Below, piece after piece: positions 1 through 38,460 of a stretch of 38,460 nucleotides of DNA. The notes below the pieces were generated by a model. It saw nothing but the letters and a program-made list of their open reading frames with translations. It did not search any database and was not told where the DNA came from. Numbering within the stretch: position 1 is the first letter of the stretch; every line of letters starts with the position of its first letter. Position numbers and translations under genes: made by a program. Origin of the DNA: Muribaculaceae bacterium (lineage in GTDB: Bacteria > Bacteroidota > Bacteroidia > Bacteroidales > Muribaculaceae); the NCBI GenBank assembly GCA_017624155.1, contig JAGANS010000078.1, forward strand, positions 1 through 38,460. The letters run 5' to 3'.

Positions 1-14
1 GTCTCCAAAACTAC

Positions 15-48
15 AAAAAAAATTCCCCTGCCGATGCTTCGACAGGGG
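15..48 (-). terminator. Intrinsic terminator, minus strand
   Basis: Read on the minus strand, CCCCTG(T)CG and CG(G)CAGGGG form a stem with one mismatch around a short loop, followed by AATTTTTTTT. This is a classic stem plus T-tract. It would end a transcript moving leftward through the 24-bp repeat array. No convincing minus-strand gene is visible to its right, so the transcript it serves is unclear. Confidence 0.6.
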
Positions 49-135
49 TCATTTTTATTTCGCCCGCAAGGGTCAATCTTATTTCGCCCGAAGGGGTCAG
101 TCCCGCGTGCCCGAAGGGGTCAATCACACGCGCCT
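46..135. repeat. Four-copy 24-bp tandem repeat (GGGTCA / CGCCCG units)
   Basis: GGGTCA occurs at 46, 70, 94 and 117, giving a period of 24, 24 and 23 bases. The units share a GGGTCAnTnTTATTTCGCCCG-like pattern that decays to the right. Because 24 is a multiple of three, a 64-codon minus-strand frame (205 to 11) reads as an eight-residue repeat with LTP/MTP and GEIR/GEIK blocks. From memory of the IS21 family, similar arrays of GGGTCA-containing repeats lie at element ends as transposase-binding sites, so this may be the end or a remnant of an IS21-like element whose genes lie left of the window. No transposase is visible here, so that identity is inference. Confidence 0.6.
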
Positions 136-177
136 TTTCCAATTTGCCAAGAAGGTTGCTGAAAAATGAGTTGTGAA

Positions 178-211
178 TGGGGAGGGTCCGATCGATCTTC
201 CCCATTTTTTT
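178..211 (+). terminator. Intrinsic terminator, plus strand
   Basis: TGGGGA at 178-183 pairs with TCCCCA at 199-204 and is followed by seven Ts (205-211). It would end plus-strand transcription entering from the left. It also argues that the next gene does not start at the upstream ATG at 177, which lies inside the terminator. Confidence 0.65.
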
Positions 212-266
212 AGCTCTGAATCGCTACAAAACGCTATTCACGGCACCCCTGATTCCTTACTCATGT

Positions 267-632
267 ATGACAATAATAACTCAATCTATCCTTCAGGGGA
301 ACAAGGAGAACCCTGTTGGACGTGGGCTGTGTGATGATGCCAACGTACAGCAAAATCATCATGAAATAGTGAAAGTTATAATCCCGAAGGAATTTAAGGA
401 TGACGTGCGGGCGTTATGCGATTTGGCGGGCGTAGATGAACTTATTCCCGGGACTACAATCAGAATGACACTTCAGGAGATACTGGAGATCATTCCGAAG
501 GAAAGAAAGAGGAAAGACTGCTACAAGATTTTGGCTGACTTCCTTAAGAATGAAATGAACATAACGCTGGAATTAACTTCCAGAAAAAACAAGACAGTAA
601 AGGCATGGCATACTACAGACGTGAAGATTTAA
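267..632 (+). CDS. Small protein of unknown function in the accessory element
   Basis: I do not recognise this 121-residue protein. The frame is open from 177, but an ATG there would sit inside a terminator hairpin, so I chose the ATG at 267. The chain is polar, with no signal peptide or membrane segment. A central stretch (IPKEFKDDVRALCDLAGVDE) and a basic C-terminal half rich in Lys/Arg suggest a small helical, possibly nucleic-acid-binding protein, but no named domain is visible. It overlaps the start of the HNH-like gene by 28 bases, so the two are probably translated together. Base composition is AT-richer than in the core genes to the right. Confidence 0.55.
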   Translation: MTIITQSILQGNKENPVGRGLCDDANVQQNHHEIVKVIIPKEFKDDVRALCDLAGVDELIPGTTIRMTLQEILEIIPKERKRKDCYKILADFLKNEMNITLELTSRKNKTVKAWHTTDVKI

Positions 633-1591
633 GAAAATACTGGGCCAACTATACATTCATAAGCAGTGATGGTCTCCATGTTGAAAGAGATTATAAGGAT
701 AATGGTACACTGAAGACATACGAGCCTACCATATATCAAGACTCAAACACCAAACGGAGATACATCACCATAAAGAAATATGGGACAGCATATATAGATG
801 AAATGGTTATCGCGTGTTATTGTGCGCCGAAACCCAATGATGGCAAGAGATATGTCGTGCATCACAAGGACTGGAATTTCGGGAATGACCATAAGAACAA
901 CCTTGAATGGGTTGAGGAAACTCCTGAATATACAGCTGAGAGAGCAGAGAAAATGAAGGAATATCTGAGGGCAAAGAGACTCCAGTGGTATAAAGACCGG
1001 AAGATAACGGTAGATGAGAAGAAAGGTATCATTAAACAGGGTGGCGTAGTTCTTCCGGTTTATAACTCTATTTCTGACAGCGATCTCGGCTACCTGTTCC
1101 ATACGACCACTCCAAAAGTTGATTACAGCTATAAAGTGAAATATGCTAATTCCGGCCAGATAAGATATGAGTCATCATCCTTGGAAGTCGATAAGGTCAT
1201 GGCGGATTTTGGATTAGTATACGGGAATAAGGAGAATCTCAAAGAACCGGTCATCCTCCATGTCAACCATGATTTCCTTGATTTCACTCCCTATAATCTT
1301 ATCTGGTGTGAAAAATCTGATCCTGATTATGCCGCATATCAAAAGAAGGCACTTGAGGATAAGTTGGCTCAGGATAAGGTGAGCAACGGAAGATGGCTGT
1401 CACCGAGCGAATGGAATGTACTGTATGGCGGTATAGACGATTATCAGGACTGGAGCGATATGAAAGGGAAGGATCCCAGTTGGACTCCTGAAAGGATTGC
1501 TCAGGAAATAGATGAAATCAAGAAGAGGAAAAAGGAGAATACAATCCCTGCAACCTCTATCATGGATATTAATAAGAATCAGGAGCGCTGA
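605..1591 (+). CDS. HNH-type protein with one intact and one degenerate HNH-like repeat
   Basis: The protein has 328 residues. Residues about 84-109 (VVHHKDWNFGNDHKNNLEW) match the His-His...Asn...Asn-Leu-x-Trp core of the HNH_3/NUMOD-associated endonuclease family common in phages and mobile elements. A second stretch at about 216-245 (LHVNHDFLDFTPYNLIWCEK, then SDPDY) aligns with the first in spacing and hydrophobic pattern but has lost the paired histidines, so it looks like a decayed or repurposed duplicate. The C-terminal third is charged and Lys-rich. Family knowledge suggests metal-dependent DNA nicking or cleavage, but free-standing HNH-like proteins may act only in DNA binding, so nuclease activity is inferred. 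The gene overlaps the small gene before it and precedes the hairpin-rich region and the helicase-primase, which points to element replication or mobility. Start ATG at 605. Confidence 0.65.
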   Translation: MAYYRREDLRKYWANYTFISSDGLHVERDYKDNGTLKTYEPTIYQDSNTKRRYITIKKYGTAYIDEMVIACYCAPKPNDGKRYVVHHKDWNFGNDHKNNLEWVEETPEYTAERAEKMKEYLRAKRLQWYKDRKITVDEKKGIIKQGGVVLPVYNSISDSDLGYLFHTTTPKVDYSYKVKYANSGQIRYESSSLEVDKVMADFGLVYGNKENLKEPVILHVNHDFLDFTPYNLIWCEKSDPDYAAYQKKALEDKLAQDKVSNGRWLSPSEWNVLYGGIDDYQDWSDMKGKDPSWTPERIAQEIDEIKKRKKENTIPATSIMDINKNQER

Positions 1592-1606
1592 CCAACGGCC
1601 AGCCTC

Positions 1607-1805
1607 CACAGCTGACGCTGTGTGTGAGTGTTTGTTATTGGTAGTCCACCGTAAGGTGGAATAAAAAAGTCGGCAAATCACGGTATTCTGCTATATATAA
1701 GACAGAAATTGATGAAGAAAATATTCCATTCCGGTTTCACCGGATTACCAATATCAACACACTCACACGCATTGCGTAAGCAATGGCGAGTCTTCCTTGA
1801 AGACT
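1607..1805 (+). other. Hairpin-rich structured region upstream of the helicase-primase gene
   Basis: About 200 non-coding bases contain abutting inverted repeats: CACAGC-TGAC-GCTGTG (1607-1622); a long arm 1622-1643 pairing imperfectly with 1746-1768 (about 20 pairs); inside it TCCACC-GTAA-GGTGGA (1645-1660), TTCTG/CAGAA (1686-1690 with 1703-1707) and CCGG-TTTCA-CCGG (1731-1743); then CATTGC-GTAA-GCAATG (1770-1785) and AGTCTTC-CTT-GAAGACT (1789-1805). Two loops are GNRA-type GTAA. No T-tract follows any stem, so this is not a simple terminator. It could be a multibranched structured RNA (leader or ncRNA), a hairpin replication origin for the downstream primase, or a recombination site. The function is not established; the pairings are directly visible. 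Confidence 0.7.
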
Positions 1806-1834
1806 TGTCCTCAACCATTAAACATAATATTATA

Positions 1835-4693
1835 ATGAAAATAATCACAAAAGACATTCCGGAAGGTATAAAATATCTTTCCCATTGGAAAGAGTTTAAC
1901 TCTCTCCCTGTCGGACAGCACTACATTCTGGCGAAAGAAATATGCGGCTGTGGTGCAACCGAAGCATATATTGGCAGTCAAGAACCTATTATAATCGCAA
2001 TGCCAAGAAAGCACCTTCTCTATAATAAGTATAGCAAACACATAGGGGAGAATGTATTTCTTTACCGCTTTCTCGACCGTGAGCAATATTTCAGCGATAA
2101 GACTCCTACCGTAGCTGAACTGGAGGAATTTGACTCTCGCTTTGTCGATTACATTCGATGTGGCGGCACTAAGATTCTTGCAACTTATGACTCTCTCTAT
2201 AAGCTCACCGTCCTGATGCAGCAGGAGGGCGTTGATCTTAACACATTCCGAGTAGTCGTAGATGAGTTTCAGCAAATCATTGGTGACGCACCATTCAAAC
2301 CCGAAATCGAGCATCAGTTTTATATGGCTCTTAAAAAGTTCAAGACTGTAGTGTATTTATCGGCCACCCCGTTTCTTCAATCCTACTTGGAAATGACACC
2401 CCAATTTCGGGACCTGACCATGATACGACTGAAGTGGCCTGAATCTGCCATCAAGACAGCGGATGTACGTCTTATAAAATTATCGAAGTCTATCACCGAA
2501 AAATGCTGTGAGATTATCCGTCAATACAAATCCGGAGAGGCCCCGTCATTAGTCATTGATGGAGAACTGAAGGTGTCAAAGGAGGCTGTATTCTTTCTCA
2601 ACGACGTGAAATCAATCATCAATGTCATCAATAAGGCTGGATTGGCTCCTGAAGAAGTCAATATCCTATGCGCACCCCGAAAAGAGAACTACAAGCGCAT
2701 TAGTGAACTCAACAAGGGCAAAACAAACACTGACCCTAAGTTCGAACGCGGCGAGATTCCCAGACTTGGCGAGACGCACAAGATGTTCACTTTCTGCACC
2801 TCTACCGTTTATATCGGGGCAGATTTCAATTCTGAGTCAGCATACTCATATATCTTTGCCAATCCAAACGTTGAATCGCTGACAATAGACGTTGGCACAG
2901 ATATTCAGCAGATTGTGGGTCGTCAACGCAGAGAAGATAATCCTTTTCAAATGAAGGCTGATTTCTACTATTATTTGAAGAAACCACTCGTCACAGAAGA
3001 AGAGATAATCAAGATAATCGAATCAAAGAGAGAGCGGACAAAGGAGCATCTTGACAACTTTTACTCTGCAAAACATAAAGAAGCCCAATTAAAGTCGATG
3101 GAGGCACTTATCAAAGCCGGTCACATCGACCAGTACTGTTGTATATCCAAAGATGACAAGGGTAATACGACCGTCGTGGAGAACCATCTTATCGCTATAG
3201 CGGAGAAACGAGCATGGGATATAGCCAATACTATATATAGCGGAGACCTTTCTCTGATCAAGGCACTTAAAAATTCAGTCAACATCATACGCGATGTTGA
3301 TTCGACAGATCCGGACGTGAAGAAACTATTCGATGAGTGGGCCAAAGACGGTAAGTTCAAGCGTCAGGCAATGATGTACTGCGAGCTACGTGAACAAATG
3401 CCCGATATGCTTGCCAAGTGTTTCTTTATTCCAACGTCCTTTCATAAATATTACGACGCTCTCGGTCGTAAAGGCTTGGAAGATCTTAAATGGCGACAGG
3501 ATTATATCCGTCAGGCACTGGCTCCCACTCCCGATAATGAGATTCCTCATGAAAAAATTGTTGAGCATCTGACCGCAAAGTTAGTCGAGGGCAAGGAATA
3601 TTCAAAAGAAGACATCAAGCAAATTCTTATTGAAATATATCAGAAACTTGGAGTTAAGGGAAATCCGAGTGCCTCTGACATCGGTAGATATTTCACTATA
3701 AAGCCGTCTTCCATTCGTATCAATAAGAAGAAGGTCGCCACTATCAAGATTATCTCACATTGGCAGAAACGGATAACCCTCTTCAAATCTATTACAAGCG
3801 TCATGAGGCCAATACAGGAAGATGATGCAGATTCAGTATTGTCTGTAATCGAAAAGGGTGATGCGTTTAATCTGAAGAGACGAATAACCAATCTGAGGAC
3901 AGAGACTGAATCAAGTCTTTTTGCCGAGAAGAAAAGCCATCTACCCGTAGCTACTTGGAACGGAGTATTTAATTATAGAGATTCCTCTGGGTGTCAAATC
4001 TATTCTTCTTTAACAGCTCTGGATTTCGACCATATTGAAGACCTTCCCGCGATAGAGACGTGGCTTAAGGGATTCCCATGTGTCTATGCCTACTTCAGAA
4101 CACCAAGCGGTAATGGGGTCAAGGCTATAATTCTCCATGACAATAGACGTAAAGAGAATCACCTTGATCTTTATGCTCAACTACTCAACCATTTTAAGCG
4201 TGAATCACAGGACTCTTCTACGTCAGATATAGGACGTGGCAATTACTTATCATACGACGCCGACCTATGGAGGAACCCCAATCCGGTGCCTTATCACTAC
4301 GAGCCGTCCCCAATACCTTTGAAGCCTGTAGAAAAGACTCATACCATCGTTAAGTCAGCAAGCGGCGAAGACATATTACAGGAAGACGACAATTTGACAA
4401 ATCAATTTCTCAGAAAATTGGAACGCATGATACTCACCGATGAGTCTATCATCAATATTCTGAGGAGGCAGTGGAATCAGACAACAATCACACGAGGCAG
4501 AAACAACACAGCTTTGAGTTATGCCGGAGTCTTGTGTAAGGCCGGGGTAGAACAGACGACAGCCCAGGCATTCATTGAAGAACTCATACCAACGTTACCA
4601 AAGGGGGAAGTGACAAGAGCAGTAAAATATGCTTACAGTCATAACATATTCGGCTCAAACCGCAGGAGATACATTAAGAATAAAGGCCATTGA
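1835..4693 (+). CDS. SF2 helicase fused to BT4734/VirE_N-like primase-polymerase domain
   Basis: The protein has 952 residues from the ATG at 1835. The frame stays open upstream to 1709, but that segment runs through the hairpin region. The N-terminal third is a superfamily 2 helicase: a degenerate P-loop GCGATE (38-43, no lysine), DEFQ Walker B (about 143), SATPF motif III and QIVGRQRR motif VI (about 357). Residues about 715-830 look like the BT4734/VirE N-terminal domain of the archaeo-eukaryotic primase superfamily: LDFDHI with two metal-binding aspartates (about 728), PSGNG (about 757) and YDAD (about 806). The last 100 residues resemble a primase C-terminal helical domain. The fusion would unwind and prime DNA, suggesting replication of the host mobile element. 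Helicase-primase fusions occur in Bacteroides plasmids, phages and integrative elements; activity is inferred from motifs. Confidence 0.75.
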   Translation: MKIITKDIPEGIKYLSHWKEFNSLPVGQHYILAKEICGCGATEAYIGSQEPIIIAMPRKHLLYNKYSKHIGENVFLYRFLDREQYFSDKTPTVAELEEFDSRFVDYIRCGGTKILATYDSLYKLTVLMQQEGVDLNTFRVVVDEFQQIIGDAPFKPEIEHQFYMALKKFKTVVYLSATPFLQSYLEMTPQFRDLTMIRLKWPESAIKTADVRLIKLSKSITEKCCEIIRQYKSGEAPSLVIDGELKVSKEAVFFLNDVKSIINVINKAGLAPEEVNILCAPRKENYKRISELNKGKTNTDPKFERGEIPRLGETHKMFTFCTSTVYIGADFNSESAYSYIFANPNVESLTIDVGTDIQQIVGRQRREDNPFQMKADFYYYLKKPLVTEEEIIKIIESKRERTKEHLDNFYSAKHKEAQLKSMEALIKAGHIDQYCCISKDDKGNTTVVENHLIAIAEKRAWDIANTIYSGDLSLIKALKNSVNIIRDVDSTDPDVKKLFDEWAKDGKFKRQAMMYCELREQMPDMLAKCFFIPTSFHKYYDALGRKGLEDLKWRQDYIRQALAPTPDNEIPHEKIVEHLTAKLVEGKEYSKEDIKQILIEIYQKLGVKGNPSASDIGRYFTIKPSSIRINKKKVATIKIISHWQKRITLFKSITSVMRPIQEDDADSVLSVIEKGDAFNLKRRITNLRTETESSLFAEKKSHLPVATWNGVFNYRDSSGCQIYSSLTALDFDHIEDLPAIETWLKGFPCVYAYFRTPSGNGVKAIILHDNRRKENHLDLYAQLLNHFKRESQDSSTSDIGRGNYLSYDADLWRNPNPVPYHYEPSPIPLKPVEKTHTIVKSASGEDILQEDDNLTNQFLRKLERMILTDESIINILRRQWNQTTITRGRNNTALSYAGVLCKAGVEQTTAQAFIEELIPTLPKGEVTRAVKYAYSHNIFGSNRRRYIKNKGH

Positions 4694-4780
4694 GACAGCA
4701 GACGAGGCATATGCTGGCTAACATACACACGTTTTCTCACTCCGCCTGTATTAAATAATGTTAAATTCAACCCAATTCAA

Positions 4781-4803
4781 GGGGGACTAATTTGGGGGAC
4801 TAA
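4781..4803. repeat. Direct repeat GGGGGACTAA x2, possible recombinase arm sites
   Basis: GGGGGACTAA occurs at 4781-4790 and again at 4794-4803, a 13-base period. The pair lies about 70 bases from the 3' end of tRNA-Ser, on the side of the accessory element. Such short repeats next to a tRNA attachment site are often arm-type sites for an integrase or excisionase. That role is inferred from position only. Confidence 0.4.
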
Positions 4804-4828
4804 CCAGATTTTGAGACCTCTTAAAACG

Positions 4829-4867
4829 ATTGGAACTCACTGATTTTCAGCGAGTTCCAATCTTTTT
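4829..4867. terminator. Bidirectional terminator beside tRNA-Ser
   Basis: ATTGGAACTC (4829-4838) pairs with GAGTTCCAAT (4852-4861), and the inner CTGA/TCAG extends the stem. On the plus strand it is followed by CTTTTTG, and on the minus strand by CGTTTTAA. It can end both the element's plus-strand transcript and the tRNA transcript. Confidence 0.6.
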
Positions 4868-4869
4868 GT

Positions 4870-4959
4870 TGGCGGAAAGACAGGGATTCGAACCCTGGGT
4901 ACCCGTAAGGGTACAACGGTTTTCGAGACCGTCCCGATCGACCGCTCCGGCATCTTTCC
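4870..4959 (-). tRNA. tRNA-Ser (anticodon CGA)
   Basis: The minus strand folds into a complete class II tRNA. The acceptor stem is GGAAAGA/TCTTTCC, the D stem CCG/CGG and the anticodon arm ACGGT-CTCGAAA-ACCGT with anticodon CGA. A long variable arm (GTACCC-TTAC-GGGTAC) and a T arm (CAGGG-TTCGAAT-CCCTG) follow. Discriminator G and an encoded CCA end (4872-4870) complete it. The anticodon and long variable arm identify it as serine, reading UCG. AT-rich accessory DNA begins right after its 3' end, so it is the likely integration site of the element to its left. Confidence 0.97.
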
Positions 4960-4974
4960 TCGGGTTTGCGAGTG

Positions 4975-5005
4975 CAAAGTTAGGCTTTTTGTTTGGGGTG
5001 TGCAA
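4975..5005 (-). promoter_or_regulatory. Promoter of tRNA-Ser
   Basis: On the minus strand, TTG (5005-5003) lies 20 bases upstream of TAACTTTG (4982-4975), matching the Bacteroidetes -33/-7 consensus. The expected start of transcription is a few bases before the tRNA 5' end at 4959. Confidence 0.65.
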
Positions 5006-5064
5006 GTTTTTGGGCGTGTTTTTTATGTGGAGACCGAATTTTTTGTTTCGGCTTTTTGTTTCGT

Positions 5065-5109
5065 GAATGTCGGGACGTTTCGTTGTGTCATCGGAACGTC
5101 CTGACATTC
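5065..5109. repeat. Long inverted repeat between tRNA-Ser and the secreted-protein gene
   Basis: GAATGTC-G-GGACGTT (5065-5079) pairs with AACGTCC-T-GACATTC (5095-5109): 14 pairs with one mismatch around a 15-base loop. No T-tract follows on either strand. It lies just past the stop of the secreted-protein gene and may be a 3' stabilising or terminating hairpin for that transcript. Confidence 0.55.
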
Positions 5110-5124
5110 ATGGGTTATTATTGC

Positions 5125-6372
5125 TTATCGAATAAGTATCTTGTCGGAATGGCTGCCTTGACGGCGGATGTACATGTTCCCGGATTCGGGATTGTCAATA
5201 CGTATGCCTTGCAGATTGTAGTATTCGACGGGCGCTGTTGCATCATTTATGGTCGATTCCACTCCGGCGCCGGGCATGTATATATATGTGGGATGAGCGG
5301 CGTTCCATTGTTTGTATGAGCTGTCGAGTTCAAATGAGAAGAGTGGAGTGGGAATAGAGATGATTCCGTTGGCGTAAGTGGCGTTGTGGCCCTGCTGTTT
5401 TATCTGTTCGGTGGTGCGGCCGTTGGCGAGGGGATAGTGGCCGGCCTCGGTGATGAAATATTGACATATATCGTTATCGTTTCGGGCTACGAATGCCGCA
5501 GTCTGTGGTTCGACGGTGACGAATTCGGGATCAGTCATGTCAATGACAATGCGGGTGCGTGATTGTGTGAGGTTCTGATGCACCATGGCGAAATCTGCTT
5601 CATGGTATGGATCGACGAGGCAATAGAGATTGGGGTTCTCGATATTCTGCATGATCTCCACGGCTATGGGGTGTTCGTCGGGGTTGATGAGCCGGCCATC
5701 TTCGTCCTTCCAACCGGGGGTAATCCATCCGTCGATCATTGTTGCGATGCCGAAGGATTCCCAGTTCTCCCCTTCTTCGTCGAAATTATCGGGGAGTGTG
5801 ATTGTGGATATCATTGTCACTTCGCCGTCCCATGCCTGTGAAGCATTGTCGGGGGTGATGCCGAATGTGGGCTGTGGTACGTATATTGTGTTGCCGCGCA
5901 TGGTTGAAGCGCATTTCAGCATGTTTATGACTTCACGCTGTTGGCCGAGGTTGTACATGTATGTACCCATATCGGAGATGAAATAGGGATACTGTCCGAG
6001 GGCATTGCCGTTTTGTGGATCCTCATCGGTAAATCCGCAGTATTGAGGCTGAAAAATAATGAATGTGCGGTCGCGTGCGTCAATTACGATATTGCAGTCG
6101 TCGTCGGACTTGTCAAGGTTGAACTCGCTGAGGTGGAAGTCGTCGGTACAGAAAGGATTGATCAGGCGGTAAATGCCAGGGGATTCAATGCTTTCTTCAA
6201 CCGCGACTTCAAACGGATAGTCGGCCGGGTTGAGCTGATGACCTTCGTCATCGACATAGCCGGGGGTAATCCAGCCATCGGTTACAATAGCGTTGCCAAG
6301 CGGACGCCATGTATCGGCTGAGGCTATTGAGAAAATGGAAAGAAATGCGAGCAGAATGTAGAGCTTCTTCAT
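5125..6372 (-). CDS. Secreted protein with two tandem repeats and a YNLQG-type C-terminal tail
   Basis: I do not recognise a named family for this 415-residue protein. It begins with a clear signal peptide (KKLYILLAFLSIFSIASA, cleavage near residue 19). Two copies of a roughly 180-residue unit follow. Each opens with TDGWITPGY or IDGWITPGW, then DDEG/DEDG, a NP pair and a valine-rich strand. The end (VEYYNLQGIRIDNPESG, then YIRRQG and IR) resembles the short C-terminal tails of many Muribaculaceae/Prevotella exported proteins, related to type IX secretion sorting tails. No catalytic motif is evident, and the acidic, aromatic, beta-rich composition suggests a surface binding protein. It is a single gene with its own promoter, divergent from the dCMP deaminase gene. 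Surface location is inferred. Confidence 0.75.
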   Translation of the reverse strand: MKKLYILLAFLSIFSIASADTWRPLGNAIVTDGWITPGYVDDEGHQLNPADYPFEVAVEESIESPGIYRLINPFCTDDFHLSEFNLDKSDDDCNIVIDARDRTFIIFQPQYCGFTDEDPQNGNALGQYPYFISDMGTYMYNLGQQREVINMLKCASTMRGNTIYVPQPTFGITPDNASQAWDGEVTMISTITLPDNFDEEGENWESFGIATMIDGWITPGWKDEDGRLINPDEHPIAVEIMQNIENPNLYCLVDPYHEADFAMVHQNLTQSRTRIVIDMTDPEFVTVEPQTAAFVARNDNDICQYFITEAGHYPLANGRTTEQIKQQGHNATYANGIISIPTPLFSFELDSSYKQWNAAHPTYIYMPGAGVESTINDATAPVEYYNLQGIRIDNPESGNMYIRRQGSHSDKILIR

Positions 6373-6395
6373 ACGTTAAAGGTTTTTAGTTTTTG

Positions 6396-6425
6396 CAAAT
6401 TTAGACATTTTCCATGATTTAACAA
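6396..6425 (-). promoter_or_regulatory. Promoter of the secreted two-repeat protein
   Basis: On the minus strand, TTG (6425-6423) is followed after 19 bases by TAAATTTG (6403-6396), a good match to the Bacteroidetes sigma-ABfr promoter. It lies 24 bases before the ATG at 6372. Confidence 0.6.
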
Positions 6426-6459
6426 GGCTTTTTAAATCTTTTTGGCGAACAATACTTTA

Positions 6460-6486
6460 TTGAATGAAAATTTGTTGTTAACTTTG
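6460..6486 (+). promoter_or_regulatory. Promoter of the dCMP deaminase operon
   Basis: TTG at 6460-6462 and TAACTTTG at 6479-6486 precede the ATG at 6507. The -7 element is a perfect TAnnTTTG match; the 16-base spacer is slightly short. Confidence 0.55.
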
Positions 6487-6506
6487 CGTGAAATATGGAC
6501 ACATAA

Positions 6507-6944
6507 ATGGAAATTCAGTCACATAAGCAGGAGATATTGGATAAACGCTACCTACGCATGGCCCGGATATGGGCAGAGAATTCATATTGCGAACGGCGCA
6601 AGGTAGGAGCTATTATTGTGAAAGACAAGATGATAATCTCCGACGGCTATAACGGTACGCCCGCGGGATTTGAAAATGTCTGTGAGGATGCCGATGGCGT
6701 CACCAAGCCTTATGTACTGCATGCCGAGGCCAATGCCATAACAAAGGTGGCCCGCAGCAATAATTCAAGCGACGGAAGCACTTTGTATATCACGGCATCA
6801 CCGTGTGTTGAATGTGCGAAGCTAATAATTCAGGCCGGTATAAAACGGGTGGTTTTCAATGAAATGTATCGTATCACAGATGGTATCGACCTGCTGCACC
6901 GGGCCGGAGTGGAGTGTATACATGTGTGCAATCTTGATGATTGA
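6507..6944 (+). CDS. dCMP deaminase family protein
   Basis: This 145-residue zinc-dependent cytidine/deoxycytidylate deaminase would convert dCMP to dUMP, feeding thymidylate synthesis in the cytoplasm. The zinc site is plain: HAE at 72-74 supplies the histidine ligand and catalytic glutamate, and PCVEC at 99-103 supplies two cysteines. The N-terminal YNGTPAGFENVCED segment is typical of the ComEB/dCMP deaminase group. Length matches the family. It is first in an apparent operon with an S41 protease (6-base gap), 5-formyl-THF cyclo-ligase and a zinc-ribbon protein; folate and nucleotide metabolism link the first and third genes. Confidence 0.9.
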   Translation: MEIQSHKQEILDKRYLRMARIWAENSYCERRKVGAIIVKDKMIISDGYNGTPAGFENVCEDADGVTKPYVLHAEANAITKVARSNNSSDGSTLYITASPCVECAKLIIQAGIKRVVFNEMYRITDGIDLLHRAGVECIHVCNLDD

Positions 6945-6950
6945 GGTAAA

Positions 6951-8594
6951 ATGAGCATGAAATCAAAACTGACATACTGGATGCCTCTTATTGGCGCCAT
7001 CCTGCTGGTTGGCGGTATGTGGCTCGGTTATCTTTTGGCCGACGGCGATCAGATCTCCCCGGCGCAACAGAAACTTAATACTATATTTGAAATGGTGGAA
7101 GACGAGTATGTGGACGAGGTAAGCCCTGATTCGCTTGTCGAGCTCGCGCTTCCCGAGATTATTAAGAATCTTGATCCACATTCGCTGTATATTCCTGCAA
7201 GTGAGCTTGACCGCATGAATCGTGATCTGGAGAGTTCGTTCTATGGGATCGGCGTGCAGTTTCAGATTATGTCTGACTCGATCTGCGTCGTGGAGGTAGT
7301 TTCCGGCGGTCCGGCCCAGCGGATGGGCGTCCTTCCCGGCGACCGCATCGTGGCGGTGGACGGCGAATCACTTACCGGCAAAAATATCACTAACGAAGAT
7401 GTGTTCAGATATTTGCGTGGCGATAAAGATACTACCGTGAAGATTAAAGTGGTGCGCAGCACTTCGAAGAAGCCTCTCGACTTTGTTATTAAGCGCGGAG
7501 AGATCCCGTCAACATCGGTCGATGCTTCATATCTGATTGAGGACAGTGTGGGCTATGTGCGCCTGAGCAAGTTTGCGGCCAATACATATTCGGAATTCCT
7601 GCAGGCAATATCTTCGCTCAAGGCCAAGGGGGCCACAGGCTATGTGCTCGATCTTCGCGGCAACTCGGGCGGTCTGCTCGATCAGGCTATCCTTATCGCC
7701 AATGAATTTCTGAATCCGATGCAGAATATCGTGGAAGTGCGCGGGCGCAATCAGCATGACAATGCCAATTGGATGGCCGACGGTTCGGGCAGTTTTATCG
7801 ATGTGCCGGTTGTGGTACTTGTCGATGAGTTTACGGCATCGTCGTCGGAGATTGTCGCCGGAGCCTTGCAGGATAATGACCGTGGTCTTATTCTCGGTCG
7901 CAGGACATTCGGCAAAGGCCTGGTACAGCGCCCGTTCATGCTCCCCGACTCATCGCAGATCCGCCTCACGGTGCAGCGGTATTATACTCCCTCGGGACGT
8001 TGTATACAGAAAACATACGAGCGTGGCAAGAATACGAATTACGAGAAGGAGATAGTCGATCGTTATTCTACCGGAGAGATATTCAGCGCCGATTCCATAA
8101 AGTTTGACAAGGAAAACATATTCACGACCATGAATGGCCGGACAGTATATGGCGGCGGTGGCATCATGCCTGATGTGTTTGTGCCGTCGGATACAACCGG
8201 ACTCACGTCATACTATTTTCAGGTCGCTAACGGAGGTCTTCTCAATAAGTTTGCCTATGAATATGCCGACCTTAACCGCGAGGACCTTTCCAAAGCAAAG
8301 AACGTCAACGATCTGCTTAAGAAGCTGCCGGCACGAGATGTACTGCTGTGGGCATTCGTGAGATATGCTGCCGACAACGGTGTCCCACAGCGTTGGTATT
8401 ATATCAACAATTCGGCATCGCTGATTGTTAACCAACTGAGGGCGCTGATAGCACGCGACATCCTTGGCATGAATGCCTACTTTGAGATAACCAATACGGA
8501 AGACATTGCCGTAAAGGAAGCCTTGAAGCAGCTACACCAAGGACTTGATGACATACTCGGCGCTCCGGTTAACAAGGAAAACGAAAATGAATAA
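6951..8594 (+). CDS. C-terminal processing peptidase, S41 family (CtpA/Prc-like)
   Basis: This 547-residue serine protease cleaves proteins near their C-termini in the periplasm. An N-terminal hydrophobic segment (about 9-30) is a signal anchor. A PDZ domain spans about 90-165 (GIGVQFQI, GGPAQRMGVLPGDRI). The S41 core includes LDLRGNSGGLL, the nucleophile region TASSSEIVAGAL (serines 297-299) and the general base lysine in RTFGKGLVQ (about 322). The C-terminal 170 residues form an extension common in Bacteroidetes homologues. It starts six bases after the dCMP deaminase stop, and its end overlaps the next gene by 8 bases, so it is in the middle of an operon. The substrate cannot be told from sequence. 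Confidence 0.92.
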   Translation: MSMKSKLTYWMPLIGAILLVGGMWLGYLLADGDQISPAQQKLNTIFEMVEDEYVDEVSPDSLVELALPEIIKNLDPHSLYIPASELDRMNRDLESSFYGIGVQFQIMSDSICVVEVVSGGPAQRMGVLPGDRIVAVDGESLTGKNITNEDVFRYLRGDKDTTVKIKVVRSTSKKPLDFVIKRGEIPSTSVDASYLIEDSVGYVRLSKFAANTYSEFLQAISSLKAKGATGYVLDLRGNSGGLLDQAILIANEFLNPMQNIVEVRGRNQHDNANWMADGSGSFIDVPVVVLVDEFTASSSEIVAGALQDNDRGLILGRRTFGKGLVQRPFMLPDSSQIRLTVQRYYTPSGRCIQKTYERGKNTNYEKEIVDRYSTGEIFSADSIKFDKENIFTTMNGRTVYGGGGIMPDVFVPSDTTGLTSYYFQVANGGLLNKFAYEYADLNREDLSKAKNVNDLLKKLPARDVLLWAFVRYAADNGVPQRWYYINNSASLIVNQLRALIARDILGMNAYFEITNTEDIAVKEALKQLHQGLDDILGAPVNKENENE

Positions 8595-9132
8595 AGATTC
8601 GATACGCACACGAGTCAAGGCGCGGAAAAGTCTGCTGAGCCCGCTTGAACGTCGCGAAGCTGCCCGCAAGGTATTTGAGCTTGTAGAACAGACTGCGGCT
8701 TTTATGCTTGCCGACAATATACTGATGTACCATTCATTGCCCGACGAATTGTCGACAATCGAGTTTATCGACCGTTGGCACGATCGCAAGAATTTCTATT
8801 TGCCGCGTGTCAATGGAGTTAATCTCGATATTCTGCCCTACGATCGTAGTCGCCTTCATCTCGGAGCATTCAATATTGAGGAACCTGATGGCGATGATGT
8901 GGCTGACATTGCGGATATTGAGCTTATAATAGTCCCCGGCGTCGCTTACGATCGCCATGGCAACCGTATCGGTCGCGGCAAGGGCTTTTATGATCGGTTG
9001 CTGCGTGATACTGATGCTGTGACTATGGGGGTAGGGTATGGCTGCCAGTTGTGCGACGATATCGAGCCCGACACATTTGATGTGCCTGTGCACTATGTTA
9101 TTACTGAGCAAGGCATAATCAAGGTAAAGTGA
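8587..9132 (+). CDS. 5-formyltetrahydrofolate cyclo-ligase
   Basis: This 181-residue enzyme converts 5-formyl-THF with ATP to 5,10-methenyl-THF, recycling folate in the cytoplasm. The N-terminal KDSIRTRVKARKSLLSPLER contains the basic nucleotide-binding region. The signature GRGKGFYDRLL (about 128-138) and the preceding VPGVAYDRHGNRIG are diagnostic of the YgfA/MTHFS family. The ATG at 8587 overlaps the protease stop by 8 bases, suggesting translational coupling. The frame is open further upstream but lacks family similarity there, so I use this start. Confidence 0.92.
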   Translation: MNKDSIRTRVKARKSLLSPLERREAARKVFELVEQTAAFMLADNILMYHSLPDELSTIEFIDRWHDRKNFYLPRVNGVNLDILPYDRSRLHLGAFNIEEPDGDDVADIADIELIIVPGVAYDRHGNRIGRGKGFYDRLLRDTDAVTMGVGYGCQLCDDIEPDTFDVPVHYVITEQGIIKVK

Positions 9133-9812
9133 CATTTTCAGCACGGGAAGTGAAGAATGAGGAATTGCGGCTTCGCTATGTCGAACTGCTGCAACGCCCT
9201 GATGTTTATCCTACGAGGGCCAACTGGTCGTATATATCGGAAAGCCGTATGCGGGGCCTGTGCGCCTTGCTTTACGGTAAGTATCTTGCGGCGCTTACGA
9301 TAGATGATAATGACAGGGAAGAGCTGCACGATGTAGCGGTGGAGGAATTTCCAAAGTATCTTGCCGGTGTAGGGATTGACGAGGCTGTAGAGGCCATATA
9401 TGGTGATATAGAAACAAATACGGCCGCGGCAAAATCTTTGATACGCGATTGCGGATTATTCGATGCCCACAGGCTTGAGACACTATTGGAGGCAGGACGA
9501 ACACGATTTGTCCTTGACTTAATAGATGTCTATCGTCGTGAATATGACGAGGATCAGCTTGCGGATATGAAATCCCTTGCATCGACACTTGACAATATGC
9601 CAGAACTGGGCCACATTGAGGAACGGCATGGATTATGGAGCCGGCAAAGGCGCTTTATATGTCCTGAAGGTCATAACAATACTGCCGACAATGTTTTCTG
9701 TAATCAGTGTGGCCTTGATATTTATGGTAAGACTGAGGCCGATTATAGCCGGATTGAATTATTGAAAAAACGTATTGAGGCGCTTGAAAGTCTGATCGAC
9801 AGTCGTTTCTGA
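9129..9812 (+). CDS. Unknown protein with C-terminal zinc ribbon
   Basis: I do not recognise the family of this 227-residue protein. The likely start is a GTG at 9129 that overlaps the preceding TGA, giving an operon-style overlap. The first 160 residues are helical and acidic, with no membrane segment. Residues about 177-195 (CPEGH...CNQCG) form a Cys/His and Cys-x2-Cys zinc-ribbon-like knuckle, followed by a short coiled coil (LLKKRIEALESLI) to the C-terminus. This architecture suggests a nucleic-acid or protein-binding adaptor, but nothing specific supports a role. It ends five bases before the convergent TIR-Sel1 gene. Confidence 0.7.
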   Translation: MTFSAREVKNEELRLRYVELLQRPDVYPTRANWSYISESRMRGLCALLYGKYLAALTIDDNDREELHDVAVEEFPKYLAGVGIDEAVEAIYGDIETNTAAAKSLIRDCGLFDAHRLETLLEAGRTRFVLDLIDVYRREYDEDQLADMKSLASTLDNMPELGHIEERHGLWSRQRRFICPEGHNNTADNVFCNQCGLDIYGKTEADYSRIELLKKRIEALESLIDSRF

Positions 9813-9817
9813 ACGTC

Positions 9818-10708
9818 TTATTTCAATGATTTGAGTTTTTGCATGGAGCAGGCATCCCCCTGCACAGCAGCAGCTGAATACCAAAATCGGGCATTTTTAA
9901 TACTTTGAGGCACGCCGCGGCCAAGTTCGTAACATCGTGCCAGGCCGGCCTGGGCATCGCGGTTGCCCTTCTCTGCGGCGAGCTTGAAAAGTCGTACTGC
10001 CTCGCCATAATCCCCGGGGACATAATAACCATCGAAGAGCAGTTCGGCCAGACGGGACTGGGCCTCGGGATGTCCGGCATCGGCCGCCTTGCGGTAATTG
10101 CGTGCCGCCATAGTCATGTTGCGGGGTGCGCCATGTCCCATCTCGTAACATACTCCAAGCTGATACTGTGACTGGACATGCCCTTGCTCCGCAGCGATGG
10201 TAAAGTTTACAAATGCTTCTTCAAATTTGTTCTCAGAGAACATTTTCATGCCCTGCATGGCGAATTCCGAGGGGAATGTGATTTCCTCGTGATCTTCTTC
10301 CTCGGTAAGATCAGCCGCAATAAGCGACTTTATATGATTGATTAAAGTAGGGCGCACCGGATGTCTTAAAAGATCAAACTGATTCAGCGGAGAAAGCAAC
10401 AGGTCAATCCCCTCGGGGATTGGCTTATTGTCGAGGATATATGGCAAGATGTATTCCTGAGGTATACGTTTATATGCGTAATGTAGCTCACATTTTACGT
10501 AAAATGAGGTCGTCGAATTTTCACTTACCAGGAACAGAAACAGCTTGCTCGCCGATATGGCTTTGGCGAGGCGATCTGAAAATTCACTGCCGATCTGCAT
10601 TTTACGGTCAATATAATATCTGATGCCTATGGCATCAAATGCGCTGCAAATCTGTTCGGCAACTTCCGAATCGCGGCGTGAATAGCAAATGAATACATCG
10701 TAGTCCAT
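9818..10708 (-). CDS. TIR domain protein with Sel1-like repeats
   Basis: The protein has 296 residues. Residues 1-130 form a TIR domain: the opening DYDVFICYSRRDSEVAEQI is the box 1 pattern, and SFYVKCELHYAY places Glu74 where bacterial TIR NADases carry their catalytic glutamate. Residues about 148-296 are Sel1/TPR-like repeats (AAEQGHVQSQYQLGVCYEMG, AADAGHPEAQSRLAELLFDG, then AAEKGNRDAQAGLARCYELG). No signal peptide is present, so it is cytoplasmic. TIR domains in bacteria often consume NAD+ or make signalling nucleotides in antiphage defence, with repeat domains sensing a partner. It starts six bases after the ygiQ stop and is the last gene of a uvrB-ygiQ-TIR operon, which would be unusual for a stand-alone defence gene. 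Enzyme activity is inferred. Confidence 0.85.
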   Translation of the reverse strand: MDYDVFICYSRRDSEVAEQICSAFDAIGIRYYIDRKMQIGSEFSDRLAKAISASKLFLFLVSENSTTSFYVKCELHYAYKRIPQEYILPYILDNKPIPEGIDLLLSPLNQFDLLRHPVRPTLINHIKSLIAADLTEEEDHEEITFPSEFAMQGMKMFSENKFEEAFVNFTIAAEQGHVQSQYQLGVCYEMGHGAPRNMTMAARNYRKAADAGHPEAQSRLAELLFDGYYVPGDYGEAVRLFKLAAEKGNRDAQAGLARCYELGRGVPQSIKNARFWYSAAAVQGDACSMQKLKSLK

Positions 10709-10714
10709 GGTAAG

Positions 10715-12568
10715 TTATCTGTAAAACAGTTTTTTTATAAGGTCGGGACGGTGCAGCCGATATAGCGAACGCTCGAGGTCGAGCCTATATGTGCGGTCGT
10801 ACCAAAAGAAATATTTGCGCTGGGCAAGTTTTTGGGCGGGATTGACGGCGGTAAATATCTTTTCACCGGTATACGGGTGATAACCTGAATAATATATCTC
10901 GGTAGCCACCGTCATAGGTGTCGGTGTGAAATCCTGTACCTGTTCAAGATGAAAGTCGAGCTCCTTAGTCTTTACGGCAAGCTCGGCCATATCTATTTCG
11001 CGGCAGCCGGGATGTGACGAAATGAAGTAAGGAATAATTTGTTGCCGCAGTCCATATTTGCGGTTGACTTGCTCAAAAATTTTTTTGAAATCATAGAAGA
11101 GTCCGAAAGGCGGCTTGCGCATTATATCAAGCACTGAAGGCTCTGTATGCTCGGGTGCTACCTTGAGTCGACCTGAAACATGCGAGGAAATCAGCTCCTC
11201 GTTGTATCGGCGGTTCGCTGCATCGGTCTTAGCATCGCCGGTCGGGTGCATCGACAGGTCATATCGTACCCCGCTGCCGATAAATGACTTTTTTACCCCC
11301 GGCAGTGCATCTACCATGTGGTAAATGTCGAGCAGAGCCGAGTGGTCGGTGTTGAGGTTGGGGCAAACGACAGGGTGGAGACACGACGGCTTCCGGCACT
11401 TACGGCAAATATCAAGGTTCTTGCCGTGCATGCCATACATGTTGGCCGACGGACCGCCGAGGTCGGATATGTAGCCTTTGAAATCCGGCATGCGGCATAC
11501 TTGCTTTACCTCGCGCATTATTGACTCTGGTGAGCGCGAGGCGATGAATTTGCCCTGGTGGGCAGATATGGTGCAGAATGCGCAGCCTCCGAAGCAACCG
11601 CGGTGCAGATTCACCGAGTGGCGTATCATATCGTAAGCCGGGATACGCTTGCCTTTGTAACGCGGATGAGGCAGGCGTGTGAACGGCAGGTCGAATGCCG
11701 CATCAATCTCGTGTCCTGTCATGGCCGGTAACATCGGATTTACTTTTACGGCAACGTCTCCGGTGGCCTGCCACAATGTGGCTCCGCCGTCCATCGCGTT
11801 GCTTTGCTGCTCTATGTGTCTGAAATTAGCCGACTGAGCCTTTTTGTCTTTGATAACTACCTGCCAGGGGCTGAGGATGATATTGTGGTCGTCGGATGCG
11901 GATGGCATTTCGCTCAGCGGTCGCAGTACCACGCTTTGTGGCAGATCTGTAATGTCGGCAATACGCTCGCCGGCATCGAGTCGCCGAGCCAGTTCCACGG
12001 TATTGTGTTCGCCCATGCCGTAAAGCAGCATGTCGGCGGAGCATTCGGTTAGAATCGACGGGCGGAGCTTATCCTGCCAATAATCGTAATGAGACAGGCG
12101 GCGCAGGGAAGCTTCGATACCGCCGGCTATAATAGGGACGTCGGGATATAGTTTGCGCAGAATATCCGAATATACGACAGTAGGATAATCGGGGCGCATA
12201 CCGTGACGTCCGTCGGGGGTATATGCGTCGTCAGACCGTCGGCGCCTGTTCGCGGTGTAATGGTTAACCATTGAGTCCATGGCTCCGGCTGAAACCCCGA
12301 AGAATAGCCTCGGACGGCCAAACTTTCTGAAATCGCGCAGATCATCCTGCCAGTTGGGCTGCGGAACAATAGCCACACGATAGCCGGCGCCCTCAAGAAC
12401 ACGCCCGATGACAGCCGCTCCGAATGACGGATGGTCGACATAAGCGTCTCCGCTCATGATGACGACATCCACATAATCCCAGCCGCGGGCCTTCATTTCC
12501 TTGACTGATGTCGGCAACCAGTCGGAAGGTCTTAAAGAGGTGTAATCTATTTCACTGCCGGTGCTCAT
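10715..12568 (-). CDS. YgiQ family radical SAM protein
   Basis: This 617-residue protein has the YgiQ layout. The N-terminal region (DWLPTSVKEMKARGWDYVDV, then GDAYVDHPSFG) precedes a radical SAM core with the CxxxCxxC cluster motif in HRGCFGGCAFCTI (about residues 320-332), followed by SHQGK and SRSPESI. A second cysteine cluster (CRKCRKPSCLHP) lies downstream. It should bind a 4Fe-4S cluster and cleave S-adenosylmethionine; the physiological reaction of YgiQ is not known to me. Its start overlaps the uvrB stop by four bases and it is followed closely by the TIR-Sel1 gene. Confidence 0.92.
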   Translation of the reverse strand: MSTGSEIDYTSLRPSDWLPTSVKEMKARGWDYVDVVIMSGDAYVDHPSFGAAVIGRVLEGAGYRVAIVPQPNWQDDLRDFRKFGRPRLFFGVSAGAMDSMVNHYTANRRRRSDDAYTPDGRHGMRPDYPTVVYSDILRKLYPDVPIIAGGIEASLRRLSHYDYWQDKLRPSILTECSADMLLYGMGEHNTVELARRLDAGERIADITDLPQSVVLRPLSEMPSASDDHNIILSPWQVVIKDKKAQSANFRHIEQQSNAMDGGATLWQATGDVAVKVNPMLPAMTGHEIDAAFDLPFTRLPHPRYKGKRIPAYDMIRHSVNLHRGCFGGCAFCTISAHQGKFIASRSPESIMREVKQVCRMPDFKGYISDLGGPSANMYGMHGKNLDICRKCRKPSCLHPVVCPNLNTDHSALLDIYHMVDALPGVKKSFIGSGVRYDLSMHPTGDAKTDAANRRYNEELISSHVSGRLKVAPEHTEPSVLDIMRKPPFGLFYDFKKIFEQVNRKYGLRQQIIPYFISSHPGCREIDMAELAVKTKELDFHLEQVQDFTPTPMTVATEIYYSGYHPYTGEKIFTAVNPAQKLAQRKYFFWYDRTYRLDLERSLYRLHRPDLIKKLFYR

Positions 12569-14676
12569 TTAGTAGTATCGCTTTTGCGTAATTTTTCAAG
12601 TTTAGCTTCGAGTTTGATAACTTCGTCGCGCAGACGTGCCGCCTCGATGAATTCCATTTCCTTGGCGGCGGCAAGCATCTGCTCGCGCAACCTGGATATA
12701 GAGCGCTCAAGCTCGTCGGGAGTCATGTACGGCACTACCGGGTCGGCCGCGATGTCGACCGAGGTAGTGTATTCGTATCCGAACTGAACTTTTGGCGCTT
12801 TTTCTTTGATCTGGCGCTTTTCTTTTGCTGTGAGTGGTTTGCCTTTTGCAATAGCGGCGCGCGATTCGATGTCGTCGGGATCTTCATGGCCGACAATGGC
12901 GTTGCGGGCTTTGACGATTGCGGCAGGTGTGATGCCGTGCTCCTCGTTATATGCCATCTGAAGTGTACGTCGACGCTCGGTCTCATCGATTGTCTGCTGC
13001 ATCGATTCGGTTATCACATCAGCATACATTATCACCATGCCGTTGAGGTTGCGTGCGGCGCGGCCGACAGTCTGTACGAGCGAGCGCCGCGAGCGCAGGA
13101 AGCCCTCTTTGTCGGCATCAAGGATGGCGACGAGGCTAACTTCAGGCAGGTCGAGGCCCTCGCGCAGCAGGTTGACGCCAATGAGCACGTCGAATGTGCC
13201 GGCACGCAGGTCGTCGAGTATCTTTATACGGTCCATGGTGTCCACATCCGAATGGATGTAGGCAGCCTTGAATTTCATTTTCAGCAGGTAATCGTTGAGT
13301 TCCTCGGCCATACGCTTGGTGAGAGTCGTTACGAGTGTGCGCTCTCCACGTTCGACGCGCAGTGTGATCTCCTCCATCAGATTGTCGATCTGATTGAGAG
13401 AAGGCCTGACTTCGATAAGCGGATCAAGCAGTCCGGTGGGCCGGATAACCTGTTCGACAACTATGCCTTCACTCTTTTTGAGTTCATAATCGGCCGGAGT
13501 AGCCGATACATAAATTGTCTGATGCGACATGCTCTCGAATTCATCGAATGTAAGGGGCCTGTTGTCAAGGGCGGCGGCAAGGCGGAAGCCGTAGTTGACG
13601 AGATTGGTCTTTCGCGACAGGTCACCGCCCCACATGGCGCGTATCTGCGGCACGGTTACATGGCTCTCGTCTATTATGGTGAGATAATCTTTCGGAAAAT
13701 AGTCAAGCAGGCAGAAAGGTCGCATACCGGGCTCGCGGCCATCGAAGTATCTTGAGTAATTCTCAATTCCCGAGCAGTAGCCCAGCTCCTTGATCATCTC
13801 CACGTCGTATGTTACACGCTCCTCAAGGCGCTGAGCTTCGAGCGGCTTGCCTTCACGCTTGAACGCCTCAACCTGCTCTCCAAGGTCGAGTTGTATCTGA
13901 GCAACGGCGCTTTGCTGACGTGCCGGCGAGGTCACGAATATGTTTGCCGGGTAAATACGGAATTCGTCATGGCGTCCGAGTAGGCGCATGTCTTCGGCAT
14001 GATGTGTCGAAATCGATTCTATTTCATCGCCCCATAGCACGATACGCAACACTATTTCCTCATAGGCAAGCCTGATGTCGATGGTATCGCCCTTGACGCG
14101 GAATGTGCCTCGGCGCGCTTCTACCTCATTGCGGGAATACAGCGCGTTGACGAGGCTGCGAAGCAAGGCGTTGCGTGCAATTTTCTGCCCTACGGCCACG
14201 GGAATTATGTTGGCATTGAATTCGTCGGGATTGCCTATGCCATACAGGCATGATACAGATGATACGACTATGACATCACGGCGTCCCGACAGCAATGCCG
14301 AGGTGGTGGCGAGGCGCAGACGGTCAATTTCATCGTTGATCATAAGATCCTTTTCGATATATTTGTCGACCGACGGGATATATGCCTCTGGTTGGTAATA
14401 GTCGTAATAAGAAACAAAATATTGGACGGCGTTGTCCGGGAAGAAGCCCTTCATCTCAGCATAAAGTTGTGCGGCAAGAGTCTTGTTATGGCTGAGGATC
14501 AGGGTGGGGCGCTGCACTTTCTCTATGACATTGGCCATAGTGAAAGTTTTGCCCGACCCGGTGACGCCGAGAAGCACCTGAGCGGGGATATCATCAAGGA
14601 CACCTTCGCTGAGCTGGGCGATAGCCTGCGGCTGATCGCCCGTAGGTTTATATTCTGATGAAAGCTTGAATTTCAT
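12565..14676 (-). CDS. uvrB: Excinuclease ABC subunit UvrB
   Basis: This 703-residue nucleotide excision repair protein receives damaged DNA from UvrA and positions UvrC for incision. The Walker A motif LLGVTGSGKTFT lies at about 36-46. The beta-hairpin that inserts between strands is present (YFVSYYDYYQPEAYIP). Helicase motifs follow (IIDESH, YVSATP, GRAARN). The C-terminal UVR domain (REQMLAAAKEMEFIEAARLR) ends the chain. Length and motif order match the family. A TAACTTTG -7 box lies just upstream, and the gene heads a minus-strand operon with ygiQ and a TIR-Sel1 gene. Confidence 0.98.
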   Translation of the reverse strand: MKFKLSSEYKPTGDQPQAIAQLSEGVLDDIPAQVLLGVTGSGKTFTMANVIEKVQRPTLILSHNKTLAAQLYAEMKGFFPDNAVQYFVSYYDYYQPEAYIPSVDKYIEKDLMINDEIDRLRLATTSALLSGRRDVIVVSSVSCLYGIGNPDEFNANIIPVAVGQKIARNALLRSLVNALYSRNEVEARRGTFRVKGDTIDIRLAYEEIVLRIVLWGDEIESISTHHAEDMRLLGRHDEFRIYPANIFVTSPARQQSAVAQIQLDLGEQVEAFKREGKPLEAQRLEERVTYDVEMIKELGYCSGIENYSRYFDGREPGMRPFCLLDYFPKDYLTIIDESHVTVPQIRAMWGGDLSRKTNLVNYGFRLAAALDNRPLTFDEFESMSHQTIYVSATPADYELKKSEGIVVEQVIRPTGLLDPLIEVRPSLNQIDNLMEEITLRVERGERTLVTTLTKRMAEELNDYLLKMKFKAAYIHSDVDTMDRIKILDDLRAGTFDVLIGVNLLREGLDLPEVSLVAILDADKEGFLRSRRSLVQTVGRAARNLNGMVIMYADVITESMQQTIDETERRRTLQMAYNEEHGITPAAIVKARNAIVGHEDPDDIESRAAIAKGKPLTAKEKRQIKEKAPKVQFGYEYTTSVDIAADPVVPYMTPDELERSISRLREQMLAAAKEMEFIEAARLRDEVIKLEAKLEKLRKSDTTK

Positions 14677-14685
14677 AATAATTTA

Positions 14686-14693
14686 CAAAGTTA
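14686..14693 (-). promoter_or_regulatory. -7 element of the uvrB operon promoter
   Basis: TAACTTTG on the minus strand, ten bases before the uvrB ATG. No good -33 TTG is visible at the right distance. If used, the leader would be nearly absent, so a second promoter may exist. Confidence 0.4.
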
Positions 14694-14800
14694 CTAATTT
14701 TTGACTGAATTACATAGATTTTATCATTCGTTATTGCGTCAGGCATTTCATTCCTATGAATATTTTGCTCGTTACCGACCCTTAAGCCACTTTTTTTTGT

Positions 14801-14808
14801 TAATTTTG
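14801..14808 (+). promoter_or_regulatory. -7 element upstream of the DUF1599 gene
   Basis: TAATTTTG matches TAnnTTTG and lies 40 bases before the ATG at 14848, after a run of eight Ts. No clear -33 TTG is present. Confidence 0.4.
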
Positions 14809-14847
14809 CAGAAATAAAACAGAAAAATAAAACACTGTAGAGTATAT

Positions 14848-15381
14848 ATGGATACTAACGCACAGGTAGACGGCGCATTGGAAGCATGCCGCAAGGTCTT
14901 CGCGGCAAAACTCGGCGATTATGGGGCATCGTGGCGCATTATGCGTCCGCAGAGTGTCACCGATCAGATATTCATAAAGGCCAAGCGTATCCGCTCTTTG
15001 CAGATTAAGGGGCATTCGGAGGTTGGCGAAGGCATATTGCCTGAATTCATGGCAATAGTTAATTATGCCATTATCGGAGTCATTCAGCTGAGGCACGGCT
15101 TTGTAGACACAAAGGATGTTGAGCCGGCCAAAGCACTTGAATGGTATGATGCTGTTGCCGATGAGGCGCGTGAGTTGTTGCGCAAGAAGAATCATGACTA
15201 TGATGAGGCCTGGCGTGGCATGCGGGTGGCGTCGTATGTCGATTTCATACTTACCAAAATAGAGCGTATCAAAGAGATTGAGGATCATGACGGCACAACC
15301 GAGGTGTCGGAAGGTATAGAGTCCAATTACCTTGATGTTCTCAATTACTCGGTATTCGGCATAATAAAACTTACCGAATGA
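14848..15381 (+). CDS. DUF1599 domain protein (two tandem copies)
   Basis: This 177-residue protein contains two related halves. Residues about 8-85 include ACRKVFAAKLGDYGASWRIM and about 105-175 include ARELLRKKNHDYDEAWRGM. Each has the K-x2-DY-x2-(S/A)W pattern of DUF1599, a family grouped with nucleotide-modification-associated proteins. All-alpha folds of this type are compared with MazG-like pyrophosphatases, so a nucleotide-related function is possible but unproven. It overlaps the next gene by four bases (ATGA), making it the first gene of a BT_3928-like/MATE/oxidoreductase run. No signal peptide. Confidence 0.85.
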   Translation: MDTNAQVDGALEACRKVFAAKLGDYGASWRIMRPQSVTDQIFIKAKRIRSLQIKGHSEVGEGILPEFMAIVNYAIIGVIQLRHGFVDTKDVEPAKALEWYDAVADEARELLRKKNHDYDEAWRGMRVASYVDFILTKIERIKEIEDHDGTTEVSEGIESNYLDVLNYSVFGIIKLTE

Positions 15382-16643
15382 GTGCGGGAGCCTCTGGATG
15401 GAAAGTGGCAGCCGTTTGGCTTGCCCGTGTGATTGCCGGGGCTGCGTTTGTGGTGTCGGGCTGGGCCAAGTCTGTGGATCCGCGAGGATTCGTGTACAAA
15501 CTCAGTGAGTATCTGTCAGTATGGCATATCGATGGGATTGTCAACACTGATATTTTGGCGATTGTGGCTGTAGCATTGTCGGTATTTGAATTTGTTACCG
15601 GTCTGATGATTATTACAGGCTCTTTGCGCCGGTCATCGCCAATCGCCGGTTTGCTCATGATGATTGTCATGCTTCCGCTTACGGCATATATAGCCATCGC
15701 TGATCCTGTGAGCGACTGCGGTTGCTTCGGCGATTTCATAGTATTGGGAAATACCGAGACTTTCCTGAAGAATATTGTGATTACTGCGGCCCTGATTATT
15801 GCTCTGATATGGCACAAGGCAGCCATGCCGCTATACAGGCCGGGCTTACAATGGCTTGTTGGCGTGCTTGGCGGAATATACGCAATAACGGTGGCTGTGA
15901 TTGGCTGGCAGTTTCAGCCGGTAGTGGATTTTCGCCCTTATTCTGTCGGGCATACTCTTGTCACTGAGGAAACTGAAAGCGCAGGGCCGGTATACATATA
16001 CTCTAAAGACGGCGAAGAGAGTCAGTTCGGCCTCGATGAACTGCCCGACAGTACCTGGTCATTCGTCCGGGCTGTGGATAATCATGCCGGCGACAACGGC
16101 ATTGCTGTGTTTGACGGTGATGATGATGTCACAGAGGCTCTGTTAGCACCCGATGAGGCCGGATCACCCATGCTGCTGCTTGTCGTGACAGAGCCGGGCG
16201 TCGACAATCTTGTGCGCTCACGCCTCGCAAACGAACTGGCCGAATATGCAGCAGACAATGGCATCAGAATGGCCGGAATAGTGGCATTGTCGGGTGACGC
16301 CCTTGATCAATGGATTGAGATGGCCCGGCCCGAATTTGATGTATATTCATCATCAGACACATCGTTGAAACAGCTTGTACGTGGCGGTCAGGGACTCGTA
16401 TTGCTTGATGGTGACAGACGGGTAGTGTGGAAACGCAATTTCGCTACCATCCCTCCGGACATACTTGAGCGAGAAGCGCCATTACAGTCGGTTGTCAGTG
16501 TCGATGACGGGCGCGTAGCTATATGGCTGTCGATATGCTTTGTGGCCGGACTCATATTGCTTTATGCCATAAGCGCGCTTACCCGCCTGAACCTGCGGCC
16601 CAAATGTAAAAACAAAACTTATGACAAGACAAGTACAAAATAA
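15378..16643 (+). CDS. BT_3928-like membrane protein (DoxX/MauE-type)
   Basis: This 421-residue membrane protein has about four N-terminal transmembrane helices. They carry a DoxX/MauE-like pattern (ARVIAGAAFVVSGWAKSVDP) and a Cys motif SDCGCFGDF. Another helix follows (about 150-170), then a soluble segment of about 200 residues with a thioredoxin-like strand pattern and a C-terminal helix (WLSICFVAGLILLYAI). In the MauE/DoxX group such proteins supply electrons or help maturation in the periplasm. The soluble domain lacks a visible CxxC, so it may not be redox active. It overlaps DUF1599 by four bases and the MATE gene by 23 bases, implying co-expression. Confidence 0.75.
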   Translation: MSAGASGWKVAAVWLARVIAGAAFVVSGWAKSVDPRGFVYKLSEYLSVWHIDGIVNTDILAIVAVALSVFEFVTGLMIITGSLRRSSPIAGLLMMIVMLPLTAYIAIADPVSDCGCFGDFIVLGNTETFLKNIVITAALIIALIWHKAAMPLYRPGLQWLVGVLGGIYAITVAVIGWQFQPVVDFRPYSVGHTLVTEETESAGPVYIYSKDGEESQFGLDELPDSTWSFVRAVDNHAGDNGIAVFDGDDDVTEALLAPDEAGSPMLLLVVTEPGVDNLVRSRLANELAEYAADNGIRMAGIVALSGDALDQWIEMARPEFDVYSSSDTSLKQLVRGGQGLVLLDGDRRVVWKRNFATIPPDILEREAPLQSVVSVDDGRVAIWLSICFVAGLILLYAISALTRLNLRPKCKNKTYDKTSTK

Positions 16644-18024
16644 CGATGCAAACGCGGCTTCGCAGATGACACTCGGGTCGAGCACCATCGGCAAGTTGCT
16701 GGTACAATATTCTGTGCCTGCAATTATAGCCGCGGTGGCTACATCGTTGTACAATATTGTCGACAGCATATTCATAGGCCGTGGCGTTGGCGCTATGGCC
16801 ATATCCGGCCTTGCCATCACATTCCCGCTGATGAATCTTGTCATCGGATTCTGTACGTTGATCGCCGTCGGCGGTGCTACGATTTCATCGATTTTTCTCG
16901 GACAGAAGAATCTGGCACGCGCTACCGATGTAATAAATAATGTGATGGTGCTGTGCGTGATCCATTCGGTAGTTTTCGGCGGCCTGTCTCTGATATTTCT
17001 TGACGAAATTCTCACATTCTTTGGTGCCACAGCCGAGACAATACCTTATGCCCGCGAGTTCATGACGGTTATCCTCTACGGCACGCCGATATCATATATT
17101 TTCATCGGTCTGAACAACCTGATGCGTGCGACCGGATATCCCAAGAAGGCTATGATTTCGGCTCTGTTGTCGGTTGCAGTCAATGTGATACTTGCCCCGA
17201 TATTCATTTTTGTATTCGACTGGGGTATCAAAGGCGCCGCTCTGGCCACTATCTGCGGTCAGTTCTCAGCCTTCATCTGGGTGATGGCCCACTTCATGTC
17301 GCGCAAGAGTCTTGTCCATTTCTGTGCAGGCAACAGCTGGCTGAAATGGAGTCTCGTAAAGCGAATTTATACCATAGGTCTCTCGCCTTTTCTTATGAAT
17401 GCTACAGCATGCTTTGTCGTGGTTTTTCTAAACAAGTCTCTTCTCGATGTTGCGGGACCCGACGGTAATATTGCGGTAGGTGCCTACGGTATCATCAACC
17501 GCACGACGATGTTCTTCGTAATGATAGTGTTTGGTGTCACACAAGGCATGCAGCCTATACTCGGCTACAACTATGGCGCGGGGCGCTGGAACCGTGTGAC
17601 AGAAACTCTGAAAAAAGGCATTTGGATCGGCGTGGGAATCACTACACTTGGCTGGATAATCACCCAGACATTCCCCGATGTCGTGAGCTCGATGTTTACG
17701 ACCGATATTACGATGATTGATATAGCGCGTTCGGGATTCCACATCTACTTCCTGATCTATCCTGTGGTGGGCGCGCAGATTGTGATTCAGAATTATTTCC
17801 AGAGCATAGGACATCCCAATATGTCGATATTTCTGTCGCTTACCCGTCAGCTTATCTTCCTTGTCCCGCTGCTGTGGCTGTTGCCGCCCCATTTTGGTAT
17901 TGACGGCGTGTGGGCATCAATGGCAGTCAGTGATTTTCTTGCGTTTATACTTGCCATTGTCACAATGATAGTGATGAACCGTAAGCTGAAAAAGCACTTT
18001 AACAACATTCCTGCTGAGCAATGA
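16621..18024 (+). CDS. MATE family efflux transporter
   Basis: This 467-residue polytopic inner-membrane protein has about twelve hydrophobic helices. The family pattern is clear in GKLLVQYSVPAIIAAVATSL, then IFIGRGVGAMAISGLAI, and in the second half GVTQGMQPILGYNYGA. MATE proteins export drugs or metabolites against sodium or protons; the substrate cannot be predicted. Its ATG lies inside the end of the preceding gene, and its stop overlaps the start of the FAD oxidoreductase by four bases. Confidence 0.93.
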   Translation: MTRQVQNNDANAASQMTLGSSTIGKLLVQYSVPAIIAAVATSLYNIVDSIFIGRGVGAMAISGLAITFPLMNLVIGFCTLIAVGGATISSIFLGQKNLARATDVINNVMVLCVIHSVVFGGLSLIFLDEILTFFGATAETIPYAREFMTVILYGTPISYIFIGLNNLMRATGYPKKAMISALLSVAVNVILAPIFIFVFDWGIKGAALATICGQFSAFIWVMAHFMSRKSLVHFCAGNSWLKWSLVKRIYTIGLSPFLMNATACFVVVFLNKSLLDVAGPDGNIAVGAYGIINRTTMFFVMIVFGVTQGMQPILGYNYGAGRWNRVTETLKKGIWIGVGITTLGWIITQTFPDVVSSMFTTDITMIDIARSGFHIYFLIYPVVGAQIVIQNYFQSIGHPNMSIFLSLTRQLIFLVPLLWLLPPHFGIDGVWASMAVSDFLAFILAIVTMIVMNRKLKKHFNNIPAEQ

Positions 18025-19595
18025 CCGAGAAACTGCAATTAAGAGTGTTGCCGGCCGTGGCCGCCGATGAACTGCAACTGCATGTAGCCATATCGACTGC
18101 AATGCGTGTCGATGCTAACCGTATAAAGAAAGTAGACCTGCTGAGGCGCTCGATCGATGCACGTCAGCGTCAGGTGATGGTTAACCTTACCGTCAACGTG
18201 CATCTTGATAAGATTGACGACGGATTCAGAAGATATGAGCCTGTCGTATATCCTGATGTGGCAGGGAAGCAAGAAGTCATAGTCGTCGGGGCGGGTCCTG
18301 CCGGACTGTTTGCCGCTCTTGAACTGATTGAACTGGGCATGAAACCTGTGGTGCTTGAACGCGGTAAGGATGTTGATTCACGACGCCGCGATATGGCTGC
18401 GATTTCACGTGAGGGTATAGTGAATCCGGATTCAAATTACTGCTTCGGAGAAGGCGGCGCAGGAGCCTTTTCCGACGGAAAGCTGTATACCCGCAGTACC
18501 AAGCGTGGTCCGGTGGACAAGGTGCTGCAGATATTCCATGCGCACGGGGCTTCCGATGCCGTGCTTATCGACGCGCATCCGCATATAGGAACCGACCGGT
18601 TACCTGTCATAATCAAAGCAATGCGCAATACGATTCTTAATCATGGCGGAGAAGTGCATTTCAATACCAGGGTTACCGATTTGATTTTCGACAAACATCG
18701 TTGTGTATGCGGTGTGATCACGGCTGATGGCCGTGAATTTCACGGCCCGGTGCTTCTTGCTACCGGACATTCGGCCCGGGATGTCTATGCCATGCTCAAG
18801 CGGTGCGGGATACCTATGGAAGCAAAGGGAATAGCGGTAGGCGTCAGGCTCGAACACCCCCAGGAGCTTATTGACCGTATACAGTATCATTCACCCAAAG
18901 GCAGAGGCAAGTGGCTGCCGGCGGCTGAATATTCGATGCTTACCCGTGTGGATGGCAGAGCCGTGTATTCGTTCTGTATGTGTCCGGGAGGGGTGATAAT
19001 TCCTGCCGCGAGCGAACCCGGGCAACTTGTCGTGAACGGTATGTCGCCTTCCAATCGCGGCACCCGGTGGGCCAATTCCGGCATGGTGGTTGAAATCCTG
19101 CCCGAGGATCTTCCCGAATATGATAAGTATGGCGAACTGAAGATGATGTACTTCCAGCGCGACATAGAGCAACGGTTCTTTGAGGCAGCCGGTAACACGC
19201 AGTGCGCGCCTGCGCAGCGCATGACCGACTTTGTGGCTTCCAGGCCGAGTTCAACTTTGCCGCCGTCATCGTATGCGCCGGGCGTGCAACCCGGTCGTAT
19301 CGACCTGTTGTTGCCTCCGTTTGTTGCAGGACGCCTGCAGAAGGGCTTTGAGGAATTCGGCCGCAAGGCCCGTGGCTTCCTCACACCCGATGCCGCTCTT
19401 ATAGGTGATGAAACGCGTACATCATCGCCGGTGCGGGTACCGCGCGACAAGGACAGTCGTTGCCATGTTGACGTGCGCGGCTTATATCCTGTGGGTGAAG
19501 GAGCCGGATATGCCGGTGGAATAGTATCGGCCGCTATCGACGGCATAAATACCGCCAGGGAAATAGCGAGAGCCTATTTGCCAAGTTCGCTCTGA
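18021..19595 (+). CDS. FAD-dependent oxidoreductase (COG2509-like)
   Basis: This 524-residue protein has an N-terminal domain of about 80 residues (KKVDLLRRSIDARQRQVMVN) followed by a dinucleotide-binding VIVVGAGPAGLFAALELIE (G90-x-G-x2-G95). Further on come CFGEGGAGAFSDGKLYTRS and, near the C-terminus, YPVGEGAGYAGGIVSAAIDG, a typical second FAD contact. This layout fits the uncharacterised COG2509 FAD-dependent dehydrogenases found widely in anaerobes. The reaction is unknown. It overlaps the MATE gene by four bases and the convergent PH-domain gene by 22 bases. Confidence 0.88.
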   Translation: MTEKLQLRVLPAVAADELQLHVAISTAMRVDANRIKKVDLLRRSIDARQRQVMVNLTVNVHLDKIDDGFRRYEPVVYPDVAGKQEVIVVGAGPAGLFAALELIELGMKPVVLERGKDVDSRRRDMAAISREGIVNPDSNYCFGEGGAGAFSDGKLYTRSTKRGPVDKVLQIFHAHGASDAVLIDAHPHIGTDRLPVIIKAMRNTILNHGGEVHFNTRVTDLIFDKHRCVCGVITADGREFHGPVLLATGHSARDVYAMLKRCGIPMEAKGIAVGVRLEHPQELIDRIQYHSPKGRGKWLPAAEYSMLTRVDGRAVYSFCMCPGGVIIPAASEPGQLVVNGMSPSNRGTRWANSGMVVEILPEDLPEYDKYGELKMMYFQRDIEQRFFEAAGNTQCAPAQRMTDFVASRPSSTLPPSSYAPGVQPGRIDLLLPPFVAGRLQKGFEEFGRKARGFLTPDAALIGDETRTSSPVRVPRDKDSRCHVDVRGLYPVGEGAGYAGGIVSAAIDGINTAREIARAYLPSSL

Positions 19596-20056
19596 ATGGC
19601 CGCTGCCATCCGGGGTGCATCTTTACAGCCGAGCATATATTTGCGTCCATTCTTGAGTGTGACAAGAAAGCAGTCGGATGCCTTGCCGTAATATGCAAAG
19701 TAACGGCCGATATCTCCCTCTCGGAACCAGCCCCAGTAGCCCATGAAGCCGCCGCTGCCTATGATGCGGCGTGCTCCCATAGTGGGCGGACATAAGCGCA
19801 CAGATTCAATCTGCGAAACCGGGATGTCTTTGTACCATAATGGTCGGGCGACTGTGAGGACTCCGTTCTTGAGCGTGAGACTCAAAGGCATATAGATAAG
19901 TGCCAAGGCGCAGAGTGTTAGGATGAATACGGCTATAAGCATATATTCAAACCGGTGACCGGCTCTGTACATTGCAAAAAACAAAGCGCCCAGTATTGCT
20001 ATGACTGCGACCGACAATGTTAACGAATAGGCACTCATGCTGACTGACTTCTTCAT
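19574..20056 (-). CDS. Membrane protein with bacterial PH-like domain
   Basis: This 160-residue protein has two transmembrane helices (about 10-30 and 37-57). A soluble domain follows whose strand pattern (SLTLKNGVLTV, IPVSQIESVRL, DCFLVTLKNGRKYML) resembles bacterial PH domains. A Gly/aromatic insertion (GSGGFMGYWGW) is conspicuous. Family members are usually small membrane proteins of unknown role. It overlaps the end of the FAD oxidoreductase tail-to-tail by 22 bases and lies past the terminator of the acyl-CoA dehydrogenase operon, so it probably has its own promoter. Confidence 0.75.
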   Translation of the reverse strand: MKKSVSMSAYSLTLSVAVIAILGALFFAMYRAGHRFEYMLIAVFILTLCALALIYMPLSLTLKNGVLTVARPLWYKDIPVSQIESVRLCPPTMGARRIIGSGGFMGYWGWFREGDIGRYFAYYGKASDCFLVTLKNGRKYMLGCKDAPRMAAAIQSELGK

Positions 20057-20073
20057 ATCGGGATGTCTTTAGT

Positions 20074-20109
20074 ACAAAAGGCACGGCAATCTCTCGCCGT
20101 GCCTTTTGT
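20074..20109 (-). terminator. Terminator of the etfB-etfA-acyl-CoA dehydrogenase operon
   Basis: ACAAAAGGCACGGC (20074-20087) and GCCGTGCCTTTTGT (20096-20109) form a 14-bp perfect stem with an 8-base loop, 19 bases past the acyl-CoA dehydrogenase stop. The T-rich arm gives a terminator on the minus strand, and the symmetry allows function in both directions. Confidence 0.75.
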
Positions 20110-20128
20110 GAATACTGATAAACTATTT

Positions 20129-21832
20129 TTATTTTACGAGATAGTTGTCAAGCTGCTCCACATTGAATGTGCGGATGAATTCGGCGTGACGTGTCACCTC
20201 GGCGGCAGCTATGTTGGCATACACGTTGGCCGACTTGGTGAACGATTCGTTGCGTTGGGCGTCGAGGAGCAGCAGATATGCCATTACGATATTGCCGGCC
20301 ATCTCGACAAGACGGCGTGCCATGAAGTCGGTGTAGGTAGGATTGTTTACCTCGGCTACGTGGGCTATGGCACTGTTGTACATCTCGGTGAGTACGGCAA
20401 GGCGGTCCTTGATGGCCTGAAGTTCGGGGCGGACTTCGGTCTTGGCGTATTCGTCAATGAGGCTGTTGTACGTACCGGTGGTGACGTGGCGGATAGCGGC
20501 CACTACCTGCAGCTGGGTCGTGCCTTCATAGATCGAAGTGATGCGTGCGTCGCGGTAGATGCGCTCGCAGGCGTAATCCTTCATGAAGCCTGAGCCGCCG
20601 TGTATCTGTATACAGTCGTAAGCGTTCTGGTTGCAATATTCGCTGCCCATGCCCTTGGCCATAGGTGTGAGAGCATCGGCAAGATGGTTGTAGTGCTTGC
20701 GCTCGGTGCGCTCCTCGGGAGTGAGGGGGCGTTCCTTGCTGATGTCGTCGAGGATTTTGTAAAGATCAACGTAGCGGGCGCACTCGTAGAGAAGCGAACG
20801 GGATGCATCGAGCTTGGCCTTCATCACTGCAAGCATCTCGGCCACTGCCGGGAATTCAATGATGGCTTTGCCAAACTGACGGCGGTCCTTGGCATAGGCG
20901 AGAGCCTCTCGGTAGGCGATTTCGCTCACGCCTACGCTCTGAGCGGCAATACCAAGGCGGGCGCCGTTCATAAGGGCCATTACATACTTGATGAGGCCCA
21001 TGCGGCGCGAGCCGCAGAGCTCGGCCGGAGCGTTCTTATAAACGAGTTCGCAGGTGGGAGATCCCTTGATACCCATCTTGTTCTCGATACGGCGTACAGT
21101 CACGCCGCCATTGCGCTTGTCGTAGATGAACATCGACAGGCCGCGACCGTCCTTAGTCCCTTCTTCCGAGCGGGCGAGTACCAGGTGGATATCGCTGTCG
21201 CCGTTGGTGATGAAGCGCTTAACGCCGTTGAGCACCCATGTGCCATCCTCCTTCTGAGTAGCCTTGAGCATTACCGACTGGAGGTCGGAACCGGCATCGG
21301 GCTCAGTGAGGTCCATCGACATTGTCTCACCCTCGCATACGCGGGGGATGAAGCGGGCTTTCTGATCTTCGTCGCCGAATTCATAGAGAGTTTCGGCGCA
21401 GTCCTGAAGGCCCCACAGATTCTCGAAACCTGTATCGGCACGGCTGACAATGTCGGCAGCCATGATATAGGGAGTGATGGGGAAGTTGAGTCCACCGAAA
21501 CGGCGTGGCATAGCCATACCCATGAGGCCGGCCTGGCGGCAGGCTTCGAGGTTGGCCACGGTGCCGTCGGCATAGTGGGCACGGCCGTCGGAGCAGGATG
21601 CACCCTGATGGTCGACGCCCTCGGCATTCTCGGCGATGAGGCCGCCACAGAGTTCGCCTACTACTTCGAGCACGCGCTCGTAGTTGTCCATGGCGTCGTC
21701 GAAGTCGAGTGGTGCGTAGTCAAACTTCTCGGCGTCGGTAAAGTTGCTCTCTTTGAGTTCAACGATTTTGCGCATCAGCGGGTGTGTGAGGTGATGGCGC
21801 AGATCGGGGTTGTCTGTATAAAAGTTAGCCAT
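20129..21832 (-). CDS. Acyl-CoA dehydrogenase family protein
   Basis: This 567-residue flavoenzyme would oxidise an acyl-CoA or related thioester at the alpha-beta bond and pass electrons to EtfAB. Family motifs include MSMDLTEPDAGSDLQSVML and NGVKRFITNGD in the middle domain. The C-terminal domain has RRQFGKAIIEFPAV and the catalytic glutamate in RITSIYEGTTQLQ. It is longer than the usual 380 residues because of an N-terminal extension and about 100 extra C-terminal residues, as in the ACAD9/very-long-chain-like group. It is the last gene of the etfB-etfA-acd operon (3-base gap after etfA). The substrate is not predictable. Confidence 0.92.
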   Translation of the reverse strand: MANFYTDNPDLRHHLTHPLMRKIVELKESNFTDAEKFDYAPLDFDDAMDNYERVLEVVGELCGGLIAENAEGVDHQGASCSDGRAHYADGTVANLEACRQAGLMGMAMPRRFGGLNFPITPYIMAADIVSRADTGFENLWGLQDCAETLYEFGDEDQKARFIPRVCEGETMSMDLTEPDAGSDLQSVMLKATQKEDGTWVLNGVKRFITNGDSDIHLVLARSEEGTKDGRGLSMFIYDKRNGGVTVRRIENKMGIKGSPTCELVYKNAPAELCGSRRMGLIKYVMALMNGARLGIAAQSVGVSEIAYREALAYAKDRRQFGKAIIEFPAVAEMLAVMKAKLDASRSLLYECARYVDLYKILDDISKERPLTPEERTERKHYNHLADALTPMAKGMGSEYCNQNAYDCIQIHGGSGFMKDYACERIYRDARITSIYEGTTQLQVVAAIRHVTTGTYNSLIDEYAKTEVRPELQAIKDRLAVLTEMYNSAIAHVAEVNNPTYTDFMARRLVEMAGNIVMAYLLLLDAQRNESFTKSANVYANIAAAEVTRHAEFIRTFNVEQLDNYLVK

Positions 21833-21835
21833 GGC

Positions 21836-22864
21836 TTATTTGGAGTTCTTTTTGTAGTACTTGATGAGTTTGGGCAGTACATCTTCGATGTCGCCGGTGA
21901 TTACATAGTCGGCGATAGTGTTGATGGGCGCGTTGGGGTCGTTGTTGACTGATATGATGATCGAGCTTTCCTGCATACCGGCGATGTGCTGGATCTGACC
22001 CGAGATACCGCAGGCAATATACAACTTGGGGCGAACGGTGACACCGGTCTGACCGATCTGACGCTCATGCTCGATGAAGCCTGCGTCGACTGCCGCACGC
22101 GATGCGCCTACCTCGGCGCCGAGAGTGTTGGCGAGGTCGAACAGAAGCTGGAAGTTCTCTTTGGAGCCTACGCCGTAACCACCTGCAACGATGATTGGGG
22201 CATTTTTGATGTTGAGCTTCGACTTGGCAATCTGACGGTCGATGATTTCGACAACGAAGTCGGTATCGCTGACATACTTGGCCGGGTCGAGATTGATGAC
22301 TGTGCCCTTGTGGTCGGGGTTGAACACCTCTTTTTTCATGACACCCTCGCGGACGGTGGCCATCTGAGGCCGATGCTCGGGGTTAACGATCGTAGCTACG
22401 ATGTTGCCGCCGAATGCCGGACGGATCTGATATAGCAGGTCGTGATATTCCTGCTTGGTCTTGGCATCGGTGTGGTCACCGATCTCGAGCGATGTGCAGT
22501 CGGCGGTAAGACCGCTGTGCAGGGCTGAGGATACGCGGGGACCGAGATCACGGCCGATGCAGGTGGCGCCCATGAGTGCGATCTGAGGCTCGATTTCCTT
22601 GAACAGATTGATGAGTACTGCGGCGTGAGGGTTGGATGTATAGGGATACAGACGCTTGTCGGCAACCTTATAAACGACGTCGGCACCGTAGGGGAAAATC
22701 TGGTCTTCGATACCGTCGAGGTTGGCGCCTACAACGAGAGCTTCGAGCTTTACGCCGAGACGGTCGGCGAGTTGCCGGCCTTTGGTAAGTAGTTCGAGTG
22801 AAACGTCGGCGACGCGACCGTCTTCATACTCGCAATATACTATGATGTTGTTCTTGTCTTCCAT
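21836..22864 (-). CDS. etfA: Electron transfer flavoprotein subunit alpha
   Basis: This 342-residue subunit carries FAD and partners EtfB to shuttle electrons from acyl-CoA dehydrogenases. The C-terminal FAD-binding segment is well kept: TGVTVRPKLYIACGISGQIQ, then HIAGMQESSIIISVNNDPNA and PINTIADYVITGD. The N-terminal domain is the usual Rossmann-like half. It sits between etfB (21-base gap) and the acyl-CoA dehydrogenase gene, consistent with a functional electron-transfer unit. Bifurcating activity cannot be judged from sequence alone. Confidence 0.96.
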   Translation of the reverse strand: MEDKNNIIVYCEYEDGRVADVSLELLTKGRQLADRLGVKLEALVVGANLDGIEDQIFPYGADVVYKVADKRLYPYTSNPHAAVLINLFKEIEPQIALMGATCIGRDLGPRVSSALHSGLTADCTSLEIGDHTDAKTKQEYHDLLYQIRPAFGGNIVATIVNPEHRPQMATVREGVMKKEVFNPDHKGTVINLDPAKYVSDTDFVVEIIDRQIAKSKLNIKNAPIIVAGGYGVGSKENFQLLFDLANTLGAEVGASRAAVDAGFIEHERQIGQTGVTVRPKLYIACGISGQIQHIAGMQESSIIISVNNDPNAPINTIADYVITGDIEDVLPKLIKYYKKNSK

Positions 22865-22885
22865 TGTGGATATATGAGAGGGGCC

Positions 22886-23761
22886 TTAGCCGATTGTGTG
22901 GTTGGTGATAAGTTCTTTGATAAGGTCTTCGAGAGCGGCGTCATCCTTGCCTTCGATGCGGCGTGCGTCTTTGGCGGTAAACACTACGTTTTCTACGTTC
23001 TTTACCTTTGTGGGTGAACCGGGGAAACCAATCTGCTCGGGATCTGCCTCCACGAATGCTGCGCCCCATTCATTGAGCTGCAGGTAGGGACGGGCGTCGA
23101 CAAATGCCTGTTTTTCTTCGCTGAGGGCGGCCTTCTCACTGGGTGATACGGCATACTTGTATTTCATCAGGCGCTTTGCGTTGCGCGGGCGGCAGTCGGC
23201 AGCCGAACCGTTTACGGTGACTACGCAGGGCAGTGGCGCCACAACAGTTTCGATACCATGCTCGAGGCGGCGCTTTACTGTGACCTTACCATCTTTGAGG
23301 CCGATGATTTCTTCGGCGTATGTTACTTGTGGTATACCGAGCTTTTCGGCGATCTGAGGGCCTACCTGAGCGGTATCACCGTCAATGGCCTGGCGGCCGC
23401 CGAGTATGATGTCGTAATTGCCGATTTTCTTCACAGCCTGAGCGAGAGAATAGGATGTTGCCAGGGTGTCTGCACCGCCAAGAGCGCGGTCGGTGAGTAC
23501 AATGCCGGTGTCGGCGCCACGGAAGATAGCTTCGCGGATCACCTCGGCAGCCTTTGGCAGGCCCATGGTGAGAACTGTGATGGTAGAACCGGGATTTGCA
23601 TCTTTGAGCCGAAGTGCTTGCTCAAGCGCGTTGAGGTCTTCGGGATTGAAGATTGCGGGCAGAGCGGCACGGTTGATAGTGCCGTCGGCTTTCATAGCAT
23701 CTTTGCCTACGTTGCGGGTGTCGGGCACCTGCTTAGCAAGCACAATGATGTTTAAACTCAT
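22886..23761 (-). CDS. etfB: Electron transfer flavoprotein subunit beta
   Basis: This 291-residue subunit has the EtfB signature. The N-terminus (IIVLAKQVPDTRNVGKDAMK) is followed by NPEDLNALEQALRLKD, and then by DIILGGRQAIDGDTAQVGPQ, which contacts AMP or a second FAD. It pairs with EtfA to accept electrons from the acyl-CoA dehydrogenase encoded next. It is first in the operon, with a TACCTTTG -7 box about 75 bases upstream. Confidence 0.96.
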   Translation of the reverse strand: MSLNIIVLAKQVPDTRNVGKDAMKADGTINRAALPAIFNPEDLNALEQALRLKDANPGSTITVLTMGLPKAAEVIREAIFRGADTGIVLTDRALGGADTLATSYSLAQAVKKIGNYDIILGGRQAIDGDTAQVGPQIAEKLGIPQVTYAEEIIGLKDGKVTVKRRLEHGIETVVAPLPCVVTVNGSAADCRPRNAKRLMKYKYAVSPSEKAALSEEKQAFVDARPYLQLNEWGAAFVEADPEQIGFPGSPTKVKNVENVVFTAKDARRIEGKDDAALEDLIKELITNHTIG

Positions 23762-23836
23762 AATTTTTAGTCTATTAAGAGATTTATATTTCTATTGCAT
23801 GAGTTGTGGGCTCGCGAAGAGCCATAATTGGCGATG

Positions 23837-23844
23837 CAAAGGTA
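23837..23844 (-). promoter_or_regulatory. -7 element of the etfB operon promoter
   Basis: TACCTTTG on the minus strand, about 75 bases before the etfB ATG. No strong -33 TTG is visible. It sits just beyond the PurF-like gene's terminator, consistent with an independent operon start. Confidence 0.45.
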
Positions 23845-23870
23845 ATAAAAATTCTTGATAAAATGAAAAA

Positions 23871-23910
23871 ATAAACGACGAATGCCCCGCATATAATGCG
23901 GGGCATTCGT
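23871..23910 (-). terminator. Terminator of the glnN-purF-like operon
   Basis: ACGAATGCCCCGCAT (23878-23892) and ATGCGGGGCATTCGT (23896-23910) make a 15-bp perfect stem with a 3-base loop, followed on the minus strand by CGTTTATTTTTTC. It begins 13 bases past the purF-like stop. Confidence 0.85.
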
Positions 23911-23923
23911 GATAATCAGTATA

Positions 23924-25810
23924 TTAATTAAAAATACGTTCGTAATAGTCGATGTAGGCTTCATTGACGAGCCGGTTGCCTCCCGGGGTGGGGTAGTCGC
24001 CTGAGAAATACCAGTCGCCCGGATGGTCGGGGATAGCCTTGTGCATGCCTTCGAGGCTTTGATACAGAATGTCGACCTTAGCCTTGATCCTGTGGCTTGA
24101 ATTCTCTGTGAGCATACGGCTTATCGCTTCGGAAATCTCCTCATCTGTAAACGGTGCGTATATGGCTTTCACGCAGTTGATGCGTTGATCCGGCGGCAAT
24201 TCACGTTGCTTGAGACACTGCCGGTAGGTGTCGTGAATCACTTGCTCGCGGTCTGTTCCCTTGAGAAGCCTGATTGCCGCATGGAAAGCTATGAACTGAT
24301 CGAGGGCCGACATATCGATTCCGTAATAATCTGGATAGCGCACCTGAGGGGAGGAGCTTACAATAATGATGCGGCGCGGACGCAATCGGTCGAGTTGTCG
24401 CAAAATAGATTGCCGCAGCGTGGTGCCGCGCACAATCGAGTCGTCAATCACGACAAGAGTATCCACATCCTGTTTGACTGTGCCGTATGTCACGTCGTAG
24501 ACATGAGCAACCATATCGTCGCGCGATGACCCTTCGGCAATGAATGTCCGCATCTTTACATCCTTGATGGCGACCTTCTCGACACGTATCCGCCGCGACA
24601 ATACCTTGCGCAGGTTCTCGTCCGTGGCATCGCCATAAGCCATAAGACGCCGTATATCGGCGAGTTTACATTCGTCGAGACGCTTCTCCAGTCCCTGCAT
24701 CATGCCGAAGAACGCAACCTCGGCCGTATTTGGAATAAAGGAGAAAACAGTGTGGTCGACATCATAATCAACCATCTTGAGCAGCTTGGGGACGAGCGCC
24801 TCGCCGAGCGCCTTGCGCTCGCGGTATATGTCGATGTCGGACCCACGTGAAAAGTAGATGCGCTCGAAGGAGCAGCGGCGATTGTCGGCGGCGGACAGGA
24901 TCTGTCGGGTCGATACATCGCCGGCTTTGTTGACAAGCAACGCCTCGCCAAGTCCGAGTTCGCTTACCGCTGATGCCGGTACATCGAATACAGTCTGAAT
25001 TACAGGCCGTTCGGATGCGAGGACAATTATCTCGTCATCGTAATAATAGAATGCCGGGCGTATGCCATGCGGATCGCGGATTGCAAACATGTCGCCCGAG
25101 CCGGTAGCTCCGCACATAACATAACCTCCGTCCCAGTCTGGCGCTACATTTCCGAGCACCGATGCCAGGTCGAGGCGGTCTTCGATTGTCTCGGCCAGCG
25201 CGGGATCCTCAAGGCTGTCGCGGAGTTCGCGGTACAGTCGGTGGTTTTCTTTGTCGAGAGCATATCCCACCTGTTCAAGAATCATGTTGGTGTCGCTGTA
25301 GATACGTGGATGCTGGCCCGACGATACCACGCGCTCGAACATTTCGCTGACGTTTGTCATGTTGAAGTTGCCGCACAGCATCAGGGAGCGTGAGCGCCAG
25401 TTGTTGCGGCGGAGCACGGGGTGAGCATAGCTGATGCCCGAGCGGCCTGTTGTAGAGTATCTCAAGTGTCCCATGTATACTTCGCCCATGAAGGGGGTGT
25501 ATGCCTCAACCTCTTCGGCCGGCAATGAGTCAACACCGGCAGGAATCTCCGAGCCGATGCGGGCGAATATCTGTGGAATCGCGTCTTTGCCCAATTCACG
25601 TTCGCGGAAAATCAACTCATATCCGGCAGGCGCATGAAGCTTCACGACGCCTACGCCGGCTGCTTCCTGGCCGCGGTTGTGTTGCTTCTCCATCAGCAGG
25701 TACAGCTTGTCGAGGGCATAGGAGTATGAGCCGTACTTTTCCTTATAGTAATGCAGAGGCCGGCGCAGACGTATCATCGCTACGCCGCACTCATGCTTGA
25801 GAGGTTCCAT
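23924..25810 (-). CDS. Amidophosphoribosyltransferase-like protein (long PurF form)
   Basis: This 628-residue protein joins a class II glutamine amidotransferase domain to a phosphoribosyltransferase domain. The nucleophile is Cys8 in HECGVAMI, exposed only after removal of a short leader. GHLRYSTTG and CGNFNMTN mark the glutaminase. The PRPP loop VVIDDSIVRGTT is at about residues 450-461. PurF makes phosphoribosylamine from PRPP and glutamine, the first step of purine synthesis. At 628 residues it is over 100 longer than usual PurF (about 470-510), with extra segments in the glutaminase half and at the C-terminus, so it may be a Bacteroidales paralogue with altered control. It follows glnN by 13 bases, so the enzyme making glutamine is co-transcribed with one using it. 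Confidence 0.85.
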   Translation of the reverse strand: MEPLKHECGVAMIRLRRPLHYYKEKYGSYSYALDKLYLLMEKQHNRGQEAAGVGVVKLHAPAGYELIFRERELGKDAIPQIFARIGSEIPAGVDSLPAEEVEAYTPFMGEVYMGHLRYSTTGRSGISYAHPVLRRNNWRSRSLMLCGNFNMTNVSEMFERVVSSGQHPRIYSDTNMILEQVGYALDKENHRLYRELRDSLEDPALAETIEDRLDLASVLGNVAPDWDGGYVMCGATGSGDMFAIRDPHGIRPAFYYYDDEIIVLASERPVIQTVFDVPASAVSELGLGEALLVNKAGDVSTRQILSAADNRRCSFERIYFSRGSDIDIYRERKALGEALVPKLLKMVDYDVDHTVFSFIPNTAEVAFFGMMQGLEKRLDECKLADIRRLMAYGDATDENLRKVLSRRIRVEKVAIKDVKMRTFIAEGSSRDDMVAHVYDVTYGTVKQDVDTLVVIDDSIVRGTTLRQSILRQLDRLRPRRIIIVSSSPQVRYPDYYGIDMSALDQFIAFHAAIRLLKGTDREQVIHDTYRQCLKQRELPPDQRINCVKAIYAPFTDEEISEAISRMLTENSSHRIKAKVDILYQSLEGMHKAIPDHPGDWYFSGDYPTPGGNRLVNEAYIDYYERIFN

Positions 25811-25823
25811 AAAACTGGCTGTA

Positions 25824-28013
25824 TTAGCGTATGAAGAGAAGTTCGCGGTATTTGGGCAGAGGCCACATCTCGTTGTCGACCATAAGTTCGAGCTTGTCGA
25901 TATGGCGGCGGATGACTTCCATCGGCGGTATCACGTTGTCATGATATGCGATCGCTTTTTCGCGCTCGTCGCTGATGGCGTTTGCCTCCTTGCGGGCTTC
26001 GATCATGCGGTCGGTCTCTGTCTTGATGATGTCCATGTGCTGCGAGATTTTCTCGATTGTATCAAGGTCGTGGGCAACGACCTTGGCACCTTTCACGCCG
26101 GGGAACAGGTCCTTAAGTTTTACAACGTTGTCAACAAGCAGCGACTGGTATCGTGTGGCGACCGGCATTATGTGATTGATGGCAAGATCGCCAAGCACGC
26201 GGGCTTCGATCTGTACTTTTTTGGTGTACATTTCCCACTTCACCTCGTTGCGAGCCTGAAGCTCTACGGGAGAGAACACGCCAGTACGGCCAAACATAGC
26301 CACTGATTCGGGGCTGAGGTAGGCGTCGAATATTTTCGGAGCCGATGTCTCGCAGTCAAGGCCGCGGCGCTCGGCTTCCTCTTTCCACTCGTCGGAGTAA
26401 CCGTTGCCGTCGAATACGATGGCTTTGGATGCCTTATATAGTACGCGTATCTCATCAAGAAGTGCATCTTTCAGATCTTCGCCTCCGTCAAGACGCTTTT
26501 TTATTGTATTGTAGAATGTGGCCAGCTGGTCGGCTACGGCAGCATTAAGAGCAATCATGGCGCTGGCGCAGTTGGCCGAAGAACCTACTGCGCGGAATTC
26601 GAATCGGTTGCCTGTGAATGCGAACGGCGATGTACGGTTGCGGTCGGTGTTGTCGAGCAACAACTCGGGAATCTGGGCGAGCCCGAGAGAGCGGCCCGAC
26701 TTGGCCGAGAGGTCGGAGAGTTGCTCGGGCGTGGCGTTTTCGAGCTTGTTGAGAACGTCGCTTAGCTGGCTGCCGAGAAATATCGAGATTATGGCGGGCG
26801 GTGCCTCGTTGGCACCAAGACGATGGGCATTGGTGGCCGACATGATTGAAGCTTTGAGCAGGCCGTTATGTTTATGGACAGCCGCCATCACATTTACTAT
26901 GAAAGTGAGGAAGCGCAGATTGTCCTCGGGAGTCTTGCCGGGCGAGAAGAGCATGTCGCCGCAGTCGGCGCCGAGGCTCCAGTTGTTATGCTTGCCAGAG
27001 CCGTTTATGCCCGAGAAAGGTTTCTCATGCATGAGTACGCGGAAATTATGGCGCCGGGCCACTTCGGCCATAAGAGTCATCACGAGCAGGTTGTGGTCGT
27101 TGGCCAGGTTGGTCTCCTCGAATATGGGGGCGAGTTCAAACTGATTAGGAGCCACCTCGTTGTGTCTTGTCTTTACAGGTATACCGAGGCGGTGGGCCTC
27201 AATTTCCAGGTCGAGCATGAATGCCTCGACACGTGATGGAATCGCGCCGAAATAATGATCCTCAAGCTGCTGGTTCTTGGCGCTCTCGTGGCCCATGAGT
27301 GTGCGGCCTGTAAGCACAAGGTCGGGGCGGGCCGAGAAAAGAGCCTCATCGACAAGAAAGTATTCCTGTTCCCAGCCGAGGTAAGACTTTACGTGCTTTA
27401 CAGCAGGATTGAACAGACGGGCTACATCGGCGGCGGCACGGTCGACGGCGTTGAGGGCACGCAGCAACGGAGTCTTATAGTCGAGGCTTTCGCCGGTATA
27501 TGATACAAAGATTGTAGGAATACACAATGTGCCGTCAAGGATAAATGCCGGCGATGATATGTCCCATGCCGAGTATCCGCGGGCCTCGAAGGTATTGCGT
27601 ATACCTCCGTTGGGAAACGAAGAAGCGTCGGGCTCTTGCTGTACGAGCAGTTTTCCTGAGAATTCCTCTACGACTCCGCCTTTACCGTCAGGTTCGATGA
27701 AAGCATCGTGCTTTTCGGCTGTACCGTCGGTAAGAGGATGGAACCAGTGGGTATAATGGCGTGCGCCATTATCTACGGCCCAGCGCTTCATGCCCTCGGC
27801 TACACTGTCGGCCAAAGAGCGAGATATGGGCTTCTTGTCCTCAATAGCGCTGATCAGGGCATCATAGGTGTCCTTGGGCAGATATTCGTACATTTTTTTG
27901 CGGTTGAACACGGCCTTGCCATAATAGGCGTCGGGGCGCTCTGCAGGGATCTCCACAGCCACGGCCTTGCGGTCGAATGCTTCTTCAACCACTTTAAATC
28001 GCAAAGATGACAT
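25824..28013 (-). CDS. glnN: Glutamine synthetase III
   Basis: This 729-residue type III glutamine synthetase makes glutamine from glutamate, ammonia and ATP in the cytoplasm. Family features include the N-terminal domain (FRVLMHEKPFSGINGSGKHN occurs later in the core), EVAPNQFELAPIFEETNLA and NRTSPFAFTGNRFEFRAVGS, which carry ATP, glutamate and metal contacts. Length fits GSIII (about 725-730), found mainly in Bacteroidetes and cyanobacteria. A leader of about 260 bases with an attenuator-like hairpin precedes it, and the purF-like gene follows in the same operon, suggesting control by nitrogen status. Confidence 0.96.
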   Translation of the reverse strand: MSSLRFKVVEEAFDRKAVAVEIPAERPDAYYGKAVFNRKKMYEYLPKDTYDALISAIEDKKPISRSLADSVAEGMKRWAVDNGARHYTHWFHPLTDGTAEKHDAFIEPDGKGGVVEEFSGKLLVQQEPDASSFPNGGIRNTFEARGYSAWDISSPAFILDGTLCIPTIFVSYTGESLDYKTPLLRALNAVDRAAADVARLFNPAVKHVKSYLGWEQEYFLVDEALFSARPDLVLTGRTLMGHESAKNQQLEDHYFGAIPSRVEAFMLDLEIEAHRLGIPVKTRHNEVAPNQFELAPIFEETNLANDHNLLVMTLMAEVARRHNFRVLMHEKPFSGINGSGKHNNWSLGADCGDMLFSPGKTPEDNLRFLTFIVNVMAAVHKHNGLLKASIMSATNAHRLGANEAPPAIISIFLGSQLSDVLNKLENATPEQLSDLSAKSGRSLGLAQIPELLLDNTDRNRTSPFAFTGNRFEFRAVGSSANCASAMIALNAAVADQLATFYNTIKKRLDGGEDLKDALLDEIRVLYKASKAIVFDGNGYSDEWKEEAERRGLDCETSAPKIFDAYLSPESVAMFGRTGVFSPVELQARNEVKWEMYTKKVQIEARVLGDLAINHIMPVATRYQSLLVDNVVKLKDLFPGVKGAKVVAHDLDTIEKISQHMDIIKTETDRMIEARKEANAISDEREKAIAYHDNVIPPMEVIRRHIDKLELMVDNEMWPLPKYRELLFIR

Positions 28014-28064
28014 CTTTTTTACGTTTAAAAATTAGAGTATGATATAGTACAGAAGTATTCTCTG

Positions 28065-28125
28065 AAAAAAGAGGCGCCGCTCCGTATGCGCGGCCGTTGG
28101 CGGCCGTATGCGCGATTCGAAGCGG
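28065..28125 (-). promoter_or_regulatory. Attenuator-like hairpin in the glnN leader
   Basis: On the minus strand CCGCT (28125-28121) pairs with AGCGG (28081-28077), enclosing the 6-bp perfect stem CGGCCG-CCAA-CGGCCG (28106-28091). The stem is followed by GCGCCTCTTTTTTC, with six Ts at 28070-28065. A direct repeat GCGCATACGG appears twice within it (28113-28104 and 28091-28082). This is a GC-rich stem with a T-tract between the promoter and the ATG, the layout of a transcription attenuator. An alternative antiterminator fold was not demonstrated. Confidence 0.4.
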
Positions 28126-28275
28126 TGTGCAGTAGTGGAGAATCATGGCTTTAAACAGACTGTCTAAAAAGAAAACCCGCGGCGGAAGATGCCTGCCGAC
28201 TTCGTTTTGCCGGCTTGAACACTCTGCGCAGGGCGGGATGTGATATGATTGTCTCCATTTGGAAAAAATATGGCG

Positions 28276-28306
28276 CAAAGTTACAGCTTTTGTTTTTAAC
28301 GGCCAA
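28276..28306 (-). promoter_or_regulatory. Promoter of the glnN operon
   Basis: On the minus strand TTG (28306-28304) is followed after 20 bases by TAACTTTG (28283-28276). The start of transcription would lie near 28270, giving a leader of about 255 bases before the ATG at 28013. Confidence 0.6.
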
Positions 28307-28375
28307 ATATAATTTATGTTTTTTTTTGTGGGTTTCGAGAGCTATCCGGGCATTTTGTTAACTTTATTTAATTGT

Positions 28376-28407
28376 TTTGGGTGATGCGGCGAAATGATGT
28401 AACTTTG
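28376..28407 (+). promoter_or_regulatory. Promoter of the DUF4290-rimM operon
   Basis: TTTG (28376-28379) and TAACTTTG (28400-28407) are separated by 20 bases and precede the ATG at 28429. The bases between this promoter and the divergent glnN promoter (28307-28375) are AT-rich with no further signal I can name. Confidence 0.6.
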
Positions 28408-28428
28408 TATGTTTTTTAGAATCTGTAT

Positions 28429-29013
28429 ATGCTTACATATAATAACCATATGAAGCCGCTTGTGCTTCCTGAGTATGGCAGGAACATACAGTCGATGCTC
28501 GACCATTGTCTTACGATTGAAGACCGCGATGAGCGCACACGTTGTGCACGCTCGATTGTCGACGCTATGTGCATACTGTTTCCCTCGCAGACCGATCAGA
28601 AGGTGTACCGTCGCAAACTATGGGATCATTTGGCTATAATGAGCGACTTCAAACTTGACGTGGATCTTCCCTTTGAGCTTGTCAAGCCCGAGGAGTTTGA
28701 GCAGACTCCCGAGCCGGTGGCGCTCGGCAGCGGCCATGCCAACCGTCGCGTGTATGGCTGCCATCTCGAACTGATGCTTGCCGAGGCTGCGAAGATGGAG
28801 GCCGGCGATGAGCGCGACGCATTGGTTTATCTGCTTGCCGACCACATGAAAAAGATGGCACTTGCCGTAAGTCCCGAGGGCGTTGATGACGAAAAAATTT
28901 TCAAGGATATATATGAAATGACCGACGGCGCGATACGCCTTGATCCGTCGCAGATTCAGCTGCATGATTTTCAGATCGTGGCTTCGGCCGGAAAGAAGAA
29001 AAAGAAAAAATGA
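28429..29013 (+). CDS. DUF4290 domain protein
   Basis: This 194-residue cytoplasmic protein belongs to DUF4290, a Bacteroidetes family of unknown function. The N-terminal LVLPEYGRNIQSML and the internal VYRRKLWDHLAIMSDFKLDV followed by DLPF are typical. It ends in a run of lysines (AGKKKKKK). The ATG at 28429 is preferred over an in-frame ATG at 28450 because homologues have a few residues before the LPEYGRNIQ block. Its stop overlaps the rimM start by four bases, so it is co-translated with a ribosome maturation factor. Confidence 0.88.
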   Translation: MLTYNNHMKPLVLPEYGRNIQSMLDHCLTIEDRDERTRCARSIVDAMCILFPSQTDQKVYRRKLWDHLAIMSDFKLDVDLPFELVKPEEFEQTPEPVALGSGHANRRVYGCHLELMLAEAAKMEAGDERDALVYLLADHMKKMALAVSPEGVDDEKIFKDIYEMTDGAIRLDPSQIQLHDFQIVASAGKKKKKK

Positions 29014-29528
29014 TTAAGGCAGAGGCGCTTGTATCCATAGGAAATGTTATCAAACCTCATGGTATCCGTGGCGAGTTTTCGGCCGAGATTGATGTAGATC
29101 CGGCTGAACTGCGGTGTCTGATATTTGACTTGGACGGCATATATGTGCCATTCTTTGTCGATACATGCCGGCAACGTGGCTCGCAGGCGTGGCTTGTGAA
29201 GTTGGACGGAATAGGCGACGAGAAGCAGGCGGCTGCGTTTATTGGAAAGGATATATATGCCTTGCGCGAAGATCTTTCCGAAGACGATGAGGGTGAAGAC
29301 GGGCTCTATCTGTATGACCTGTGTGGTTATAAGCTTTATGACGGAGATGTGTGTCTTGGCGAAATAGAAGCCATCGACGACTCTACGGCCAATATTCTGA
29401 TGCATGTGACAACTGACGACGGTAAAACGGTGTTCGTGCCGTTTGCCGAGGAACTTGTTGCCGGCATTGATCCTGAGAGTCATATATTGACTATGAATCT
29501 GCCTCAGGGAATAACCGATTTAAATTGA
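29010..29528 (+). CDS. rimM: Ribosome maturation factor RimM
   Basis: This 172-residue protein assists 30S subunit assembly, binding S19 and helping processing of 16S rRNA. The N-terminal domain opens with the family motif SIGNVIKPHGIRGEFSAEID. The C-terminal PRC-barrel domain is recognised by DLCGYKLYDGDVCLGEIEAI and ends with VPFAEELVAGIDPESHIL. Length is standard. It overlaps DUF4290 by four bases (ATGA) and is followed six bases later by a small acidic protein gene. Confidence 0.95.
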   Translation: MIKAEALVSIGNVIKPHGIRGEFSAEIDVDPAELRCLIFDLDGIYVPFFVDTCRQRGSQAWLVKLDGIGDEKQAAAFIGKDIYALREDLSEDDEGEDGLYLYDLCGYKLYDGDVCLGEIEAIDDSTANILMHVTTDDGKTVFVPFAEELVAGIDPESHILTMNLPQGITDLN

Positions 29529-29534
29529 TGCGAA

Positions 29535-29840
29535 ATGATGGAATTTGATGAAGATGATGCTATAAAATATATCCGCGGACATATAGATGCTGAGTTGTCG
29601 TCGATTTACGACGATGACGAGCTACTGAATCTGATAGACCTCGTTTACGACTATTACGAGGCTAACGGACTCCTCGACATCGATCTTGACAGCGATGATG
29701 AAGACGATCCCGACATCGACGAACTGCGAGAATATATTGTGCGCATGCTGCGCAAGGACAAAGGAGCCAAGTTGGCTCCCGTGCATGTGATGCCGATTCT
29801 CTCGGCATATCTCGAGTATGAATCCTCGCTGTCAATATGA
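29535..29840 (+). CDS. Small highly acidic protein
   Basis: I do not recognise this 101-residue protein. It is strongly acidic, with blocks EFDEDD, YDDDE and DLDSDDEDDPDIDE, and has a helical C-terminal part (LREYIVRMLRKDKGA). No signal peptide or membrane segment is seen. It starts six bases after rimM and overlaps the OmpA-like gene by four bases, so it is firmly inside this operon. The charge suggests binding to a basic partner such as a ribosomal protein or nucleoid protein, but this is speculation. Confidence 0.7.
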   Translation: MMEFDEDDAIKYIRGHIDAELSSIYDDDELLNLIDLVYDYYEANGLLDIDLDSDDEDDPDIDELREYIVRMLRKDKGAKLAPVHVMPILSAYLEYESSLSI

Positions 29841-30484
29841 CAAAAATACCAATCTCCTCCTTACTGATGAAAACATTAGTTAAAGCACTGCTGATATCGC
29901 TTATGGCTGCAATGCCTGTCCCCGTCATCGCTCAGAGCGACGATGTGCTTGAAATGAGTATCGATGACAATATTGCCACACCCGAAGTGCCCCGCAAGGC
30001 CAAGCAGTATGTAGCTGCCGCCATGGATCAGCTGCGCCGCCACATGATTAAAAACAAATATACTGTGGAGAGCCTGCGCGACGGCGAGGTGATCGAGATC
30101 ACCATACCATGCGCCGAGCTGTTTGCCCCCGGTGAGGTAGAACTCAAGGCTAACGCTGCCGAACTGCTGCGCCCGTTTGGCCTCGTTGTGCGCGAGCCGC
30201 AAAAATATAAGGTGCTTGTGGCTGTCCACACCGACGACACGGGCGACGATATGTATAGCGATTCTATATCAGCCGCGCGTGCCAATGCAGTCGATGACTG
30301 CCTGTGGCAGATAGCGGGTGAACGCGATACAAATGTGATTCCATACGGTATCGGCAAAGATGAGCCGCGTGTATCGAACGCTACACGCCCCGGCCGTGCG
30401 CAGAACCGCCGTGTCGAAATTTTCATCATACCCGACTACGGACTCCTTGAGATGGCCGGGGTGAAACGCAAGAAAAACGACTGA
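29837..30484 (+). CDS. OmpA family protein
   Basis: This 215-residue protein has a signal peptide (MKTLVKALLISLMAAMPVPV, cleavage after VIA) and a C-terminal OmpA/MotB domain. The domain shows FAPGEVELKANAAELLRPFG, then VAVHTDDTGDD, SAARANAVDDCL and a closing RPGRAQNRRVEIFI, which includes the Arg that contacts peptidoglycan diaminopimelate. It should anchor the outer membrane or periplasmic complexes to the cell wall. The ATG at 29837 overlaps the previous stop; an in-frame ATG at 29867 gives a more typical signal peptide and may be the true start. Confidence 0.88.
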   Translation: MTKIPISSLLMKTLVKALLISLMAAMPVPVIAQSDDVLEMSIDDNIATPEVPRKAKQYVAAAMDQLRRHMIKNKYTVESLRDGEVIEITIPCAELFAPGEVELKANAAELLRPFGLVVREPQKYKVLVAVHTDDTGDDMYSDSISAARANAVDDCLWQIAGERDTNVIPYGIGKDEPRVSNATRPGRAQNRRVEIFIIPDYGLLEMAGVKRKKND

Positions 30485-30511
30485 GCGGCGCATATATTGA
30501 TAATTAATTCG

Positions 30512-30519
30512 TAACTTTG
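30512..30519 (+). promoter_or_regulatory. -7 element of the proS promoter
   Basis: TAACTTTG, 22 bases before the proS ATG at 30542. No TTG is present at the expected -33 distance. Confidence 0.5.
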
Positions 30520-30541
30520 CAAAATAACACATTCTGAAACA

Positions 30542-32023
30542 ATGGCAATAGAACTTCAACACCTGACAAAGCGTCAGGATAATTATTCGCAATGGTACAA
30601 CGAGCTGGTCGTGAAGGCCGACCTTGCCGAGCAGTCGGCTGTGCGCGGCTGTATGGTAATCAAACCATACGGATACGCAATATGGGAAAAAATGCAGCAG
30701 ACACTCGACAAGATGTTCAAGCAGACAGGTGTGCAGAACGCATACTTTCCCTTGCTCATTCCCAAATCGTTCCTCTGCCGCGAGGCCGAGCATGTTGAAG
30801 GCTTTGCAAAAGAATGCGCCGTGGTGACCCATTATCGTCTCAAAAATGATCCCGACGGTAAAGGCGTTGTCGTGGACCCCGAGGCAAAACTTGAAGAGGA
30901 GCTCATTGTGCGTCCAACATCTGAAACGATAATATGGGGTACATACAAGAACTGGATTCATTCCTACCGCGACCTTCCTGTGATCTGCAATCAGTGGTGC
31001 AATGTGATGCGTTGGGAGATGCGCACACGCATGTTCCTGCGTACTGCCGAGTTTCTGTGGCAGGAAGGTCACTGCGCCCATGCCACAGCCGAGGAAAGCG
31101 AGGCCCGCACAGTGCAGATGATAAACCTCTACGCTGAGTTTGCCCGCAAATATATGGGACTTCCGGTTATAATCGGTGTCAAGACACCGACCGAACGTTT
31201 TGCAGGCGCTCTCAACACTTATACCATCGAAGCCATGATGCAGGACGGCAAAGCCCTGCAGTCGGGTACGTCGCACAACCTTGGCCAAAACTTCGCAAAA
31301 GCCTTCGATGTGACATTCGTCAACAAGGAAAACAAGCCCGAATATGTATGGGCCAACTCGTGGGGCGTATCGACCCGCCTTATGGGTGCGCTCATAATGG
31401 CACATTCTGATGACAACGGTCTGGTGCTGCCGCCGCATCTCGCGCCGATACAGGTGGTAATCGTGCCTATCTTTAAGAATGCCGAGCAGTTGGCGCAGAT
31501 TACATCGGCCATGACTCCGCTTATCGAGCAACTCGCTCAGCTTGGCATCAGCGTGAAGTATGACGATGATGACAAGCGCCGTCCCGGCTTCAAGTTCGCC
31601 GATTACGAGCTCAAGGGCGTGCCTGTGCGACTTGCTGTCGGTGCCCGCGACCTTGAGAAGGGAACCATAGAAGTAATGCGCCGTGATACTCTTGAAAAGT
31701 CGGAAATGCAGATTGCCGGCCTCCCTGAGGCAGTCAGAGATCTGCTTGAGGATATTCAGGAGAACATATATCAGAAGGCTCTTAAGATGCGCGACCAGCG
31801 TATATATAAGGTTGACTCGTATGAGGAGTTCAAGCAGCGCATCGAAGACGGCGGATTTTTCCTGTGTCATTGGGACGGTACAGCCGAGACCGAGGAGCGT
31901 ATCAAGGCCGAGACAAAGGCTACGATACGATGCATACCTCTCGATGGCGAGGAAGAGGAAGGCGTATGCATGGTTACAGGCCGTCCATCCAAGCGCCGCG
32001 TGATCATTGCCCGGGCATATTAA
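30542..32023 (+). CDS. proS: Proline--tRNA ligase
   Basis: This 493-residue class II aminoacyl-tRNA synthetase charges tRNA-Pro. It is the archaeal/eukaryotic-like short form without the editing insertion: motif 2 is in [20 protein letters not shown], the tRNA and proline pocket is in [17 protein letters not shown], and motif 3 is [15 protein letters not shown] leading into the anticodon-binding domain. The C-terminal domain continues to a terminal aromatic residue (RVIIARAY), as usual in this form. Length matches the family. It appears to be transcribed alone, with its own promoter and a hairpin after the stop. Confidence 0.97.
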
Positions 32024-32032
32024 TAAAAAATC

Positions 32033-32076
32033 ACATCCTGTGCCGCCACTTCTTATAGGAGTGGGGCATAGGATGT
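32033..32076 (+). terminator. Probable terminator after proS
   Basis: ACATCCT-GTGCC-GCCACT pairs with AGTGG-GGCAT-AGGATGT in a long imperfect stem (32033-32076), starting ten bases after the proS stop. The following TATTATTC is a weak T-tract. Confidence 0.55.
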
Positions 32077-32127
32077 ATTATTCATACGCGAGGAGTTGCA
32101 CTCAATCATTTCTGTTTTAAGTTCATT

Positions 32128-32586
32128 ATGACGAAGACTGAAGTCACACTAAATATACTCCGACCTGATATGTCCAGCCACATGCCGCTTCCTTTTGCCG
32201 AGATGGGTGTGCAGGCCGGATTTCCTTCGCCCGGCCAGGATTATCTGTCTGAATCGATAGACCTCAATCATGAACTGATAAGACATCCGGCATCAACATT
32301 TTATGCCAGAGTTGAGGGTAATTCCATGGTCGGTGAAGGAATCGAACCGGGGGATATTCTGGTGGTTGACAGGTCGATCGAACCGTCGGACGGCGATCTT
32401 GCCGTATGTTGCCTCGACGGTGATTTCACGCTTAAGCGTATCAGACTGAGCCGCGGACAGGTATGGCTTATTCCATCAAATGAGGCTTTCGATCCCATAC
32501 TTGTCACTTCGACATGCCGGTTTGAGGTGTGGGGAGTAGTGACATATACGATAAAGCAGCATCACCGGCAGCCGCGACATCATTGA
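32128..32586 (+). CDS. umuD: UmuD-like S24 peptidase (DNA polymerase V subunit)
   Basis: This 152-residue protein is the self-cleaving partner of UmuC in translesion synthesis. Its cleavage site is A30-G31 in QAGFPSPGQDY, its catalytic serine is Ser66 in EGNSMVGEGI and its lysine is Lys103 in FTLKRI, matching the LexA/UmuD Ser-Lys dyad. RecA filaments trigger cleavage after DNA damage. No LexA-like operator or clear TAnnTTTG box is visible upstream. It is followed nine bases later by umuC. Confidence 0.93.
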   Translation: MTKTEVTLNILRPDMSSHMPLPFAEMGVQAGFPSPGQDYLSESIDLNHELIRHPASTFYARVEGNSMVGEGIEPGDILVVDRSIEPSDGDLAVCCLDGDFTLKRIRLSRGQVWLIPSNEAFDPILVTSTCRFEVWGVVTYTIKQHHRQPRHH

Positions 32587-32595
32587 ACAACCGTA

Positions 32596-33885
32596 ATGCT
32601 TGGCCTTATCGATTGCAACAATTTCTTTGTATCGTGTGAGCGGGTATTTATGCCATCGCTACGGACACGGCCAGTCGTTGTGCTTTCCAATAACGACGGC
32701 TGCATTGTGGCGTTGTCAAACGAGGCTAAGGCGATCGGACTGAAACGAGGTATGCCGTATTTCCAGATCAAAAACGTCTGCGACCTCCACGAAGTGGCAG
32801 TCCTGTCGGGTAATCATCGTTTGTATAGTGATATGTCATCGCGAGTGATGGCTGTATTGTCGTCGATAGTACCGGAAATTGAGATATATTCGATCGATGA
32901 GGCATTCCTGTATCTGGATGGTTTCGGCGAGGACGATATAGTGCCAGCAGGCCGCGACATAGTGCATAAAGTACGCCGCGCAACCGGGATACCTACATCG
33001 CTGGGCATTGCCCCGACAAGGACACTTGCCAAGGTGGCGGCACGGTTTGCCAAAAAATATCCGGGATATCATGGCTGTTGCCTGATCGCTGATGAAAAGG
33101 CACGCCGTAAAGCGCTGGAATTAACTCCAATAGGCGATGTATGGGGCATCGGCCGGCGTCTCAATAAGAAGTTTGTAAATACCGGTATAGAGACAGCCTT
33201 GCAGTTTGCGGATAAACCGAGGGAATTTGTGGAGCGAATGCTCAGTGTGGCCGGCTGCCGCACATGGCGCGAACTTAACGGCGAACCATGCATACCGCTT
33301 GAAATGTGCGAGCCGGCTAAGCGTCAGATGTGTTGCTCCCGGTCGTTCGGAACGCTGTATTCCGATTTTGAACAGTTGCGACAGGCAGTATCGCTTTTTG
33401 CCACTATCCTGTCGCGCAAGCTACGGGAGCAGCATTCGGCGGCCGTATCCATGTCGGTGTTCATTCATACAAATGCGTTCAGAGAGGATATGCAGCAATA
33501 TTATAACTCTGCGCACCGACAGTTTCCCGAGGCCACATCCGACACGATGGCGCTCGTCTCCATGGCCACAGAATGTCTTCGGTCGGTGTACAGACAAGGT
33601 TATCGTTACAAGAAAGCCGGCGTCATTATAACTGAAATCGTAAGCGAGAATGCCATACGCCGGTCGCTCTTTACAGATGCCGGGGAACGGGATCGACGCA
33701 GTCAGCTGATGGATGTCCTCGATAAGCTGAATTCCATGTCTATAGCCCATGACACGGTGCATGTGGCTGCCTATGCTCCGGTGGAAGATCTTGTGCGCAG
33801 CGAGCATCGATCGCGGCTATATACCACCAGGCTAAGTGATATAATAACGATAAACTGTAACAGTCCGCATGCGGATATTTCATAA
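32596..33885 (+). CDS. umuC: Y-family DNA polymerase UmuC
   Basis: This 429-residue translesion polymerase copies past lesions with low fidelity. Its active site residues are in [15 protein letters not shown] (Asp6) and in SIDEAFLYL (Asp and Glu at about 102-103); [19 protein letters not shown] is the family's second motif. Helix-hairpin-helix and little-finger regions follow ([16 protein letters not shown]). Length fits UmuC. It is directly downstream of umuD, so the pair forms polymerase V, and an HU-family gene follows 13 bases after the stop. Confidence 0.95.
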
Positions 33886-33898
33886 CTTGAATTTGATT

Positions 33899-34183
33899 AT
33901 GGATTCAAAAACACTCGTTCAACGCGTTTCGCGTTCGCTCGGCGATGATACAAAGCGTACATCGTCGATGCTTGATGCCTTTGTCGATGTGCTGCGCTCA
34001 GCAGTGATATCCGGGTCGTCGGTCGCAATACCATCATTCGGCACATTCCTTACAGTCAAGGCCGATGAAGAAATTGTTACCGATCGTGTCACAGGGCGCC
34101 GTATGATGTTGCCGCCACAAATAACCGTAGAGTTCCAACCGGCAGCAATGCTACGTAAAAAACTTGTCGAAGGCCATGAATGA
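33899..34183 (+). CDS. HU/IHF family DNA-binding protein
   Basis: This 94-residue protein has the HU/IHF fold: an N-terminal helical part (SKTLVQRVSRSLGDDTKRTS), the hinge SVAIPSFGTFLTVKADEE and the DNA-binding arm DRVTGRRMMLPPQITVEFQP. It would bend DNA or compact the nucleoid. I start at the ATG at 33899 because the upstream in-frame ATG (33869) lies within umuC. It overlaps the next HU-like gene by eight bases, and the two may form a heterodimer. Confidence 0.9.
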   Translation: MDSKTLVQRVSRSLGDDTKRTSSMLDAFVDVLRSAVISGSSVAIPSFGTFLTVKADEEIVTDRVTGRRMMLPPQITVEFQPAAMLRKKLVEGHE

Positions 34184-35360
34184 GATGATTAATTTGCCAC
34201 GACTGATAGCACTCGTGGCTGAACGTGCAAATATACAGCCTGCCGAGGCACGTAGATTTATACACGAACTCTTTGCTACCGTCGAATCGGCATTGCTTGA
34301 GGGAGAAAACGTTAGAATAAAGGGCATAGGCGAATTTGTGAGGGTTGAAGATTTGACATCGCCGGTGGTGCTTAAAGTCGACGACGAGCTTTCAGCTATC
34401 GTTAATGAGCCTTTTGCCGCGTTTGAGGCCGTAGAACTTAATGAAGGCGCCGCTGAGGAAATTCTTAAAGTAGAGATGCGTGAACCGATGGTGGCAGCAC
34501 CTGCCGGCGAGGAGAAAGCTTCCGAAGCACCGGTACCGGATGCTGTCGAAGGTGTAGAAAAAGAACCTGAGAGGGGAGAGGATAAAGCCGAGATTGAAGA
34601 ACTCGTCGAGATTGAAGAAAAGAATGAAGAAAAATCGGATGCAGAAGAAATAGTGAGACATAGCAGTGACATCGAGCCTGAGTCTGAGCCAGAGCCTGAA
34701 TCGGAGCATAAATCAGAATCAGAGCACGAATCGGAGCCGGGGCCTGAAGAGCACGTGTCGCAAGAAGATGACATTACAGACATCCCTGAAGATATCCCTG
34801 AGCGGGTGGTATATGTACAGCAACCGGCAAATCACGGCATGTGGCTGATGCTCGGAGTACTCATAGGTCTTATAGCCGGCCTTGTAGGCGGTTATTTTGC
34901 CGGGAAATATATGGCACGGTATGAACTCCCCGCGGAGGAAGATATGGTATTTGACGAGGATACACTGTCGGTATCGTCGATATTCGATAATCCGGTCGAC
35001 ACGATTGCGCCGGTTGTAAAAGCCGACACTGTGCAGACCGTGCAGCCGGTAGCTGAATCTACGGCGTCCGCACCTGCCGAAACTGCTGCAGCCCGGACAT
35101 CCGCGCAACCACAACCTGTATATGATAAGGTATCGAGTCGCCGTTATCTTGCCATCATTGCCGGTGAGCATTACGGAGTTAAAAATTACTGGATATTCAT
35201 ATACAATGCCAATCCCGATCTTGGTGACCCTAACAAGATAGCACCGGGAACACGTGTCCTTGTACCTGCCAAAGAAAGTTTTATGGAAGCTACCAAGGCT
35301 GAGACTGATGCTAAAGCTCGCCGTCTGCTCAATGAACTGAGTAAGAAATACAAGTTGTAA
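34176..35360 (+). CDS. HU-domain transmembrane LysM protein
   Basis: This 394-residue protein is a fusion. Residues 1-90 resemble an HU/IHF monomer (PRLIALVAERANIQPAEARR, VRIKGIGEFVRVEDL). Residues about 95-215 form a long acidic linker with Glu/Ser/Pro repeats. Residues about 222-245 form one transmembrane helix (WLMLGVLIGLIAGLVGGYFA). After a Ser/Thr/Ala-rich stretch, residues about 318-370 form a LysM-like module (RRYLAIIAGEHYGVKNYWIF, then IAPGTRVLVPA). By topology the HU part would be cytoplasmic and LysM periplasmic, binding peptidoglycan. The protein could tether DNA or the nucleoid to the cell wall, or be a DNA-regulated envelope protein; this is inference. It overlaps the stand-alone HU gene, a likely dimer partner. 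Start ATG at 34176; 34185 is an alternative. Confidence 0.85.
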   Translation: MNEMINLPRLIALVAERANIQPAEARRFIHELFATVESALLEGENVRIKGIGEFVRVEDLTSPVVLKVDDELSAIVNEPFAAFEAVELNEGAAEEILKVEMREPMVAAPAGEEKASEAPVPDAVEGVEKEPERGEDKAEIEELVEIEEKNEEKSDAEEIVRHSSDIEPESEPEPESEHKSESEHESEPGPEEHVSQEDDITDIPEDIPERVVYVQQPANHGMWLMLGVLIGLIAGLVGGYFAGKYMARYELPAEEDMVFDEDTLSVSSIFDNPVDTIAPVVKADTVQTVQPVAESTASAPAETAAARTSAQPQPVYDKVSSRRYLAIIAGEHYGVKNYWIFIYNANPDLGDPNKIAPGTRVLVPAKESFMEATKAETDAKARRLLNELSKKYKL

Positions 35361-35406
35361 CATCCGGTATTTTACTGCCCGTCAAGAGGACGTTTAGGCC
35401 AAAAAA

Positions 35407-35557
35407 TGTTAAGTATTGATTCTGTTAAAGGAATAATAGGTAAATTTAACATTAGTTTTTAACAGTTTAGGTGTTATATTAGTAATTTTGTATTCGGTAT
35501 TAAGGACTACCTTTATACGTTTCGACATTAAAAATATAACTACAATAACTGTTAACA
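35407..35557. promoter_or_regulatory. Cluster of TGTTAA/TTAACA sites before the Bat operon
   Basis: TGTTAA occurs at 35407 and 35423, its inverse TTAACA at 35446 and 35459, and the palindrome TGTTAACA at 35550-35557, just before the ATG at 35561. The repeated half-sites in both orientations could be an operator. A -7-like TAATTTTG lies at 35483-35490. AT-richness makes chance copies possible. Confidence 0.35.
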
Positions 35558-35560
35558 CTT

Positions 35561-36556
35561 ATGAGTGAATCAGTCAACATCCGCGACCTGAACGCCCTCG
35601 TGGCATCCAAAAGCGACTTCATCAACATCATCACCCATGGTATGGATCAGACTATCGTGGGGCAGAAGCACCTTGTAGAGTCGCTTCTTATCGCGCTGCT
35701 TTCCAATGGCCATGTATTGCTCGAAGGCGTGCCCGGTCTTGCCAAGACATTGGCTATCAAAACCCTCGCACAGCTCATCGATGCAAAATACAGCCGAATA
35801 CAGTTTACACCCGATCTGCTCCCGGCCGATGTGGTAGGTACAATGGTCTACAGTGTGAAGAATGAGACATTCCAGGTGAAGAAAGGCCCGATTTTTGCCA
35901 ATTTCGTGCTTGCAGATGAAATCAACCGTGCCCCGGCCAAGGTGCAGTCGGCTCTTCTTGAAGCCATGCAGGAACGTCAGGTTACAATCGGTGAAAATAC
36001 ATTTGCCCTCGACGAGCCTTTCCTAGTTATGGCTACACAGAACCCTATCGAGCAAGAAGGTACTTATCCGTTGCCTGAAGCTCAGGTCGACCGTTTCCTT
36101 ATGAAGGTCGTTATCGGTTATCCGTCCAAGGATGAAGAAAAGCTGATCATACGTCAGAATATCTCGAATGAACGCCGCAGCGTCCGTCCGCTTCTCAAGC
36201 CGGAAGAAATTATCGAGGCCCAGAAGGTTGTCGAGCAGATATACGTGGATGAGAAGATCGAGCGCTATATCGTCGACATTGTATTCGCAACACGCTTTCC
36301 GGCTGATTATGGTCTGAACGATCTGACAGGCATTATCGCATTCGGTGCCTCGCCACGTGCATCCATCAGCCTTGCGCGTGCTGCACGTTCATACGCTTTC
36401 CTGCATGGCCGCGGCTACGTTGTTCCCGAGGATGTGATCGCAGTATGCCACGATGTGCTGCGTCACCGTATCGGTGTCACATACGAGGCTGAGGCAAACA
36501 ATATTACCACCGACGAGATTATCACTGAGATTCTCGACAAAGTGCAGGTTCCCTGA
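35561..36556 (+). CDS. MoxR-type AAA+ ATPase
   Basis: This 331-residue MoxR AAA+ ATPase has Walker A GVPGLAKT (about 56-63), Walker B VLADEINRAP (about 115-124), the sensor ATQNPIEQEGTYPLPEAQVD and the arginine finger region in the C-terminal lid (SPRASISLARAARSYAFLHG). MoxR proteins act as chaperones for VWA-domain partners. It heads the Bat operon, followed by a DUF58 protein, a BatD-like protein and a VWA-domain gene, a set linked in Bacteroides to aerotolerance and envelope stress. It is probably cytoplasmic. Confidence 0.94.
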   Translation: MSESVNIRDLNALVASKSDFINIITHGMDQTIVGQKHLVESLLIALLSNGHVLLEGVPGLAKTLAIKTLAQLIDAKYSRIQFTPDLLPADVVGTMVYSVKNETFQVKKGPIFANFVLADEINRAPAKVQSALLEAMQERQVTIGENTFALDEPFLVMATQNPIEQEGTYPLPEAQVDRFLMKVVIGYPSKDEEKLIIRQNISNERRSVRPLLKPEEIIEAQKVVEQIYVDEKIERYIVDIVFATRFPADYGLNDLTGIIAFGASPRASISLARAARSYAFLHGRGYVVPEDVIAVCHDVLRHRIGVTYEAEANNITTDEIITEILDKVQVP

Positions 36557-36565
36557 TTCTGAATT

Positions 36566-37441
36566 ATGGACGCGAAAGAACTTCTTAAAAGAGTTCGCAA
36601 AATAGAAATCAAAACCCGCGGACTCTCGCAAAACATCTTTGCCGGCGAGTATCACTCGGCCTTCAAGGGTAGGGGCATGATGTTTTCGGAGGTGCGCGAG
36701 TATCAGTATGGCGACGATATCCGTGATATCGACTGGAATGTCACCGCACGCCACAACAAGCCGTTTGTCAAGGTCTTCGAGGAGGAACGTGAACTCACCG
36801 TGATGCTCCTTGTCGATGTCTCAGGCAGCCGCGAATTCGGCGCTGTTGGTGAGGAAAAACGCGAGATGATAGCCGAGATCGCCGCCACGCTGGCATTTTC
36901 CGCAAACCAGAATAACGACAAGATCGGTGCATTGTTCTTTTCGGATAAAGTCGAGAAATTTATACCACCGAAGAAAGGTAAAAAGCATATCTTGTTGATT
37001 ATACGCGAATTACTTGATTTTCGTCCCGAAAGCCGCGGTACCAACATTGATGCAGCGCTGCGTTATTTCACCGATGCCATGCGCAAACGGTCTACAATGT
37101 TTGTCATATCCGACTTTATTGATGAACATGATTATTCCAAGGCATTGTCTCTCGCCCGAAACAAGCACGACGTGATGGCAATACAGGTGTATGATAAGCG
37201 CGATGCTCAGCTCCCTGATGTAGGGCTTATGCGTATCACGGATCTGGAGACCGGCGCCACAAGGTGGATTGATACTTCATCGTCAAAAGTCCGCAAGGCC
37301 TATGGCAAATGGTGGTATGAGCGTCAGCAGGCGATGTCCGAGATCCTCAAGAAGTCGCGTGTCAACTTTACCGGTGTGGCGACTGACGAAGATTATGTGA
37401 AAGCCCTGATGGCTTTGTTTAAAAATCGAACCCAAAGATGA
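36566..37441 (+). CDS. DUF58 domain protein
   Basis: This 291-residue cytoplasmic protein is a DUF58/VWA-like family member. Residues about 35-75 include the signature GDDIRDIDWNVTARHNKPFV followed by KVFEEERE. The metal-site-like motif DVSGS (about 83-87) sits in MLLVDVSGSREFG. MoxR-DUF58 pairs are a standard arrangement in Bat operons. It is 9 bases downstream of the MoxR gene and overlaps the next gene by four bases. Confidence 0.92.
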   Translation: MDAKELLKRVRKIEIKTRGLSQNIFAGEYHSAFKGRGMMFSEVREYQYGDDIRDIDWNVTARHNKPFVKVFEEERELTVMLLVDVSGSREFGAVGEEKREMIAEIAATLAFSANQNNDKIGALFFSDKVEKFIPPKKGKKHILLIIRELLDFRPESRGTNIDAALRYFTDAMRKRSTMFVISDFIDEHDYSKALSLARNKHDVMAIQVYDKRDAQLPDVGLMRITDLETGATRWIDTSSSKVRKAYGKWWYERQQAMSEILKKSRVNFTGVATDEDYVKALMALFKNRTQR

Positions 37442-38379
37442 AAAAGAATATAATAACAGCTGTTATGGCAATATGCGCCGCCGTTGTGGCTTCGGCCGCT
37501 CCGGCCAAGGTCACCGCCTCTATCGACTCGACAGTCGTGGAGATGGGCTCGCGCGCCACGATAACTGTAAATATTGCAGATGACGGTCGCAAAGGTACGT
37601 TTATCGACCTGCCTGAAGCCGGGGCAGAGGCCGAGAATCTGGATTTCATCAGTGTCGAAGGTGATACGTTCCCTGCCGGATATGAGTATAAAATTCTTAT
37701 ACAGGCTTTTGAACCGGGGACTGTTACTTTCGCTCCGTTTCGTTATGTCGTTGGTACGGATACGGCTGAATCAGAGTTCCTGACGCTTAAAATAATGCCG
37801 GTAGGCCTGGATTCGCTGTCAACAATAAATCCGATGGAATCGGTGGTGAATCCTCCGCGCCGCTGGTATGATTATATCCCCGGCTGGCTGTTGTGGGTGT
37901 TGCTCGGAGTAGCTGTGGCTGCGGCCGCTATATGCCTTTATATGGTTTATCGAAAGAACGGTACACTCATTGTACATCGTTCCAAGCCTGTTGATCCGTA
38001 TGAGGCCGCTATGGCCGAACTGTCAAAGTTGCGTGAGCGCAAACTCGCAGAGTCGGGCCGCGAAAAAGAATATTATACCCGGCTTGTCGACATCCTGCGT
38101 ACGTATCTTGAACGCCGCTTCGGTATCAACGCAATGGAAATGTCGTCGACACAGATACTTGCCACATTGCGCCAAAATCCTGAAACCCGTGACAATCAGC
38201 CGCGTATCAAACAGATACTTGAGATTGCCGACTTTGTCAAGTTCGCTAATGTCAGGCCTATGCCCGATGACAATGTGAAAACGTTCAATAATGTCGTGGG
38301 TTTTGTCGAGGACACCAAGCCACAGCCTGTACCCGAGCCGGAGGCTGAAAATGAAAAACAATCCAAGAAACAAAAGTAA
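37438..38379 (+). CDS. BatD-like membrane protein
   Basis: This 313-residue protein has a signal peptide (KKNIITAVMAICAAVVASAA), an Ig-like periplasmic domain of about 100 residues and one transmembrane helix (about 148-172, WLLWVLLGVAVAAAAICLYM). A cytoplasmic helical domain with a basic, coiled-coil-like start (SKLRERKLAESGREKEYYTR) and a charged C-terminal tail follows. It resembles the small BatD-like/DUF4381-type protein next to DUF58 in Bat operons. It overlaps DUF58 by four bases and is followed three bases later by the VWA gene. Confidence 0.8.
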   Translation: MKKNIITAVMAICAAVVASAAPAKVTASIDSTVVEMGSRATITVNIADDGRKGTFIDLPEAGAEAENLDFISVEGDTFPAGYEYKILIQAFEPGTVTFAPFRYVVGTDTAESEFLTLKIMPVGLDSLSTINPMESVVNPPRRWYDYIPGWLLWVLLGVAVAAAAICLYMVYRKNGTLIVHRSKPVDPYEAAMAELSKLRERKLAESGREKEYYTRLVDILRTYLERRFGINAMEMSSTQILATLRQNPETRDNQPRIKQILEIADFVKFANVRPMPDDNVKTFNNVVGFVEDTKPQPVPEPEAENEKQSKKQK

Positions 38380-38382
38380 GCT

Positions 38383-38460
38383 ATGCAGTTAGCACATCCA
38401 CAGCTATTATGGCTTTTTCTCGTTTTCGTTCCCATGATCGTGTGGTACGTGATGAGGCAA
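38383..38460 (+). CDS. BatA-like VWA protein, 5' end only
   Basis: Only the first 26 codons are present, starting from the ATG at 38383; the window ends in frame. The N-terminus (AHPQLLWLFLVFVPMIVWYV) is the membrane helix typical of BatA/BatB VWA-domain proteins, and the position after MoxR-DUF58-BatD-like fits. The VWA domain itself is outside the window. Confidence 0.7.
   Translation, partial: MQLAHPQLLWLFLVFVPMIVWYVMRQ

What the first reader, a model, noticed from the sequence alone, without database searches (positions are those of the whole stretch)
1607..1805. Densely folded 200-base region directly upstream of a helicase-primase gene
At least seven inverted repeats sit edge to edge: two have GTAA (GNRA) loops, and a roughly 20-bp closing stem (1622-1643 with 1746-1768) encloses three more. 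It is neither a terminator (no T-tract after any stem) nor coding in an obvious way. A multibranched fold with flush hairpins beside a primase-helicase suggests either a structured RNA (ncRNA or cis-regulator) or a single-strand-initiation origin for the element. The mismatches in the closing stem would be informative if compensated in relatives.
Basis: seen in the sequence. Interest (0 to 1): 0.78.

Follow-up and report, generated by a model that had tools for sequence, protein, structure and literature searches.

The report
Conserved folding hairpin beside helicase-primase gene
A 200-letter stretch of what looks like a mobile DNA island in a bacterium keeps folding into the same branched hairpin in relatives even though its letters change, and it sits just in front of the island's DNA-copying gene, so it may be where copying of the island starts (or, second choice, an RNA switch for that gene).

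Summary
Window 1600-1810 folds far better than shuffles (z -7.9 as RNA, -6.9 as DNA; 0 of 200 each). It is not coding, matches no Rfam family and has no terminator-like site on the sense strand. A fold of the same plan lies directly before the SF2-like helicase/BT4734-primase gene in 7 of 7 fused relatives with upstream DNA (three Muribaculaceae-family genomes, two copies in a Phocaeicola MAG, an IMG/VR contig, a 'Bacteriophage sp.' record). Arms are rewritten but stay complementary (GTGGAATA/TATTCCAT becomes GTGTTATA/TATAACAT). Two of the 7 (L047, L066) were placed by position and arms, not by a significant model score. The inner loop is near-constant in length (56-63 nt) and AT-rich. One relative lacks the endonuclease gene, so the fold follows the helicase-primase. 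Best reading: a stem-loop replication (single-strand initiation) origin that works like those of pRN1 and RSF1010, about 0.5. Rival: structured mRNA leader, about 0.3; conserved pairing is stronger on the mRNA-sense strand, which fits RNA and one-stranded DNA alike. Nine literature searches showed no description of it. New variant of a known kind.

The parts
1596..1623 (+). 5' flanking hairpin(s); L041 and L043 have a GACTG.CC...GG.CAGCC hairpin at the same place
1622..1643 (+). 5' half of the long closing stem (P1 and most of P2; P2 arm TTGGTAGT is 1638-1645)
1645..1660 (+). CCACC-GTAA-GGTGG hairpin, which competes with the 5' arm of P3
1656..1663 (+). P3 5' arm GTGGAATA (GTGTTATA in L066, GTTATATG in L047)
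1663..1668 (+). A-tract kept in all 7 compared sequences; faces A's in four (window, L041, L043, L063), T's in L066, partly T's in L042 and L047 (by eye)
   Evidence: sequences
1664..1721 (+). 58-nt AT-rich loop of P3 (69% AT) with a short internal stem-loop around TTCTGCTATATATAAGACAGAA
1722..1729 (+). P3 3' arm TATTCCAT
1731..1744 (+). CCGGT-TTC-ACCGG hairpin
1744..1768 (+). 3' half of P2 (ATTACCAA 1744-1751) and of the closing stem
1770..1786 (+). GCATTGC-GTAA-GCAATG hairpin
1790..1807 (+). AGTCTTC-CTT-GAAGACT hairpin, present as TCTTC...GAAGA in L041 and L043
1835..4693 (+). helicase-primase gene (952 aa): helicase part with SF2-like motifs recognised by eye (GCGATE, DEFQ, SATP, GRQR) and BT4734-like AEP primase domain
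605..1591 (+). homing-endonuclease-like HNH gene (HNH_3 below its Pfam cut-off; PHROG and PADLOC homing-endonuclease matches)
177..632 (+). small ORF without Pfam, PHROG or PADLOC match, overlapping the HNH gene; relatives have a like ORF (by eye)
4870..4959 (-). tRNA-Ser beside whose 3' end the island sits (also in L041 and L043)

Best explanation
It is the stem-loop replication (single-strand initiation) origin of a Bacteroidales mobile island, read by the helicase-primase encoded next to it. Proposed steps: (1) the island leaves the chromosome or is otherwise activated [inferred]; (2) the SF2-like helicase part opens the AT-rich inner loop [inferred]; (3) the freed strand folds into the branched hairpin, whose pairing rather than sequence is under selection [pairing shown; folding in the cell inferred]; (4) the folded stem places helicase and primase, and the BT4734-type primase lays a primer at the exposed single strand, perhaps at a GTG as discussed for pRN1 and RSF1010 [inferred]. 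Because islands differ in their arms, the hairpin could also be the specificity tag of its replicon [inferred].
For: Fold z -6.9 with DNA and -7.9 with RNA parameters. A fold of the same plan before the helicase-primase start in 7 of 7 fused relatives with upstream DNA: L041, L043, L042, L044, L063, L066, L047. Arms rewritten but complementary, 7 sequences (L044 left out, same core as L042): P2 52 of 56 cells paired (7 of 5000 arm shuffles reach it), P3 53 of 56 (109 of 5000). In the 3 closest sequences 7 of 51 pairs change on both sides (6 of 500 shuffles reach that) and no shuffle of 500 reaches the paired fraction (the structure was derived from the same alignment). P3 loop 58,58,58,56,58,56,63 nt; loop 69-80% AT against 57-63% for the whole region; 73-105 nt from P3 to the ATG. 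L063 keeps the fold with no endonuclease ORF between the small ORF and the fold. Precedents: pRN1, whose AEP primase-helicase plasmid needs an adjacent 100-nt stem-loop (21-nt stem, 58-nt loop at 75 C), conserved in structure with low sequence conservation (PMC4234260, abstract and passages); RSF1010, whose RepB' primase reads the ssiA hairpin (PMC4434180 passages).
Against: No replication assay. The island was seen only on contigs, mostly MAG contigs; no PF00589 integrase on the three contigs G000:C20, G405:C13, G014:C55 and no exact 13-mer att-like repeat. Other BT4734-type primases show no such upstream inverted repeat more often than control genes (1 of 18 vs 2 of 30; fold z p=0.11). Stronger conserved pairing on the + strand is also what an RNA would show. 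No DnaA box with up to 1 mismatch in 6 of 7 regions, one weak site in L063. Iteron-like repeats at 43-131 could be the origin instead. The pRN1 stem-loop lies 3' of its gene and its helicase is SF3; here the fold is 5' and the helicase SF2-like. P3 covariation rests on two rewritten arms. + strand folds of L042 and L063 are only modest (z -2.6, -1.9), L041 fails the ungapped inverted-repeat test (14 of 40 shuffles as good), and GTG/CAC enrichment is seen in 2 of 7 only.
Confidence: 0.5

Rival explanations
1. A structured RNA in the 5' leader of the helicase-primase message (cis-regulator or processed small RNA) that controls the amount of replication protein, perhaps by binding the protein itself.
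For: The consensus fold of the 3 closest sequences is much stronger on the mRNA-sense strand (-40.1 vs -26.8, ratio 1.50; 140 RNase P triples of equal mean identity give 1.22, sd 0.12); 17 G-U against 2 A-C cells on + (the fold chosen favours G-U). It lies in the gap before the gene's start codon, downstream of co-directional genes, and an exact search for a Bacteroides-type promoter (consensus recalled) in the region and 150 nt upstream found none in 7 sequences.
Against: The last 26 nt before the ATG are unpaired in the window's fold, so the start is not masked; no terminator-like site on the + strand; GNRA loops not kept (by eye); the A-tract is kept although what it faces changes; no Rfam match. 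Per-sequence strand tests show no clear preference, but they lack power, since RNase P gives 39:36.
Confidence: 0.3
2. Double-stranded operator or cruciform: inverted repeats bound as DNA by an island protein.
For: Both strands fold about equally well one by one; arms could be half-sites that co-evolve with a protein.
Against: A long P1 with wobble pairs and mismatches, and the strand asymmetry of the conserved fold, are not expected of a double-stranded site.
Confidence: 0.1
3. Part of the homing-endonuclease cassette (intron-like or guide RNA of the HNH gene).
For: An HNH_3-like ORF lies directly upstream in the window and 5 relatives (L041, L042, L043, L044, L066), above the Pfam cut-off only in L042 and L044; the ORF in L047 looks GIY-YIG/NUMOD3-like by eye but has no Pfam match.
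Against: L063 keeps the fold with no endonuclease ORF there; no intron or HEARO family match in Rfam.
Confidence: 0.05

Closest known systems
pRN1-family stem-loop origin (AEP primase-helicase ORF904, Sulfolobus; also proposed for some bacteriophages)
   Same: Large stem-loop beside an AEP primase-helicase gene, structure kept with little sequence kept, 58-nt loop, GTG/CAC motifs (PMC4234260, abstract and passages)
   Different: There it is 3' of the gene and a simple stem-loop, helicase SF3; here 5', branched, flanked by extra hairpins, helicase SF2-like, Bacteroidales islands; the pRN1 authors themselves say direct proof of origin function is missing
RSF1010 ssiA/ssiB with RepB' primase
   Same: Hairpin in single-stranded DNA read by an AEP-type primase; iterons, helicase and primase work together (PMC4434180 and PMC4234260 passages)
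   Different: ssi sites are 40 nt; here ~200 nt; function untested
Herpes simplex oriS and its origin-binding SF2 helicase (UL9)
   Same: SF2 helicase, inverted boxes round an AT-rich spacer, hairpin form of the opened strand (PMC12543377 passages); L066 has three copies of its 8-nt box in two inverted pairs
   Different: No homology of the helicases shown; a full three-box pattern was noted by eye only in L066; analogy only
Bacterial cis-regulatory leaders / Rfam families
   Same: Conserved fold before a start codon
   Different: No Rfam match at gathering score in the region; the 4 weak hits at E 0.7-4.7 are far below their cut-offs

Membership tests
pRN1-type stem-loop origin | adjacent gene encodes AEP primase plus helicase | tested here: met
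   BT4734-like_N E 4.2e-12; helicase motifs seen by eye in the alignment, Pfam DEAD only at E 0.09
pRN1-type stem-loop origin | stem-loop conserved in structure despite sequence change | tested here: met
pRN1-type stem-loop origin | SF3 helicase and winged-helix domain; stem-loop 3' of the gene | tested here: not met
   motifs are SF2-like, no SF3 or winged-helix Pfam match, fold is 5'; so not filed as a member
pRN1-type stem-loop origin | required in cis for replication | not testable with these tools
   needs a replication assay
RSF1010 ssi site | primase binds the hairpin and primes 3' of it | not testable with these tools
   needs a biochemical assay
Rfam RNA families | match at gathering score | tested here: not met
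   none in 1600-1810; the window's only match is the tRNA
intrinsic terminator | GC stem followed by U-tract on the sense strand | tested here: not met
   3 hits in 1400-2000, all on the - strand
mRNA leader (cis-regulator) | conserved fold stronger on the transcribed strand | tested here: met
   does not separate RNA from one-stranded DNA
mRNA leader (cis-regulator) | fold masks the start codon or makes a terminator | tested here: not met
   (window only)
homing-endonuclease intron / HEARO-type RNA | occurs together with the endonuclease | tested here: not met
   L063 has the fold without an endonuclease ORF beside it

The most novel reading that the evidence does not exclude
A hairpin origin class in which an SF2-like helicase fused to a BT4734-type primase reads an element-specific folded strand, as herpes UL9 reads the hairpin of oriS: boxes round an AT-rich loop, arms rewritten from island to island so that each replicon knows its own origin, travelling with homing-endonuclease genes through Bacteroidales islands beside defence genes, and shared in simpler form by the larger helicase family of big IMG/VR contigs.
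Probability: 0.2. Interest if true: 0.75.

Novelty: new variant of a known kind. Interest (0 to 1): 0.55.

Why it matters
BT4734-type primases are listed as an AEP family not associated with any clade (PMC5862659 passage), and none of my 9 literature searches showed an origin described for them. A conserved but rewritten hairpin beside the gene makes directly testable where such islands start copying and how a primase-helicase picks its own replicon.

Tried and rejected
Coding: no frame open in all of 7 sequences. Known RNA: Rfam at gathering score and at E up to 5 gave nothing convincing. Terminator/attenuator: none on the + strand. Endonuclease-tied RNA: L063 lacks the endonuclease ORF. Repeat elsewhere in the host: one copy in the genome held.

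General rule 'BT4734 primases have upstream hairpins': not supported (inverted repeat in the top 2 of 41 for 1 of 18 regions vs 2 of 30 controls; z below -3 in 4 of 18 vs 3 of 30). Of the 21 matches I used 18; the window's own L155, the partial L156 and L161 were dropped. Wider helicase family: best inverted repeat in the top 2 of 41 for 21 of 71 upstream regions, that is 6 of the 7 core regions (L041 failed, 14 of 40) and 15 of 64 others, against 2 of 30 control genes measured with a slightly different loop limit and region length; suggestive only. L065 (G741), a relative of the wider kind, shows no fold (z +1.5). Pattern scan of IMG/VR gave 3 matches: L060 scored E 0.77 and looks like a phage stretch without the helicase, L061 and L062 got no model match up to E 1; I judged all three chance. 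Per-sequence wobble tests: no power. Covariance model R1: 5 of 397 family genomes at E up to 0.5, 3 strong and 2 weak; 2 of 49 genus genomes at E up to 0.01: a rare element. Model scores for L047 (E 0.4) and L066 (E 0.82; 0.14 in the unfiltered search) are not significant by themselves; one search lists 25 matches up to E 10, about half of them at chance level. The fragment L038 (48% identity over 131 residues) was not examined.

Full report
Observation. Window 1600-1810 folds far better than chance: RNA fold -81.7 kcal/mol, z -7.92, 0 of 200 shuffles; reverse strand z -6.62, 0 of 200; DNA parameters z -6.93, 0 of 200. Rfam has no match there.

Surroundings. The order is: a 23-nt direct repeat in three copies at 62-131 with a partial fourth before it; a small ORF (177-632); an HNH gene of the homing-endonuclease kind (605-1591; HNH_3 E 3.7e-4, 20.5 bits, below its cut-off; PHROG 959 E 6.9e-9; PADLOC homing endonuclease E 5.5e-5); the folded region; a 952-aa helicase-primase (1835-4693; BT4734-like primase domain E 4.2e-12; helicase motifs GCGATE, DEFQ, SATP, GRQR read by eye in the alignment; Pfam DEAD only at E 0.09); a tRNA-Ser on the other strand (4870-4959). 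The window is the whole contig G000:C20, so the left end of the island is not seen. In L041 and L043 the same gene again ends beside a tRNA-Ser; no tRNA was found in L042, L044, L047, L063 or L066. This looks like an island at a tRNA 3' end; no PF00589 integrase lies on the three contigs and no att-like 13-mer repeat was found.

Relatives. Seven have DNA upstream of the gene: L041 (57% identity), L043 (66% over the helicase part), L042 and L044 (48%, two copies in one Phocaeicola MAG), L066 (48%, IMG/VR), L063 (MT836525.1, 47-48%), L047 (40%). L041, L043 and L047 correspond to G014, G405 and G339, which share the window's family; the record title of L043 says Muribaculaceae. L016/L046, L045 and L017 are cut at contig ends. 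The seven all have a fold in the gap before the gene. z on + / - strand: window -8.0/-6.5, L041 -7.8/-5.2, L043 -7.1/-6.6, L042 -2.6/-4.0, L063 -1.9/-4.4, L066 -7.9/-6.3, L047 -5.4/-4.2 (L044 left out because its core equals that of L042). A covariance model from window, L003 (=L041) and L014 (=L043) finds L042, L044 and L063 (E 9.7e-5, 5.3e-5, 2.2e-6) and L047 and L066 only weakly (E 0.4, 0.82), though at the syntenic place.

Conservation of pairing. P2 has three different sequences (TTGGTAGT with RYTACCAW in three, ACATAA with TTATGT in three, GGATGGTA with TACCATCC in L047); 52 of 56 cells pair, reached by 7 of 5000 shuffles of the arms. P3 is GTGGAATA with TATTCCA and a variable last letter in four, with TTTTCCAT in L042, GTGTTATA with TATAACAT in L066 and GTTATATG with TACATAAC in L047; 53 of 56 cells pair, reached by 109 of 5000 (7 sequences, helices set by hand). 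In the three closest sequences 7 of 51 pairs change on both sides (6 of 500 shuffles reach that), and no shuffle of 500 reaches the paired fraction or the covariation score; the structure came from the same alignment, which favours it. P3 encloses 56-63 nt (58 in four of seven), 69-80% AT, and ends 73-105 nt before the start codon. A six-A tract follows at the end of the 5' arm in all seven (preceded by AT in six, by TG in L047); it faces A's in four, T's in L066 and partly T's in L042 and L047 (by eye).

RNA or DNA. The consensus fold of the closest three is -40.1 on + and -26.8 on -, ratio 1.50; 140 RNase P triples of the same mean identity (0.70) give 1.22 (sd 0.12), and 24 windows of the neighbouring gene, cut at equal offsets, average -9.4 (minimum -23.6). 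With G-U forbidden both strands are equal (-22.6, -22.7). So the sense strand is the one kept foldable in these three. That argues against a plain double-stranded operator, but an mRNA and a one-stranded DNA origin both fit. Tests on single sequences show no clear strand preference, and the RNase P control shows that they cannot (39:36). Against an RNA switch: start codon free, no terminator, GNRA loops not kept. For an origin: near-constant AT-rich loop, A-tract kept whatever it faces, strict neighbourhood to a helicase-primase, no dependence on the endonuclease (L063 has none there).

What it works like. pRN1: an AEP primase-helicase whose plasmid needs a 100-nt stem-loop next to the gene, 21-nt stem and 58-nt loop at 75 C, conserved in structure with very low sequence conservation, with GTG/CAC motifs, also proposed for some phages; the authors state that they have no direct evidence that it is the origin (PMC4234260, abstract and passages). 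RSF1010: the RepB' primase reads a hairpin in single-stranded DNA (PMC4434180 passages). Herpes simplex: an SF2 helicase binds inverted boxes round an AT-rich spacer and a hairpin form of the opened strand (PMC12543377 passages); L066 has three copies of its 8-nt box at 3823, 3846 and 3910. GTG in the 5' half plus CAC in the 3' half is enriched in the window (10; shuffles mean 3.9, 0 of 1000) and L043 (13; 0 of 1000) but not in the other five. It is not filed as a pRN1-type member because helicase class and position differ.

How general. Other BT4734 primases lack a comparable upstream fold (1 of 18 vs 2 of 30 controls), although a second, separate BT4734 gene in L042 has one. The wider helicase family (28-34% identity; 43 of the 44 IMG/VR loci, a list that may be capped) sits in up to three listed copies per contig on contigs of 28-353 kb; 2 of 10 neighbour genes scanned match T5orf172/MUG113 (GIY-YIG kind, recalled), both right after the helicase. 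Inverted repeats with A/T inner arms round a loop of 34-44 nt stand before the gene in L076, L077, L079, L082, L084 and L090. This is suggestive only: 15 of 64 such regions pass the shuffle test.

Literature. Nine searches of the held library showed no description of this element; I saw listings, and passages of four papers (PMC5862659, PMC12543377, PMC4434180, PMC4234260). Most subscription papers are not held.

Verdict. A real, selected, non-coding, single-strand fold tied to a helicase-primase; most likely a stem-loop origin (0.5), next a leader RNA (0.3).

Noticed in passing
window 43-131: Iteron-like direct repeats: three copies of a 23-nt unit (62-131) and a partial fourth (43-66) at the contig start, upstream of the small ORF; could be replication iterons or an operator.
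   Followed up: partly
L066 6991-9791; L063 1589-2452; L118 5224-10038: Defence-like genes beside the related islands: Lamassu LmuA/LmuB, a TIR protein matching PDC-S66, and TIR/SLOG genes of Thoeris kind.
   Followed up: partly
L067-L109: The helicase family without fused primase occurs in up to three listed copies on single IMG/VR contigs of 28-353 kb; two are followed directly by T5orf172/MUG113 genes (L070, L092).
   Followed up: partly
L042 9441-9700 (- strand): A second, stand-alone BT4734-type primase gene also has a long hairpin (GAGTGTAGAA...TTCTACACTC) just upstream.
   Followed up: partly
L043 5001-7855: The helicase-primase of this relative is split by a stop codon between the helicase and primase parts.
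   Followed up: no
window 9818-10708 (- strand): TIR domain plus Sel1 repeats in one protein.
   Followed up: no
helicase alignment A6, window residues 38-42: Where SF2 helicases carry a Walker A lysine (recalled: GxGKT), this family has GCGxT, with G38, C39, G40 and T42 invariant in 42 of 42 aligned members.
   Followed up: no
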